Source: Gemmatimonadota bacterium
GTDB lineage: Bacteria > Gemmatimonadota > Gemmatimonadetes > Gemmatimonadales > GWC2-71-9
NCBI GenBank assembly: GCA_003222155.1
Contig: QHUU01000060.1
Coordinates: forward strand, 1 to 61,417
Direction of reading: 5' to 3'
DNA: 61,417 bases
Below, one piece after another: positions 1 through 61,417 of this stretch (within the stretch, counting starts at the first letter, position 1; every line of letters begins with the position of its first letter). The notes under the pieces are model-generated. The model was not told the DNA's origin, ran no database searches, and was given only the letters and a program-made list of their open reading frames with translations. A program made the position numbers and the translations under genes.

Positions 1-274
1 GCCAGAAGCCGGCCATGTCGTCCTTGATGTGCTCGAGCGTGAGACCGTGCACCAGGGGTGCGAGCGAGCGAATCGCGGCGACGCAGAGCTCGTTGCCCCG
101 GCCGGCGGTGAACGTGAGCCCGTGTCCTGTCAGCCGGTCGGGCCGATCGGTGTGGAGAATTGCGTACGCTGCGGAATAGTCCGGGTCGGGGCTCATGGCA
201 TCGGAGCCGTCCCGCTCCCGCGACGTGGGGAACCGGATGTCCAGCGCGTCGATACCGGTGATCGTCGTAGGCAT
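1..274 (-). CDS. L-fuconate dehydratase, N-terminal part (cut by left edge)
   Basis: The reading frame starts at an ATG (274-272) and runs off the left edge, giving 91 residues. The start MPTTITGIDALDIRFPTS, followed by SDAMSPDPDYSAAY and GHGLTFTAGRGNE, matches the N-terminal capping domain of enolase-superfamily L-fuconate dehydratases (ENOSF1 type). Such enzymes dehydrate L-fuconate to 2-keto-3-deoxy-L-fuconate in the cytoplasm. The catalytic barrel lies outside the window, so the active site cannot be checked. It begins 2 bp after the stop of the upstream SDR gene and is the last visible gene of the operon. The family call rests on the conserved N-terminus plus the neighbouring fucose genes. 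Confidence 0.85.
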   Translation of the reverse strand, partial: MPTTITGIDALDIRFPTSRERDGSDAMSPDPDYSAAYAILHTDRPDRLTGHGLTFTAGRGNELCVAAIRSLAPLVHGLTLEHIKDDMAGFW

Positions 275-276
275 CG

Positions 277-1056
277 TCACATCGCAGTGAAGCCGCCGTC
301 CACGGGCAGCGCGACCCCGGTCACGAACGATGCCTCGGGCGACACGAGCCACAGCGCCGCCTCGGCGCACTCCTCCGGGGTCCCCAACCGGCCCAGCGGC
401 TGTGCGGTGCTGTACGCGGCCCAGGCGGCCGCCGGGTCAGGCATCGCGTCCGCGAACTGGTGCAGCATCGGGGTGTCGATGATCCCGGGGCACAGGGCGT
501 TCACGCGGATGCCGCGCGCCGCGTAGTCGAGCGCGAGGGCCTTGGCGAGCAGCACGACCGCGCCCTTGGACGCGCAGTACACCGGTGAATCGGTCTGCGC
601 CACGAGGCCCGTCTTGCTCGCGGTGAAGAGAATCACTCCACCGGCGGCCTGCCGGACCATGATGGGAATGGCATGGCGCGCGGCGTAGAGCGGGCCCTTC
701 ACGTTCACGTCCAGCACGCGATCGATCTCGTCATCGGCACTCCCGGTCAATTCTTTCGGCAGATTGACGCCGGCATTGCAGAACAGGATGTCGAGGCTGC
801 CATAGCGCTCCACACACAGACCGAGCATGCGTTCGTTGTCTGCCCGCCGGCCGACGTCGACGCAGACGAAGCGTGCGGTGCCCCCCGCCTGCTCGATCTC
901 GCGCACCAGCGCCTCGCCCGCGGCGCCCTGCGTATCCGCGAGGACCAAGCGCGCGCCCTCGCGCGCGAAGCGCAGCGCACTGGCACGCCCGATGCCACTC
1001 GCGGCGCCGGTGATGACCGCGGCCTTGCCGGCCAGCCGCCCGTCAGCCGTAGGCAC
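277..1056 (-). CDS. SDR-family dehydrogenase (L-fucose or 2-keto-3-deoxy-L-fuconate dehydrogenase)
   Basis: A 259-residue classical short-chain dehydrogenase with a GTG start. It has the Rossmann motif TGAASGIG near residue 16, the NAG motif (FCNAGV), and the catalytic Tyr and Lys in YCASKG near 160. The C-terminal PVDGGFTAM is typical of the family. It lies between the diketo-fuconate hydrolase and the fuconate dehydratase, and the start overlaps the hydrolase stop by 14 bp. In the non-phosphorylating L-fucose route two dehydrogenases are needed, one for L-fucose and one for 2-keto-3-deoxy-L-fuconate. This locus has two SDR genes, but sequence alone does not say which one does which step. 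Confidence 0.85.
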   Translation of the reverse strand: MPTADGRLAGKAAVITGAASGIGRASALRFAREGARLVLADTQGAAGEALVREIEQAGGTARFVCVDVGRRADNERMLGLCVERYGSLDILFCNAGVNLPKELTGSADDEIDRVLDVNVKGPLYAARHAIPIMVRQAAGGVILFTASKTGLVAQTDSPVYCASKGAVVLLAKALALDYAARGIRVNALCPGIIDTPMLHQFADAMPDPAAAWAAYSTAQPLGRLGTPEECAEAALWLVSPEASFVTGVALPVDGGFTAM

Positions 1057-1897
1057 GCAGGCGCTGCCGCGCGGTGCCGAGCCCGTCGATGCCGAGCTCG
1101 ACCTCGTCTCCGGCCACGAGGTAGCGCGGCGGGCGGTGGCCCAGTCCTACGCCGGCCGGCGTGCCGGTGGAGATGATGTCGCCTGGGAGGAGCGTCATGA
1201 ACTGGCTGACGTAGCTGACGAGTGTCGGCACGTTGAAGACGAGCTCGCGCGTCGAGCTGCACTGTTTGGTCTCGCCGTTCACCTTGAGCCAGATCGGGAG
1301 ATCGTGCACGTCGCGGATCTCGTCGGGCGTGGCGAGGAAGGGGCCCAGCGGGGCGAACGTGTCGCAGCTCTTGCCCTTCACCCACTGGCCGCCGCGCTCG
1401 AGCTGGAAGGAGCGCTCGGAGTAATCGTTGTGCAGCACGTACCCGGCGATGTAGCCCAGTGCAGCGTCCCGCTCGACGTGCGCCGCCCGGCGGCCCATGA
1501 CGACCGCCAGCTCCGCCTCCCAATCGACCTTGGTGGCACCCTTCGGAATGATCACGTCGTCGTTCGGACCGGTGATCGCACTCGTCGCCTTGAAGAAGAT
1601 CACGGGCTCGTCCGGAACCGCCACGCCGGTCTCGCGCGCGTGGTCGCGGTAGTTGAGGCCGATGCACACGATCTTGCTCGGCCGGCACAGCGGAGGCCCC
1701 AGCCGCGCGCCATCCGGCACGACCGGGGCCGCGCCGCCGTCACGCCCCAGCCAGCGTGCCAGCCGCTCGAGGCCGCCCGACCCGAAGAACGCCTCGTCGT
1801 AGTCGGACCCGAAGCCCGACGCATCGATGCGCCGACGGTCGGCCAGGATCAGGCCGGGCCGCTCCTCGCCGGGACGCCCGAATCGGATGAGTTTCAT
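1043..1897 (-). CDS. Fumarylacetoacetate-hydrolase-family protein, probable 2,4-diketo-3-deoxy-L-fuconate hydrolase
   Basis: A 284-residue FAH-fold hydrolase. The core motif CIGLNYRDHARE near residue 96 is followed by EPVIFFKATSAITGP and the acidic metal-site residues in DWEAELAVVMGR; the C-terminal half has LLPGDIISTGTPAGVG. Enzymes of this kind split diketo acids; next to fuconate dehydratase and two SDRs, the expected reaction is cleavage of 2,4-diketo-3-deoxy-L-fuconate to pyruvate and L-lactate. The specific substrate is inferred from context. Start ATG at 1897; 3 bp separate it from the upstream SDR stop. Confidence 0.85.
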   Translation of the reverse strand: MKLIRFGRPGEERPGLILADRRRIDASGFGSDYDEAFFGSGGLERLARWLGRDGGAAPVVPDGARLGPPLCRPSKIVCIGLNYRDHARETGVAVPDEPVIFFKATSAITGPNDDVIIPKGATKVDWEAELAVVMGRRAAHVERDAALGYIAGYVLHNDYSERSFQLERGGQWVKGKSCDTFAPLGPFLATPDEIRDVHDLPIWLKVNGETKQCSSTRELVFNVPTLVSYVSQFMTLLPGDIISTGTPAGVGLGHRPPRYLVAGDEVELGIDGLGTARQRLRAYG

Positions 1898-1900
1898 CGC

Positions 1901-2674
1901 TCACATTTTCAGGGTGACAAAGCCGCCATCGATGGCGTAGTTGCTTCCCGTAATGAACGACGCGGCGTCCGAGCAGAGAAACAGCGCCAGCTCGGCCATT
2001 TCCTCGGGGCGTCCCATGCGGCCGATCGGTTGGGTGCGGGACAGCTGCTCGAACATCTCCCGCTCCCGGCCCGGATAGCTCTTGGCCAGGTATCCGTCCA
2101 CGAACGGCGTGTGGACCCGCCCCGGGGCGATCGCGTTGCAGCGGATGCCGTGCGCCACATAGTCGCGCGCCACCGAATACGTCATGGTCAGCACGGCCCC
2201 CTTGGTCATCGAGTAGGCGAAGCGGTCGGGGATCCCCACGGTCGACGCCACCGACGCGATGTTGAGGATCACCCCGCCGCGCCCTTTCATTGCGGGGACG
2301 GCCGCCCGCATGCAGTTGTAGACGCCCTTGACGTTCACGGCGTAGAGCCGGTCGAGGTCGTCCTCGGATGTCTGCTCCACGGTGCCCACGTGTGCGATCC
2401 CGGCGCAGTTCACGAGAATGTCCGCGGGTCCGAACCGCTGCGCGACCGCCTGAAAGGCGCGCTCGACGTCGGCCTGCCGGCTCACGTCACATGGAACCGC
2501 CAGGCTCACGCCGCCGCAGGCCTCTATCTCGCGCGCCACGTCGCGCGCCGCGGGCTCGGCGACGTCCAGCACAGCGACGCGGGCCCCCGCTCGGGCGAAA
2601 CGCAGCGCGATCGCCCGGCCGATGCCGGACCCTCCCCCGGTCACGATCGCGACCTTGTGCTCGATCTCTTTCAT
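1901..2674 (-). CDS. SDR-family dehydrogenase (second fucose-pathway dehydrogenase)
   Basis: A 257-residue short-chain dehydrogenase. It has TGGGSGIG near residue 13, NCAGIAH near 88, and the catalytic pair in YSMTKG near 154-158. The C-terminus (NYAIDGGFVTLKM) resembles SDRs commonly found with FAH hydrolases and fuconolactonases. The ATG overlaps the lactonase stop as ATGA, implying translational coupling. It is the partner of the SDR at 277-1056; between them they should supply L-fucose dehydrogenase and 2-keto-3-deoxy-L-fuconate dehydrogenase activity. Which is which is left open. Confidence 0.85.
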   Translation of the reverse strand: MKEIEHKVAIVTGGGSGIGRAIALRFARAGARVAVLDVAEPAARDVAREIEACGGVSLAVPCDVSRQADVERAFQAVAQRFGPADILVNCAGIAHVGTVEQTSEDDLDRLYAVNVKGVYNCMRAAVPAMKGRGGVILNIASVASTVGIPDRFAYSMTKGAVLTMTYSVARDYVAHGIRCNAIAPGRVHTPFVDGYLAKSYPGREREMFEQLSRTQPIGRMGRPEEMAELALFLCSDAASFITGSNYAIDGGFVTLKM

Positions 2675-3621
2675 AGACCGTACACGCGCGCCGCGGTGTC
2701 AGCGTAGAATCGGGTTCGATCTGCGGCGCTCCAACTCCGGGTGAACCGCTCCGTGAAGCCGTACCATGTGCCGTAGTCTCCCGCCAGTGTGAGTACCGGC
2801 CAGTCGCTGCCGTACAGCAATCGTTCTTGACCGAAGCACTCGACCACGCGCGCGGCATACGGGAGGAGATCCTCCGGGCACCACGCTTCCGCCGCTTCGG
2901 TGAGCAGTCCCGACAGCTTGCAGCACACGTTCTCGTGGGCCGCGAGACGCGCGATGTTCTCGCTCCACGGCTCGAACGCGCGTTGCCGGATGGCCGGCTT
3001 GCCGCAGTGATCGAGCACGAAGCGGGTGTCGGGACAGTCGCGCACCAGGCCGATGACCTCGCCTAACTGGTCGTGCGTGGCGCACAGGTCGAAGACCAGC
3101 CCTCGCCGTCCTACCTCCCGCACGCCCTCCACGAACCCGCGCGTCCGGCAGAACCCGGCGGCCTGTCCCTGGATGTTCTGGCGGATGCCTTTGACCCTGG
3201 GCGAGCGCGCCAGCGCCTCCAGCGTAGCCCCGAGTCCCGAGCCTCGAGCCTCGAGCCCCTGCGCCAGATCGACGTAGGCCACGATACCCGCGACGCGCGG
3301 CTCCGCCTGCGCGAGCCGTTCCACGAACTCCACCTCGCGCCCGGCCTCGTCAGGCCGGCAATTGGCTTCCACGAACACGATGCGATCGATCGGGATCGGC
3401 CCCGTCGCCGCCGCATAGTCCGTCGGAAGGAACGCCCGGTCGAGCGACGGCACCGCCGTGAGCCACGGGTAGTGCAGCTCCCCCGGGTCCCAGAAGTGCA
3501 CGTGGGAGTCGATAATCGAACGCGGAACGCGGAAGTCGGAACGCGGAACATCAACCCGAGCGTCGCTGCGATCGACCTCGCCCTGCTGTTCCGCGTTCCG
3601 CGTTCCGCGTTCCGCATTCAT
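2671..3621 (-). CDS. Amidohydrolase-2 family, probable L-fuconolactonase, with repeat-encoded N-terminus
   Basis: The conserved protein starts at IDSHVHFWDPG and belongs to the COG3618 metal-dependent hydrolases. It shows the metal-binding HVHFWD, DHCGKPAI, and YGSDWPVL near the C-terminus. The family hydrolyses sugar lactones, here most likely L-fucono-1,5-lactone. The only ATG (3621-3619) overlaps the upstream permease stop as ATGA, so about 38 residues (beginning MNAERGTRNAEQ) are encoded by a palindromic repeat inserted between the genes. Without the repeat the protein would start close to its first conserved residue. A second oddity is a short in-frame insertion of CTCGAG-type repeats at 3222-3262 (GLEARGSGLG). 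ATT or ATC starts after the repeat cannot be excluded. Confidence 0.8.
   Translation of the reverse strand: MNAERGTRNAEQQGEVDRSDARVDVPRSDFRVPRSIIDSHVHFWDPGELHYPWLTAVPSLDRAFLPTDYAAATGPIPIDRIVFVEANCRPDEAGREVEFVERLAQAEPRVAGIVAYVDLAQGLEARGSGLGATLEALARSPRVKGIRQNIQGQAAGFCRTRGFVEGVREVGRRGLVFDLCATHDQLGEVIGLVRDCPDTRFVLDHCGKPAIRQRAFEPWSENIARLAAHENVCCKLSGLLTEAAEAWCPEDLLPYAARVVECFGQERLLYGSDWPVLTLAGDYGTWYGFTERFTRSWSAADRTRFYADTAARVYGL
3518..3617. repeat. GGAACGC palindromic repeat, copy A
   Basis: Left arm 3518-3550 and right arm 3587-3617 are built from repeated CGCGGAA units and pair imperfectly over about 31 bp around a 36-nt loop. The right end touches the TGA of the ABC permease (3620-3618). The same structure occurs at 31725-31839 and 33771-33845. 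Unlike the other two copies, this one lies inside a reading frame. Confidence 0.85.
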
Positions 3622-4649
3622 GACGTCGCCCATCCCGCCCTTACGCGATCCACCGCCACCGCCAGCACGATGATCGCGCCGATGATGATTTCCTGGATGT
3701 AATTCGGCCATCCCATCTGCTGGCAGCCGTTGCGCAAGAACGCCATGATGAGCGCGCCCACGACCGAGCCGAACACGCTGCCCTCGCCGCCCAGCAGGCT
3801 CCCGCCACCGATCACCACGGCTGCAATGACGTCGAGCTCGGTCCCGATCGCGACGGTGGGATCGCCCTGGCGCAGGCGCGACAGCTGCATCACGCCGGCC
3901 AGCCCGAAGAACACGCCCGCCGACCCGTAGATCGCCAGCTTGAGCCGGTCGGTCGCGATCCCGCAGGCGCGCGCGGCCAGTTCGTTCGAGCCGAGGGCGA
4001 ACACGTGCCGGCCGAAGATGGTGCGGCGCAGCACGGTCGCCGTGAGCGCCGCCAGCGCGAGCATGATCCACACGCCGGGGGCGAGCACCATCCAGGATGC
4101 CCGAGGAAACGTGACCAGCAGGTCGTTCACCCAGGTCGGCGGCACGTTCACCGTCTGCTCGTGCGCGATCCACTTGGCGATGCCGCGCGCGATACCGAGC
4201 ATCCCCAGCGTGGCGATGAACGGCACCACCCGCAGGCCCGTGATGAGCAGGCCGTTGCCCAGGCCCACCAGTCCACCCGCGACGAGTGCGGCGGCGGTCG
4301 CGACCCCCGGGGGCCAGCCGGCGGCTAGCCCGAGCGCGGCCACCACGCCGGTGAGCGCGATAGAGGCTCCCACCGAGAGGTCGATGCCGCCGCTGATCAT
4401 GATCAGCGTCATTCCGATCGCCCCCAGGGCGACGATCACCGTCTGCGACAGGACGATGCGCAGATTGAACGGAGAGAGATAGCGCGCCGGCGCATCGGTG
4501 AGGAGCGCGAACACCGCCACTACGAGCAGGAGTGCGAGGGCAGGGCCCAGGCGCGCCAGCGACGCGCGGGCCGCCGCCCGCGGCACGAGCCGCCAGCGCG
4601 CCCACCGCGTATGAACCGCCGGCGCGACCTTAACGTTCGAGTGCGTCAA
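3618..4649 (-). CDS. Sugar ABC transporter permease (RbsC/AraH type)
   Basis: An inner-membrane permease with many hydrophobic segments and the family landmarks ISGGIDLSVGA near residue 85, LGSNELAARACGI, and VIGGGSLLGGEGSVFGSVVGA. This subfamily imports monosaccharides such as ribose, arabinose or fucose. I chose the TTG at 4649, preceded by GGAAGG; it overlaps the upstream oxidoreductase by 20 bp and gives 343 residues. A GTG at 4586 is an alternative; an ATG at 4739 would overlap the upstream gene by over 100 bp. No ATPase or sugar-binding protein is encoded nearby, so the partners must lie beyond the left edge or elsewhere. Confidence 0.85.
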   Translation of the reverse strand: MTHSNVKVAPAVHTRWARWRLVPRAAARASLARLGPALALLLVVAVFALLTDAPARYLSPFNLRIVLSQTVIVALGAIGMTLIMISGGIDLSVGASIALTGVVAALGLAAGWPPGVATAAALVAGGLVGLGNGLLITGLRVVPFIATLGMLGIARGIAKWIAHEQTVNVPPTWVNDLLVTFPRASWMVLAPGVWIMLALAALTATVLRRTIFGRHVFALGSNELAARACGIATDRLKLAIYGSAGVFFGLAGVMQLSRLRQGDPTVAIGTELDVIAAVVIGGGSLLGGEGSVFGSVVGALIMAFLRNGCQQMGWPNYIQEIIIGAIIVLAVAVDRVRAGWATS

Positions 4650-5691
4650 GCACACCTTCCGGCTCGTCGAGTACCACCGCCGTTCCCGTACGGGCCGAGC
4701 GGTACATCGCTTCCACCAGGGCGACACTCTTGCGGCCATCCCGGCCGTCGCACAGCGGCGTCGCGCCCGTGCGGATCGCGGCGATGAAATTCTCGAGCAC
4801 GCGGGCGTGCCCGGTGGCGTCCGCGATCACCGGCGACGACGCGCTGGCATTGCCTGACCGCGCGGCATCGCCCGGCGGGGGCGGGTCCGGCGCCGTCCGC
4901 AGCTGGACCGACACGACGCGGGCCTGCTCGACCACGATCGTCCCCTCCGAGCCGGTGAGCTCGACCCGGCGCGGCAGGCCCGGGAACGCGGCTGTCGTCG
5001 CCTCGAGCGTACCGACGGCGCCGCCGGCGAACTCGAGACTGGCGACGGCGGTGTCCTCCACCGCGATGTCGTGCAGCGCCGTGCGCGTGGCGGCATACAC
5101 GCGGTCGACGTCACCCAGGAGCCACACCAGCAGATCGACCGTGTGAATCCCCTGATTCATCAGCGCCCCACCGCCGTCGAGCCCCCACGTCCCCCGCCAG
5201 CGCGAGCCCGCGTAGTACTCCGGCGGGCGGTACCAGCGCACGCGGGCCGACGCCACGATCGGGCGGCCGAGCCCGCCCCCGGCGATGAGCTGTCTGAGCC
5301 AGACCAGATCGGGCGCGGCGCGATCTTGATAGATCACGCCCAGCTTCACGGCGGCGCGGTCGCATTCGGCCGTGAGCCCATCGATGCGCGCCGTCGTGAC
5401 GTCGAGCGGCTTCTCCACCAGGACGTGCAACCCCTGTCGCGCCGCCGCCTGCGCGTGCTCGGCATGGACACCCGACGGCGTCCCGACGACCACCAGGTCC
5501 ATGGGTCGATGCCCGAGAAATTCGTCGAGTGTCCGATAGCTCTGTCCCCCGTAGCGCTGCGCCATCGCGGAAGCCTTGGCCGGGTCGCGCCCCCAATACG
5601 CCACGACCTCGACGTCCGGGACCAGGGCGGCCGCGCGCGCATGGGTGTCGCTGATGTTGCCGCACCCGAGCAGGCCGATGCGTACGGTCAT
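4630..5691 (-). CDS. Gfo/Idh/MocA-family NAD(P)-dependent oxidoreductase
   Basis: A 353-residue protein with an N-terminal Rossmann motif (IGLLGCGNISDTHA), the family signature VEKPLDVT near residue 98, and the C-terminal domain landmarks GGGALMNQGIHTVDLL with the putative catalytic His. These enzymes oxidise or reduce sugars and cyclitols; the substrate cannot be read from sequence. Its position between mannonate dehydratase and the ABC permease suggests a side entry of a hexose, hexuronate or deoxyhexose into the pathway. The start ATG overlaps the uxuA stop as ATGA. Confidence 0.85.
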   Translation of the reverse strand: MTVRIGLLGCGNISDTHARAAALVPDVEVVAYWGRDPAKASAMAQRYGGQSYRTLDEFLGHRPMDLVVVGTPSGVHAEHAQAAARQGLHVLVEKPLDVTTARIDGLTAECDRAAVKLGVIYQDRAAPDLVWLRQLIAGGGLGRPIVASARVRWYRPPEYYAGSRWRGTWGLDGGGALMNQGIHTVDLLVWLLGDVDRVYAATRTALHDIAVEDTAVASLEFAGGAVGTLEATTAAFPGLPRRVELTGSEGTIVVEQARVVSVQLRTAPDPPPPGDAARSGNASASSPVIADATGHARVLENFIAAIRTGATPLCDGRDGRKSVALVEAMYRSARTGTAVVLDEPEGVLDALER

Positions 5692-6731
5692 GCGCCGGCC
5701 TCGGTCCCTCGCGTCAATCCCTCCCACAGCCCCTGGAGGTACATGGCGCCCAGCGCCCGGTCGTAGAGGCCGTACCCCGGGCGTCCGCGCTCGCCCCAGA
5801 TCATGCGTCCGTGATCGGGGCGCATCGGCCCCTTGAAGCCGACGTCGGAGAGCGCCCGCAGCACTTCGTACAGATCCACGCCGCCGCAGGCCGACGGGTG
5901 GGCCGTCTCGTGAAAGCGTCGCTCGCCGGTGACGCGCACGTTGCGACAGTGGGCGAAATGAATCCGATCCCCGATCCGCCGCACCATGGCGGGCAGATCG
6001 TTCTCGGGATTGGCGCCGAGCGATCCGGTGCAGAACGTCACGCCGTTCGCCGGGCTGTCCACCAGCGCCACCAGCCGCTCGAGATCGGCCCCCGTGCAGA
6101 TGATCCGAGGCAGCCCGAAGATGGGCCAGGGCGGATCGTCCGGATGGATCGCCATGCGCACGCCGGCGTCCTCGGCCGCCGGGACGACACGCTCGAGGAA
6201 GTACGCGAGGTTCTCCCACAACCGGCCCGCGTCCATGTCCCGGTACGCCCCGAGCAGCCGCTGCAGCTCGTCCGGGCCGTACGCCGTGGCCCACCCCGGC
6301 AGATCGCCCGTCCCGCGCGACAGGTCCACGGCCGCGAGCGCGCGGTCGTCGTACGCCAGCGCCGTCGAGCCGTCGGCGAGCGGCCGGGCGAGGTCGGTGC
6401 GTAGCCAGTCGAACACCGGCATGAAGTTGTAGCACAGCACGGGAATACCGAGCGCGCCCATGACGCGCACGCTCTCACAATAGTTCGCGATCAGCCGGTC
6501 GCGGCCCGTGCGGCCGAGCTTGATGTCCTCGTGGATGGGAATGCTCTCGACCACGGCGAAGGTCAGTCCCGCCGCCTCGATCTCCGCTTTGAGTTGCTCG
6601 AGCCGCCCGCGGCTCCAGGCCGCACCTACCGGCACGTCGTACAGCGCGCTCACCACGCCCGAGACGCCCGGAATGTGCCGGATGTGCGCCAGCGGGATCG
6701 GGTCGTCGCGCCCGAACCAGCGGAACGTCAT
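5688..6731 (-). CDS. uxuA: Mannonate dehydratase UxuA
   Basis: A 347-residue cytoplasmic metalloenzyme that dehydrates D-mannonate to 2-keto-3-deoxy-D-gluconate. The N-terminus MTFRWFGRDDPIPLAHIR aligns with known UxuA proteins, followed by VVESIPIHEDIK, AIHPDDPPWPIFGLPR, FCTGSLG and the metal ligands in IHFAHCRNV. It is somewhat shorter than the E. coli enzyme (394). The ATG at 6731 overlaps the kinase TGA (ATGA); an ATG at 6737 would add two residues. Upstream kdgK and eda process the product to pyruvate and glyceraldehyde-3-phosphate. Confidence 0.95.
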   Translation of the reverse strand: MTFRWFGRDDPIPLAHIRHIPGVSGVVSALYDVPVGAAWSRGRLEQLKAEIEAAGLTFAVVESIPIHEDIKLGRTGRDRLIANYCESVRVMGALGIPVLCYNFMPVFDWLRTDLARPLADGSTALAYDDRALAAVDLSRGTGDLPGWATAYGPDELQRLLGAYRDMDAGRLWENLAYFLERVVPAAEDAGVRMAIHPDDPPWPIFGLPRIICTGADLERLVALVDSPANGVTFCTGSLGANPENDLPAMVRRIGDRIHFAHCRNVRVTGERRFHETAHPSACGGVDLYEVLRALSDVGFKGPMRPDHGRMIWGERGRPGYGLYDRALGAMYLQGLWEGLTRGTEAGA

Positions 6732-7723
6732 GTGCATGCGCGCACCAGCTGCTCGATTTCCTCCGGCGTGGCCCGGTTCCAATCGCCGGGAATCGTGAGC
6801 TTCAGCGCGCCCGCCGCGGCAGCGAATTGCACGGCGTCCCCGGGGTCCCGATCGGCGGCGAGCGCGGCGATCAGGGCGGCGGCAAAGCTGTCGCCTCCAC
6901 CCACCCGGTCGACCACGTGCACCTGGTAGCGCCGGCTCTGCCAGGCGCCGCCGGACGACGCGTCGTACAGCGCGGCGCTCCAGCCGTGCTCACTTGCCGA
7001 CAGCACCTCGCGCCGGGTCAGCGCCACGCGCCGGCAGCCGTAGCGCTCGGCGAGCCGCTGCGCCAGCGAGTCGTCGGGCCCTTCGACGCCGAGCATGACC
7101 CGCACCGCGTCGCGGTTGCCGATCAGGAGGTCTGCTCCCTGCACGAGCGGCTCGATCACGTCTCGGGGGTCCCGGCCCTGCCATAGGGCCGGCCGGTAAT
7201 TGAGATCCACGCTGATGCGCGCCTTGCTCGAGCGGGCAGCGGTGATCGCGGCGCTGAGTGCCGCGCGCGGGCCGTCACCCAGCGCGGGCGTGATGCCGGA
7301 GCCGTGAAACCAAGCCGCTCCCCCGAGTGCCTTGGCCCAGTCCACCATTGCCGGCGTGATGGCGGCGAACGCCGAGCCCGCCCGGTCGTAAACCACGCGA
7401 CTGGCCCGGATGTCGGCGCCCGGCTCGACGAAATAGATCCCCATGCGGTCGCCGCCCCCCGCGAGCGCGATCCATCCCGTTCCCACACCCTCCGCTTGCA
7501 GCGCGTGCAGCGCGGCCTGGCCGATGGGGCTGTCGGGCAGGCGGGTGATGTAATCGGCACGCACGCCGAGATGCGCCAGCCCCACCGCGACATTCGCCTC
7601 GCAGCCGCCGAAGCCCGTGCGCAGCTGCGGCGACTGAAACAGCCGCTCCTGCCCGGGTGGGCTGAGCCGCAGCATCAGCTCGCCGAAGGTGACCGCGCGC
7701 GGCGGGGGGGGCGCGGCGCTCAC
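6728..7723 (-). CDS. kdgK: 2-keto-3-deoxygluconate kinase (PfkB family)
   Basis: A 331-residue ribokinase-fold sugar kinase. It has the N-terminal GELMLRLSPPG, a substrate-binding GFGGCEANVAVGLAHLG stretch, and the PfkB active-site signature DRVGGGDSFAAALIA near residue 275 with the catalytic Asp. In this setting it phosphorylates 2-keto-3-deoxygluconate to KDPG. The GTG start overlaps the aldolase stop (GTGA). Confidence 0.92.
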   Translation of the reverse strand: MSAAPPPPRAVTFGELMLRLSPPGQERLFQSPQLRTGFGGCEANVAVGLAHLGVRADYITRLPDSPIGQAALHALQAEGVGTGWIALAGGGDRMGIYFVEPGADIRASRVVYDRAGSAFAAITPAMVDWAKALGGAAWFHGSGITPALGDGPRAALSAAITAARSSKARISVDLNYRPALWQGRDPRDVIEPLVQGADLLIGNRDAVRVMLGVEGPDDSLAQRLAERYGCRRVALTRREVLSASEHGWSAALYDASSGGAWQSRRYQVHVVDRVGGGDSFAAALIAALAADRDPGDAVQFAAAAGALKLTIPGDWNRATPEEIEQLVRACT

Positions 7724-8364
7724 GCCGGTGCCTCGGCGGGCTGGCGGCGGGCCTCGGCCACGCGGTCGATCAGCGCGCGGGCGCGCTCCGTCAGTCGGTC
7801 CCAGGCCTGCTCCGCCACGAGCGACGGGCCCACCAGCGCGCTACCGACGCTCACCGCGACCGCACCGGCACGGATCCAGTCGCCAGCGTTGTCGAGCGAT
7901 ACGCCGCCGGACGGCACCAGGCGCAGAAATGGCAGCGGGGCGAGCACTTCGCGGATGTAGCGCGGGCCGACCAGCGAGGCGGGGAAGAGCTTGATGTGAG
8001 ACGCGCCGGCGCGCGCTGCCTCGAGCAGCTCCCGCGGCGTGAGCGCGCCCGGCATGCAGGGGACGTTCCCTTCGCGACAACAGCGCATCACGACCGGATC
8101 GAGCGTCGGGCTCACCACGAAGCGCGCGCCCGCGGCGATGACGTCGCGCGCGGACCGCTCGTCCAGCACGGTGCCCGCGCCCACGACCGAGCCCGGGACG
8201 TCGCGTAGCTCGCGGACGCCCTCCAGCGCGCCCGGCGTCGTCAGGGTGATCTCGACGACGCTCACGCCCCCGGCGGCCAGCGCGCCGGCGAGCGCGCGAA
8301 AGTCCGCGCGAGTCGGGAGCCGCACCACCGCGATCACGCCGCTCGCTAACGCCGCATCGATCAT
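7720..8364 (-). CDS. eda: KDPG/KHG aldolase
   Basis: A 214-residue class I aldolase. It shows VVEITLTTPGA near residue 38, VVGAGTVLD near 60, and the Schiff-base Lys in SHIKLFPASLVG near 130, with PSGGVSLDN after it. It splits 2-keto-3-deoxy-6-phosphogluconate into pyruvate and glyceraldehyde-3-phosphate. The ATG overlaps the reductase stop (ATGA). Order in the transcript is reductase, aldolase, kinase, dehydratase. Confidence 0.95.
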   Translation of the reverse strand: MIDAALASGVIAVVRLPTRADFRALAGALAAGGVSVVEITLTTPGALEGVRELRDVPGSVVGAGTVLDERSARDVIAAGARFVVSPTLDPVVMRCCREGNVPCMPGALTPRELLEAARAGASHIKLFPASLVGPRYIREVLAPLPFLRLVPSGGVSLDNAGDWIRAGAVAVSVGSALVGPSLVAEQAWDRLTERARALIDRVAEARRQPAEAPA

Positions 8365-9854
8365 CCGAGACTCGCCTCCACGCCTTCGTGCTCGAGTCGC
8401 GCGAGCGCCTGGGTGGTCGCCTCGAGGAACCCGGGAAGGCGGGCGAGGGAAGAGCCCCACAGGGCCTCGTCGGCGAGCGCGCGCGTGGTCAGCCGTTCCA
8501 GCGTGTCGCGGGGTATGGGTCCGGATGCGCGATCCGGGTCCGCCGCCAGCCAGTGCCGTGCGACGAGCGGGAGATCGGCATCGACGATCGGGTACGTGGC
8601 TCCGCGCCACCGGCCGTGCGGCGCCGACCCGGAGGGTGCCCCCTCGGAGACCGGACGAAGGTATCGCAGGTGCGCCGCGCACGCGAGCGCGAGGCCCTGC
8701 GGGACGCGCCGCTCGTGTTGCACGAATCGCTCGATCGCTGGTGCGACGCGCACGCGCATCTTCATGGTCTGGTTGGTGGCGATCACGCGCCACTCGTGCC
8801 GCAGCCAGGGGTTGCGAAACCGCTCCAGGACGCCCGCCGCGAAAGCTCGCGCTGGCGCCGCCGGCATGTCGGTCCCGGGCACGAGCTCCTGGAACAACGT
8901 GCGCTCGAGAAAGGGCCCGAGGCGGGCGTGCTCCGCCGCCTCGCGCACCGTCGCTACTCCCGCGAGCAAGGCGAGTGGGGCGAGCGCGGTGTGCGACCCG
9001 TTCAGCAGGCGTAGCTTGCGCTCCCGGTGCATCCCGATGTCGGACGCGAACACGACCGCTTCAGAAGCGACGTCGATCGGGAAAGCCGCCCGCAGCGCGG
9101 CCGGCTCCCCCTCGATGGCCCACAGCGCGTACGGCTCGGTGACCGTGAGTAGCTCGTCCGAGTAGCCGAGGTCCGCCTCGAGCGCGGCGCGCGCCTCGGG
9201 GGGCGGGCTGCCGGTCGTAATGCGGTCCACGAGCGACGAGCAGAAGCGCACGTGGGTGGTGAGCCACGCGCGAAATCGCTCGTCACATTGCGACGCCAGC
9301 CGATCGATCATCGCGGCGAGCCGCGGCCCGTTGTCGGGTACGAGCTCGGTGGGGATGACGTACAGCGGCGGCCCGTCGGGCAACCGCTCGAAGCGGGTGT
9401 GCAGGACGTCGACGAGCTTGGCGGGGAATCCCGCCTCCAATCGGAAGCCTGCTTCGGTCACGTTGCTGACGATCACCTGCAGCTCGGGTTGCGCGACGGC
9501 GGCGCGCACCGCCTGCCACTCCGTGTCGGCGACGAGCGCGCGCGCGACGGCGCCGATCAGCCGGGTTCGCTCGCTCGGCCCGCCATCGAGCAAGCCGCGT
9601 TCCACCAGCGTGAACAAGCCGTCCTGCGCGTTGATCGCGCGGGCATTGCCGTGCGGCGTGCTCTGGACGACCACGATGCGGCCGTTGAACGCGCCGGCGC
9701 GGTTGGCGGCGTCCACGGACGCGGCACACAGCGCGCGCAACAGCATGCCCGTGCCGAACTGCAGCACGCGCTCTGGCAGCTCGTCCCGGCGGTAGGCGCT
9801 TTCCGGCCAGTGGGCCCGATTTATAGAAGGAAGGCGCGCGCTCGCGGCGTGCAC
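8361..9854 (-). CDS. Tagaturonate/fructuronate reductase (UxaB/UxuB family)
   Basis: A 497-residue member of the mannitol-dehydrogenase family. The opening LPSINR...PERVLQFGTGMLLRA and STPHGNARAINAQDGLFTLVERG are like UxaB tagaturonate reductases; the helical C-terminal domain has LLNGSHTALAPLALLAG and NQTMKMRVRVAP (catalytic Lys region). I chose the GTG at 9854, preceded by GAGG 11 nt upstream, because residues before it lack conservation. The neighbouring enzyme is UxuA, not UxaA, so the physiological substrate may be D-fructuronate despite the UxaB-like look. It is the first gene of the minus-strand operon. Confidence 0.85.
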   Translation of the reverse strand: MHAASARLPSINRAHWPESAYRRDELPERVLQFGTGMLLRALCAASVDAANRAGAFNGRIVVVQSTPHGNARAINAQDGLFTLVERGLLDGGPSERTRLIGAVARALVADTEWQAVRAAVAQPELQVIVSNVTEAGFRLEAGFPAKLVDVLHTRFERLPDGPPLYVIPTELVPDNGPRLAAMIDRLASQCDERFRAWLTTHVRFCSSLVDRITTGSPPPEARAALEADLGYSDELLTVTEPYALWAIEGEPAALRAAFPIDVASEAVVFASDIGMHRERKLRLLNGSHTALAPLALLAGVATVREAAEHARLGPFLERTLFQELVPGTDMPAAPARAFAAGVLERFRNPWLRHEWRVIATNQTMKMRVRVAPAIERFVQHERRVPQGLALACAAHLRYLRPVSEGAPSGSAPHGRWRGATYPIVDADLPLVARHWLAADPDRASGPIPRDTLERLTTRALADEALWGSSLARLPGFLEATTQALARLEHEGVEASLG

Positions 9855-9863
9855 TCTGGTTTC

Positions 9864-9876
9864 GTCACCTCGTGAC
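9864..9876 (-). promoter_or_regulatory. Inverted repeat over the reductase ribosome binding site
   Basis: GTCAC-N3-GTGAC lies just ahead of the GTG at 9854. On the mRNA, the GAGG ribosome binding site forms the loop and 3' arm, so the hairpin could mask it. It could equally be a protein-binding half-site pair. No direct evidence for either. Confidence 0.35.
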
Positions 9877-9939
9877 AGGAAGATCAACGGCGGTCTCGAA
9901 CTTGCAACCCGTGACCGAGCGCACAAGGGCGTGAACACA

Positions 9940-9965
9940 GGGCTGTTGCGGTGCCGCAACAGCCC
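9940..9965. promoter_or_regulatory. Perfect 12-bp palindrome (candidate operator) in the divergent promoter region
   Basis: GGGCTGTTGCGG, a TG spacer, then CCGCAACAGCCC: two perfectly complementary 12-bp arms. The 2-nt gap is too tight for a good hairpin, so an operator bound by a dimeric repressor (LacI or GntR type) is more likely. It is 6 bp ahead of the sigma-factor ATG at 9972 and about 86 bp ahead of the reductase start, so it could control both directions. Confidence 0.5.
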
Positions 9966-9971
9966 GTCACC

Positions 9972-10565
9972 ATGGGTTCCATGCTCGACTCACATGTCCG
10001 CTCCCCGACGCTCCAACGGCGCGCACCGCCGGCGACGCCGCCTTCCTGGGAGTCGGCCTTTCAGGCCCACTACGTCGAGTTGTGCGAGTATGTGCTCCGC
10101 TTCGTCGGGTCGGCGGAAGCCGCCCAGGATCTGGTGCAGGATTTGTTCTTGCGTCTCTGGGACAGTCGCGGCCCGCGCGACGCGACGCGTCTCACGCGGC
10201 CGTATCTCTATGTCGCCGCCCGGAACCGCGCGCTCAAGTACCTGCGCCACCGGCGCGTGGTGACGGCGTGGATCGCCCGCGTGGCCTGTGAAGAGACACC
10301 TCCGTCCGACACCCCGGAAGACCTGTGCCTGCGCGGCGAGCTCGACGACGCCGTGCAGCAGGCGATCGCGCAGTTGCCGGCGCGCTGCCGCGCGATCTTC
10401 GTGCTGCGTCGCCGCGAGCAATTGAGCTACCGCGAGATCGCCACGCGGCTGGGCGTGTCGCTCGGCACGGTCAAGTCGCAGATGTGGCGTGCCACCCTCC
10501 GGCTGCGCACCAAACTGGCGCCATACCTCGCCCGTCCCGTCATCCCTGAAGACCGCGCCGGCTAG
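9972..10565 (+). CDS. ECF sigma factor (FecI-like, SusCD-linked)
   Basis: A 197-residue extracytoplasmic-function sigma factor. Region 2 includes AQDLVQDLFLRLWD and the region after it RPYLYVAARNRALKYLRH; region 4 includes LPARCRAIFVLRRREQLSYREIA then TRLGVSLGTVKSQ, the -35 recognition helix. It directs transcription of the outer-membrane uptake genes when released by FecR. The ATG at 9972 is preferred; a GTG at 9951 would put the palindrome inside the gene, and an ATG at 9981 is also possible. The next gene is its anti-sigma partner. Confidence 0.9.
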   Translation: MGSMLDSHVRSPTLQRRAPPATPPSWESAFQAHYVELCEYVLRFVGSAEAAQDLVQDLFLRLWDSRGPRDATRLTRPYLYVAARNRALKYLRHRRVVTAWIARVACEETPPSDTPEDLCLRGELDDAVQQAIAQLPARCRAIFVLRRREQLSYREIATRLGVSLGTVKSQMWRATLRLRTKLAPYLARPVIPEDRAG

Positions 10566-10623
10566 TCGGTCCGGCGTCATACTCCCATCCCCTTTCGCGG
10601 GTTTTCCAGGCAGGAGGCTCGCC

Positions 10624-11652
10624 ATGACGGAGGGGATCGAAAAGTCCGACCTGCTGCGCTTCGTCGAGGGCGACTGCTCGCCCGACGAAGCGGCCGCGAT
10701 CCAGGGGTGGATCGCGGCCGATCCGCGGCGGGGCGAGCTGCTCGACGACCTCCGCGCCGTCTGGGGCCTCACAGGGTCGAGTACGCGACCGTGGGTCGTC
10801 GCGGGGGCCCGGATCCGACTGCTGCGCAGCCGCGGCCGTCACGCGGCGCAGCGGTCGGCCGGGTTTTCCGCGCGGCCCCGGTCGTTGCCGTTTGGGCGGG
10901 CCGGGCACGGGCTGGCCCGGATCGCCGCCGCGATCGCCTGCGTCGTCGCGGGCACCGTCGTGTGGCGGCTGCGCCCGCGCGCGGCGCCGTCTCGCGAATA
11001 CGCCACGTCACCCGGGCAGCGCCTGCGGCTCACGCTCTCCGACAGCACGCGGGTGTTGTTGAGCGTGGGCACGCGCCTGCGCGTGCCGCGCGACTTCGGC
11101 ATCCACACGCGCGCCGTCGAGCTCGACGGTGAGGCGTACTTCGTCGTGCGCCACGATCCCCGGCATCCCTTCCTCGTACGCACGCGCCAGGGCGTGACCG
11201 AGGATCTCGGCACCAGCTTCGACGTGCGTGCGTATCCGCAGGAGGACTACCTGCAGGTCGTGGTGGCGGCGGGTCGGGTGTCGCTGCACGCCGGGCCGGG
11301 CCGGGGGCGCGACTCAGCGCTCAGCTTGCGGTCGCGCGATCGCGGCGTGATCGACGCGCGCGGCGTGCTGAGCGCTACGCCGGGTGTCTCGCTCGGCGAC
11401 TACCTGGCCTGGACCCGTGGTACGCTCGCGTTCCGCAATGCTGCGCTCGGGGACGTGGTGGCGCAGCTCGGGCGCTGGTACGACGTCGACATCGACGTGG
11501 GCGACGCGTCGGGGACCGCCGAACGGCTCACGATCTCGTTCGCCACCGGCTCGGTTGACGAAGCCCTCGCGACGCTGGCCAGGGTGCTCGACGCGCGCTG
11601 GACGCGGTCCGGCAGAATGGTGCGACTCACTCCCCTTCAGCGGCGGCAGTAA
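10624..11652 (+). CDS. FecR-family anti-sigma factor
   Basis: A 342-residue inner-membrane protein with AGGAGG ahead of the ATG. Residues 1-50 form the cytoplasmic anti-sigma domain (LLRFVEGDCSPDEAAAIQGW). One membrane segment lies near 100 (ARIAAAIACVVAGTVVW). The FecR domain follows (SPGQRLRLTLSDSTRVLL, then VELDGEAYFVV), then a DUF4974-like C-terminal module (FRNAALGDVVAQLGRWYDVDI). It holds the ECF sigma factor and senses the STN domain of the following SusC across the periplasm. Confidence 0.93.
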   Translation: MTEGIEKSDLLRFVEGDCSPDEAAAIQGWIAADPRRGELLDDLRAVWGLTGSSTRPWVVAGARIRLLRSRGRHAAQRSAGFSARPRSLPFGRAGHGLARIAAAIACVVAGTVVWRLRPRAAPSREYATSPGQRLRLTLSDSTRVLLSVGTRLRVPRDFGIHTRAVELDGEAYFVVRHDPRHPFLVRTRQGVTEDLGTSFDVRAYPQEDYLQVVVAAGRVSLHAGPGRGRDSALSLRSRDRGVIDARGVLSATPGVSLGDYLAWTRGTLAFRNAALGDVVAQLGRWYDVDIDVGDASGTAERLTISFATGSVDEALATLARVLDARWTRSGRMVRLTPLQRRQ

Positions 11653-11667
11653 CCGGAGGAGACCGTC

Positions 11668-14600
11668 ATGCGATTTCTGATTCCGTTTGCGGGAATGCTC
11701 GTCGTGGTGACGGCGCCGGTGCGGTCGCAACAGGCGGCCGACGCGGCTTCGCCGTTCGACCGCACGGTGACGCTCACGCTCGAGGGTGTGCCCCTGAAGG
11801 ACGCGCTTGACGCCGTCGCGCGGCAGACCGGCGTACGCATCGCATACTCCGGTCGCGTCGTACCGCTGGACCGACCGGTGTCCGTGCAGCTTGCGGCGGT
11901 GCGGGTTGAGGCCGCGCTCGACACGCTGCTGCTCGGCACCGGCGTCGCGTCCACGCTCGATCGCACCGGCCAGATCCTGCTCGTGACGGAACAACCGGCC
12001 CGGCGTGCGGCGGAGCAGTCCGGGTCGATCTCCGGGACGGTCACAGACTCGATCACCGGCGCTCCGGTGGCGGACGCGGTGGTCACGGTGGTCGGCACGG
12101 CGTTCACGGCCAAGACGGGCGCCGACGGCCGCTTTACGATCACGGGGGTGCCGGCGGGAAGCTATCGGATACGCGTACGCATGTTGGGCTACACGGCGGC
12201 CGCGGCCAGCGTGGTGGTGCAGGACAGCGAGCAGGCCGTGGCGGACGTGCACCTTGCCAGAAGTGCCATCGAGCTGAATCCGGTCGTCGCGATCGGGTAT
12301 GGTGCCGCCGACCGACGGAATCTCACCGGCGCCGTGTCGTCCGTGACCGCCGAACAGTTCGAGACGAAGGCGGCTCCAACGGTCACGCTGACCGCCGGCC
12401 TGCAGGGCAAGGTCGCGGGCGTACAAGTGACCTCGAATTCCGGCATGCCGGGCGCGGGAATCCAGGTCCGCGTCCGCGGGACCGGCTCGATCACCGCTAA
12501 TACGGAACCGCTGTACGTGATCGACGGTCTGCCGGCGGAGCAGGGATCGAACGATACCGACCCTAAGAACAATCCCCTGATGTCGCTCGACCCCAACGAG
12601 ATCCAATCGATCGACATTCTGAAGGACGCATCCGCCACCGCGATCTACGGCGCGCGTGGCGCGAACGGCGTAGTGCTGGTCACCACCAAGCGCGGCCAGG
12701 AGGGTGTCTCACAGTTCACGGTCGAGTCGAGCGTCGGCTTCCAGGACATCGCGAAGACCATCCCCGTGTTGAATGCGCCGCAATTCATGCAGCTGTCAAA
12801 CGAAGCGTATCTCAACGCCGGAGGCGCCCCCGCCGGCGTGCCCTTCAGCGCCGCCCAGATGGCGTCCGCGGTCACATACAACTATCCCGCGATGATGCTG
12901 CGGACCGGCCTGCAGACGAACCAGGGGGTCAGCCTGTCGGGTGGGGATCAGAAGCTGCGCTATCTGATCAGCGGAAATTTCACGCGGCAGCAGGGCATCG
13001 AGCTCGGCTCGGACTTCAACCGCTACGGCGTTCGGGTAAATCTCGACGGCGAGGCGAGCAGCCGGTTCCGCTGGGGCACGAGCCTCAGCATGACGCGGGT
13101 CGCGCGTAACGCCGCCCGCGTGGAGAACGGCTCGCTCGGCAACAGCGCCAACGGGATCCAGGCGGCCATGCAGTTCGCGCCGTTCCAGGCGCCCAAAGAC
13201 TCGGCCGGCAACTGGATCAAGACGTCGCCGTCCACGGAGCCGGTGCCGAACCCGATCGCGAACGCGCTCGAGGAGACCGATCTCAACACCACGTCCCGGC
13301 TGCTGGGAAGCGTGTTCGGAGAGCTCGCCCTCACCCCCTCGCTCAAGCTCAAGGGCACCTTGGGCGGGAACTTCCAGTTCGATGGGATCCACTTTTTCGC
13401 CCCCCGCACGATCCTCGATGGCGGGGGCAGCGGTCGCGGGTGGTTGTACACCAGTCAGGGTCGCAATCTGACGAGCGAGAACACCCTCGCCTACGCGCGT
13501 CCCGTGGGCCCCGGGACGCTGGACCTGCTGGGCGGCTTCTCGGTGCAGACGTGGTACGCCGAAAACGTCCAAGCCACCGCAGCCGGCTTCCCGACCGACT
13601 TCACCAACGTCTACAATCTCGGGTCCGGCTCGCAGCTCAATCCGCCCTCGAGCGGGATCAGCGAGCACGCCCTGATCTCCTACCTCGGGCGAGCTAACTA
13701 CAACGTCGCCGACAAGTACCTCTTCACGCTCACCGGGCGGCGCGACGGCTCGAGCGTGTTCGGTGCCAACCACAAGTGGGGCTTCTTCCCCTCCGGCGCC
13801 TTCGCCTGGCGCCTCGGCGACGAGCCCTTCATGCGGCGCCAGTCACTCTTCAACGATCTCAAGCTCCGGTTGAGCTACGGGACCGTCGGCAACCAGGCCG
13901 TCGATCCCTACCAGTCGCTGTCCCAGCTGTCCGTGGGCTGGGTCGCGTCCGGCACGACCGAGATCCCGGCGATGACGCTGGGATCCCGGATGCCCAATCC
14001 CGATCTTCACTGGGAGCAGAAGACGGAGTTCAACGCGGGTCTCGACGGCGCATTGCTCGACAACCGGGTCGCGTTCTCGGTCGACGTCTACCGCTCGAAG
14101 ACCAGAGACCTGCTGCTCTTGATGAACGTTCCGGTCACGACCGGCTACACCCAGCAGCTACAGAACGTCGGCTCGATTCAGAACAACGGGGTGGAGCTGT
14201 CGCTCACGACCAACAACATCTCGCGCCCGAACCTCAACTGGCGCAGCACGCTGACCCTGTCACACAACGGCAACAAGGTGCTCGATCTCGGGACCCGGCC
14301 GGACACCTCGGGAAAGGCCGTGCCGATCACGCAGTTCACCGTGACCCCGCGGACGGGCAACTTCTTTGACGCGGGCGACGTGTACCTGGTGCGGGTGGGC
14401 GAGCCGCTCGGCGCGATCTACGGCTACCAGGTCACCGGCCTGTGGCAAAAGGGCGACACGGGCGCCGCGTGCTACCTCACGAACAAGCCCGCCTGCACGC
14501 CGGGCGAGTACAAAGTCGCCGACCTGAATGGGGACGGCAAGATCACTGCGGCCGATCGCACTATCCTCGGCAACAGCCAGCCGAAGTTCTACGGGGGTGT

Positions 14601-15069
14601 CAGCAACACCCTCACCTATGGCCGGTTCTCGCTCGACGCGCTGTTCAACTTTGTGTATGGAAACAAGGTGATCAACGCGGGAAACGCGTACGGCTGCCTC
14701 GACATCATGCAGGCGAACGAGCGCACCTGCGTGCTGAATCACTGGGACTCGACGCACACCAACACCATGGTGCCGCGACCCAATCGCGACCGCGCGCGCT
14801 CGCTCTACAGCACGTTCGTAGAAGACGGATCGTATCTCCGACTCCAGACCCTCACGCTCGGCTATGACCTGCCGGCGGGCATGTTGTTCGGCGGGGCCGC
14901 GTCGGCCCGGGTATACGTCACGGGCCAGAACCTGTTCACGATCACGGGCTACTCGGGTTTCGATCCTGACGTCAACAGCCAGGGCGGGGATCCGCGCTAT
15001 GGCCTGATCGATATCGGTGCATACCCGCGATCGCGCGTGTGGAATTTCGGCGTCCGGGCCACTTTCTGA
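11668..15069 (+). CDS. SusC/RagA TonB-linked outer-membrane transporter with STN signalling domain
   Basis: A 1133-residue transporter, start preceded by GGAGGAG. In order: signal peptide (1-22), STN domain (about 28-115, LEGVPLKDALDAVARQTGV), carboxypeptidase-D-like beta domain (about 117-200, SISGTVTDSITGAPVADA), the SusC signature AIGYGAADRRNLTGAV, plug domain (VAGVQVTSNSGMPGAGIQ, ILKDASATAIYGARGANG), and a long beta-barrel. The STN domain signals to FecR. The partner SusD follows after 17 bp. The substrate is probably a glycan fragment; fucose- or uronate-containing polymers are an inference from the divergent operon. Confidence 0.95.
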   Translation: MRFLIPFAGMLVVVTAPVRSQQAADAASPFDRTVTLTLEGVPLKDALDAVARQTGVRIAYSGRVVPLDRPVSVQLAAVRVEAALDTLLLGTGVASTLDRTGQILLVTEQPARRAAEQSGSISGTVTDSITGAPVADAVVTVVGTAFTAKTGADGRFTITGVPAGSYRIRVRMLGYTAAAASVVVQDSEQAVADVHLARSAIELNPVVAIGYGAADRRNLTGAVSSVTAEQFETKAAPTVTLTAGLQGKVAGVQVTSNSGMPGAGIQVRVRGTGSITANTEPLYVIDGLPAEQGSNDTDPKNNPLMSLDPNEIQSIDILKDASATAIYGARGANGVVLVTTKRGQEGVSQFTVESSVGFQDIAKTIPVLNAPQFMQLSNEAYLNAGGAPAGVPFSAAQMASAVTYNYPAMMLRTGLQTNQGVSLSGGDQKLRYLISGNFTRQQGIELGSDFNRYGVRVNLDGEASSRFRWGTSLSMTRVARNAARVENGSLGNSANGIQAAMQFAPFQAPKDSAGNWIKTSPSTEPVPNPIANALEETDLNTTSRLLGSVFGELALTPSLKLKGTLGGNFQFDGIHFFAPRTILDGGGSGRGWLYTSQGRNLTSENTLAYARPVGPGTLDLLGGFSVQTWYAENVQATAAGFPTDFTNVYNLGSGSQLNPPSSGISEHALISYLGRANYNVADKYLFTLTGRRDGSSVFGANHKWGFFPSGAFAWRLGDEPFMRRQSLFNDLKLRLSYGTVGNQAVDPYQSLSQLSVGWVASGTTEIPAMTLGSRMPNPDLHWEQKTEFNAGLDGALLDNRVAFSVDVYRSKTRDLLLLMNVPVTTGYTQQLQNVGSIQNNGVELSLTTNNISRPNLNWRSTLTLSHNGNKVLDLGTRPDTSGKAVPITQFTVTPRTGNFFDAGDVYLVRVGEPLGAIYGYQVTGLWQKGDTGAACYLTNKPACTPGEYKVADLNGDGKITAADRTILGNSQPKFYGGVSNTLTYGRFSLDALFNFVYGNKVINAGNAYGCLDIMQANERTCVLNHWDSTHTNTMVPRPNRDRARSLYSTFVEDGSYLRLQTLTLGYDLPAGMLFGGAASARVYVTGQNLFTITGYSGFDPDVNSQGGDPRYGLIDIGAYPRSRVWNFGVRATF

Positions 15070-15086
15070 GCCGCGAGGACACTGCC

Positions 15087-16691
15087 ATGAGATACCAGCC
15101 ATCCGTTACGCCCCTGGTGCTCGCGGTCGGGCTGTCGCTCGTCGCGTGCTCCGACCTGTTGGTCGAGAACCCGAAAGGATTCACGACCACCGACACCTTC
15201 TTCAAGACGGGCGCCGACTTGAACAGTGGCACGCTCGCCATCTACAGCGCATTTCGCGGGTTCCAAGGGCAGAGCAACTGGACTACACCGGAGCTCGCTT
15301 CCGACCAGACGCGCGCGGACAATCGCGAGCCGAACGCGGGCACGTACGGGCCCGACCGTCTGACCTGGAGTGCCTCGAGCGGCCGCGCGACCGTGCCGTT
15401 CGGTACCCACTACGCCGTCATCACGGAGGCGAACCTGGTGCTCGGCAAGGGACCGGGCATTCAAACGTCGGACACGGTCACCAAGGCGCATAATCTCGCC
15501 GAGGCGAAGTTCATGCGCGGCTATGCATATCTGCGCTTGACCAAGATGTACGACGGGGTGCCGCTACTCCTGTCGCCCGAGGACCAGGCCAACGCGAGCC
15601 CCACGCGCGCCACCCTCGAGCAGGTTCACCAGGCGGTGATCAAGGATCTGACCGAGGCCAAGGCGGGCCTCCCCACCGCATGGTCGGGCGACGACGGCTA
15701 CGGTAATCCCACCCAGGGGCGTGTCACCAAGGGCGCCGCCGAGATGGCGTTGGCCGATCTCTACCTCTGGCGCTCGAGTTTCATGCAGAAGAACGAATGG
15801 CAGCTCGCCTCCGATTGGGCGGACAGCGTCATCGTCTCGGGCCTGTGGGGACTGAACGACGACTACATCAAGACGTTCCTGCCGAGCAATAAGGGCAACC
15901 GGGAGGAAATCCTGGTGATCGCCAACTCGGGCGTCGTCGATCGGACCAGCAACATCTTTCAGCTGTTCTACTACCCGCGCGACTGGGGGCTCGACGCCGG
16001 GCAAGGGGGCGGCTGGGGCTTGATCCACCCGACGGACTGGTTCTTGAGCAGCTATCTCCCGGGCGATTACCGTGGATCGAGGGGCTTCGAGGGATACAAG
16101 ACCGACTCGGTATATGTCGCCGGGGGCTGCGGGCTGACGATCTGCAAGGACACGCTGGGCGACGGGCCGATGCCGTACAAATACCGCAAGAGTGATAACG
16201 GGGCGACGTGGTGGCTGGGAGACGTGGACGTCCCGCTGTACCGCTACGCTGAAGCGCTCCTGATCTACGCCGAGGCGCAGAACGAGCTGGGCAACACCGG
16301 CGTCGCCGTGCAGTACCTGAACATGATCCGCGCCCGCGCGCGGAAAGGCACCGGCGCCCAGGCCCGCACCGAGCCGCATGACTACGGCACGGCGGGCGAG
16401 CCGCTGGACAAGGTATCGGTGCGCGATGCCATTTTCATGGAGCGCGCGTGGGAGTTCGCCTTCGAAGCCAAGCGCTGGTTCGACCTCGTGCGGCGCGACT
16501 CGGAGGATCCGGGATACTGGGCGAACAGCCTCATCGCTCACGATCCGAGCTTCGCGCCGCCCAAGCCGGCGCCGGACGGGTTCAAGAAGCGGTGGCCGAT
16601 TCCCCAGGCGCAGATCGATGCCAATCCCGCGCTATGTCAGAACCCGGGATACGGTGGCACGGCCTGTCCCCCAGGCGTGACCGGGCCCTGA
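15087..16691 (+). CDS. SusD/RagB nutrient-binding outer-membrane lipoprotein
   Basis: A 534-residue lipoprotein. The signal peptide ends in a lipobox (GLSLVAC, Cys 21). The N-terminal SusD motif ENPKGFTTTDTFFKTGADL, the TPR-rich core (AEAKFMRGYAYLRLTKMYDG), ALADLYLWRSSF, and the C-terminal RYAEALLIYAEAQNELG with IRARARKG are typical. It caps the SusC pore and binds the substrate at the cell surface. Its pair is the SusC just upstream. A hairpin follows the stop. Confidence 0.95.
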   Translation: MRYQPSVTPLVLAVGLSLVACSDLLVENPKGFTTTDTFFKTGADLNSGTLAIYSAFRGFQGQSNWTTPELASDQTRADNREPNAGTYGPDRLTWSASSGRATVPFGTHYAVITEANLVLGKGPGIQTSDTVTKAHNLAEAKFMRGYAYLRLTKMYDGVPLLLSPEDQANASPTRATLEQVHQAVIKDLTEAKAGLPTAWSGDDGYGNPTQGRVTKGAAEMALADLYLWRSSFMQKNEWQLASDWADSVIVSGLWGLNDDYIKTFLPSNKGNREEILVIANSGVVDRTSNIFQLFYYPRDWGLDAGQGGGWGLIHPTDWFLSSYLPGDYRGSRGFEGYKTDSVYVAGGCGLTICKDTLGDGPMPYKYRKSDNGATWWLGDVDVPLYRYAEALLIYAEAQNELGNTGVAVQYLNMIRARARKGTGAQARTEPHDYGTAGEPLDKVSVRDAIFMERAWEFAFEAKRWFDLVRRDSEDPGYWANSLIAHDPSFAPPKPAPDGFKKRWPIPQAQIDANPALCQNPGYGGTACPPGVTGP

Positions 16692-16701
16692 CCGCCCATG
16701 A

Positions 16702-16729
16702 CGCCCCTCGGCTCGTCTGGCGAGGGGCG
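16702..16729 (+). terminator. Hairpin terminator after the first SusD
   Basis: CGCCCCTCG and CGAGGGGCG form a perfect 9-bp stem with a 10-nt loop, followed by a short pyrimidine-rich CTCTCTTCT tract. It starts 10 bp after the SusD stop. The T run is weak, so termination may be partial. Confidence 0.65.
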
Positions 16730-16881
16730 GCTCTCTTCTGAGATGCATCTTCGCATCATGACCAGATCTATCCGTGGCGCGTAATCAACGTCGCAATAAC
16801 TCCGCACCACCGGTGGTTCGTTTGTAGACCGCATGCAACGCGCGCCGCCTCCGCTGCGTCGCGCGGGCGGCGCTAACTCGT

Positions 16882-16897
16882 TGTGAGCGTTGTCACA
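16882..16897. promoter_or_regulatory. CRP/FNR-type palindrome ahead of the second SusC
   Basis: TGTGA-N6-TCACA, an exact match to the classical CRP half-site arrangement. It lies about 230 bp before the SusC start at 17130. Family knowledge links this motif to Crp/Fnr regulators; that such a protein binds here is inference. Confidence 0.5.
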
Positions 16898-17129
16898 TCG
16901 ACCACCCCGTCGACGCGCGCCGGCCCCAACCAACTCCGGCCTCAAACTTGAAAGCACCCCCGCCAGAATAAATCCGTTGCACCCTTGTGCCGCCCAGGGG
17001 GACGACGCACATGCCCGTCTTATTGTGTCCGCACGCCGACAGTGGCGTCGAGTCCGACGTCACGCGCCTCGCTTTGCCGTCCCCGCACTTCCTCAACTCT
17101 GCGTCATCGCTTCGCTGCCGGAGGTCGCT

Positions 17130-20100
17130 ATGAAACGCTTCGGTGTCTTACTGCTTTGTGCCCTGTTGCCCGTCCGAGTGGTCGTAGCGCAAGACGCGGG
17201 CTCGATCGCCGGCACGGTGACCGCGCAGGAGAGCGGCGCCCCGCTCTCTGGTGCCGGCGTCACGGTGGTCGGCACCCGGCTCGAGGCCGCGACCGGCGCG
17301 GACGGCCGCTACACGATCGCCAACGTGCCCCCCGGCACGTATCGCGTCCGGGCCCGGCTCATCGGCTATGGCAGCACCGTGGATACGGGCGTCGTCGTGG
17401 TGGCCGGGCGGACCGCCACGGCGGACGTCGCGCTGCAACAGCAGGCCGTGCAGCTCGAGACGGTCGTGGCTATCGGCTACGCCACGATCCAGAAAAAGGA
17501 CTTGACCGGCGCCGTGGCTTCGGCGAGCGGCGAGGACGTGCTGCTCAAGGCCGCGCCCACGAGTGCTCTGTCCAACGCGCTGCAGGGCAAGGCCCCGGGC
17601 GTACAGGTGGTCGTGAACAGCGGGATCCCGGGCGCGGGAGCGAGCGTGCGCGTGCGCGGCACCGCCTCGATCACCGCCAACAGCGAGCCGCTCTACGTCG
17701 TCGACGGTCTGCCGGCCATGCAGGGCACCGGGTCCGACAATCCGACCTACAACCCGCTCAACGAGATCGACCCCAACGACGTCGAGTCGGTCCAGATCCT
17801 CAAGGACGCATCCGCCACGGCGGTGTACGGGTCGCGCGGCGCGAACGGGGTCATCCTGATCAACACGAAGCGCGGCCAGCGCGGCGAGGACCGCCTCACG
17901 CTCGAGTCGAGCTACGGCGTGCAAAGCATAGGCAGGCGGATTCCCGTCTTGAACGGTCCCCAGTACCGGCAGCTGCGCAACGATGCTGTCTTGAACGCCA
18001 CCGGGGACCCCTCCAAGTTGCCCTACACGGCAGCCCAAATCGCCTCCGCGCCGTCGTACGACTATCCGGACATGCTGCTCCGTACCGCCGCGCAGCAGAA
18101 CCACTCGCTCACGCTCTCCGGCGGAGACGCCAGGACCCGCTACCTGCTGTCGGGCAATTACTTGGGCCAGGACGGGATTCTCATCAACACGCAGTTCCAG
18201 CGCTACGGCCTTCGCTTCAACCTGGACCGCGACATGAGCGAGCGGTTCCGCGTGGGCACGAACTTGAGCGTCGCGCGAACGACGCAGTCCATCAACTGGA
18301 CTGAAAACGGCGGAATCGGAGCCAGCGCGCGCGGTATCCTGGCCGCCATGAACTTCGACCCGGCCATGCCGCCGAAGAACGCGAACGGCGACTGGAATCT
18401 ACGCGCGATCCTGGGCGAGCAGCTCGAAAACCCGCTCGCGAACATCAGCTCCGTGACGGATCAGCGGAACGAGTGGCGCCTGGTGGGAAGCGTGTTCGGC
18501 GAGTTCGATGTGACCCCGGCCCTGCATTTCAAGACGACCGTCGGCAGCAACGTCCATTTCTTCCGGGATCCGTACTTCGCGCCCCGCACGGTTGCGCCCG
18601 GCGCCTCGGTGCAGGGAAGCGCCACCGAGAATACCGGTTACGACCGCGAGTTCATCAACGAGAACACCCTCACCTACCACCGCGCGCTGGGCCCGGGGAC
18701 GCTCGATGTGTTGGGGGGCGCGTCGGCGCAGACGGCCGTGGTCGACTCCGGTCCGTATGCCCACGCCGAGCGGTTCCCGCTCGACGACATCCAATGGTAC
18801 AACCTCGGCTATGGGGCGACGCAACAGCAGGTCGGCAGTCTCTACCAGGACTGGGCGCTGCTCTCCATGTTTGGCCGCGTCAATTACAACCTGCGCGACC
18901 GCTACATCTTCACGATCACCGCCCGCCGCGACGGCTCGAGCCGGTTCGGCAGGAACAACAAGTGGGCCAATTTCCCCTCTGCCGCGTTTGCCTGGCGCGT
19001 CTCGGACGAGCCCTTCCTGCAGGACCGGGGGCCCTTTAGCGACCTCAAGCTACGCGTGAGCTACGGCGCGACCGGCAACCAGGCCGTGCGTCCGTACCAG
19101 TCGCTTCCCATCATGGTCGCGGCACCGCTCTCGATCGCTCCCGGCCAGGAGTTTGTGGCGCTGCGTCCGTCGCTCACCAAGCCGAATCCCAACCTGCGGT
19201 GGGAGACCACGCGTCAGCTCAACATCGGGCTCGACGCCGGGCTGTTCGACAACCGCCTCACCATCACGCTCGACGCCTATCGCTCCGTGACCAAGGACCT
19301 GCTGCTCATGGTGGATCTTCCCCGCTTCACCGGCTACGCCAATCAGCTCCAGAACATCGGCTCGGTGCAGAACCGGGGCGTCGAGCTGGGCCTGAGCACG
19401 CTCAACGTGCAGCGCGGCAGGTTCACCTGGCACTCCAGCCTCAACGTGTCCGCCAACAGCAACAAAGTGCTCGACCTCGGCGGCCAGCACTACATCCGTC
19501 CGGGGACCTCGCGCTACGGCTGGTTCCTCGACGGCAACGAGAGCTTCATCGTCGAGGTGGGGCAGCCGCTCGGGTCGATCTACGGCTACCAGGTGACTGG
19601 CCTGTGGCAAGAGGGGGACGTGTGCACCTTGGCGCCGACAAAGGAGGGTAAACGGAATCCCGACTGTACCCCGGGCGAGTACAAGATCACCGACGTCAAC
19701 GGGGATGGTGTCATCGACGGCAAAGACCGCACGCTGCTCGGCTCTACAGAGCCGAAGCTGTTCGGCGGGTTCGGCAACAACGTCTCGTGGGGTCCGTTGA
19801 CACTGGACGTGTTCTTCAACTTCTCGTACGGCAACAAGGTCGCGAACGTGAACAACGTGTTCAGCGAGCTGGCGACCGGGTTCCTGAACGAGCGCGCCGA
19901 GGTCCTGGATCGGTGGACGCCCCAGCACACCAACACGAACGTCCCGCGCGCCAACAACGCGCGTCCGCGTCGCATGTACAGCACGTTCGTGGAAGACGGC
20001 TCGTTTCTCCGGTTACAGACCATCACGCTGGGCTATCAGCTCCCGCCGAACCTCATCCCGGGCGCGCGTGGAGCGCGGCTGTACGTGACCGGCCAGAATC

Positions 20101-20237
20101 TGTTTGTTCTCTCGGGCTACTCGGGCTTCGATCCTGAGGTCAACAGCATCGGCGGGGATTCGCGCTTCCGCGGCGTCGATGCCGGCGCCTACCCGCGGGC
20201 CCGCGTCGTCAACTTCGGCATTACCCTCGGCTTCTGA
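17130..20237 (+). CDS. SusC/RagA TonB-linked outer-membrane transporter (no STN domain)
   Basis: A 1035-residue protein, ATG preceded by GGAGG. Signal peptide (1-20), carboxypeptidase-D-like domain (SIAGTVTAQESGAPLSGAG), SusC signature AIGYATIQKKDLTGAV, plug domain (APGVQVVVNSGIPGAGASV, ILKDASATAVYGSRGANG) and a barrel ending in the usual aromatic residue. It lacks the STN domain of its neighbour, so it should not itself signal to FecR. The two SusC proteins are clearly paralogous across plug and barrel, pointing to an old duplication of the pair. Confidence 0.95.
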   Translation: MKRFGVLLLCALLPVRVVVAQDAGSIAGTVTAQESGAPLSGAGVTVVGTRLEAATGADGRYTIANVPPGTYRVRARLIGYGSTVDTGVVVVAGRTATADVALQQQAVQLETVVAIGYATIQKKDLTGAVASASGEDVLLKAAPTSALSNALQGKAPGVQVVVNSGIPGAGASVRVRGTASITANSEPLYVVDGLPAMQGTGSDNPTYNPLNEIDPNDVESVQILKDASATAVYGSRGANGVILINTKRGQRGEDRLTLESSYGVQSIGRRIPVLNGPQYRQLRNDAVLNATGDPSKLPYTAAQIASAPSYDYPDMLLRTAAQQNHSLTLSGGDARTRYLLSGNYLGQDGILINTQFQRYGLRFNLDRDMSERFRVGTNLSVARTTQSINWTENGGIGASARGILAAMNFDPAMPPKNANGDWNLRAILGEQLENPLANISSVTDQRNEWRLVGSVFGEFDVTPALHFKTTVGSNVHFFRDPYFAPRTVAPGASVQGSATENTGYDREFINENTLTYHRALGPGTLDVLGGASAQTAVVDSGPYAHAERFPLDDIQWYNLGYGATQQQVGSLYQDWALLSMFGRVNYNLRDRYIFTITARRDGSSRFGRNNKWANFPSAAFAWRVSDEPFLQDRGPFSDLKLRVSYGATGNQAVRPYQSLPIMVAAPLSIAPGQEFVALRPSLTKPNPNLRWETTRQLNIGLDAGLFDNRLTITLDAYRSVTKDLLLMVDLPRFTGYANQLQNIGSVQNRGVELGLSTLNVQRGRFTWHSSLNVSANSNKVLDLGGQHYIRPGTSRYGWFLDGNESFIVEVGQPLGSIYGYQVTGLWQEGDVCTLAPTKEGKRNPDCTPGEYKITDVNGDGVIDGKDRTLLGSTEPKLFGGFGNNVSWGPLTLDVFFNFSYGNKVANVNNVFSELATGFLNERAEVLDRWTPQHTNTNVPRANNARPRRMYSTFVEDGSFLRLQTITLGYQLPPNLIPGARGARLYVTGQNLFVLSGYSGFDPEVNSIGGDSRFRGVDAGAYPRARVVNFGITLGF

Positions 20238-20244
20238 GGTGACC

Positions 20245-21774
20245 ATGACCACGAGAACTCGCTGGATCGCGCTGGCCGGCATCTCGCTCGCGGCGGTTGC
20301 CTGTGGCGACATGCTCACCGAGACGCCCAAGTCGTTTACGACGCAGGACGGCTTTTTCAAGACGCCGTCGGACGTGCGGAGCGCCACGTTCGCCACCTAC
20401 CAGCCCCTCGGCACGGACGACCTGTGGCGCTGGTGGCTCTGGCTCACCGTGGATCTGGCGTCAGATCAGGTTCGGATGCACCCCGACGAGCCGAACTACC
20501 AGACGTACCACCCGGAATTCCTGCGCTGGGACGCGACGACCTCCAGCGTCACCTCGCCCTGGAACGGGCTGTACAACATCGTGTTCCGCGCCAACGTCGT
20601 CCTCAGCCGCGCGGGCGCAGTGACATTCCCGGACCCCGCCGAGCGCCAGCAGCTCCTGGCCGAAGCCACGTTCCTGCGCGGCTACGCGTATCTCCTCCTC
20701 GCCAAGCTGTACGACGACGTCCCGCTCTTCGTGAGCGAGGCCGACCATGACAACGCGCGGGCCAGCCGAACGCCCGTCGCGCAAGTGGAAGCACAGGTCA
20801 TCACGGACCTGACCCAGGCCGAAGCGGAGTTGCCCGCGACGCGTCCCCAGAGCGAGCTCGGCCGCGCCACCAAGGGCGCCGCCCGGATGGCGCTCGCGGA
20901 TCTGTATCTGTGGCGCTCGAGCTACCGTAAGACGGGCGAGTGGCAGCTCGCGGCCGATTGGGCCAAGAAGGTCATCGACTCCGGGATCTATGGCTTGAAC
21001 GACGACTACTTGAGCACGTTCCTGCCTGCCAACCACGGCAACAAGGAAATGATTTGGGTGATCCCCTCCTCGACCGTCCAGGGACGGAGCAGCATGAATC
21101 TCGGCTGCCTCATCCTGCCGCGGATTCTGGGGTTCGGTACAGGAGGCGGGTGCGAGGTGATCGGTCAGCCGACAGCCTGGCACTACGCGTCATACTTGAC
21201 GGGCGACTACCGCAAGGACGTCACATACCGCACCTCCGGGTGCAGTAGTGACGCCAACATCGGCTGCAAGACATTCACCTGGCCGAACGTCTACAAGTAC
21301 CGCCCCACCAACGGGGGCGTCGGCGGGCCACCCGATACGGACTTCCCGCTGTACCGCTACGCCGAGGCGCTGCTGATTTACGCCGAGGCGCAGAACGAGC
21401 TCGGCAACCCAGCCGCAGCGGTCACGTATCTCAACATGGTCCGGGCGCGAGCCCGGAAGGGGACGGGCGCGGATAATCGCGCCGAGCCCCACGATTACGG
21501 GACGGCGGGTGAAGCGACGACCCAGACCGCCGTGCGGGATGCGATCTTCCAGGAGCGCGATTGGGAGTTGGCGCACGAGGGCAAGCGCTGGTTCGACTTG
21601 CTCGAGCTCGACGCACTGGAGCCGGGTTACTGGGCGACGGCCCTGCAGCAGCGCGATTCGATCCCGCCAGCGGCGACGCTGCAACGCGACCTGCGGACCT
21701 TCAAGCAGCGCTGGCCCATCCCGCTGACGGAGATCAACCTCGATCCGGCCCTGACGCAGAACACCGGCTACTGA
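20245..21774 (+). CDS. SusD/RagB nutrient-binding outer-membrane lipoprotein (second copy)
   Basis: A 509-residue lipoprotein with lipobox LAAVAC (Cys 20), then ETPKSFTTQDGFFKTPSDV. The TPR core (AEATFLRGYAYLLLAKLYDD), ALADLYLWRSSY and RYAEALLIYAEAQNELG match the first SusD, and the C-terminal half is especially similar. The ATG is 7 bp after the SusC stop, so the pair is co-transcribed. A strong terminator follows. Confidence 0.95.
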   Translation: MTTRTRWIALAGISLAAVACGDMLTETPKSFTTQDGFFKTPSDVRSATFATYQPLGTDDLWRWWLWLTVDLASDQVRMHPDEPNYQTYHPEFLRWDATTSSVTSPWNGLYNIVFRANVVLSRAGAVTFPDPAERQQLLAEATFLRGYAYLLLAKLYDDVPLFVSEADHDNARASRTPVAQVEAQVITDLTQAEAELPATRPQSELGRATKGAARMALADLYLWRSSYRKTGEWQLAADWAKKVIDSGIYGLNDDYLSTFLPANHGNKEMIWVIPSSTVQGRSSMNLGCLILPRILGFGTGGGCEVIGQPTAWHYASYLTGDYRKDVTYRTSGCSSDANIGCKTFTWPNVYKYRPTNGGVGGPPDTDFPLYRYAEALLIYAEAQNELGNPAAAVTYLNMVRARARKGTGADNRAEPHDYGTAGEATTQTAVRDAIFQERDWELAHEGKRWFDLLELDALEPGYWATALQQRDSIPPAATLQRDLRTFKQRWPIPLTEINLDPALTQNTGY

Positions 21775-21803
21775 CCGCCGGCAGGCCCCGGCTCCCCCGC
21801 CAT

Positions 21804-21836
21804 CCGCACCCTGCCGGTAGCCCCGGCAGGGTGCGG
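21804..21836 (+). terminator. Strong intrinsic terminator after the second SusD
   Basis: A perfect 14-bp stem (CCGCACCCTGCCGG with CCGGCAGGGTGCGG) around a 5-nt loop, followed by GCTTTCC. It lies 30 bp after the stop and should separate the SusCD genes from the plug lipoprotein downstream. Confidence 0.8.
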
Positions 21837-21969
21837 GCTTTCCATATCTGTTGTATCTTCGACTGCCGCGTCCTCGCAACACCAACTACCGCGTTGCCGA
21901 AAGGAACCCGAAGGAACCGACATCCCCGAACAGTGTTGAACCGAGCCTTACCCTGACCCAGGGGGAGAC

Positions 21970-22473
21970 ATGAAGCATACCATCTGCTGCGGATTTGCCG
22001 TCGCGCTGATCATCGGCTGTGGGCCGACGGGATCGCGGCGGGCCGAGGTCCCGACCCCCGACGACCAGATCTCCGTTGGCTACCAGACCCAGAGCAAGCG
22101 CGCTGCGACGGCCGCCGTAACGTCGGTCTCCCCGACCGAAGCGGACGCCCGCGTCAGCCGCCTCGAAGACCTGCTCCAGGCCCGGGTGCCGGGGCTCGAG
22201 GTGTTGCCGCTCGGGAACGGCACCTACACGCTGCGCATTCGCGGCCGGCACAGCATCATGGGCCGGAGCCTGGACGACGAGCCGCTGCTCGTGATCGACG
22301 ACGTGCCGGTACCGCAAGGCGCGCTGGGCAGTGCCCTGGCCGCTATGTCCCCGCGCGACGTGGGGCGGATCGACGTGCTCAAAGATGCGGCTGCGGCGAG
22401 CATCTATGGATCGCGGGGAGCCAACGGGGTTATCATCATTACAACCAAGCGAGCCTCGTTGCCCAATCCGTGA
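21970..22473 (+). CDS. Stand-alone TonB plug-domain lipoprotein
   Basis: A 167-residue protein with a short signal peptide and lipobox (LIIGCG, Cys near 17). The rest is only a SusC-type plug domain: a degenerate SusC signature GYQTQSKRAATAAVTSV, then LQARVPGLEVLP, LRIRGRHSI, EPLLVIDDVPVPQG, and DVLKDAAAASIYGSRGANG; it stops where the barrel would begin. It is not a frameshifted remnant, since it has its own signal sequence, ribosome binding site (AGGGGGAG) and clean stop. The role is unknown; a lipidated decoy or docking plug for a SusC barrel or TonB is conceivable. It overlaps the next gene (GTGA). Confidence 0.8.
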   Translation: MKHTICCGFAVALIIGCGPTGSRRAEVPTPDDQISVGYQTQSKRAATAAVTSVSPTEADARVSRLEDLLQARVPGLEVLPLGNGTYTLRIRGRHSIMGRSLDDEPLLVIDDVPVPQGALGSALAAMSPRDVGRIDVLKDAAAASIYGSRGANGVIIITTKRASLPNP

Positions 22474-23624
22474 TCGCACCGCTCGTAGCACTGTTGCTGC
22501 AGCACCCCGTAGCGTCGGCCCCCGCCGCTCCGCCGCCCCGGGTGGTACGGGTCTGGCTCGGCTCCGCCAGCCCGCTGGTGCGCGGTGCGGCGGTGCGCGT
22601 GTACGTCGAGGCGGGCCAGGACGGCAACCTCGTCGTCCTGCACCGCCGCACCGACGGCCGCATCGAAGTGCTGTTCCCCAAGCATCCCGACACCGACCCC
22701 TTCGTCCGCGCCGGTACCTACGAGATTCGCGGCAGCGACGATCGGGCCGCGTGGGTGGTGGCCGAGCCCGACGGCACGGGAATGGTCCTGGCGGCGCTGT
22801 CGCCCGACCCGCTCAAGTTCGACGAATTCGTGCGGGCGGCCGCCTGGGACCCGGACGCGCTGGTCCCCGCCTGGTCGGGCGCGGACGCGGCCGGGTCGAT
22901 GAGCGACATCGTGCAGCGGATGTTGGGGGACGGCTACTTCAACTACGACCTCGTGACGTACAGCGTCGCTCCGCCGGTCTACGCGCAACAGGACGTGACG
23001 CCGCCGCAGCAGACCACGCCGGCGTACGATGCGTATCCCACCTGTCTCGACTGCACGTTCATCGGGGAGCAGCTGATCATTTACGAGCCGCTGTTCGTGC
23101 ATCGGCGGGTGCGTCGGCAACGCGAGCGTGAGCCGCGCCCGCAGCCGACGAGCGCTCTCGCCCTCGCGCTCAGTCCCCGGCCGACCCTCGGACCACGACC
23201 GTTCTCGCCTGGGTCCCGGTTCGCCTCGCCCCACCACGCCGCCGGCCCCACGCCGATCGAGCCACGCGCGCGTGAGCGGGCCAATTCACTGCCGGCTCAG
23301 GCCATGGGCCCGCGCACGCACGTGCGATTCACCCGCCTCTCCGATCCCGCGCCGGAGCGAGCGTTGGCCGTCGTCGCGCTGCCGGCTCGAGCGGGCCTCG
23401 CAGTCGCCCGCCCCGACGTCTCTGCTCGGGCAGTGGTGCGGTCGGATTTCACTGTGCAGGGACGGGAGCGCGCCATACCGGCAGCGGCGAGTCAAACGGC
23501 CGTGCGGCCGCGCGCGGTGGCGGTTGCCCGGAGCGGTGAGGGAGCGGCGCACGGTGCATCCCAGGGCGTCGCGATTCCGCGAGAGGCCTGGGGGAATACC
23601 CGTCGTACGTCGCTACGACGCTAA
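22470..23624 (+). CDS. DUF4384-domain protein with disordered C-terminal half
   Basis: A 384-residue protein starting at GTG. The N-terminal part (about 25-125) fits DUF4384: VRGAAVRVYVEAGQDGNLVVL, RTDGRIEVLFP, and VRAGTYEI. A Cys pair (CLDC) lies near 190. From about 210 onward it is rich in Arg, Pro and Ala and probably disordered. A leading hydrophobic stretch (LVALLLQHPVASA) suggests export. DUF4384 modules are often in surface or stress-linked proteins; the role here is unknown. The GTGA overlap couples it to the plug lipoprotein. Confidence 0.75.
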   Translation: MIAPLVALLLQHPVASAPAAPPPRVVRVWLGSASPLVRGAAVRVYVEAGQDGNLVVLHRRTDGRIEVLFPKHPDTDPFVRAGTYEIRGSDDRAAWVVAEPDGTGMVLAALSPDPLKFDEFVRAAAWDPDALVPAWSGADAAGSMSDIVQRMLGDGYFNYDLVTYSVAPPVYAQQDVTPPQQTTPAYDAYPTCLDCTFIGEQLIIYEPLFVHRRVRRQREREPRPQPTSALALALSPRPTLGPRPFSPGSRFASPHHAAGPTPIEPRARERANSLPAQAMGPRTHVRFTRLSDPAPERALAVVALPARAGLAVARPDVSARAVVRSDFTVQGRERAIPAAASQTAVRPRAVAVARSGEGAAHGASQGVAIPREAWGNTRRTSLRR

Positions 23625-23652
23625 GTCGTACGTATAACGTCGCGTCGTAGCG
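23611..23652. terminator. Two-way hairpin between convergent genes
   Basis: CGCTACGACGC (23611-23621) and GCGTCGTAGCG (23642-23652) pair perfectly over 11 bp. The 5' arm carries the last codons of the DUF4384 gene, whose TAA is the first loop triplet; the 3' arm is followed by TCGTTATTG. Its location between facing stops fits a shared terminator. Confidence 0.65.
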
Positions 23653-23655
23653 TCG

Positions 23656-24096
23656 TTATTGTCCTACCGTAAAATCGAGTCGCTTCAGCACCGTCCCCGC
23701 GGCATCACGCACTTCGACGTGCCACGCGCCGGTCCAGTCGGGCGGCACGGTCTTCTTGCTCCACGTGCGCCACGGCGACCCGCCCACCTGCAGCTCCACG
23801 TCACCCACCTGGGTGTCGCCATGGAACCACACGTGGTGGATGCTCGTGCCCTCCGCTCCCGCCACCTTGGTCCAGCAGACGACCTGACCGACATCGACTG
23901 GGAACGTGGTACCCGTATCCTGCGGCTGCCGGTCCACGACCGATTTGGCGACCACCGCCTCGGCGACGTCCACGGCAGCTGTGGCAGGCGCGGCGGCGGG
24001 GGCGGGGGCGGGCGCCGCGGCCTTCGTCGTGTCCTGCGCCGCGAGGCCACGGGCGGCGAGCAGGGTCAGCGCGAGAATCGGAGTGATGCGCGTCAT
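23656..24096 (-). CDS. Exported DUF2914-domain protein
   Basis: A 146-residue protein with a signal peptide (1-20), a Pro/Ala-rich linker (about 25-45), then a DUF2914 domain: VVCWTKVAGAEGTSIHHVWF, then WRTWSKKTVPPDWTGAWHVEV and a final FTVGQ. The domain is a small beta fold usually seen in exported or membrane-tethered proteins; no activity is established. Start ATG overlaps the upstream gene stop (ATGA). Confidence 0.8.
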   Translation of the reverse strand: MTRITPILALTLLAARGLAAQDTTKAAAPAPAPAAAPATAAVDVAEAVVAKSVVDRQPQDTGTTFPVDVGQVVCWTKVAGAEGTSIHHVWFHGDTQVGDVELQVGGSPWRTWSKKTVPPDWTGAWHVEVRDAAGTVLKRLDFTVGQ

Positions 24097-24389
24097 GACG
24101 GCTCTCCCACTGGGGTTGTCGGTTGTTCGGCGGTTGTCCGTTGTACGGCGCGCCGGCGACGATGTTCCAGCCACGTACCGAGCGTCGCCGCAATCACGAT
24201 CCCGCCCGCTGCACCGCCGAGCTGAAACCGCACGAGGTACTGGCGCTGCCGCCCCGCGCACTTGCCAGAGAACAGCGCGCCGACCATGGCGCCGCAGGAC
24301 CCCTGGATCGTCGTGAAGTAGTAGCCGGAGCCCGCCGCGAACAGGAGGGGGAGGGAGCACACCACCAGGTGACGGAGAAAGGTCTTCAT
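24093..24389 (-). CDS. Small membrane protein, function unknown
   Basis: A 98-residue protein with two predicted membrane segments (about 8-22 and 56-74), a glycine-rich loop with two cysteines (GSCGAMVGALFSGKCAG), and a basic tail. I do not recognise the family. It is coupled by ATGA overlaps to the DUF420-like gene before it and the DUF2914 gene after it, so the three probably work together. Confidence 0.7.
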   Translation of the reverse strand: MKTFLRHLVVCSLPLLFAAGSGYYFTTIQGSCGAMVGALFSGKCAGRQRQYLVRFQLGGAAGGIVIAATLGTWLEHRRRRAVQRTTAEQPTTPVGEPS

Positions 24390-24790
24390 GGAGAGCCCAT
24401 CACGTAGAGGAAGATGTAGTTGTAGATCCCCGTGAGGAGCGCCAGGCACCATACGAGCACGACGTACGGCCCGGTGTGCCGATGCAGCGGCCGCAGGCGC
24501 GCCACGGCGCGGCTCGTCAGCTGCCACAAGAGCCCTGCGAGCGCCGCGACGGCGAAGGCGAGATGGATCTTGAAGAACGGCAGCGCGACGAGGGCGGCAC
24601 GACGGGGACTGGGAGCCATGAGGAAAGAGAAGCCGACCACGACCGCGATCTCGATGACCGCGCTCACACTCATGAGGGTCACATGCAGGGCGATTCTGCC
24701 GCGGCGGATGCGCGTGGCGCCGTAGATCAGGATGGGCGGTCCCGCCAGCGCCCAGGCGAGCGCCGTGACGGCCTGGGGCGGGGCGCTCAT
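24386..24790 (-). CDS. DUF420-like integral membrane protein
   Basis: A 134-residue protein with four predicted membrane helices. Histidines lie at helix ends (IALHVTLMS, FFKIHLAFAV, LHRHTGPYVVLVW), and the C-terminal helix reads LALLTGIYNYI; this spacing is like DUF420 proteins, some of which sit near cytochrome oxidase genes. No oxidase genes are near here. The role, perhaps haem or metal binding in the membrane, is inference. Confidence 0.65.
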   Translation of the reverse strand: MSAPPQAVTALAWALAGPPILIYGATRIRRGRIALHVTLMSVSAVIEIAVVVGFSFLMAPSPRRAALVALPFFKIHLAFAVAALAGLLWQLTSRAVARLRPLHRHTGPYVVLVWCLALLTGIYNYIFLYVMGSP

Positions 24791-25899
24791 CGTCCCCGCT
24801 CGACCTTCCACCGGTACACCACCCGTCCCTCTCCCCCGTTCCCCGTCCCGCGTATGACGTGATATGCGTCGAAGTGCGCGACCGTGAGGCAGGAATGGTT
24901 GGGAATGATCTCGACTCTGTCGCCGACCTTGTAGCGGCCGTCGAGGCTCGCCGCGGATGCGGCTCGGATCAGGCCGTGCTCTTGCGACAGCGTCGCCACG
25001 GTCAGGTCCGGAGCGCCTTTCACCGCGCCCATCGCCTGAGGTCCCACGTGCGTCGGCCCCGTGTCCTTGGAGAGCTCGAGCGCTCCCGCGTCCACGACGA
25101 AGTGAGACGCGCCCGGCTGGTGCGACACCACCGTCGCGAGCACACTGACTCCCACGTCGGCCGGCTCGCAGCACCCGATCAGCACCATCGTCCGGTCGTA
25201 GAACACGTAGTTGCCCGGTCGCGCCTCGGTGACGCCCGTAAGATCGGTGGCCGCCGCCATCGCCGGCGTCGACCCGACGCTCACGTCGCGGATCGCGATG
25301 CCCGCTTTGCCGAGCCGCTCGGCGAATCCCACCATCACGCTGCGCTCGCTCTCGGCGACGGCGGCCGCTTCCGCTTTGCTCTGCGTGCGGTACGCGTGAC
25401 CGGAGTGGCTCAGGATCCCGTCGAACACGAGCCCCTGCTCCCGGGCGAGCTCGCGCGCCACCGCGATGGCGTACGGCGACGCCGGATCCACGCCGGCGCG
25501 GTGATAGCCGCAATCCACCTTGAGCCAGACGTGCAGTCCCGAGCCCGCGAGCCCCTGCGCCGCACCGAGGTCGTCGACCACGACGCGCAGGGTTGCGCCG
25601 GTCTCCTGCACGATGCGACGCGCGTGTGCGACGTGCGTCGGATCGATCGGGAACGCCCAGGTCAGGTCGGTGACTCCGGCACGGGCGAACGCTTCCGCCT
25701 CCACGAGCGTGGCCACGGTGAGCCCCCGCGCCCCGTGTTGCAGCTGCAGCTTCCCCAGCTCGACGCACTTATGCGTCTTCGCGTGCGGCCGCAGCGCGAC
25801 GCCGAGCTGTCGAGCGCGCCCGGCCATGTGAGCGAGATTGTGCTCCACGACATCCAGGTGGAGCAGGAGGGCAGGGGTCTCGACGTCGTAGACGTTCAC
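24787..25899 (-). CDS. D-threonine aldolase / D-serine dehydratase family PLP enzyme
   Basis: A 370-residue fold-III PLP enzyme. The N-terminal ETPALLLHLDVVEHNL and PLP-lysine segment LRPHAKTHKC (near 38-47), then ILSHSGHAY and SVGSTPA, are diagnostic of the alanine-racemase N-terminal fold. The C-terminal PNHSCLTVAHFD carries the H-x-C metal-site motif of D-serine dehydratase-like proteins. It should act on D-3-hydroxy amino acids in the cytoplasm. The M24 peptidase upstream suggests a peptide or amino acid role. GTG start. Confidence 0.85.
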   Translation of the reverse strand: MNVYDVETPALLLHLDVVEHNLAHMAGRARQLGVALRPHAKTHKCVELGKLQLQHGARGLTVATLVEAEAFARAGVTDLTWAFPIDPTHVAHARRIVQETGATLRVVVDDLGAAQGLAGSGLHVWLKVDCGYHRAGVDPASPYAIAVARELAREQGLVFDGILSHSGHAYRTQSKAEAAAVAESERSVMVGFAERLGKAGIAIRDVSVGSTPAMAAATDLTGVTEARPGNYVFYDRTMVLIGCCEPADVGVSVLATVVSHQPGASHFVVDAGALELSKDTGPTHVGPQAMGAVKGAPDLTVATLSQEHGLIRAASAASLDGRYKVGDRVEIIPNHSCLTVAHFDAYHVIRGTGNGGEGRVVYRWKVERGR

Positions 25900-25920
25900 G
25901 TTTCCCCTTTCCCCTTTTCG

Positions 25921-27276
25921 TTATTTCACGATGTGGAATTCCGTCTGGCGCCGCAGGATCCAGCGCATGCGGCCGTCGGGACCGAGCTCCGCGTCCTCTT
26001 CCTGCGCCGAGCGGATCCCCTGGCTGTCCCACTCGGCGGCCGGCGTGGTGGCCTGGAGCTCGATCGAGAACCAGCTGTTCGGCACCAGCGGGACGTCGCC
26101 GCGCTCCGGAACCCCCTCCTGGTGGTCCCACAGCCCGATCAGCGGCCCCGCGCCGTGGCCGCGGTCCCCGATGGGGTGGGTGTAGATCGTCCCGTTGATC
26201 CCCGCGGCGCGCATCTGCGCGAGCGCGGCCGCGAGCACTTCGTTCCCGGTGCGCCCGGGCCGCATCTCGGCGAGGAGGATGTCCTGCAACCGGTTCGAGT
26301 TCTCGAGCGCCTGCTTGAGACCCTCGGGCACGTCCTGCTCCCCGCGACGCAGCACGTAGCCCATGTGCTGCGTGTCGGTGTTCAGGCCCAGCGCAGTGAT
26401 GCCGAAGTCGCAGTGCAGCACGTCGCCGCGCTGGATCACCACGGCGCCCGAGTCGGAGAGGTCGCGGCCCCGCCGCTGCACGTCCACGTCGGTGTGGAAC
26501 CAGGTGCCGAAGCCGAGGTCGTTGACGCGCTGGCGCATCCACCAGGCAACGTCGTCCGTCGTGGTACGTCCGGGAGTAATCACCCGGCTCGAGAACGCGG
26601 TATCGATGACTCCCCAGACGACCTCCATGAGGCGCCGGTACGCGGGCAGCATCCCGGGCGCGCGGATCTCCTGATACTCGAGCGCCAGTCGCTCGGCGCG
26701 CACGATGCGGCCGCGGTATGGCGCCGGCAGCACGGCCTCGAGCTGCTCCCATTCGCCGGCGGACAGCCCGTCCGAGAATGCATGCGCGCGGGAGATGTCG
26801 ACGGCGATGGTCTGCGGGTCGCGCTCCTCGATCACACGACGCAGCAGGTCCCATTGCGCCTGGCCCACCAGCTCGGGGCGGCGGCCGATCGACGGGTCGA
26901 TGGCCTCCTTGGCGTGGTACGCGTCGTACACGCCGCCCTGGGAGGTGCCCCCGAGGGCGAGGCGCTCGACCCCGCGCTCGGGTCCGCGATCGTAGAACAC
27001 GTAGATCGTGCGACGCCGGGCGAAAAAGGTCGTGGCCGACACGAGCGACCAGAAGACGGGATCTTCGTTGTATTCCCGCATGGGCACCACCCACATGGCC
27101 ACGTGATACTGCCGCATCAGCCGCGGGAGCACCGAGTCGAGCCGATAGCGCAGCCACTCCTGCTCGACGGCGGCCTGCTCGCGCAGCGTGCCCAGTGGAC
27201 GCGTCGGCGACGCGGTGAGCGGCAGGGTAGGGGCTTGGAGGAGGGCGGTCGAGACGACGAGAGTGGCGAGGGTCAT
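25921..27276 (-). CDS. M24-family metallopeptidase (Xaa-Pro aminopeptidase-like), exported
   Basis: A 451-residue protein. An N-terminal hydrophobic segment (TLATLVVSTALLQAP) suggests secretion. The creatinase-like N-domain (RRTIYVFYDRGP) is followed by the pita-bread domain with metal ligands: GDVLHCDFGI, LNTDTQHMGYV, THPIGDRGHGAGP, and SIELQAT near the end. The family removes an N-terminal residue ahead of proline, but several related proteins have other or no substrates. Confidence 0.8.
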   Translation of the reverse strand: MTLATLVVSTALLQAPTLPLTASPTRPLGTLREQAAVEQEWLRYRLDSVLPRLMRQYHVAMWVVPMREYNEDPVFWSLVSATTFFARRRTIYVFYDRGPERGVERLALGGTSQGGVYDAYHAKEAIDPSIGRRPELVGQAQWDLLRRVIEERDPQTIAVDISRAHAFSDGLSAGEWEQLEAVLPAPYRGRIVRAERLALEYQEIRAPGMLPAYRRLMEVVWGVIDTAFSSRVITPGRTTTDDVAWWMRQRVNDLGFGTWFHTDVDVQRRGRDLSDSGAVVIQRGDVLHCDFGITALGLNTDTQHMGYVLRRGEQDVPEGLKQALENSNRLQDILLAEMRPGRTGNEVLAAALAQMRAAGINGTIYTHPIGDRGHGAGPLIGLWDHQEGVPERGDVPLVPNSWFSIELQATTPAAEWDSQGIRSAQEEDAELGPDGRMRWILRRQTEFHIVK

Positions 27277-27284
27277 GCGGTCGA

Positions 27285-27680
27285 TCAGTCGAGCCGGCGT
27301 CCCGTGACCTCGATGCGACGATAGCGCTCGATCCGGCCCGATCCGCCGACGAACGCCGAGGCGAACCACGCCGTGACTCCCACCACGATCGATCCGAGCA
27401 CGGCGGCGCCGAGGCCGCTCACCGAGAATCCCGGCACGAGCCAGTGGACGAGATAGAACGAGATGCCGTTCACAACGAAGATGAATAGTCCCAGCGTGAG
27501 CACCGTAAGCGGCAGCGTGAGGATGAGAATCACCGGGCGGATCACCGCGTTCACGATGCCGAGCAGTAGCGCGGCCACGACCAGGTGGTCCCACCGGTCG
27601 ATGCGGATCCCGGGGATGATGGTCTCGGCGGCCCATAGGCCCAGGGCGGTGATCACGAGGCGGAAAAAGAAGCCCTTCAT
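27285..27680 (-). CDS. Phage-holin-fold membrane protein (YvlD family)
   Basis: A 131-residue inner-membrane protein with four predicted helices. RLVITALGLWAAETIIPGI, then LLLGIVNAVIRPVILILTLP and LTLGLFIFVVNGISFYLV, are the hallmarks of the YvlD/holin-4 group. These are not lysis proteins in chromosomal settings; the role is unknown. Start overlaps the DinB stop (ATGA). Confidence 0.85.
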   Translation of the reverse strand: MKGFFFRLVITALGLWAAETIIPGIRIDRWDHLVVAALLLGIVNAVIRPVILILTLPLTVLTLGLFIFVVNGISFYLVHWLVPGFSVSGLGAAVLGSIVVGVTAWFASAFVGGSGRIERYRRIEVTGRRLD

Positions 27681-28168
27681 CGCCCCTTTGCTCCCCAGGC
27701 CTCGACGTTGCGCGCGATCTGGCGCGAGTGCTTCTCCAGGTGCTCGGCGTAGACCGCGAGCCAGTCCTCCGCGCTGTACGGGCCGGACTCCGTGTGCCGG
27801 CCCACCCGGCGCCAGTCCTGCTCGGTCGCGCGCTCGAGCAGCGGCACGGTGTTGGCCCGCACGGCCTTCACGGTGGCGAGCGCCGCGTCGATGGGATGTG
27901 CGTGATAATCGAAGCGCTTTGCCCAGAGGTCCTGGTCGTATCCGACGATCAAGGGCTCGGCCTCCGCGAGCAGATAGCGCAGGCGCATGTGGGCGTTCGT
28001 CTCGCTGTCGGCGCAGTGGACCACGATTTCGTGCGCGGACCAGCGATCGGGCCCGGGCTTCCATTTGAGGGCGTCACGCGGGACTTTGCCGAGCGCGGCG
28101 GTGAGGAGCGCCGGCCCGCGGGCGTAGCGCTCTATCAGGGTGGCGCGCTCGGCGGTGGTGAGAGGCAT
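27677..28168 (-). CDS. DinB-family four-helix metal-binding protein
   Basis: A 163-residue DinB/YfiT-like protein. WSAHEIVVHCADSETNAHMR carries the first metal His, RFDYHAHP the middle segment, and LAVYAEHLEKHSRQI the C-terminal His pair. The fold covers thiol transferases that use bacillithiol or mycothiol, and the window encodes bshB1; a bacillithiol-dependent reaction is therefore possible but unproven. Confidence 0.85.
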   Translation of the reverse strand: MPLTTAERATLIERYARGPALLTAALGKVPRDALKWKPGPDRWSAHEIVVHCADSETNAHMRLRYLLAEAEPLIVGYDQDLWAKRFDYHAHPIDAALATVKAVRANTVPLLERATEQDWRRVGRHTESGPYSAEDWLAVYAEHLEKHSRQIARNVEAWGAKGR

Positions 28169-28201
28169 GTCAGGATCTCCGGAAGAAGATACTCGATTCG
28201 C

Positions 28202-28666
28202 TCACCGGCGCGCGCGGCCCGCGACGAAGCGCGCCGTCGCGCCCGGGCGCACCTTCACCCCCAGGCGGGAATCGAACAGGATCGCTCCCACGAGTGAGTC
28301 ACCCACGCGCGTCGCCCCGATGCCGGCGAACGGCCCCAGCGCGGCCGGCCACCCGTACACCAGCGCCTGCTCCGGGTAACCGATCCACGTGACCGGGAGT
28401 GTGTCGCGCGGGACCCGGAAGACGAGCGTGCCCGTGAAGTGACAGGCCCGGTGCACCACGACCCGCGTGCTGTCCAGGACCACGTCGGTCAACTTGAACC
28501 GGTCGCCCAGCTCGGGCAGTGTGAGGGTATCGCCCCGGGCAACCACCCAGTGACCGACGTAGCGTTGCGCGTAGCGGGTCTGCAGGTGCATGGCCGCGGC
28601 GTTGCAGGGGCTGGAGGGCGCACACGCGCCGAGCGCGCACAGGCCGGCCCAGACGACCGGCCTCAC
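28202..28666 (-). CDS. Predicted lipoprotein, function unknown
   Basis: A 154-residue protein with a short signal peptide and a lipobox-like stretch (LCALGACA, Cys 15). The rest is beta-rich with three further cysteines and no domain I recognise. The start overlaps the stop of the 74-residue lipoprotein upstream (ATGA), so the two are a unit. Confidence 0.65.
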   Translation of the reverse strand: MRPVVWAGLCALGACAPSSPCNAAAMHLQTRYAQRYVGHWVVARGDTLTLPELGDRFKLTDVVLDSTRVVVHRACHFTGTLVFRVPRDTLPVTWIGYPEQALVYGWPAALGPFAGIGATRVGDSLVGAILFDSRLGVKVRPGATARFVAGRARR

Positions 28667-28887
28667 GGCGCGACGCTGTCCGCCGCCCGCACTCTTGCGC
28701 TGGTGGAATCGGCGGCGCGCAATGCGGCGCCCACCCCGCTCGCGCCAGGGATGCGCGACCTGGCGAGGATCGAGTCCCGCTGCCGCTCGGTGAGCGTGTC
28801 CGCCGCTCGCGAGCCGCCGGATCGGCTGCCGCTGCAGCCCCCCAGCAGCAGGCAGACGACGATCAGGTCGCGTATCATGGCATTCAT
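28663..28887 (-). CDS. Small predicted lipoprotein
   Basis: A 74-residue protein: signal peptide with lipobox LLLGGCSG (Cys 18), then a Ser/Arg-rich linker and the segment TERQRDSILARSRIPGASGV, likely a short helix pair. I do not recognise a function. It is coupled to the next lipoprotein gene. Confidence 0.6.
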   Translation of the reverse strand: MNAMIRDLIVVCLLLGGCSGSRSGGSRAADTLTERQRDSILARSRIPGASGVGAALRAADSTSARVRAADSVAP

Positions 28888-28888
28888 T

Positions 28889-28926
28889 CTAGTGCCTCAG
28901 GTCCCGCCTAGTGCCTCAGGTCCCGC
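28889..28926. repeat. 19-bp tandem duplication at a stop codon
   Basis: CTAGTGCCTCAGGTCCCGC occurs twice in a row (28889-28907 and 28908-28926). The unit contains the TAG stop of the DUF2784 gene and its last codons, so the gene end is duplicated. It looks like a recent slippage event. Confidence 0.9.
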
Positions 28927-29279
28927 CGCACGAGCACGCCGTAGGCGATCAGGTTCACGAGCACCACCACGGTGCCGAGCACCGTCTGGGCCGGCCGGGT
29001 GAGCCCGGCCGGGTAGAGCAGGGGGATCACGTAGTGCTCGACGAAGCCGCCCCCATACCCCTCGAGTCCGGCCCGAGCCCGCAGCGCGTTCTCGAGCGGG
29101 GTGAGCGGGCAAATCCAGCCGGCATACTCGATGGCCGCCCCCCATAACGCCGCCGGTACGTGGGCCCACACCACGGGGCGCCAGCGCCAGGCGAGGAAGC
29201 CGCCCAGCATGACGAAACCGACGAAGGCGGCGTGCACCAGCACGACGCAATCCGCGAGAGCGCGATAGACCATCTTCAC
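28908..29279 (-). CDS. DUF2784 membrane protein
   Basis: A 123-residue protein with about three membrane helices. The motif WICPLTPLENALR followed by GGFVEHYVIPLLYPAGLT is diagnostic of DUF2784. Function is not known. The terminal codons are tandemly duplicated just after the stop. It lies downstream of a strong terminator that ends the next gene to the right. Confidence 0.85.
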   Translation of the reverse strand: MKMVYRALADCVVLVHAAFVGFVMLGGFLAWRWRPVVWAHVPAALWGAAIEYAGWICPLTPLENALRARAGLEGYGGGFVEHYVIPLLYPAGLTRPAQTVLGTVVVLVNLIAYGVLVRRDLRH

Positions 29280-29296
29280 ACTCTCCCGTTATATGA

Positions 29297-29336
29297 CGAA
29301 AACCCCCGCCCGGCCAGGCCGGGCGGGGGGTTTTCG
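29297..29336 (-). terminator. Strong intrinsic terminator
   Basis: CCCCCGCCCGGCC (29303-29315) and GGCCGGGCGGGGG (29317-29329) form a 13-bp GC stem, flanked by GAAAA and TTTTC, so it reads as a terminator on both strands. On the minus strand it follows the stop of the lipoprotein at 29356 by about 20 bp. Confidence 0.9.
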
Positions 29337-29355
29337 CGGGCGAGAGCCGCGCCGC

Positions 29356-30522
29356 TCAGGCGCCCATCAGATGCTCGCACGGGTTGAACAGATTGTCGAT
29401 CGCGGTCTCGATCTGCGCGGGCAGATCGAACAGATCGGAGACGGCTTGCACCTCGGGGCCCGCGAGGGCGCTGCCGTCCGCGTGGACGAGCTGGATGGTG
29501 TTGGTCGTGGCGGTGGCGGTCCCCGTGATGCGGGCGTACGCGACGCCGTTCACCGTGATCGACAGGTCCGCGGTCACGCTCTCCGGAGCCACCACCACGG
29601 TGATCGTGCCGGTCACGGCTACTGTCTCCGTCCCGCGCGTCACGCTGAAGTCGGCCGTAACCGAGAGGTGGTTTGCGTCCGACGTGGTGAGCGTCTCGTG
29701 CAGCGCCACGTGAATGACCGGGTTGTCCAGGTCCCAGGTGACGTCGATCTGGGCGTCCGGATTGTCGGTGTCGAGGTTCGTCGCCGAGAACGTGGCGTCG
29801 AACGTGAGCGTGTGCGTGCCGTCGCTCACGAAGCCGATGGCCGACGCGTTGAACGCCGTCGCCGGGTTGCCGGTGACGCTGCCGCTCACGGTGTAGTTCG
29901 CGTACGTGATGGGGCCGGGGCTCGCGGGCGTGCCATCCTTGACGATCACGTGGAGCTTGTTGACGGCCGGGCTGGTGGTGCTCTCGTCGAGGAGATCCAC
30001 GAAGCCCACGGCGTTGGAAGGCTCGGCCACGGTGGCGGTGGCGGTCAGCGGGTTGATCGCGTACAGGATGATCCGCACGCCGTTGCTCGGTCCGGCGTCG
30101 GGGCCGAGGACGTATTGATGGGTGGCGTCGTCCCATACGAACGTCTGACCCAGATACTGCGGTGGAATCACGCTGGCGCTGATGCCGGAGCCGAGCGCTC
30201 GCGCCGCCAGGCGGAGTGCCTGCAGCCGCCGCGGCGCGTCCGCGTACGGTTGGCCGGCGGTGCGCGGAGTCGTGAGGGGCGCGGCTTGGAGCAGAGCGCC
30301 CGCGGGCGTCGCCGCTTTGGCAGGAGAGCCCGTGGCCGTACCGACGATGCCGAAGCTTGCGAGCACCCCGGACTGCAGCACACCCGACACCGTCTGGAGG
30401 TCGGTGCTCAGCTGCCGTGGGTCGGCGAGATGGGCCTGCGGCCCGGTGGAGTTGTTGCAGGCGGCGGCGAGCGCGGCGACGACCGCGAAGCCCCACCAGG
30501 GACGACCGTGACGTGCGGGCAT
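29356..30522 (-). CDS. Large predicted lipoprotein, function unknown
   Basis: A 388-residue protein with signal peptide and lipobox (ALAAACNN, Cys 22). The remainder is rich in Thr, Ala, Val and Asp with many short beta strands and repeated Thr/Val runs (TADFSVTRGTETVAVTGTIT), like beta-sandwich surface proteins. No domain is recognised. It has its own terminator and no close upstream partner, so it is probably monocistronic. Confidence 0.75.
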   Translation of the reverse strand: MPARHGRPWWGFAVVAALAAACNNSTGPQAHLADPRQLSTDLQTVSGVLQSGVLASFGIVGTATGSPAKAATPAGALLQAAPLTTPRTAGQPYADAPRRLQALRLAARALGSGISASVIPPQYLGQTFVWDDATHQYVLGPDAGPSNGVRIILYAINPLTATATVAEPSNAVGFVDLLDESTTSPAVNKLHVIVKDGTPASPGPITYANYTVSGSVTGNPATAFNASAIGFVSDGTHTLTFDATFSATNLDTDNPDAQIDVTWDLDNPVIHVALHETLTTSDANHLSVTADFSVTRGTETVAVTGTITVVVAPESVTADLSITVNGVAYARITGTATATTNTIQLVHADGSALAGPEVQAVSDLFDLPAQIETAIDNLFNPCEHLMGA

Positions 30523-30645
30523 GCTGTTCCTCCGAAATGTGAGCGTGCCGGCGACGGTCAGGCTGCGAGCGCCGCGGCGGATGGTCCAACCCGAAACCTA
30601 CCTCTCACCCCGCCGATCGGACCGTGACGGGGCGCACGGCCCTGC

Positions 30646-31704
30646 CTAGGCGATCACGCCGCCGCCGAGCAGGCGCCCGTCCGCGTCGTACAAGGCGCCC
30701 GATTGCCCGGGCGTGATCGCCCGCACGGGCTGGGCGAGATCGAGCACGAGCGTGTCGCCCGCGCGCTCCCGCACCCGGCCGGGCACGGCCGGGGCGCGGT
30801 AGCGGCACTGCACGAAGACCGGGTCGTCCGGCGCCAGCGGCTGCGCGAGCCAGTTTACCTCGGCGAGCGCGACCGTGTGGCCGAACAGCTCGTCTCCCCG
30901 TCCGATCACCACCTCGCGGGTTTCCGGGCGAATCGCGACCACGTACATCGGCTCGTGGAACCCACCGGGGAGGCCGCGGCGCTGTCCGATCGTGTAGCGG
31001 GCGAAGCCGGCGTGCTCCCCCACGATCTCCCCGCCCGCCGTGACGAGCGGGCCGGGCACGAGGGCCGGCGCGTCCGCCGGAAGATGGCGTTCGAGGACGC
31101 CGACGTAGTCGTCGTCGGGGACGAAGCAGATGTCGACGGACTCGGGCTTGTCGGCGGTGACGAGGCCGAGTCGCCGGGCCACCGCGCGGGTCTCCCGCTT
31201 GGTGAGGTCGCCGACGGGCGTGAGCATCCGCGCCACGACCGCGCGATCGATGCCCCAGAGGAAATACGACTGGTCCTTCTGACGGTCGCGCCCCCGGAAC
31301 AGCGCCCCGTAACGGACCACGGCGTAATGGCCCGTCGCGACATAGGCGCACTCGAGCGCGTCGGCGTGGTGCAGGAAGTCCCGGAACTTGGTGAAGGAAT
31401 TGCAGCGCACGCACGGGACAGGCGTGCGCCCCCGGGCGTACTCGCTCACGAAGTCGGCGATCACGTCGCGACCGAACCGGTCCTCCAGGCTCAGCACGTA
31501 GTGCGGGATGCCGAGCCGGTGGGCCACGAGCCGCGCGTCCGTGATCGAGTCGAGCGAGCAGCAGGGTCGGTCGGGCACCGAGTCGCCGTAGCAGAAGAGC
31601 TTCATGGTGGCGGCGACGACGTCGTACCCCGCCTCCACGAGCAGCGCCGCGGCGACGGACGAATCCACCCCGCCGGACATCGCGACGAGAACGCGCTCCC
31701 TCAC
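30646..31704 (-). CDS. mnmA: tRNA-specific 2-thiouridylase MnmA
   Basis: A 352-residue PP-loop enzyme that puts sulfur on U34 of Glu, Gln and Lys tRNAs. ATP site SGGVDSS at residues 10-16; the catalytic cysteines are Cys 101 in PCVRCNSF and Cys 193 in [10 protein letters not shown]. An additional cysteine-rich stretch ([12 protein letters not shown]) replaces the usual acidic loop after strand 2. The cysteine desulfurase immediately upstream is the likely sulfur donor. GTG start. Confidence 0.95.
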
Positions 31705-31724
31705 CGCGCCACCCCGCCCAAAGG

Positions 31725-31839
31725 CGGAAGGCGGAACGCGGAATGCGGAACAGCGCGCGCGATCGTCGAGGCGCGTGGCCGGCTCTTGCGAGCGAACCCG
31801 CTCCTGCTGTTCCGCGTTCCGCGTTCCGCCTTCCGCGTT
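31725..31839. repeat. GGAACGC palindromic repeat, copy B
   Basis: Left arm 31725-31751 and right arm 31807-31839 are nearly perfect complements over 28 bp (one mismatch), around a 55-nt loop. The outer end lies 4 bp after the cysteine desulfurase stop (31846-31844). It fills most of the gap before mnmA. Confidence 0.9.
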
Positions 31840-31843
31840 TCGA

Positions 31844-33019
31844 TCATCGGTGCAGCACCGCGCTCAGCGCTCTCACCTTCTCGACAATCCGGGGGAGCAC
31901 CGCGACCGTCGCCTCCACGTCCTCCGCCGTGGTGTCCCTGCCCAGCGAGAACCGCAGCGCCGCGACGCCCAGCTCGCGCGGCACGCCCATGGCCGTGAGC
32001 ACGTGCGATGGCTCGACCGCCCCCGTGCTGCAGGCGGAGCCCGACGAGCAGGCGATGCCGGCGAGGTCCAGATGCATGAGCAACGCCTCGCTGTCCGTGC
32101 CGGGCAGCGACACGTTGGAGACGTGCGGCGCCCGCACCGCCTGCGCCGCGTTGACGACCGCGTCGGGCACGGCGGCGAGCACGCGGCGCTCGAGCTCGTC
32201 GCGCAGCGCCGCCACCCGGCGGGCGAAGTCCGCCTGCTCGCGCGCCGCCAGCTCGACGGCCCTCCCCAGCCCGATGATCCCCGGCACGTTCTCCGTTCCG
32301 GGCCGGATCCCGAACTGCTGGCCGCCGCCGTGAATGATGGCCTCGACCGCGTGGCGGTCGCGCACGATCAGGGCGCCGATCCCTTTGGGAGCGCCGATCT
32401 TGTGGCCGGAAATGGTGAGCAACGTGCAGTCTACCTGGGCGAGCGAAACCGGGATCTTGCCGAACGCCTGAACGCCGTCGACGTGGAACGGCACGCCGGC
32501 CGCGCCGCAGCGCGCCGCGAGCCCGGCCACCGGCTGCACGACGCCCACCTCGTTGTTCACCCACATCACGCTCACCACGGCGACGCCGCGGTCGAGCGCG
32601 GCGGCGAGCGCGTCCTCCAGCACGGCCCCGCAAGCGTCAACCGGGAGCACGATCTCCTCGCCGCCCAGTCGGGCGACGGCGTGTGCCGCGGCCAACACTG
32701 CCTTGTGCTCGATCGCGGACACGGCGACGCGGAACGGCCCGCCCCGCTCGCGCGCGGCGAGCGCGCACCCGATCACCGCGAGGTTGTCGGCCTCCGTGCC
32801 GCCCGACGTGAAGATCACCTGGCCGGGCTCCGCGCCGAGCGCCTCCGCGATCGTGCGCTTCGCCTCCTCGAGGCCGGCGCGGGCCGCGCGCCCGAAGCGA
32901 TGCGCCGACGAGGGGTTCCCGAAGGCGTCGCGCCCGAGATAGGGGAGCATCGCCTCGAGCACTTCGGGACGCACCGGCGTCGTGGCCGCGTTGTCGAGAT
33001 ACACCAGCCGCTTGGGCAT
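31844..33019 (-). CDS. Cysteine desulfurase (NifS/IscS family)
   Basis: A 391-residue PLP enzyme that takes sulfur from cysteine. [10 protein letters not shown] at the start, [12 protein letters not shown] and SAIEHKAV in the middle, the PLP Lys in [10 protein letters not shown] near 205, and the catalytic Cys in [11 protein letters not shown] near 325. The placement directly before mnmA points to tRNA thiolation, though Fe-S cluster supply is possible too. Confidence 0.95.
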
Positions 33020-33036
33020 GCGGGGGAATCTAGACG

Positions 33037-33759
33037 CTACAGCGACTGCACGCCAAGCTGGAGCACGTCCTGGACTTCGAGCGTCTCGTGACAGAAGAAC
33101 GGCTCGCCGTACGGCTTGCGGATGAGGGAGCCGTAGTGCGCCGACTGCACCCGAATCAGCTCGTACAGGTCCTGGCCGGTGGGGAAGATCTCGCCCGCCG
33201 CCTTCGCGCCCTCGAACTGGGACGCGTAGCAGCGGATCGCGCTCATCTTGGCCTCGAACGTGTCGGACACGTCGACCACGAACGTCGGCTTCACCGGGTC
33301 TTCGCGGTATGCCAGGGCGTACAGCAGTTTGAAGGGGCGGTGCGGCTCTTCCCCCGACCCGTATTTCGCGAGGCCCGCGAGGTAGCAGGCGTCTCGTCCC
33401 AACTCCGCCGCGATGCGATGATCCGGGTGCCGGCCGACCGGGAAGGGCAGAATCACGACACGCGGCCGTGTTTGACGTATCAGCCCGACGACTTTCAGGC
33501 GAGACGCCTCATTGTTTTCCAGGTGCGCGTCGGGGAGCCCGGCGTTGAGGCGCACGTGGACGCCCAGGGCCTTCGCCGCCCGCTCGGCCTCCGCGGCGCG
33601 CGTGGCGGCGTCTCCCCGGGTGCCGCTCTCGCCCTCGGTGAGATCGAGAATCCCGACGCGATGGCCTGCGCGTACCGCCTTGGCCAGCGTGCCGCCGCAG
33701 GTCAGCTCGACGTCGTCGCGATGGGCGGCGAATGCGAGGAGGTCGACCTGCTGGCTCAC
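33037..33759 (-). CDS. bshB1: Bacillithiol biosynthesis deacetylase BshB1
   Basis: A 240-residue LmbE/PIG-L-fold zinc deacetylase that makes GlcN-malate. VDLLAFAAHRDDVELTCGGTL, then GESGTRGDAATRAAEA and GRHPDHRIAA, match BshB1. The usual AHPDD metal motif reads AHRDD here; His and both Asp ligands are kept. GTG start. It lies between the exporter operon and the cysteine desulfurase; bshA and bshC are not in the window. Confidence 0.92.
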   Translation of the reverse strand: MSQQVDLLAFAAHRDDVELTCGGTLAKAVRAGHRVGILDLTEGESGTRGDAATRAAEAERAAKALGVHVRLNAGLPDAHLENNEASRLKVVGLIRQTRPRVVILPFPVGRHPDHRIAAELGRDACYLAGLAKYGSGEEPHRPFKLLYALAYREDPVKPTFVVDVSDTFEAKMSAIRCYASQFEGAKAAGEIFPTGQDLYELIRVQSAHYGSLIRKPYGEPFFCHETLEVQDVLQLGVQSL

Positions 33760-33770
33760 GGGACCTCCCT

Positions 33771-33845
33771 AAACGCGGAAGTCGGAACGCGGAACGCGGA
33801 ACAGGCTCGGACAGTTCTGCGTTCCCACTTCCGCGTTCCGCGTTT
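33771..33845. repeat. GGAACGC palindromic repeat, copy C
   Basis: Left arm 33771-33802 and right arm 33813-33845 pair with several mismatches around an about 10-nt loop. The outer end lies 2 bp after the stop of the last permease (33850-33848). It fills the gap before bshB1. Confidence 0.85.
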
Positions 33846-33847
33846 CA

Positions 33848-35092
33848 TCATTCGTACCTCAGTGCTTCGACGGGATCGAGCCGCGCCGCTCTCGCCGCCG
33901 GCGCGATGCCGAAGACGACTCCGACCGCGATCGACACGAGCGTCGCGATCGCGGCACTCCACACCGGCACGGTCGTGCTGAAATCGAGCAACCGCTTGAG
34001 GAATTCCCCGGTGACGGTCCCCAGCATGATGCCGAGAATGCCGCCCATCAAGGTCAGCGTCGCCGCCTCCACGAGGAACTGCCACAGAACGTCGCGGCGC
34101 GTGGCGCCCATGGCCTTGCGCAGTCCGATTTCCCGCGTCCGGCTCGTCACCGACACCATCATGATGGCCATCACCCCGATCCCGCCGACCAGGAGCGCGA
34201 TGCTCGAGAGCACGAGCATCACGAAAAAGAACGCAAACGTCAGGCTGTCGAAGATGCCGAGCACCTGGTCCGATGTCAGCAGGTCGAAGCTGTTGGACTC
34301 GCCCACCCGCAGCCCGCGCAGGCGCCGCAGCTGCAGCGTGGCGGCGTCCATGGCGCGCGCGACGCTCACCTCGGGCCGGGGCTTCACCAGGATGATCAGG
34401 CCGTTCACCCGGTCGATCGGGAAGCGCTCGCGGGCCGCCTCGAACGGCACCACCCCCGCGATCTCCGGCGCGCCCGGCACCTCGAAGATGTTGGTCGGGC
34501 GCTGCCACACGCCGATCACGCGGAACGGACGGCCGCCGATGCGGACGATCTCGCCGAGCGGCTCGCGCGCCCCGAACAGCCGGTCGACCGTTCGCTGCTC
34601 GACCACCGCCACCGGCGCGCCGCCGCGCAGCTCGGCCGTGGTGAACACACGACCCCGGACCACCTCGCCGCCCAGGATCTCCATGTATCGATCGTCGGCG
34701 CCGAACACCCCCAGCGTCTGGGTGCGCGTGCCGGCGTATTCGAACCGGTAGAACAACTGTGTCCAGATCGCCGCGTAGTGGATCTCCGGCAGGCGGGCGA
34801 TCGCGTCGGCTTCGCGCGGGGCGAGGGCGGGTCGGATCCGCACCTCGCGCGGCAACGCGTCGGGATTGAGCGGCGTGGACGAGAAGAACCGCAGGATGCG
34901 GAACGTGGTGGGCCCGACCACCTCGAGCGTGTTGACGATCTGCTCGCGGAAGCCCGCCACGATCGACGCCATCGCCATGACCGTGGCGATCCCGATGACC
35001 ACTCCGAGGATGGTGAGCCCGGAGCGCAGCTTGTTGACGCGGAGCTGATCGACGGCGATCAGCCAGCCTTCGCGAATGGATTGGAAGGCCAT
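33848..35092 (-). CDS. MacB/FtsX-type ABC permease (type B, copy 2)
   Basis: A 414-residue permease: one helix at the N-terminus (LRSGLTILGVVIGIATVMAM), a periplasmic MacB core domain (about 45-280), then three helices. The cytoplasmic loop SVTSRTREIGLRKAMGATRR and QFLVEAATLTLMGG mark it as the same subtype as the protein at 36441-37670. It has no ATPase domain and must use the ATPase at 38922. It is the last of four permeases. Confidence 0.9.
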   Translation of the reverse strand: MAFQSIREGWLIAVDQLRVNKLRSGLTILGVVIGIATVMAMASIVAGFREQIVNTLEVVGPTTFRILRFFSSTPLNPDALPREVRIRPALAPREADAIARLPEIHYAAIWTQLFYRFEYAGTRTQTLGVFGADDRYMEILGGEVVRGRVFTTAELRGGAPVAVVEQRTVDRLFGAREPLGEIVRIGGRPFRVIGVWQRPTNIFEVPGAPEIAGVVPFEAARERFPIDRVNGLIILVKPRPEVSVARAMDAATLQLRRLRGLRVGESNSFDLLTSDQVLGIFDSLTFAFFFVMLVLSSIALLVGGIGVMAIMMVSVTSRTREIGLRKAMGATRRDVLWQFLVEAATLTLMGGILGIMLGTVTGEFLKRLLDFSTTVPVWSAAIATLVSIAVGVVFGIAPAARAARLDPVEALRYE

Positions 35093-35093
35093 G

Positions 35094-36338
35094 CTACTCG
35101 GCGCGCAGTGCTTCGATCGGGTCGAGGCGCGCCGCCCGGTGCGCCGGGTAGACGCCGAACACGATACCCACGCCGACGCCGAGGCCCAGGGCCACTGCCA
35201 CCGACCAGGCCGTCACGCGGGCGGGGAGAGGGGAAGCGACTTGGACCACCGCGGCGAGCGCGCTCCCGGCGAGGAGCCCCGCGACGCCGCCGAGCAGGGA
35301 CAGGATGGCCGACTCCGCGAGGAACTGACGCCGGATGTCGCGCCGCGAGGCGCCCAGCGACTTGAGGATCCCGATCTCGCGGGTACGCTCGGTGACGCTC
35401 ATCAGCATGATGTTCATGATCACGATACCGCCCACCACGATCCCGATGCCCACCACGGCGGGCACGACCGTGAAAATCACGCGGGTCAGCTTCCCCCAGA
35501 ACGCGATGAGGCCTTCGCCGGTGTCGACGGTGAAATCGTCCTCCTGCGCCGGGCGCAGGCGGTGCGCGATGCGCATCGCCTCCTCGGCCCGGAGCATACC
35601 GCCGGCCACGCTCACGGCCGCGGGCATCTTGACGGAGATCACGGTGGTCTGGCGCCGGCCATACAGGGCCTCGAAGGTGGTGAGCGGCAGCATGACGAAC
35701 CCGTCCCAGGACTGTCCCAGCACGGTGCCCTTCTTGGCGATGACGCCTTTCACGGTGAGCTGCGCGCCGCGGACGCGAATCGCGCTGCCGACGGCGAGCT
35801 CGGGAGCGCCGAACAGCTTTTCCGCCACGTCGAAGCCGAGCACCGCCACGAGCCGCCGCTGCCGCTCGTCCACGTTGGTGAACGGCGCCCCGGCCGCGAA
35901 CACGTAGTCCTGCACCACCACGAACGGCGGTGTGACCCCGAAGACGAGGACGTCGCCCACCGTGCGATTGCGCCACTGCACGTCCGCCATCGGCGTCGGC
36001 CACCCGGACTGGAGCGAGATCGCCTGCGCGTCGGGCAGCGCGCGCTCCACGAACGAAATGTCCTCGGGCGCGATGATCGGCCGGCGCTGGATCTTCTTCC
36101 ATTCTTCGTCGTCGATGAACCCGATCTGGATCGGCTCGCGGCGGATCTGAAAGGCATTGACGCCGACGATCGCGCCCGCGATGCGCTCGCGCACGTACGC
36201 ATTCATCCCCTGGATCACCGCCACGACCGCCACGAGGAACCCGACCGACACGATGATTCCGAGCAGCGTGAAGAACGATCGCAGCTTGTGGCTCCACGCG
36301 GTCTGGAGCGCCTGGAGAATCGCTTCGGAGAGGGGCAT
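35094..36338 (-). CDS. MacB/FtsX-type ABC permease (type A, copy 2)
   Basis: A 414-residue permease with the same layout. The N-terminal helix reads LRSFFTLLGIIVSVGFLVAV; the periplasmic domain begins VNAFQIRREPIQ; the loop reads SVTERTREIGILKSLGASRR followed by QFLAESA. VNAFQIRR and QFLAESA pair it with the protein at 37673-38911. The ATG at 36338 is chosen because residues before it lack conservation. Confidence 0.9.
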   Translation of the reverse strand: MPLSEAILQALQTAWSHKLRSFFTLLGIIVSVGFLVAVVAVIQGMNAYVRERIAGAIVGVNAFQIRREPIQIGFIDDEEWKKIQRRPIIAPEDISFVERALPDAQAISLQSGWPTPMADVQWRNRTVGDVLVFGVTPPFVVVQDYVFAAGAPFTNVDERQRRLVAVLGFDVAEKLFGAPELAVGSAIRVRGAQLTVKGVIAKKGTVLGQSWDGFVMLPLTTFEALYGRRQTTVISVKMPAAVSVAGGMLRAEEAMRIAHRLRPAQEDDFTVDTGEGLIAFWGKLTRVIFTVVPAVVGIGIVVGGIVIMNIMLMSVTERTREIGILKSLGASRRDIRRQFLAESAILSLLGGVAGLLAGSALAAVVQVASPLPARVTAWSVAVALGLGVGVGIVFGVYPAHRAARLDPIEALRAE

Positions 36339-36383
36339 GGCGGGGAAACTAACGGTAAGAGGCCGGGGAACTGAACGGGAGGA

Positions 36384-36419
36384 GCCGGGGAAGGGAGCCC
36401 GACACCACCCTTCCCCGGC
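36384..36419. repeat. CCGGGGAA hairpin between permease genes
   Basis: GCCGGGGAAGGG and CCCTTCCCCGGC pair perfectly over 12 bp around a 12-nt loop; further CCGGGGAA units lie on both sides. It occupies the gap after the stop at 36441. The layout (GGAA units, palindromic, directly after a gene) resembles the GGAACGC elements but the unit differs. Confidence 0.7.
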
Positions 36420-36440
36420 ATTCCCCGGGCCGTCCACCGG

Positions 36441-37670
<1,230 letters not shown>

Positions 37671-37672
37671 GG

Positions 37673-38911
37673 CTACTCCTGCCGCAGCGCGGCGATAGGA
37701 TCGAGCCGCGCCGCGCGGCTGGCGGGATAGACGCCCGCGACCACGCCCACGCCCGCGCCCATGACGACGCCCAACACGATCGACACGGGCGACACGCTGG
37801 CCGGGAGGGGAGACGCCGCGGCGATGAGGAACGTGAGGGCGATGCCGGCGACGACGCCGAACGCCGCGCCGACGGTCGCGATCGCGGCCGATTCGGCGAG
37901 AAACTGCCGCAGCACGTCGCGGCGCCGCGCGCCCAGCGACTTGCGCAGGCCGATCTCGCGCGTCCGCTCCGCCACCGACATGAGCATGATGTTCATGATC
38001 ACGATGCCGCCGATCACCAGCGACACCACCACGACGCCGGGCAGCACCACGACGAGAATCCGACTGATGCCCGCCCAGAACCGCTGCACACCTTCGGACG
38101 TGTCCAACGCGAAGTTGTCGTCCTGCCGCGGCCGCAGGTGGCGCCGGCTGCGCATGATCCCCTCGGCCTGGTCCATCGCCAGGCGCATCTCGGGCTCGGT
38201 CCGGGCTTTCACAAGGAACGCGTCGAGGATGCCGGGGGGATTGACGAGATTCTGCGCGGGCGACAGCGCGGGCACGACGACGAAGCGGTCGAGCGGGAAG
38301 CCCAGCACGCTGCCTTGCTTCTCAACCACGCCGATCACGCGATATGTCATGCCGCCGATACGGACGTTGCGGCCCAACGGCGCGCGATCCACGAACAACC
38401 GCTGTGCCACCGCGTCGCCCAGCACGGCCACCGCCGCTCCGGAGCGGTTCTCCTGCGCGGTGAATGCCCGCCCGGTGGCGAGCCGCAGGTTCTTGATCTC
38501 GAAGTAGCGCTCGCTCGCCGCGGTCAGCTCGATGTCGCGGGCTTGCTTGTCGCGGTACGAGACGGTGTTGTTTTCGCTCGATTGCCAGGCCGTGACCACG
38601 GGCACGGTGAAGCCGTCGCTCAACGCCTCCGCGTCGCTGAAGCGGATGCGCGGGCGTCGGGCCCACGCCCGCCACACCGAATCCGGCACGTTCGGCGTGA
38701 ATATCGGGCGCCGCCGCAGCTGGAAGGTGTTCACCCCGAAGAGCGTCTGGGCGAACTTTTCGGTCATGTAGCGGTTGACGCCGTTCACGATCGACCACGC
38801 CCCGATCAGCGAGGCCACGCCGATGAACACGCCGAGCAGCGAGAAGCCGCTCTTCAACTTCTGCGCCCGGATGGTTTGGAGTGCGAGCCGGAGCGCTTCG
38901 AAGACCGGCAT
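37673..38911 (-). CDS. MacB/FtsX-type ABC permease (type A, copy 1)
   Basis: A 412-residue permease. N-terminal helix KSGFSLLGVFIGVASLIGAW, periplasmic domain beginning VNTFQLRRRPIF, loop SVAERTREIGLRKSLGARRR, then QFLAESA. It is the first permease after the ATPase. Together the four permeases run A, B, A, B, suggesting A/B heterodimers and a duplication of the pair. Confidence 0.9.
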   Translation of the reverse strand: MPVFEALRLALQTIRAQKLKSGFSLLGVFIGVASLIGAWSIVNGVNRYMTEKFAQTLFGVNTFQLRRRPIFTPNVPDSVWRAWARRPRIRFSDAEALSDGFTVPVVTAWQSSENNTVSYRDKQARDIELTAASERYFEIKNLRLATGRAFTAQENRSGAAVAVLGDAVAQRLFVDRAPLGRNVRIGGMTYRVIGVVEKQGSVLGFPLDRFVVVPALSPAQNLVNPPGILDAFLVKARTEPEMRLAMDQAEGIMRSRRHLRPRQDDNFALDTSEGVQRFWAGISRILVVVLPGVVVVSLVIGGIVIMNIMLMSVAERTREIGLRKSLGARRRDVLRQFLAESAAIATVGAAFGVVAGIALTFLIAAASPLPASVSPVSIVLGVVMGAGVGVVAGVYPASRAARLDPIAALRQE

Positions 38912-38921
38912 CTCGACGGGC

Positions 38922-39659
38922 CTAGGCGGCCTGCAGCTGGTCGCTGGCGATCAGCCCGTCGCGCAGCGTGACCACGCGCGCGGCGTGGGCCGCGATGTCG
39001 TGCTCGTGCGTCACCATCACGATCGTCTGCCCCTGGCGGTGCAGGTCCCGGAAGACCGCCATGATCTCGGCGCTGGTGGTGGAATCGAGGTTGCCCGTGG
39101 GCTCGTCCGCCAGGAGAATGGACGGGTCGTTCACGAGCGCCCGCGCGATCGCCACGCGCTGGCGCTGCCCGCCCGAGAGCTCGTTGGGCCGATGCTCCAT
39201 GCGGTCGCCCAGCCCCACGCGCTCGAGCGCCCGCGCCGCCTGGGCCCGACGCTCCCGCGCACCGTGCCCGGCGTAGATGAGCGGCAGCTCCACGTTGTGG
39301 AGCGCGTTGGCGCGGGGCAGCAGATTGAAGGTCTGGAAGACGAACCCGATCTCCTTGTTCCGGATCCTCGCCAGCTCGTCGTCCACCAAATCGGACACCT
39401 TCTGGCCGTTGAGCCAGTACTCACCCGACGTGGGAGTGTCGAGACACCCGATCAGGTTCATGAGCGTCGACTTGCCTGACCCCGAGGGGCCCATGACCGC
39501 GACGTACTCGTTCTTGCGGATCTGGATGCTCACGCCCTGCAGCGCGCGCACCACCTCACCACCCATGTCGTAGGCGCGCGTGAGCTTGTGCGTGAGGATG
39601 ACGATATCGGGAAGGGGCGTGTCCCCGGTGCGGAACGTCTGAGGGAGGGGGAGGGTCAC
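38922..39659 (-). CDS. ABC exporter ATPase (MacB/LolD type)
   Basis: A 245-residue ATP-binding protein: Walker [10 protein letters not shown] near residue 58, Q-loop [14 protein letters not shown], signature LSGGQRQR near 160, Walker [14 protein letters not shown]. It powers the four permeases next to it. The GTG overlaps the adaptor gene stop (GTGA). As it is the only ATPase in the operon, all permeases must share it or use one from elsewhere. Confidence 0.93.
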
Positions 39660-40930
39660 GCCGCGGCCTTCTTCTTGGCCGAGTCGGCCGCCTGCTTCAT
39701 CTGACGCACGCGGGCGCCGTCTTTGAGATCGCGAATCGCCTGATAGGGTCCCGCGACGATCGTCTCACCCTCTTTCAGGCCGTCGGTCACCTCGAAATAC
39801 TCGTCCCCCGCGATGCCGACCTTGACGGCGCGAAAGGTCGCGACGCCGTCCTTCACCGTGAACACGCCCTCGGTTTCCTTCTTCCTCTTGCTGGCCGTGG
39901 TGTCCACGGGGCGGTGCTCCGTCGACACCGGCTTGTTTTCCCGCACCGTGAGCGCGATGATCGGGATCGACAGAGCCTGCTTGCGCGTATCGGTGACGAT
40001 CCGCGAAGTGGCGGAGAGATCGGGGCGCGTGTCGGCCGGCGGTTTGTCGAGCGTCACTTCGACCTCGTAGTCGACGGCACGGTCGCTCTGCCCCGTCGCG
40101 GCCTGACCGGCGTTGAGCACGCTCGAGTTGGACACCTTGGTCACGTGGCCCGTGAACGTGGTGTCGGGAAAGGCGTCGATCGACACCTCCACCGAGTCGC
40201 CGAGATGGACCCGCACGACGTCGGTCTCGTCCACCTTCACCTTCGCCTGGATCACCGACAGGTCCGAGATCGTCATCAGTAGGCCGATGTCCTTCGAGAA
40301 AGTGCTCGGCACGGCCACTTCTCCCTCCTCGACCGGGAGCCGGGTGACGCGTCCCGCCATCGGCGCGACGAGCGTGGTCTTGCGGAGGTTGTCGCGCGCC
40401 GACTGCATCGCCGCCCGCGCCTGATCGACCTGGTGCTGCGCCGCGGTCAGGTTCGCTTCGGCGATGTCGAACGCCGTCTGCGCCTGCTCCAGCTGCTCCT
40501 GAGACACGAGATTGGGACTCTGGGTGTGGAGCTCCTTGGTGCGCCGCAGGGCGCGCTCGGCCTGGTCCTGGTTCGCCTTGGCCTGCACCGCGGCCGCCTG
40601 CGACGAAGCGAGGTTGGCGGCGGCCTGCTGCAGGTTGGCCTGGTAGATCGTCGGATCGATCTGCAGCAGGAACTGCCCCTGCTTCACGAAGTCACCCTCG
40701 CGCACGGCGATCTTGGTGATCCGCCCGGTGATGTCGGCCGAGATGTCGACCTTTTTCTTCGGTTGGATCTTGCCGCTCGCCGTCACGGCCGCGACCAGGT
40801 CGCGCTTGGTGACCTTGTCGAAGCGGACTTCCTGCCCGCGGTCGCGGCGGGCGCCGGCGCTGATCGCGACCAGCCCGACGATCAGCACCGCCGCCCCCGC
40901 TCCCACCAGCACCTTGTTTCGTTTGGACAT
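39656..40930 (-). CDS. Periplasmic adaptor of a MacAB-TolC-type exporter
   Basis: A 424-residue membrane-fusion protein. One N-terminal membrane anchor ([17 protein letters not shown]), a barrel-sandwich domain ([20 protein letters not shown]), an alpha-hairpin of about 90 residues ([20 protein letters not shown]), then beta-barrel domains and a Lys/Ala-rich tail. It links the inner-membrane permeases to the TolC-like channel encoded just upstream. Confidence 0.92.
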
Positions 40931-40948
40931 CGCAGTCGCTTCCTCCCG

Positions 40949-42424
40949 TTACCGCAGCGGCCGGCCGACCGCCGCCTCGAGCGCGGCCAGCGCCTTGTGA
41001 TAATCGTATACCGCGTTGACATACTCCGTCTCGGCGCGCAGCGCCGCCACTTGAGCGTCGAGCAGCTCGAAGAAGGTACCCGAGCCGACGCGGTAGCGCT
41101 CCGTGGCGAGCTGCAGCTGCTCGCGCGCCGCGGTGCGATTCGTGTCCTGGATGGCGATCGTCTGATGCGTCGTCTGGAGCGTCAAGAAGGCCCCGCTCAC
41201 GTCGGTCTCGAGCTGGAGGCCTCGCGCCCGCACCGACTCCTGCAGATCCTGCCGCTGCGCCTTGGCTAGGGACACCTCGAGCGGTTGCTGGAAGTTGCCC
41301 CACAGCGGGATCCGCAGGGTGAGCCTCGCCTGGAACGGCTCCGGCGTGAAGTGGAAGGGATACGCGTCGTTGCGGCCGCGGATCGCCTGCTCCTGCGCGG
41401 TCGTATTGGTGAGCAGGGAGCAATCGAGCGGCTGCTGCCCGGTATTGAGCCAGGCGCTGTTCTCGTACGCACACGCCAGCGAGTCCGTCCGGGCGCCCTG
41501 GCGCAGGCTCACGATCGTCGGGTTGATGTCGGACAGCTTCTGGGTGAAGCCCGACCAGGCGGCGGAGAGCGACAGCGACGGGCCGTAGCTCGAGGTCGCG
41601 GCCCGGACGCCCCAGGCGGCGGCGCGCTCACGCTCGCGCAGCGCCTTGAGCGCCGGGTTCTGCTGCTCGGCCATCGTGAGCAGGTCGTTGAGCTGCCAGG
41701 TGGGCGCCTGCACGGTGAAGGTGTCGGTGAGCTGGACGGTCGCGAGGTCGACCGGGGCCGTCACGCCCATCTGCTGAAACAGCCGGAGCTTTTCGACCTG
41801 TACCGCCGTGCGCGCCCGGAGCAGGACCACCTCCGCCTGCCCCCGGGCCACCTGCGCCTGGCGCACGTCGATCAAGGACGCGCGCCCCACGTCGTAGCGC
41901 GCCTGGGCGAGCTTCTGGAACTCTTCGTCGTGCTGCAATTGTTGGCGCGCGACTTCGGCGTTGTCCCGCGCCTGCAGAACCGTGAGGTACTGCTGGGTGA
42001 CGGTCGTGACGAGGTTCGTCTCCGCGCCCGCGACGTCGGCGTCCGCCGCCGAGAGCTGCGCCTTGCGAAGCCCCGGCTGGGTGAGCGTCTGTCCGCTCAA
42101 GGTCCAGTCCAGGCCGAGGCTGTAACTGGAGGACCACGTGGAGACGCTCTGCGAGAAGTTCGACGTGAGAAAGGTCTGCTGGCCCGGGCCGGCGTACCCG
42201 ATCCCGCCCGACGCGCTCACCCCCGGCAGCAGCATGCTCGACCACGCGCTCCGCACGCCCCAGGCGGCGGGAGCACGGTCGTTGATCGCCTGCCGGTAGA
42301 TCGGGTTGTGGGCGCGGGCCAGGGTGATGGCGTCGGCGAGGGACAGGGTCGCGGGGACGGGGCGCTGACACACCGCGACGACCGGGCAGACGGCGAGCCC
42401 GACGGAGCACAACAAAAGCCTCAT
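40949..42424 (-). CDS. TolC-family outer-membrane efflux channel
   Basis: A 491-residue protein with a signal peptide (about 1-18) and two OEP repeats of long coiled helices (AETNLVTTVTQQYLTVLQAR in repeat 1; VSGAFLTLQTTHQTIAIQDT in repeat 2). It supplies the outer-membrane duct of the exporter. It is the first of the efflux genes in the transcript, 18 bp before the adaptor. Confidence 0.93.
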   Translation of the reverse strand: MRLLLCSVGLAVCPVVAVCQRPVPATLSLADAITLARAHNPIYRQAINDRAPAAWGVRSAWSSMLLPGVSASGGIGYAGPGQQTFLTSNFSQSVSTWSSSYSLGLDWTLSGQTLTQPGLRKAQLSAADADVAGAETNLVTTVTQQYLTVLQARDNAEVARQQLQHDEEFQKLAQARYDVGRASLIDVRQAQVARGQAEVVLLRARTAVQVEKLRLFQQMGVTAPVDLATVQLTDTFTVQAPTWQLNDLLTMAEQQNPALKALRERERAAAWGVRAATSSYGPSLSLSAAWSGFTQKLSDINPTIVSLRQGARTDSLACAYENSAWLNTGQQPLDCSLLTNTTAQEQAIRGRNDAYPFHFTPEPFQARLTLRIPLWGNFQQPLEVSLAKAQRQDLQESVRARGLQLETDVSGAFLTLQTTHQTIAIQDTNRTAAREQLQLATERYRVGSGTFFELLDAQVAALRAETEYVNAVYDYHKALAALEAAVGRPLR

Positions 42425-42529
42425 GGCGATCCTTGGACCGGTCGTTGGACGACACCTCGTACGCGGCGCCAGCGCCGCAGGTTTCGACGGGGAACAATCT
42501 AGCCAGCGTGGCGCCGGGCGACGACCCGC

Positions 42530-43189
42530 TCAACGCGCCGGCTGCCGCGCCGCCACCAGTCCGCGCGAGGGAATCTCGACCTTGGCCAGCCGGCCCTCGG
42601 CCCCCAGCCAGACGTGCACGAGCCGATTCTCGCCCCCCGTCACCGTGATGTGCCGCAGGTCCGCCGGGTCGCGGTTGAGCGTCGTGGGCTCGATCCCCAG
42701 GTCCTGGACCGCCAGGAGCTCGCGCCGGCCGGCCCGTGGAAACACGGCGGTCACCTGCGCGGCCCGCGTCCGGCCCAGCCAGGCGACCGGGAGGTAGAGC
42801 GCGAACACGGAGTCGTCCAGCACGGCAGCGGGCGGGGGTGCGGGGAACTCCCGCGCGCGCTCGGTGCGGCGGCCCAGCATCCGCACCACGAATCGGCCGC
42901 GGGTGAACTGGCCCAGGATGCGCATCGGGTCGCGCGGGTCGGCGACGGTGTATTCGAGGGTCGTCGTGCCGGAATCGGGGCCAAGCTCGACGATGGGGTC
43001 GAGCACGACCACGGGTCGGCTGCGGTCGTAGCGGATGGTGGTGGCCAGCGTCCAGCCGCTCGAAGCGGCGCGGGCCGGCGTGAGCCGGAACGCTTCGCGC
43101 GCGACTTCGACCGTGTCCTGTCGGACCAGCAGCGTCGCTTCGTCCAGCGGGCTCTGGAGTACGGCGAGCGCGAGCCAGAGCGCGGTCAC
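42530..43189 (-). CDS. Exported protein of unknown function
   Basis: A 219-residue protein beginning with a hydrophobic stretch (LWLALAVLQSP), then beta-rich sequence (TTIRYDRSRPVVVLDPIVEL, VWLGAEGRLAKVEIPSRG). No domain is recognised. GTG start overlaps the stop of the creatininase-family gene (GTGA), so it is in the same transcript; the efflux genes follow after 105 bp. Confidence 0.65.
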   Translation of the reverse strand: MTALWLALAVLQSPLDEATLLVRQDTVEVAREAFRLTPARAASSGWTLATTIRYDRSRPVVVLDPIVELGPDSGTTTLEYTVADPRDPMRILGQFTRGRFVVRMLGRRTERAREFPAPPPAAVLDDSVFALYLPVAWLGRTRAAQVTAVFPRAGRRELLAVQDLGIEPTTLNRDPADLRHITVTGGENRLVHVWLGAEGRLAKVEIPSRGLVAARQPAR

Positions 43190-43887
43190 GGGACCGGTGC
43201 TCCCAGCACTCGCGTGGCGATGCGCTCGCGGATCATCTTATACAGCCGTTCGCCCTTCTCCCGCGTCGCGAGCGACGGTCGGCCCAGCGACCCAGGCGAG
43301 CCCTTGGGAAGCGCGCCGAGTCGGGTCCGCTGGTAGCGCGTGAGCTGCCGTTCGGGCAGCAGGAAGTCCTGGGCGCGCTCCATGTGCACGAGCTCCGGGG
43401 CGAGGTAGAGGAGCAGGGACGTGTCGAGCTCGCTGCCGTGCATCGGCCCGTCGCCGTCCTCGAGGTGGCCGCTGAAGTCGAGGTCGAACACGTCCACCGT
43501 GAAGACCCGCGCGCGGTGCGTCCGCAGGGTCGAGAGCGCCTCCTGGTGCGGATCGTGGCCGTGGGCGGTCAAGATGATGAAGGTGTCCACGCCCGCCTGC
43601 TCCCATGAGCCGAGCAGGTCGTTCATCCAACGGTGCAGCGTCTTGCGGCGGACCGACGCGTTGCCGGGGAAGGGCCGCTTGATGGACGTGTTGACGCCAT
43701 ATTCGATGGTGGGCGCGCGCAGGATCTCGAGCGCCCCGGACAAGTCGTCGGCCAGACACTCGACGATGATGGTGTCGCAGCCGAGCGGCAGGTGCGGGCC
43801 GTGCTGCTCACACGTCCCCACGGGGACGAGGAGGCGCGCATCGCGCTCGAGAATGAAGCGGACCTCATCGGGGACGAGGCTCTTCAA
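43186..43887 (-). CDS. Creatininase-family amidohydrolase
   Basis: A 233-residue metalloenzyme. VGTCEQHGPHLPLGCDT carries the first metal ligands (Glu, His, Asp), TAHGHDPHQEAL another, and DGPMHGSELDTSLLLYL the last. Members hydrolyse amides such as creatinine or act in redox-cofactor and riboflavin-related pathways; the substrate is unknown. The best-fitting start is a TTG at 43887, immediately back-to-back with the kinase ATG at 43888; a GTG near 43955 would overlap the kinase. Neither has a clear ribosome binding site. Confidence 0.8.
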   Translation of the reverse strand: MKSLVPDEVRFILERDARLLVPVGTCEQHGPHLPLGCDTIIVECLADDLSGALEILRAPTIEYGVNTSIKRPFPGNASVRRKTLHRWMNDLLGSWEQAGVDTFIILTAHGHDPHQEALSTLRTHRARVFTVDVFDLDFSGHLEDGDGPMHGSELDTSLLLYLAPELVHMERAQDFLLPERQLTRYQRTRLGALPKGSPGSLGRPSLATREKGERLYKMIRERIATRVLGAPVP

Positions 43888-46800
43888 ATGCAGGGGCGGG
43901 CTCAGGTAGCGCTCGCGGGCTGTGCCGTCGCCGTAGCCGCGGCGGAGTGGCTCCACGGGACGGGTGCGGTGTGGGCGTGGGCCGCGGGAGCAGCGGCGCT
44001 CGCGGCCGCGGTCCGCGCCGCGTGGCGGCCGCGGGGCGCCCTGCCGGGCGCGGCCGCGCTCGCGTGTCTCGCGCTCGGCGCCGTGGTCGTGACCGGCATG
44101 GTGCGGGTGCGGACGATCGAATGCTGCTGGCCCGAGCTGCGGGCCGGCCGCATGCCCCGGGACTCGTCGCAGCTCAAGGACGCGCTCGCCGCCGCGGTGA
44201 CGGAAGCGCGGCGGCTGGCGGGGCGGGGCATGACGGCGGCGCTTCTGACGCGGGAAGCGGCGTTCGCCGAGCTGCGCGAGGCGGTGGCGTCGGGCACCCG
44301 TACGCGCGGCGTGGAACGGGGCGTCGTAATCCTTGCGCCCGACGGCGAGCCGCTCGCGTGGTCGGGTCGCCACCGGTTCGTTCCCGCACGGGACACCGCC
44401 GAGCTGCGCGCCGTCATCACACCATTCTACGTGTCGCTCGAGGCCCGGCGCCAGACGCCGGGCGGCGGCAGCGCTGTCGGAAGCGTGCTGCTGGACGCCG
44501 CGCCGGCGGCGCCCGACGGCGGGCACGCTGTGAGCGCGCGATTCGAGGACGCCTATGGTGTCGCACTGCGGTTCTACGCACCCGGGCTCGCGCCGCGCGA
44601 GGCCGACGTCTTCGACTTCTGCCCGACCGGATGTGAGTCGGGCCCGACGCTTCTCAGCGTACGGCCGGTGCTGCCCTCGCAGAGCGAGGCCAAGCTCGCC
44701 GCGCTGCGCGCCGCCACCCAACGCGCCGGAGCCACCCTCGCGCTCGTGCTGCTGCTCCTGTTCATCACGGCCCCGGCGGGCCGATGGCGCTGGCTGGTGA
44801 CCGTCGCGGCCGCGTGGACGGCCGCCCGCGCCCTGCAGGATTCGGCGCGGTGGGCGGGGCTGTTCTCGCCCGCGTCGTTCTACCGCCCCCTGTTGGGCGG
44901 TTTCAGCGCCTCGGCCGGTGCGCTCACCGCTCTCGGCCTGGTGCTGCTGCTCACGGCAGCGACGCTGTGGCGCCGCGGAGTAGAGCGCCGCTGGTGGACG
45001 CTGGCGGTTGCGGGCGCCCTGGTACTCGCGGCGCCCTACGTCGTCCGCTATTTCGGGCGGGGCATCACGCCGCCGGCTGGCGGCGTGGGGTTCGGGCTGT
45101 GGATCTCGTGGGAGGTGGCGGTCGCGACGGCGGCGATGGCGCTGGTGCTCGCCGCGGCGGCGCTGGTGCGCGGCACGACGGAGCCGCGGCGCCTGCCCTG
45201 GGTCTTGCCGGCGGCGTGCGCGTGGGCCGGGATGGCCGCGCTCGCCGGCCTGTGGCTGTGGAATCCCTACGGCGCGTGGCCCGAGTGGTACACGTTCGTG
45301 TGGCTCCCGGCGCTGGTGGGCGTGCTGGTGCCGGCGCCGCGGCCTTGGGCGGTCCTCGGGGTCGCGACGGTGGCGGGGACGGCGGCGGCGCTCGTCACGT
45401 GGGGCGCGGCCGTGGAGGGCCGGCTGGTGCTCGCGGAGCGGGACGCCCTCGGGCTGGGCGCCGCGGCCGACCCGCGCGCCGCGTCGTTGTTGGAGCGCCT
45501 GGGGGCGGCGCCGCCCATGACGCCCCCGCGCACCGCGGGCGAGCTGTACGCGTGGTGGCTCGCGTCGCCGCTTGCGGCCGATTCGTACCCGGTGAGCTTG
45601 GCCGTGTGGCATCGCTCTGGAGAGCCGGTGGCCGAGATCCGGCTCGCGAGCGTAGACCTGCTGCCGTCGTTGCTGGCCGCGCTGGTGCGCTCGCCCGAGA
45701 CCGCCCGCGGGCCGCGAGTCGAGCGTCTCCCCGGCAGCCCCGGGGTCCATTACGTGCTCGTCGCGCCGCTCGCGGGGGGCGACGTCCTCACGGTGGGTGT
45801 GGGCCCGCGCACGCGTCTCATTCCGTCGGCACGGGTCGCGCGGTTTCTGCAGGGAGAGGCGGGCGTCCAGCCGCCGTACCAGATCACCCTCTCGCCGCCG
45901 TCGCCGCCGCCCGCCGCGCCGAGCGCCCGTGTGATCTGGACGCGACTGGGCTGGTCCGCGCGGGGCGAGCGCCGCATCGCCGTCCCCGGCGGGGTGCGCC
46001 ACGTCCATCTCACGGTGGATCTGCGCGATCCGTGGGCGCTCCTGGTGCGCGGCACGCTGGTGGTGGTGGTCGACGTGGCCCTGCTCGCGGGGTGCTGGTT
46101 GTTGAGTCTCGCGCTCACGGGGCGGTGGCGTCCGCAGCTGCCGCCCCTCGTCGCCGTCCTCCGCACCAGCTACCGGGCGCGGCTGGCCGTCGCGCTCGCC
46201 GGGTTCTTCGTGGTCCCGCTGCTCGTGCTCGCGCTGTGGAGCTTCGCGCGGCTGCGGGACGACGCCCGCCAGGACGGCGACCTTCTCATCGGACAGACGC
46301 TGCGCGACGCGGCGGCCACGGCGGCTACGCTTGCCTCCGAGCGCGGCGCCGCCATCGGCCGGTCCATGGTCGAGCTCGGCAACCGGCTCGACGCGGATCT
46401 CTGGCTGTACCGGGACGGGGTGCTGGCCGGGAACAGCGCCCCGGTGCTCGCCGAGCTCGGCGTGGTCGATCCGTTTCTCGCGCCCGCCGCGTTCGTGCGG
46501 CTGGCTCTGCGCGACGAGCTCGAGCGCACCGATGACAGCCGCTTGGCCGGTCGCACGATCCGCGTCGGCTACCTCGTCGTGCTGTCGGAGTCGCCCGAGG
46601 TGCAGGAGGTGCTGGCGGCGCCCCAGCTGCTCGACGACGAGCGCGTGCGCCAGCAACAGGAAGATCTCGCGCTGGGGCTGGCACTCGCCACGCTGGCGGG
46701 GCTCGTCGCCGCCGTGTCGCTGGCGGGGGTCGCCGCGCGCGGGCTCGCCCGTCCCGTCGCCGCGCTGCGGGAGGCCGCGGGTGCCGTGGGGCGCGGGGCG

Positions 46801-47925
46801 CCGCTGCCGACTTTCCCACCCGGGGCGCCGCGAGAGTTCCAGCCGGTGATGTCGGCATTCGAGCGGATGGCGACGGACGTGAAGCGCAGCCAGACCGCCC
46901 TGGAAGAGGCACGCAGTCGCACGGCGCAGGTGCTCGCCAATGTTGCAACCGGTGTGATTGCGGTCGACGAGGGATTGCGCGTCACGATGGCCAACCCGCG
47001 CGCCGCCGAGCTGCTCGGCACGGCGCTCGCGCCGGGAGACCTGCTGCCGCGCACGGCGTCGACCGACTGGCTGCCCGTGTGGACCGCGGTGGGCGAGTTC
47101 CTCCGCTCCCGCGGCGAGCGCATCGCCGAGCACGAGTTCGTCGTGGGCCGCCGGCAGATCCGCGTGCAGCTCGCGTCGCTCGGCCCGGCTCCCGACGGTT
47201 GTGTGGTTGCGCTCGACGATGCCACGGCCCTCACCCGCGCGGCGCGTGTGCTGGCGTGGGGCGAGATGGCCCGCCAGGTGGCCCACGAGATCAAGAATCC
47301 GCTCACGCCCATCCGCCTGGGCATCCAGCATCTGCAGCGGGCCCGCGAGAAGAAGGATGGGAAGGATTTCGACGCCACGCTGAGCGAGACTGCGGAGCGG
47401 ATCCTGGCGGAGATCGATCGCCTCGACGCGATCGCGCGGGCATTCTCGCGCTTCGCCTCGCCCAGCGTCGAGGCGCTGCCGCTCGAGCCGGTGGACGTGT
47501 ACGCAGTGGCTCGGGAGGTCGTGCACCTCTATACGCTGGGCGGCGTGGAGGCGGGGGCCCGGGTAGAGATCGCGGGCGCTGCCGGGCCGCCCGTGCGCGC
47601 TCGCCGCGACGAGGTCAAGGAGGTCCTCGTCAACCTCCTCGAAAACGCGCGCAATGCCGGCGCGCGCACGGTGGCGGTGCGGGTCGGGGACGGGGGACGG
47701 CGGCTCGCCGTGGAGGACGACGGGGAGGGCATCGCGCCGGACGCGCTGCCGCGCGTGTTCGACCCCGCCTTCTCCACGACATCGAGCGGGTCGGGGCTGG
47801 GGCTTGCGATCGCCCGGCGGCTGGTCGAGAGCTGGGGCGGGACGATCGACCTCACCAGCGTCCTGGGCCACGGGGCGACGGTCACCATCACGTTCCAGGG
47901 TGCTGCGATCCCTACGGGGTCGTGA
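43888..47925 (+). CDS. Giant multi-pass sensor histidine kinase (NtrY-like)
   Basis: A 1345-residue protein. N-terminal helices (about 5-70), a first extracytoplasmic domain (about 75-275), a block of about eight helices (about 280-505), a second extracytoplasmic domain (about 520-710), further helices, a third sensor stretch, HAMP (about 950-1000), PAS (TAQVLANVATGVIAVDEGLR), HisKA with phospho-His in QVAHEIKNPLTPIRLG near 1130, and HATPase (NLLENARNAGA, DDGEGIAPDALPRVFDPAF, SGSGLGLAIARR). The PIRLGIQ helix is NtrY-like. NtrY proteins are usually about 700-750 residues, so the front half is extra. The NtrC-type regulator at 60207 is a plausible partner. GAGG precedes the ATG. Confidence 0.9.
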   Translation: MQGRAQVALAGCAVAVAAAEWLHGTGAVWAWAAGAAALAAAVRAAWRPRGALPGAAALACLALGAVVVTGMVRVRTIECCWPELRAGRMPRDSSQLKDALAAAVTEARRLAGRGMTAALLTREAAFAELREAVASGTRTRGVERGVVILAPDGEPLAWSGRHRFVPARDTAELRAVITPFYVSLEARRQTPGGGSAVGSVLLDAAPAAPDGGHAVSARFEDAYGVALRFYAPGLAPREADVFDFCPTGCESGPTLLSVRPVLPSQSEAKLAALRAATQRAGATLALVLLLLFITAPAGRWRWLVTVAAAWTAARALQDSARWAGLFSPASFYRPLLGGFSASAGALTALGLVLLLTAATLWRRGVERRWWTLAVAGALVLAAPYVVRYFGRGITPPAGGVGFGLWISWEVAVATAAMALVLAAAALVRGTTEPRRLPWVLPAACAWAGMAALAGLWLWNPYGAWPEWYTFVWLPALVGVLVPAPRPWAVLGVATVAGTAAALVTWGAAVEGRLVLAERDALGLGAAADPRAASLLERLGAAPPMTPPRTAGELYAWWLASPLAADSYPVSLAVWHRSGEPVAEIRLASVDLLPSLLAALVRSPETARGPRVERLPGSPGVHYVLVAPLAGGDVLTVGVGPRTRLIPSARVARFLQGEAGVQPPYQITLSPPSPPPAAPSARVIWTRLGWSARGERRIAVPGGVRHVHLTVDLRDPWALLVRGTLVVVVDVALLAGCWLLSLALTGRWRPQLPPLVAVLRTSYRARLAVALAGFFVVPLLVLALWSFARLRDDARQDGDLLIGQTLRDAAATAATLASERGAAIGRSMVELGNRLDADLWLYRDGVLAGNSAPVLAELGVVDPFLAPAAFVRLALRDELERTDDSRLAGRTIRVGYLVVLSESPEVQEVLAAPQLLDDERVRQQQEDLALGLALATLAGLVAAVSLAGVAARGLARPVAALREAAGAVGRGAPLPTFPPGAPREFQPVMSAFERMATDVKRSQTALEEARSRTAQVLANVATGVIAVDEGLRVTMANPRAAELLGTALAPGDLLPRTASTDWLPVWTAVGEFLRSRGERIAEHEFVVGRRQIRVQLASLGPAPDGCVVALDDATALTRAARVLAWGEMARQVAHEIKNPLTPIRLGIQHLQRAREKKDGKDFDATLSETAERILAEIDRLDAIARAFSRFASPSVEALPLEPVDVYAVAREVVHLYTLGGVEAGARVEIAGAAGPPVRARRDEVKEVLVNLLENARNAGARTVAVRVGDGGRRLAVEDDGEGIAPDALPRVFDPAFSTTSSGSGLGLAIARRLVESWGGTIDLTSVLGHGATVTITFQGAAIPTGS

Positions 47926-48010
47926 CCCGGCTCACCCCTGTCCGTGGCGTAATTCACGATGATTCGCAATCTTAGTGCCCGGCGGGGTACCCCATTTCGC
48001 GAGGAGCATC

Positions 48011-49351
48011 GTGCGGACCTCGGTGATCGGCATCGGGCTCGTGGCGCTGACGGTCGGTGTGGCGGCGCAGGCCGCGGGGCAGGGGTTGATCTTCGACGCG
48101 CGGCGCATCGGGATGGGCGGTCTCTCCCTGGGCCGCTCGGCGAGTCTGGTGCGGTACAACGCCGCCTACGGCGCGGTGCCCGAAGCGGCCGACCGCCGCG
48201 GCCGGCCCAGGGTGACGATCCCGATTCCCCTCGGCCTCATCCAGTTCCTGCACGACCATCCGCACCTCTCCACCGATCCGGCCTTCCACCCCGACTCCGC
48301 GGGGTTCAATCCGATCCTGGCGGTCAACACGCTGCTCAACCTCCCGATCTACCTCGAGGTGAAGAAGGCGCCGACGCCGACCAACGACGTCGTGTTCGGG
48401 ATCGGCAAAGACTCGTTGCGGGTCAACCTGGGTGCGGCAGCGCAACTGGTCCCGGAGGATCAGTTCGGGTTCGGGGGCTCGAGCCGGCTGCTCAATCCCG
48501 GGTTCGGGATCAAGGGGGTGCGCGTCAGCGTACTGGGGTGGCTGCACTACGATCTCGGCGTTCAGTTGAACGACAAACTGTTGGCGTTCCTGCGCGACTC
48601 CGTGGAGGCGCAGCCACGGACGGGCTATGGGGTATTCGGGAACGGCATCGCCGAAGGCGGATTTGCGCCCACGGTGAGCTATGCCGGTCGCGTGGCCGGG
48701 GACTCGAGCACTGGACTGTACCTGGGCGGGGCGCTGCACTACTACCTCGGCGCCGCGTATGCGCGGAGCAGTATCAGTGCCGGCTTCACGACGGGCGACT
48801 CGATTTTCACCGGCCCCAATCCCGTCACGCCGCACGACAGCGGCTTGACGAGCTACTCCAAGCCCGGGAATGCCTTGGGTCATGGGGTGGGGGGCGACGT
48901 AGGGATCGCGTGGATCTCCGGACCTATCGAGCTGGGCGTCGGGGTGAACGACATCGGGGCGACGTTGACGTGGTCCGATACGCGTCAGGACAGCGTGTTC
49001 TACCGCGATTCGACCTTCTCCAAGCCGTTCAGGAACCACGTCTCCACCACGACCAAACTACCGGTGTCGTACGTCGCCAACGTGACGTATACCGTCGGGA
49101 AAACCACGCTCGGGGCCGACGTGCTGAACGCCGGCCGGGGCGCGACGGTGCACGTGGGCGGCGAGCAGCGCATCGGTCTGATCGCACTGCGGGGTGGGAT
49201 CGCGCGCGACCAGCGCAAGCGGATCGAGTTCGGGTGGGGTGGGGGCGTGCGGCTGGGCGCCCTCGGCCTGGACGTGGGATTCTGGACGCACACGAACTCG
49301 CTCTCGAACGAGCGCGGCGTCACGATGGCGACGTCGTTCTCGATCTATTAG
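48011..49351 (+). CDS. Outer-membrane beta-barrel protein, function unknown
   Basis: A 446-residue protein with GAGGAG ahead of a GTG, a signal peptide (about 1-27), then RRIGMGGLSLGRSASLVRYN, a pattern of FadL- or TraF-like barrels, alternating aromatic strands through the middle, and a terminal strand ending in Tyr (VTMATSFSIY). It probably forms a pore; no specific substrate. An earlier start at 47975 has no ribosome binding site. The lipoprotein gene follows after 8 bp. Confidence 0.75.
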   Translation: MRTSVIGIGLVALTVGVAAQAAGQGLIFDARRIGMGGLSLGRSASLVRYNAAYGAVPEAADRRGRPRVTIPIPLGLIQFLHDHPHLSTDPAFHPDSAGFNPILAVNTLLNLPIYLEVKKAPTPTNDVVFGIGKDSLRVNLGAAAQLVPEDQFGFGGSSRLLNPGFGIKGVRVSVLGWLHYDLGVQLNDKLLAFLRDSVEAQPRTGYGVFGNGIAEGGFAPTVSYAGRVAGDSSTGLYLGGALHYYLGAAYARSSISAGFTTGDSIFTGPNPVTPHDSGLTSYSKPGNALGHGVGGDVGIAWISGPIELGVGVNDIGATLTWSDTRQDSVFYRDSTFSKPFRNHVSTTTKLPVSYVANVTYTVGKTTLGADVLNAGRGATVHVGGEQRIGLIALRGGIARDQRKRIEFGWGGGVRLGALGLDVGFWTHTNSLSNERGVTMATSFSIY

Positions 49352-49359
49352 GAGGCAGG

Positions 49360-49914
49360 ATGCGCGCGAAGTGGCTGCGGATGACGTGGCTCGCCGGGCT
49401 GGCGGTGGGGTGCGGAAAGGGAGAGGCCATCTTCAACGTCAACGTGTACAGCTTCCTGCCGGCGGCGCAGGACACCGTGCCGTACTTCATTCCGCCCAAC
49501 ACGCCGAGTGCGGACACGGGAAGCGTGGCGCAACGGATTGACCTGCCTGGTGTCGGCTCGTCCGTCGTCGACTCGATCCGGATCTTCGGCACACTCGACC
49601 TCTACAACCAAAGTGGCACGGGCACGATCGGACTGCAGTTGTTCATGGCCGCGGACTCCCTGGGGACCTACACCGCGTCCAACGCCGTGCTGACCGTGAC
49701 GCCGAAGACGGTAAGCGGATCGCCACCCGTCCCGGTCGCCGACACGGTTCAGGGACAGCTCCTGTCGAGTGCCAACCCGTTGTTCACCCGGAGGCAGGTC
49801 TGGGTCCGCGTTGCGGCGGAGGGCTCGAACTCGAGCCTGACCACACCTGTTATCGGGCGCATGGTGCTTACGACCCTACGGCTCTCGGCTTTCATCAACG
49901 ACAAGTTCTTCTAG
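49360..49914 (+). CDS. Predicted lipoprotein, function unknown
   Basis: A 184-residue protein, AGGAGG ahead of the ATG. Signal peptide with lipobox (LAGLAVGCGK, Cys 18), then a beta-rich domain (VDSIRIFGTLDLYNQSGTGT). I do not recognise the family. It is in one transcript with the barrel protein upstream and may be its accessory lipoprotein. Confidence 0.7.
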   Translation: MRAKWLRMTWLAGLAVGCGKGEAIFNVNVYSFLPAAQDTVPYFIPPNTPSADTGSVAQRIDLPGVGSSVVDSIRIFGTLDLYNQSGTGTIGLQLFMAADSLGTYTASNAVLTVTPKTVSGSPPVPVADTVQGQLLSSANPLFTRRQVWVRVAAEGSNSSLTTPVIGRMVLTTLRLSAFINDKFF

Positions 49915-49921
49915 AGACATA

Positions 49922-50024
49922 AAAGGCGTCGAGCGAAGACGTCATGCAACAACGTCACGCAACGGCGTCTCGCGACTACGTATTCGCGTGACGCTGTTGC
50001 GCGACGTCTCTGCCTGACGCCTTT
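49922..50024 (+). promoter_or_regulatory. Nested inverted repeats in the ispG leader
   Basis: Outer arms AAAGGCGTC (49922-49930) and GACGCCTTT (50016-50024); inner arms AGACGTC (49937-49943) and GACGTCT (50003-50009); and ACGTCACGCAAC (49952-49963) against GTTGCGCGACGT (49996-50007), which competes with the inner pair. The region fills the gap between the lipoprotein and ispG. A TATATT (50030-50035) follows about 6 bp before the GTG, so the ispG transcript could be nearly leaderless. Confidence 0.5.
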
Positions 50025-50040
50025 GCTTTATATTGGGTGC

Positions 50041-51248
<1,208 letters not shown>

Positions 51249-51252
<4 letters not shown>

Positions 51253-51578
51253 CCGATCCGGCTGCCGAGCGGGACGTCGCGCTCCGGGTGCACCAGCACG
51301 ATGTCGCCGTCTCCCAACACCACGCCCAGTGTGAGCACCTCGGAAAAGAAGTTCGCGATCTGGCGCGGCGGGAAGTTGACCACCGCCAACACCAGCTTCC
51401 CCACGAGACCGGTCTTGTCGTAGTACTTCGTGATCTGCGCGCTCGACGTCTTGATGCCGAGCTCCCCGAAGTCGATGCGCAGCTGGTAGGCGGGTTTGCG
51501 CGCCTTGGGGAAGTCGTCGACCTGCACGACGCGGCCGACGCGGATGTCGACCTTGGCGAAGTCGTCCCAGCTGATCAC
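51249..51578 (-). CDS. csaA: CsaA-type tRNA-binding-domain protein
   Basis: A 109-residue single OB-fold protein: [20 protein letters not shown], then [21 protein letters not shown] and the C-terminal [21 protein letters not shown]. CsaA proteins bind tRNA and act as export chaperones. The GTG at 51578 is preceded by GGTGAGG, which belongs to the inverted repeat next door. Confidence 0.9.
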
Positions 51579-51584
51579 GAGACC

Positions 51585-51980
51585 TCACCCCCTGACCCCC
51601 TCTCCACTTCGTGGAGAGGGGGAACGGCGTGTAAGATCTTGCAACAACCCCTTCAGGATCTCTTCCCGCAACGAGTCGTTACTGATTCGAAGTACCTTGA
51701 GTCCTCGCGATTCCAGACGCGCGGTACGCGCGGCGTCATAATCTGACTGCATCTTGATCGCGTGTCCGCTTCCGTCGATCTCGAGCACCAGTCGCAGCTC
51801 AGCGCAGTAGAAGTCTACAATAAAGCCTGCGACGACATGCTGGCGGCGGAATTTCAGGTTGAGCATGCGGCGATTCCGGAGCATGTCCCACACTTTTCGT
51901 TCAGCGATGGTCAGCTCGCGCCGCAGGTCCCGTGCCCGCCGGAGCTTGGGCTGCGGGATCGGTGGATGTCGGAGGCGCAT
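51585..51980 (-). CDS. DUF559 endonuclease-domain protein (Vsr/PD-(D/E)XK-like)
   Basis: A 131-residue protein of typical DUF559 length. LRRELTIAERKVWDMLRNRR at the start, FRRQHVVAGFIVDFYCAE and LRLVLEIDGSGH in the core (Asp and Glu-x-Asp as catalytic candidates), RTARLESRGLKVLRISND near the end. The fold is related to Vsr mismatch endonucleases. The last residues (SPSPRSGEGVRG) are encoded by the inverted repeat. Its location, flanked by the repeat, suggests a nuclease that acts on or moves the repeat, as TnpA-REP proteins do for REPs; this is a hypothesis. Confidence 0.85.
   Translation of the reverse strand: MRLRHPPIPQPKLRRARDLRRELTIAERKVWDMLRNRRMLNLKFRRQHVVAGFIVDFYCAELRLVLEIDGSGHAIKMQSDYDAARTARLESRGLKVLRISNDSLREEILKGLLQDLTRRSPSPRSGEGVRG
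51596..51622. repeat. C/G hairpin, left end of the DUF559 element
   Basis: CCCCCTCTCC and GGAGAGGGGG form a 10-bp stem around ACTTCGT. It is followed outwards by the GGGTGAGGTC tail (read on the minus strand). Confidence 0.9.
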
Positions 51981-52068
51981 GGGGGGACTGTACTGACCAG
52001 TCGTTGGGGAATTGACCCCGATTCACGCCGGCTGTGGCTGATTCGCGCGCAGGTCCTTTCAATGCGTC

Positions 52069-52095
52069 CCCCCTCTCCGCAACGCGGAGAGGGGG
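52069..52095. repeat. C/G hairpin, right end of the DUF559 element
   Basis: CCCCCTCTCCGC and GCGGAGAGGGGG form a 12-bp stem with an AAC loop, then the GGGTGAGGTC tail. A tail-only copy follows at 52114-52130 (GGACAGGGGGTGAGGTC). Confidence 0.9.
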
Positions 52096-52231
52096 TCAGG
52101 GGGTGAGGTCCGCGGGACAGGGGGTGAGGTCCGCAACAAGACGAGCTGCCTTGCAGTGATTCGATGACACACCCAGTGAATCTGTCTAGCATCGTTCCAT
52201 CCGATGAGTGCACGGACGGCGTCATGGCGTC

Positions 52232-52273
52232 CCCCCTCTCCGCGAAGCGGAGAGGGGGACAGGGGGTGAGGTC
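52232..52273 (+). repeat. Solo copy of the C/G hairpin and tail, ahead of yifB
   Basis: CCCCCTCTCCGC and GCGGAGAGGGGG (52232-52258) with a GAA loop, then an ACAGGGGGTGAGGTC tail that ends exactly at the base before the yifB ATG. There is no DUF559 gene with this copy. The GGTGAGG in the tail is the only ribosome-binding-like sequence for yifB. Confidence 0.85.
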
Positions 52274-53809
52274 ATGCTCGCCCGCGTCCGCTCCGCCGCG
52301 GTGTTCGGCATCGACGCCTATCTCGTCGACGTCGAGACCGACATCGCGAACGGCCTCCCCACGTTCGCCACCGTCGGGTTGCCGCAGGGTGCTGTAAAGG
52401 AGGGCCGCGAGCGCGTGTACGCGGCGCTCGCCAACACGGGTTACACCTTCCCCCTGAAGCGTATCACCGTCAACCTCGCCCCGGCGGACATTCGAAAAGA
52501 CGGCTCGGCATTCGACCTTCCCATTGCTGTCGGGATTCTCGCGGCCACCGAGCAGATCTCCCCCGAGCGGCTGGGCCGCGTGGCCGTGCTGGGCGAGTTG
52601 GGGCTCGAGGGCGCGATCCGGCCGGTGCGCGGCGCCCTGCCCGTGGCGCTCGCGACCCGCGCCGCGGGGCTCGAGGCGCTCGTCCTGCCGCGCGAGAACC
52701 TGCCGGAGGCGGGCGTCGTCTCCGGAGTCCGCGTGCTGGGGGCCGGCAATCTCGCCGAGCTCGCGGACTATCTGGACGGCCGCGCCGAGCTGCCGGAGGC
52801 CCGGGTCGATCTCGCCGGCCTGCTCGCGGAGCGGGCGAAGCACGACGTCGACTTCGGGGAAGTGAAAGGACAGGCGCACGCGAAGCGCGCGCTCGAAGTC
52901 GCGGCGGCGGGAAGTCACAACATCCTCATGATCGGGCCGCCAGGAAGCGGTAAGACGATGCTGGCCCGGCGGCTCCCGACCATTCTTCCGCAGATGAGCC
53001 TCGATGAAGCGCTCGAGACGACAAAAATCCATTCGGTGGCGGGTGTGCTGCCGGTCGGCGAGTCGCTCGTGGCGCGTCGCCCGTTCCGAGCCCCGCATCA
53101 CACCATCTCCGACGCCGGGCTCATCGGCGGCGGCTCGTACCCGCGACCCGGCGAGGTGAGCCTGGCCCATGGTGGTGTCCTGTTCCTCGACGAGCTCCCC
53201 GAGTTCCGCAAAAACGTCCTGGAGGTGCTGCGCCAGCCGATGGAGGACGGTGTGGTGACGATCGCCCGCGCCGCCATGAGCCTCTCCTATCCGGCGCGCT
53301 TCATGCTGGCCGCCGCCATGAACCCGTGTCCCTGCGGCTACTTCGGCGACCCGCAGCACAATTGCGTATGCGGTTCCCTGGGCGTGGAGCGCTACCTCGC
53401 TCGCGTCTCGGGACCCTTGCTCGATCGGATCGACATCCACCTCGAGGTGCCGGCTGTGAAGTACCGCGCGCTCGCGGACCAGAGCAACGGCGAGGCGAGC
53501 GAGCCGATCCGGGATCGCGTGGACCGCGCGCGCGCCGTGCAGCGCGACCGGTTCGCGGCGCGCCCGGGTGTGTATGCCAATGCGCACATGGCGGCGCGGG
53601 ACATCCGCACGTTCTGCCGCGTATCGGACGGGGCGGACGCGCTGCTGCGCACGGCGATCACACGGCTCGCCCTCTCGGCGCGGGCGTATCACCGGATCTT
53701 GAAGATCGCTCGCACCATCGCCGACCTCGCGGGAGCGGCCTCACTCGAATCGCGCCACGTGAGCGAGGCGATCCAGTATCGCAGCCTCGACCGGCGCGGT
53801 TTGGCGTAG
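52274..53809 (+). CDS. yifB: YifB/ComM-family Mg-chelatase-like AAA+ protein
   Basis: A 511-residue protein with three parts: the ChlI N-domain (SAAVFGIDAYLVDVETDI, FDLPIAVGILAA), the AAA+ core with Walker A GPPGSGKTM near 220, Walker B GGVLFLDELPEF, and the Mg-chelatase C-domain (LARVSGPLLDRIDIHLEVP). ComM-type members are branch-migration helicases in natural transformation. A short Cys motif (CPCGYFGDPQHNCVC) lies near 352-370. The ATG directly follows the hairpin repeat. Confidence 0.94.
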   Translation: MLARVRSAAVFGIDAYLVDVETDIANGLPTFATVGLPQGAVKEGRERVYAALANTGYTFPLKRITVNLAPADIRKDGSAFDLPIAVGILAATEQISPERLGRVAVLGELGLEGAIRPVRGALPVALATRAAGLEALVLPRENLPEAGVVSGVRVLGAGNLAELADYLDGRAELPEARVDLAGLLAERAKHDVDFGEVKGQAHAKRALEVAAAGSHNILMIGPPGSGKTMLARRLPTILPQMSLDEALETTKIHSVAGVLPVGESLVARRPFRAPHHTISDAGLIGGGSYPRPGEVSLAHGGVLFLDELPEFRKNVLEVLRQPMEDGVVTIARAAMSLSYPARFMLAAAMNPCPCGYFGDPQHNCVCGSLGVERYLARVSGPLLDRIDIHLEVPAVKYRALADQSNGEASEPIRDRVDRARAVQRDRFAARPGVYANAHMAARDIRTFCRVSDGADALLRTAITRLALSARAYHRILKIARTIADLAGAASLESRHVSEAIQYRSLDRRGLA

Positions 53810-53825
53810 GAAACGAGGAGGGAAC

Positions 53826-54071
53826 GTGGAAGCGTCACATCGCGACCGCATCTTTTCCGACCCTAAGCGCTCGGATTATCTGTGGTGTCTGCACTGTGAG
53901 CGCACGTACGAGCGTGGTAAGTGGCGTACGTTGCGCGGATTTCAGATGTGTCCCTACCTGGATTGCGATGGGGATGCTGTCATCGACGCTCTGGATTGGG
54001 CCGCGATACGGGACGAGCATCCGGAGTATCCCGAGCGCCCCAAATGGGGCGCGGTGTACCACTGGGAGTAG
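53826..54071 (+). CDS. Small zinc-ribbon-like protein, function unknown
   Basis: An 81-residue protein; GAGGAGG precedes its GTG. Cysteine pairs CLHC (21-24) and CPYLDC (42-47) likely bind zinc. The C-terminus is rich in Trp, Tyr and Pro (EYPERPKWGAVYHWE). No function is recognised. It follows yifB by 16 bp. Confidence 0.75.
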   Translation: MEASHRDRIFSDPKRSDYLWCLHCERTYERGKWRTLRGFQMCPYLDCDGDAVIDALDWAAIRDEHPEYPERPKWGAVYHWE

Positions 54072-54118
54072 GGTCAGGCGGGTTGAAGCGTATGCAAAGA
54101 TCGAGCACTTTCATGCAC

Positions 54119-54331
54119 ATGCGGACTACACTGCACCTCGATGACGGCATGCTGCAGGAGGCCCAGCGTCTCACGGGCATCAGACAGAAGACGGCGATCG
54201 TGCGCGCCGCATTGGAGGCTCTGATCGCTCGCGAGAGCGCCAGGTTGCTGGCCGCGCTCGGCGGCACTGAGCCCGCGCTGCGCTTGGTGTCACGTCGACG
54301 CTCCCGTGCGGGCCGCCGGCGGGTGCGCTGA
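54119..54331 (+). CDS. VapB-type antitoxin without a toxin gene
   Basis: A 70-residue protein: MRTTLHLDDGMLQEAQRLTG with the ribbon-helix-helix DNA-binding strand, then QKTAIVRAALEALIARES and LAALGGTEP, which matches the VapB (DUF2191) type, and a basic tail. The normal partner is a PIN-domain VapC directly downstream; here the next sequence is a broken ureohydrolase. So it is either an orphan or its toxin has been lost. Confidence 0.75.
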   Translation: MRTTLHLDDGMLQEAQRLTGIRQKTAIVRAALEALIARESARLLAALGGTEPALRLVSRRRSRAGRRRVR

Positions 54332-54579
54332 TCCCCGCCGCCACGCCGACGCTCATCGGCCTCCCCTACGACGCGAGCTCGTCGTTCCTGCGGGGCGCGG
54401 CCGCCGCTCCGCCCGTCATCCGCCAGGCGCTGCACTCGCCCGCGGGCAATCCCTGGACGGAAACCGGCGTCGACATCGGCGGTGACGGCGCCCTCGCTCA
54501 GGACCTGCTGTGGTGCGGCGCTTACGAAAAGCAGATCCTTCGCGCCTGCGGCGCTCAGGACGGCGGGATGGTCAGGTGA
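54328..54579 (+). pseudogene. Ureohydrolase (agmatinase/arginase-like) N-terminal remnant
   Basis: Translation from a CTG at 54328 gives TLIGLPYDASSSFLRGAAAA, then PPVIRQALHSPAGNPWTETGVDIG, which matches the N-terminus of agmatinase-like enzymes. Similarity ends after about 60 residues, and the frame stops at 54579 after a hairpin at 54536-54560. A complete enzyme has about 290 residues with two Asp/His metal motifs, all absent here. The remnant overlaps the opposing lipoprotein gene. No ATG, GTG or TTG start is present. Confidence 0.6.
54536..54560. repeat. Short palindrome at the break point of the ureohydrolase remnant
   Basis: TCCT-TC-GCGCC, TGC loop, GGCGC-TC-AGGA: two matched stems around a TC/TC internal mismatch. 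Encoded as KQILRACGAQD in the reading frame; sequences with this look are found as dispersed repeats in many genomes, from general knowledge. GCTCAGGAC also occurs at 54496-54504 and 54553-54561. Confidence 0.6.
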
Positions 54580-54899
54580 ATCACATCCCCCGGCCGCACC
54601 GAGATCGTCTCGGTGATGGGATTGCCCCGACCGCCGATCGGATGCACCTCGAACTGCACCTCCGTGCCGTAGCCGATCAGCTCGGGACGGACCATGAGAA
54701 TGCGCGACGAGAGCCCCGACACCATGCCGAGGCGGAGGCGCTGCCCGCCCCGGATGATGAACACGTCCATGTCGAGGAAATTCTGGTTCTCGACCGTCAG
54801 CGCGACCTCGGCCCGGGGATTGAGCGGCGCGGCCGCGGGGCGGTGGCAGGCCACGGCGGTGACGGCGAGGACGACCAGCGAGGCGGCGGGCGCGCGCAT
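54555..54899 (-). CDS. Small predicted lipoprotein
   Basis: A 114-residue protein with lipobox (LAVTAVAC, Cys 17), then a single beta domain: VALTVENQNFLDMDVFII, GQRLRLGMVSGLSSRILM, and VRPGDVIHLTIPPS. The pattern (soft beta fold, repeated R/L pairs) suggests a small surface or periplasmic domain with no known activity. The ATG at 54899 is chosen to start at the signal peptide. It overlaps the ureohydrolase remnant. Confidence 0.75.
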   Translation of the reverse strand: MRAPAASLVVLAVTAVACHRPAAAPLNPRAEVALTVENQNFLDMDVFIIRGGQRLRLGMVSGLSSRILMVRPELIGYGTEVQFEVHPIGGRGNPITETISVRPGDVIHLTIPPS

Positions 54900-54979
54900 G
54901 GCCACGTAATCTACACCGCGCCCGCTGGCGCCGCGCCGGGCGACCATCTAGCTTGTCCCCCCATCTCACCACACCCCGC

Positions 54980-55930
54980 ATGATCGACTGGCTGCAGTCG
55001 CACCTCGGCGTGAGCCCCCAGCTCCAGACGCGGTTGCTCGTCACCGTGGGGACGATCGTCGGGCTCTGGCTCGTCCGCCACTTCGTCCTGGGAGTCGTCT
55101 ACCGGCGGGTGCAGGACCCGTGGGGCCGGTATCGCTGGCGCAAGGGCGTGACCTACGCGCTGGTCGCGGTGGGCGTGATCCTCGTGAGCCAAACATGGTT
55201 CGTCGGAACCAGCGCGCTCACGACCTACATCGGGCTGGTTTCCGCGGGGCTGGCGATCGCCCTCAAGGAGCCGCTATCCAACGTCGCCGGGTGGGCGTTC
55301 ATCATCTGGCGCAGCCCGTTCGAAGTGGGCGACCGCGTGCAGATCGGTCCTCACGCCGGCGACGTCATCGACCTCGGCCTGTTCCAGTTCACCCTCAACG
55401 AGATCGGTGGCTGGGTGGACGCGGACCAGTCGAGCGGACGCATCATTCACATCCCGAACGGCAAGGTGTTCAGCGATCCCGTGGCCAACTACAACAAGGG
55501 ATTCCGCTACATCTGGAACGAGGTGCCGGTGGTGGTGACGTTCGAGAGCGACTGGAGAAAGGCGAAGCACATCCTCGGGAAGATCGCCGTGAAGCACGCG
55601 GAGCACCTCACCGCGCAGGCGGAGCAGGAGCTGCTCGCGGCCTCCCAGCAGTACCTCATCAACTACCGCAAGCTGACGCCCATCGTGTACACCAAGGTGG
55701 TGAACGACGGCGTGCAGCTGACGATCCGCTACCTGATCGAGCCCCGCAAGCGCCGCGGCACCGAGCACGCGATCTGGGAAGACATCCTCACCGAGTTCGC
55801 CGCCGCCCCGGACATCGACCTCGCCTACCACACCACGCGGGGATTCAAGTACGCCGAAGAAGGGAAACCGACGCTCCGGGCACCGCCGACCACGCCGCTG
55901 CCGAGTGGGCTTCCCATCGACGACGACTGA
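54980..55930 (+). CDS. MscS-family mechanosensitive channel
   Basis: A 316-residue inner-membrane channel. Three membrane helices; the pore helix and beta domain read LAIALKEPLSNVAGWAFIIW then FEVGDRVQIGPHAGDVIDLG, with GRIIHIPNGKVFSDPVANY. The C-terminal alpha-beta domain (about 170-290) completes the MscS fold. It releases solutes when turgor rises. Single gene, divergent from the lipoprotein on its left. Confidence 0.93.
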   Translation: MIDWLQSHLGVSPQLQTRLLVTVGTIVGLWLVRHFVLGVVYRRVQDPWGRYRWRKGVTYALVAVGVILVSQTWFVGTSALTTYIGLVSAGLAIALKEPLSNVAGWAFIIWRSPFEVGDRVQIGPHAGDVIDLGLFQFTLNEIGGWVDADQSSGRIIHIPNGKVFSDPVANYNKGFRYIWNEVPVVVTFESDWRKAKHILGKIAVKHAEHLTAQAEQELLAASQQYLINYRKLTPIVYTKVVNDGVQLTIRYLIEPRKRRGTEHAIWEDILTEFAAAPDIDLAYHTTRGFKYAEEGKPTLRAPPTTPLPSGLPIDDD

Positions 55931-55932
55931 AG

Positions 55933-56277
55933 TCAGCGCTCCAGCACGTCGTAGTGCGTGACCGTGGGCTCGAGCTCGACGAGGTACTCGTGGTCCTCGG
56001 GATAATAGTGCGCTCGCTCGACGTCGTCGCCCGCGAAGGTCCGGATCGCGTCCATCGACTTCCAGAACGAGATGAACAGGAAATGCGTCTCGCCGCCCAC
56101 GGTCCGACGCAGCACTTCGACGCCCGTGTTTCCGGGCGTCGCCCGGCACTCGGTCACGCCCGTGCGGCGCAGGTAGGCGGCATAGGCGTCCCCCTTGGCG
56201 GCGGGCACGGCGCCGTGCCACACCCGGGCGATCAGGCCACGCTCAGATCCGGTCGAGCTCGCTGACCGTGCGCTCAT
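55933..56277 (-). CDS. ABM-fold monooxygenase-like protein
   Basis: A 114-residue protein of antibiotic-biosynthesis-monooxygenase type: GLIARVWHGAVPAAKGDAYA, then TGVEVLRRTVGGETHFLFIS and FWKSMDAIRTFAGDD. The family covers quinone monooxygenases and unknowns. The start is uncertain: ATG 56277 overlaps the upstream cupin by 35 bp and adds 15 non-conserved residues. Confidence 0.75.
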   Translation of the reverse strand: MSARSASSTGSERGLIARVWHGAVPAAKGDAYAAYLRRTGVTECRATPGNTGVEVLRRTVGGETHFLFISFWKSMDAIRTFAGDDVERAHYYPEDHEYLVELEPTVTHYDVLER

Positions 56278-56602
56278 TGCGGACGTTCCCCGTGTTGAGG
56301 GTGGACTTCGGCTCGAGCAGCACCACGTGCGTCTCGTCGGGCGCGACGGGGAGATGTTCCACGCCCCGCGGGACGATGACGAATTCACCCTCCTCGACCC
56401 ACACCTCGTGGTCGCGGAACTTGAGCAGCAGCCGCCCCTTCACGACGAGAAACAGCTCGTCCTCGAGCTCGTGGCGATGCCACACGAACTCGCCTCTGAC
56501 CTTGACGAGCTTGACGTACGCGTCGTTGAGCTCGCCGACGATCTTCGGACGCCAATGCTCGTCGAACTGCCGGAATTTTTCGGCCAGATTCACGCTACGC
56601 AT
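56243..56602 (-). CDS. Cupin-domain protein
   Basis: A 119-residue single cupin. Motif 1 is WHRHELEDELFLVVKGRLLL (His-x-His, Glu), motif 2 VWVEEGEFVIVPRGVEHLPV. These ligands would hold one metal ion. The reaction is unknown. It is in a run with the ABM and EamA genes, and its start overlaps the EamA stop by 8 bp. Confidence 0.88.
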   Translation of the reverse strand: MRSVNLAEKFRQFDEHWRPKIVGELNDAYVKLVKVRGEFVWHRHELEDELFLVVKGRLLLKFRDHEVWVEEGEFVIVPRGVEHLPVAPDETHVVLLEPKSTLNTGNVRNERTVSELDRI

Positions 56603-57548
56603 GCTCGGAGGCCTCCTGACGGACGGGCTCCGCCCGCCGGTCGGGTGGTCCCCCCGACCGCCCGATCTTGTGCGAGAATTGGATCCACACCACGGCCCCC
56701 ACGATCAGCGCCATCGCGAGGAAGGTGCGTGCCGTCACCGGCTCCGCGAGGATGAGCCAGCCGAGCAGCACGGCGATCACCGGGTTCACGTAGGCGTACG
56801 TGCCGACGATGGTGGGCGACGCGTGCCGCAGGGCGTACGTATAGGCGCTGTAGCCGAAGATCGATCCGAACACCACCAGGTAGGCGATGGCGCCCGCGCC
56901 TTTCGGGCCGAGATGCCACCGGCTCCATTCGCCCAGCGCCGTGCCGAGCACGATCACCGCGCCGCCGCCCGCGATCATCTGGAGCGCCGCGCCGACGTAG
57001 GGACTCGTCTCCGTGCGGTGCCGCTTGCCGTACACCGAGCCGAGCGACCACGAGGCGCTCGCCGCCGTGAGGGCGATCGGCCCGCGCAGATCGGCGTGCA
57101 CGATCTCCGCCGGGCTCGCGCCCACGAGCAGCGCGGTGCCGACGAAGCCGAGCGCCAGGCCGGCCACGACCCGCCAGTTGAGATCGCCCGTGCCGCCCGG
57201 AATGACGGCGTCGAAGAACGCCATCCACAGGGCCACGGTCACGACGAAAATGCTGGCGATGCCCGAAGGGGTGTACTGCTCCGCCCACACCACAAACGCG
57301 TTCCCGCCGGCGAGCAGCAGGACGCCGACGATCGCCTGAGTGCGCCAGTCCACCAGGCGGCGCGGCAGGCGGTCGCCCAGCGCAAGGACGACGGCGAGCA
57401 GCAGGGCGCCCGCCACCAGGAAACGAATCCCCGCGAACAGGAAGGGCGGTAGGACTCCCACGCCGACGCGGATCGCAAGGTAGGTCGAGCCCCAGAACAC
57501 GCACACAACGAGGTACGCCACGAGCGCTTTGCCGCGCAGCCCGGGCAT
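56595..57548 (-). CDS. EamA-family (DMT) transporter
   Basis: A 317-residue inner-membrane protein with ten helices in two EamA repeats: YLVVCVFWGSTYLAIRVGV in repeat 1 and ALTAASASWSLGSVYGKRH in repeat 2. The family exports metabolites such as amino acids. The start is one base from the stop of the Lrp regulator gene (TGATG), so the two are co-translated and Lrp probably controls it. Confidence 0.9.
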   Translation of the reverse strand: MPGLRGKALVAYLVVCVFWGSTYLAIRVGVGVLPPFLFAGIRFLVAGALLLAVVLALGDRLPRRLVDWRTQAIVGVLLLAGGNAFVVWAEQYTPSGIASIFVVTVALWMAFFDAVIPGGTGDLNWRVVAGLALGFVGTALLVGASPAEIVHADLRGPIALTAASASWSLGSVYGKRHRTETSPYVGAALQMIAGGGAVIVLGTALGEWSRWHLGPKGAGAIAYLVVFGSIFGYSAYTYALRHASPTIVGTYAYVNPVIAVLLGWLILAEPVTARTFLAMALIVGAVVWIQFSHKIGRSGGPPDRRAEPVRQEASEHA

Positions 57549-58030
57549 CAGTCCGGCTCCACCGGGATGAATCCCGGCTTCTCGAACACGGTGCCGAGCA
57601 CGATCGTCGTCCGCGTGCTCATCTGTGTCTTGGACGAGCCGCGCAGATCCCGCAGCACGTCCTGCAGGCTCTCGAGATCGGGCGCCGTGACCTTGAGGAT
57701 GTAACAGTCCTCTCCGGCGACGTGGTGACACTCGAGCACTTCCGGATGCTTCTCCATGTCCCGCATCCGCGGCTCGTCGCCGACGTAGTCGGAGTTGGCG
57801 TAGCGCACGGCGACGAAGGCGGTCACGGGAAAACCGGACTTGGCGCGGTCCACCCGCGCGCCATACCCGGTGATGTATCCCGCCTCCTCCAGCCGCTTGA
57901 CGCGCTCCATCACCGCCGGCCGCGAAAGTCCCACTTCATCGGCGATCGCCTGATAGCTGGCGCGGCCGTCGGTGGCGAGCTGCCGCACGATCTTGCGATC
58001 CACGGCATCCAGCTCGGTCTTGTGTGCCAT
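57548..58030 (-). CDS. Lrp/AsnC-family transcriptional regulator
   Basis: A 160-residue regulator. The helix-turn-helix (SYQAIADEVGLSRPAVMERV) is at about 25-45, followed by the RAM sensor domain (VTAFVAVRYANSDYVGDE, CHHVAGEDCYILKVTAPD). It senses amino acids and, by position, likely regulates the EamA exporter downstream. Confidence 0.93.
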   Translation of the reverse strand: MAHKTELDAVDRKIVRQLATDGRASYQAIADEVGLSRPAVMERVKRLEEAGYITGYGARVDRAKSGFPVTAFVAVRYANSDYVGDEPRMRDMEKHPEVLECHHVAGEDCYILKVTAPDLESLQDVLRDLRGSSKTQMSTRTTIVLGTVFEKPGFIPVEPD

Positions 58031-58076
58031 TTCGGAGCCTCAATGTCGTATCAGCCTACTAGACGTAGACAATCCC

Positions 58077-58092
58077 ACGTTGGTGACAACGT
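58077..58092. promoter_or_regulatory. Palindrome in the lrp-larE divergent region
   Basis: ACGTTG-N4-CAACGT, 47 bp upstream of the lrp start and 54 bp upstream of the larE ATG. The spot is locally AT-richer than its surroundings. A self-regulatory Lrp site is a reasonable guess. Confidence 0.4.
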
Positions 58093-58146
58093 ATGATAAG
58101 AATAAGCGGTTCCGCGGCTACGATCTATCCGATTCTTGCTGCGGAA

Positions 58147-59004
58147 ATGTCCTTTGATGGAGACAGTGTAAGTCATTACTATTCCGCCGTGTCCGGCTCC
58201 CTTCCGGCCCTGCGCGCCCTCACCCGCGGCTTTCCCTCGGCCCTGGTAGGCTATTCGGGCGGCGTCGATTCCGCCCTCCTGGCGGTCGTGCTCCGGCAGG
58301 AGCTCGGCGGGGAACGCATGCTCGCGGCCGTGGGGAGGAGCCCGTCGTACCCCGCCGCCCAGTGGGCCACGGCCCGTGCCGTGGCACAACGCTTCGAGGT
58401 GCCGCTCGTCGAGCTCGACACCCACGAGCTCGACGACCCGCGCTACCTCGCCAATCCCACCAACCGCTGCTTCTTCTGCAAGACTGAATTGTGGCGGCGG
58501 CTGATCCCCGAGGCGCAGGCGCGGGGCCTGGCCGTGGTGTGCGACGGCACCAACGCGGACGACCTGGGCGAGCATCGGCCGGGCCATGCGGCGGGCGTGG
58601 CGGCGGGCGTACGCTCCCCGCTCGCCGACGTGGGCTTCACCAAGGCAGACGTGCGCCGGGCGGCGCGCGCACTGGGGCTCCCCATCTGGGATGCGCCCGC
58701 GGCACCGTGCCTCTCGAGCCGCGTGGCGTACGGGATCGCGATCACCCCGGGGCGACTGGCGCAGGTGGAGCAGGGGGAGGCGTACCTGCGCGAGCTGGGC
58801 GTCACGGGGGATCTGCGCGTGCGCCACCACGGGGAGCGCGCGCGCATCGAGGTGGAGCCGCGCTGGATCCCGTGGCTCGCGGAGCGGCTGCCCGCGATCG
58901 AGCGGCGGTTGGGCGAGTTGGGCTTCGCGGCCGTCGAGCTCGATCCCCTTGGCTACCGTCGCGGCAGCCTGCTCGCCTCCCCCCGGCGCGCCGCCGGCGC
59001 GTGA
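58147..59004 (+). CDS. larE: LarE-family ATP-dependent sulfur transferase
   Basis: A 285-residue PP-loop protein: YSGGVDSALLAVV near residue 35-48, RCFFCKTELWR near 103, VVCDGTNADDLGEHRPGHAA, and APCLSSRVAYG near 190. LarE moves sulfur onto the nickel-pincer cofactor of lactate racemase. Three conserved cysteines (CxxC plus the one in PCLSSR) resemble the variant that holds an iron-sulfur cluster rather than the one-Cys sacrificial type. No larB, larC or larA is in the window. Start ATG 58147; an ATG at 58093 lacks a ribosome binding site. Confidence 0.88.
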   Translation: MSFDGDSVSHYYSAVSGSLPALRALTRGFPSALVGYSGGVDSALLAVVLRQELGGERMLAAVGRSPSYPAAQWATARAVAQRFEVPLVELDTHELDDPRYLANPTNRCFFCKTELWRRLIPEAQARGLAVVCDGTNADDLGEHRPGHAAGVAAGVRSPLADVGFTKADVRRAARALGLPIWDAPAAPCLSSRVAYGIAITPGRLAQVEQGEAYLRELGVTGDLRVRHHGERARIEVEPRWIPWLAERLPAIERRLGELGFAAVELDPLGYRRGSLLASPRRAAGA

Positions 59005-59558
59005 GGCTGTTTGTCGCGTTGAATCTTCCTCCCCCCGTGCGCGAAGCTCTGTGGGCCGCCACGACGCCGCTGCGGGAGCTGGAGCTCCCCGTGAATTGGG
59101 TCCGCGGCGACGGCATCCACCTGACGCTCAAGTTTCTCGGCGAGGTGGCGGACGAGCGGGAGCCGGAGGTCGCGGGCGCGCTCGGGCGGGCGGCAGCGGG
59201 AGCGCGCGCCCTGCCCCTCGTGCTGGGGGGCTTCGGCGCGTTTCCCGACTTCCGCCGGCCGCGCGTGGTGTGGGCCGGGATCGCACCGGAGCCGGGGCTC
59301 GAGATCCTGCAGCATCGGGTGGAGCAGGAATTCGCACCGCTCGGGTTTAGCACCGAGGCGCGTCCGTTTCGTCCCCATGTGACGCTGGGGCGCGCGCGGC
59401 GGGAGGCCCGACCCCGCGACTTCGCAGGGCTCGAGTCCGCGCTCGCGGGCCTCGAATTCGCGGAGACGGCCGTGGTGAGCGCGCTCGACCTGATGCAGAG
59501 CACGCTCCGATCGGGGGGGGCGGTGTACAACGTGAGACACAGTGAACGGCTGCCTTAA
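59001..59558 (+). CDS. thpR: RNA 2',3'-cyclic phosphodiesterase ThpR
   Basis: A 185-residue 2H phosphoesterase. RLFVALNLPPPVREAL at the start, the first H-x-T in GIHLTLKFLGEV near 38, and the second in RPFRPHVTLGRAR near 125. It opens 2',3'-cyclic phosphates on RNA ends. The GTG overlaps the larE stop (GTGA). Confidence 0.93.
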   Translation: MRLFVALNLPPPVREALWAATTPLRELELPVNWVRGDGIHLTLKFLGEVADEREPEVAGALGRAAAGARALPLVLGGFGAFPDFRRPRVVWAGIAPEPGLEILQHRVEQEFAPLGFSTEARPFRPHVTLGRARREARPRDFAGLESALAGLEFAETAVVSALDLMQSTLRSGGAVYNVRHSERLP

Positions 59559-60206
59559 GGGACTGTTCCGGCTGGCTCTCTTCGCCGCCGCCCTCGTGGT
59601 GGCGCTCGTGGCATGGTGGTTCCGCGAGCCGCTGCTGCGGAGCGCCTCTCGCTGGCTCGGGCCCCATTCGACCAAGCTCCCGCCCGTCGCCGATACGGCC
59701 GTCGGCGCGCCCACCCCCAAAGCGCTGTCTTCCAGTCAGACCAAGGTCGACCGCCTCAAGCTCAACGAAGGCCCCGACTCGGTGGTGCTCTCGCCCAACG
59801 AGATCGCGGCGATGATCGGCAGCGGGATCGACTGGTCGGTCCGCAAGAGCTTCGACTCGCTGCGGGTAGAGCTGCTCGAGGGCACGCTCGCCGTGTACTG
59901 CCGGCTCGATACCCGGCTCATTCCGCCGGACGCGCTGGGCCCGCTCGCGGGGATGTTGAATCCGCGGGAGCCGCTGCGCATCGCCGGACCGCTCGCGATC
60001 GAGCGCCCCGGGGTCGGGCGTTTCACGGTCGCGGAGCTGTCGCTGCGCGGCTTCCCGTTCCCGGGACCCCTGGTGAAGCAGCTGGCGCAGCGCGTGGCGG
60101 GCGCCGACTCAAGCGGCGCCGTACCGCTGCGGGTCTCCCCGGCATTCACCGACGTCGCCATCCATCCGACGGGGGTCGTGCTGTACCGCTTCAAGCGGAG
60201 GAAGGC

Positions 60207-60210
<4 letters not shown>
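59542..60210 (+). CDS. Membrane-anchored protein of unknown function
   Basis: A 222-residue protein: N-terminal membrane segment (FRLALFAAALVVALVAWWF), then a soluble domain with LNEGPDSVVLSPNEIAAMIG and LAVYCRLDTRLIPPDALGP. No domain is recognised. Its start lies inside the last codons of thpR (17-bp overlap), and its stop overlaps the NtrC start (GTGA), so it is a middle gene of the larE-thpR-ntrC run. Confidence 0.75.

Positions 60211-61417
<1,207 letters not shown>

Follow-up and report, generated by a model that had tools for sequence, protein, structure and literature searches.

The window, that is the whole stretch of 61,417 nt analysed here, contains a compact unit of 530 bp in which one gene lies between two inverted repeats (Table 1). 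An earlier note on this DNA had read the two ends, 51581-51605 and 52086-52110, as inverted repeats carrying hairpins, and sequence comparison agrees: they are exact reverse complements over 25 bp. This length holds for perfect identity but not for the full extent of the end, as similarity runs on inward (89% over 46 nt and 81% over 62 nt). Each end is composed of three pieces, namely a G-rich tail pointing outward, a hairpin with a 12-bp stem (CCCCCTCTCC...GGAGAGGGGG) and, on the inner side, a short CGT[T/C]C-type motif. Both further copies reported near the element were found, namely a solo hairpin (52232-52273) and one with the tail only.

Table 1. Features of the DUF559 element and of the neighbouring repeat copies (positions in the window)
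Feature	Position	Strand	Remark
Outward tail, left end (GACCTCACCCCCTGA; on the minus strand: TCAGGGGGTGAGGTC)	51581..51595	-	Mirrors the stem purine arm; gives the DUF559 stop codon
DUF559 (PF04480) PD-(D/E)XK / Vsr-like nuclease gene, 131 aa	51585..51980	-	
Left-end hairpin CCCCCTCTCCACTTCGTGGAGAGGGGG	51596..51622	-	
Inner flank AACG (CGTT on the minus strand)	51623..51626	-	In the CGT[T/C]C motif adjoining the hairpin
Inner flank CGTC, right end	52065..52068	+	
Right-end hairpin CCCCCTCTCCGCAACGCGGAGAGGGGG	52069..52095	+	
Outward tail, right end (TCAGGGGGTGAGGTC)	52096..52110	+	
Tandem tail-only copy (GGGACAGGGGGTGAGGTC)	52114..52131	+	Directly outside the element
Solo repeat unit (CGTC + hairpin + tail)	52228..52273	+	Same position conserved in congener G001

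The enclosed gene had been taken for a DUF559 nuclease gene, alone between the repeats and with its stop codon in one of them. Both the profile match (PF04480, E 5e-32, 110.5 bits against a gathering score of 20.6) and the coordinates bear this out: the left repeat supplies the stop codon (51585-51587) and the last codons (about SPSPRSGEGVRG), and residues 121-131, within this repeat-encoded C-terminus, are predicted to be disordered. No known transposase family was found in the element, where Pfam, NCBIfam and PADLOC matches were to DUF559/nuclease only, and no HUH/Y1 transposase gene lies inside the repeats. Foldseek matched the protein to 3HRL, 3R3P and 1VSR. The closest solved structures are Neisseria NGO0050 (3HRL) and the homing endonuclease I-Bth0305I (3R3P), and the fold is that of Vsr. 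DUF559 thus resembles the EDxHD/Vsr-like homing endonuclease I-Bth0305I and Vsr (1VSR), with the same fold and a related active site. Nuclease-driven mobility is a known role of homing endonucleases; the DUF559 unit carries no intron or intein and is bounded by inverted repeats. Vsr itself is a mismatch-repair nickase, unlike the role proposed below for DUF559.

The repeat core occurs three times in the window (0.00 expected) and as 33 exact copies in the 3.45-Mb draft genome; the CGT-type foot adjoining the hairpin is kept in 30 collected genome copies. As single-stranded DNA, the three window copies gave folding z values of -4.4 to -5.0 compared to shuffles. In this repeat the tail mirrors the stem purine arm (GGAGAGGGGG / GGGGGTGAGG), and a hairpin followed by a mirror tail is, as judged from the sequence, the pattern of a potential intrastrand purine-motif triplex. 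The repeat had no match in Rfam. It is the intrastrand triplex motif that Holder et al. 2015 (PMC4666352) called ‘TM’, known as boxC/PIT in E. coli, with which it shares the hairpin and mirror tail (CCCTCTCCC-GGGAGAGGG-NN-GGGGTGAGGG), the inverted doublets and the strain-variable presence. This motif is present in hundreds of genomes, with 23 copies in E. coli K-12, and its origin has so far been unexplained. The triplex was demonstrated in vitro on single strands, and in vivo footprinting failed to support its stable formation. The same authors looked around the repeats for mobility genes and for transposase or integrase remnants and reported none (PMC4666352). The earlier note had proposed repeat and nuclease together as a possible new element; this stands for the unit and not for the repeat family, which is already published. 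What was described there is the repeat alone; the finding of a DUF559 gene enclosed by two copies is new. No published link between DUF559 and such repeats was found in a search of the open-access literature.

The CGT[T/C] motif adjoining the palindrome is also reminiscent of the CGTC-tagged REPs, which have 8-9-bp stems starting with A-T, short CCA tails and no dedicated transposase (PMC3733652). Membership of this superfamily was rejected in view of the 12-bp C/G stem and the G-rich 15-nt tail. At the alphaproteobacterial DUF559 loci inspected, arms are either of the triplex type or absent, and none are CGTC REPs.

The window genome contains two DUF559 genes, and both lie inside pairs of inverted repeats with tails pointing outward. 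Because such pairs cover only 0.11% of this genome, the probability of finding both genes there by chance is about 1e-6. We further scanned 84,980 species genomes with an alignment of small DUF559 proteins. The 80 named loci obtained belong to many phyla of bacteria and to two groups of archaea. An inverted-repeat score of at least 28 across the gene was obtained for 59 of the 80 loci, compared to 5 of 264 windows shifted within the same loci; among ordinary ORFs, 4 of 193 had strong inverted repeats. With a score of at least 30, the numbers were 55/79 for DUF559 loci and 1/193 for other ORFs of similar size. About a quarter of the DUF559 loci are without a strong inverted repeat. The active-site residues D56, E67, H73 and D82 are present in all 80 loci and E27 in 79. 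That a C/G-rich repeat happened to flank an ordinary gene is hardly credible given the figure for the window genome alone, and this reading is refuted by the multi-phylum control, in which the association recurs across phyla. In its favour, two other inverted pairs in the window genome (C5 and C77), about 1.2 kb apart, flank ordinary genes. These genes, assigned by reading, are for a GH43-like hydrolase and a Gfo/Idh-like oxidoreductase, and the pairs were set aside as chance neighbours.

The arms of DUF559 loci share one architecture, a hairpin with a G-rich tail mirroring the stem. This mirroring of the stem purine arm by the tail holds in 46 loci, as in GGGAGAGGGG with GGGGTGAGGG, GGAGAGGGGG with GGGGGTGAGG, GGGAAGGGG with GGGGTTAGG and GGGGAGGGGG with GGGGGTGGGG. 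Stem and tail covary in these loci with z = 10 compared to random re-pairing under G:G and A:T rules, relatedness of the loci being left in this value. Tail direction differs between DUF559 clades, outward for some and inward for the rest; recognition therefore cannot be identical in all.

Among 101 related genomes, most canonical small DUF559 genes have repeats on one or both sides. Repeats were found on both sides at L001, L002/L037, L033, L034, L036 and L041, on one side or decayed at L039, L040 and L043, and as a single hairpin at L035. No such repeat was present within the locus sequence compared at L038, nor at L042 and L044-L050, whose DUF559-like proteins are weak hits and mostly large. 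Loci in other Gemmatimonadota families agree with the arm association, including some whose hairpins depart from the usual pattern.

We then compared the presence of repeat and enzyme in 395 Gemmatimonadota genomes. At least five repeats were found in 21 of 29 DUF559-positive genomes but in only 14 of 366 DUF559-negative ones (odds ratio 66, p = 1.9e-19, with kinship partly controlled), so the repeat is not equally common in relatives devoid of the gene, the finding that the earlier note had named as decisive against its proposal. The association is also observed inside the window's own family (f1; p = 1.4e-6). The nine repeat-rich genomes outside it are all DUF559-positive, and in genus g77 the sole DUF559-positive genome has 19 copies where DUF559-negative members have 0-4. 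Most of the 14 repeat-rich genomes without detected DUF559 belong to genera with DUF559-positive sisters, and some are incomplete; those outside such genera are G048, G049 and G026. G048 carries about 50 repeats, many in doublets of 66-75 bp (e.g. L091, L092, L093), DUF559 being undetected at 86% completeness.

These exceptions bear on the idea that DUF559 is a passenger between repeats moved by another cellular enzyme or made by slippage or recombination. Some genomes in which DUF559 was not detected (G048, G057, G042) do keep many repeats, most repeat copies are gene-less and DUF559 has no known transposition chemistry. Against this, the same gene family lies inside a pair in many phyla and in archaea, its active-site residues are conserved, all repeat-rich genomes outside f1 have DUF559 and the repeat class tracks the DUF559 tree and not the host. 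We regard a passenger role as possible though unlikely.

The covariation of repeat and enzyme is seen in several ways. Repeat similarity and enzyme similarity are correlated (r = 0.34 overall and 0.20 between phyla), with none of 5,000 permutations as high. Tail orientation requires 5 changes on the enzyme tree, compared to 15.5 with shuffled labels, many forks of this tree being weakly supported. The enzyme of the Dolichospermum copy (L181) groups with Chloroflexota and Bipolaricaulota copies of the same repeat class and not with Nostoc-type copies, which suggests that the unit was transferred in one piece.

Orthologous sites in the genus of the window were also followed. Clean empty sites among sister species were found at two of the three sites, so that filled and empty states do occur at orthologous positions, as the earlier note had expected of a mobile element. 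At the OsmC site, the element is present in G000 and G001, and G006 has an intergenic gap of about 40 bp without hairpin. At a convergent-gene site, the element is present in G004 and G007 (the G007 gene lacking its N-terminus), the G003 copy is partly N-masked and G002 retains a decayed remnant. The same site is empty and scarless in G000, G001, G008 and G009, where the gene ends are nearly adjacent. As the decayed copy in G002 is still visible as a scar, the sites with no scar are most readily taken for the state before insertion. Flanks of filled and empty junctions are too diverged to define a target-site duplication. Comparison of L095 with its congeners gave no clean empty site.

The window site itself differs in congener G001, where both hairpins are kept, the DUF559 gene is lost and a short spacer lies between them. 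This doublet was rejected as an empty site. Its spacer still encodes LLIDLKRRPPSP, compared to LLQDLTRRSPSP in the window protein, that is, C-terminal DUF559 codons, and the doublet is therefore an internal deletion of the element. By analogy with the formation of a MITE from an IS, a gene-less doublet can thus arise by internal deletion. The G001 doublet recalls IS/MITE pairs, in which an autonomous unit and an internally deleted derivative have the same ends. Unlike these, the DUF559 unit contains no DDE, HUH, serine or tyrosine recombinase, and with the diverged flanks a target duplication was undetected.

Other copies interrupt operons. Sphingomonas plasmid copies with triplex-type arms are located between sufB and sufC and between NAD(P) transhydrogenase (pnt) subunit genes; the elements within operons lie at 1430-1875 in L269 (plasmid NZ_CP155753) and 1445-1896 in L270.

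Alternatively, DUF559 could be a repair or surveillance nuclease for triplex or hairpin lesions, kept beside the repeats for its function or for autoregulation, the repeats being substrates and not transposon ends. The Vsr-like fold would suit such a role, triplex motifs are linked to instability (PMC4666352) and Caulobacter VsrA, a relative of DUF559 investigated as an enzyme of the repair type, influences the response to DNA damage (PMC12907096). Nevertheless, this leaves unexplained the inverted copies on both sides, the differing sites of sister species, the empty sites, the insertions within operons and the clustering of the cyanobacterial unit with Chloroflexota units. We consider it improbable.

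The earlier note had compared the unit to REP/RAYT systems. The logic of this comparison is retained: as in REPtrons (REP/BIME with RAYT, or TnpA_REP), a small nuclease gene lies between inverted palindromic repeats, solo and doublet copies are dispersed in intergenic regions and the repeats outlast the gene. Membership is not, since DUF559 is no relative of the RAYT enzyme and the clade's RAYTs have other repeats. DUF559 is a PD-(D/E)XK/Vsr-like and not an HUH-tyrosine enzyme, and its ends have a potential triplex mirror tail and, in place of the GTAG foot, one of CGT type. It is also very improbable that the window-type repeats are GTAG-type REPs moved by a RAYT (HUH, Y1_Tnp), with DUF559 incidental. 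RAYT genes do occur in several of the same genomes, but none of 10 sampled clade RAYT loci carries the window-type repeat, several having their own GTAG-type repeats, and in G002, G004, G007 and G008 repeats are present with RAYT undetected. RAYT was therefore rejected as mobiliser of this repeat, the clade RAYT loci carrying other repeats. Clade RAYT (Y1_Tnp) genes are flanked by palindromes of their own, e.g. CCCCGGGGCATGGCCCCGGGGTCGGTCTAC, as in L231 (G024, 1252-2068, in tandem), L230 (G003) and L229 (G035). RAYT with these palindromes is another nuclease/repeat system, independent of DUF559, within the same family.

Taken together, these results make it quite probable that the 530-bp unit is a minimal mobile element, a DUF559 gene between inverted repeats of hairpin and mirror tail, in which DUF559 would act on the ends and the host would join them. 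Conservation of the unit of nuclease and potential triplex repeat is established by the sequence comparisons, its mobility is well supported and DUF559 is likely to drive this mobility. Neither the enzyme class nor the end structure fits any known mobile-element family, and the organisation works like that of a REPtron.

PD-(D/E)XK/Vsr-type nucleases hydrolyse DNA without joining ends, and insertion would require a partner or repair by the host. We propose that the end folds while single-stranded, at replication forks or during repair, and that DUF559 would recognise the folded end and, we infer, cut at or beside it. Metal-dependent PD-(D/E)XK enzymes form no covalent intermediate for strand transfer, so that joining must be left to host repair; the end, or the entire unit, would next be copied by host replication and repair into a break at another position, in a homing-like or template-switch process. 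The tandem tail copies outside the ends (52114-52131 in the window, three in L036) are in keeping with slippage during replication or with template switching. Dispersed doublets and solo hairpins would be gene-less derivatives of the element, and element and repeats would spread jointly, within genomes and between phyla.

More broadly, we are inclined to see here a hitherto unrecognised class of prokaryotic elements, found in many bacterial phyla and some archaea, in which DUF559 would recognise triplex-capable ends and disperse them by cutting and host repair, and which would be the source of TM/PIT/boxC. The DUF559 and repeat unit is thus probably the origin of a very widespread and unexplained bacterial repeat, and the presence of DUF559 between two copies makes this origin directly testable. 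It also provides a likely role for a very common domain so far without a known function, and points to a second route, besides RAYT/REP, by which a tiny nuclease can fill genomes with palindromes, the signal being a triplex and not a plain hairpin.

In E. coli K-12 the DUF559 gene is ycjD. YcjD ends with RRSPSP, encoded by a repeat-like hairpin, and TMECO 9 of Holder et al. lies about 165 bp from the gene. Downstream of ycjD (L221 2200-2450; K-12 1351199-1351449), a degenerate second ycjD 3′ end adjoins a triplex repeat. At the position of the ycjD unit, other E. coli lineages carry the eefRABCD operon (PMC12817139), so that this site offers no clean empty comparison. A gene-less doublet at hrpB-mrcB is present or absent depending on the strain. 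The alx-sstT locus was rejected as a filled/empty site: the strain B insert is an unrelated sequence (L262, C2566, 385-800) and K-12 has a repeat doublet.

Two further observations concern the ends. Arrays of tail-only units of about 28-30 nt were found outside element ends in L036 (1849-1947, three units), in the left flank of L041 and in the left arm of L250, and such arrays are a possible trace of the copying mechanism. In family f11, DUF559 genes (L244, L241 and L236, in G151, G152 and G157, respectively) are flanked, with weak scores, by a different short hairpin (TCCCCTCT..AGAGGGGA), which may represent another end type.
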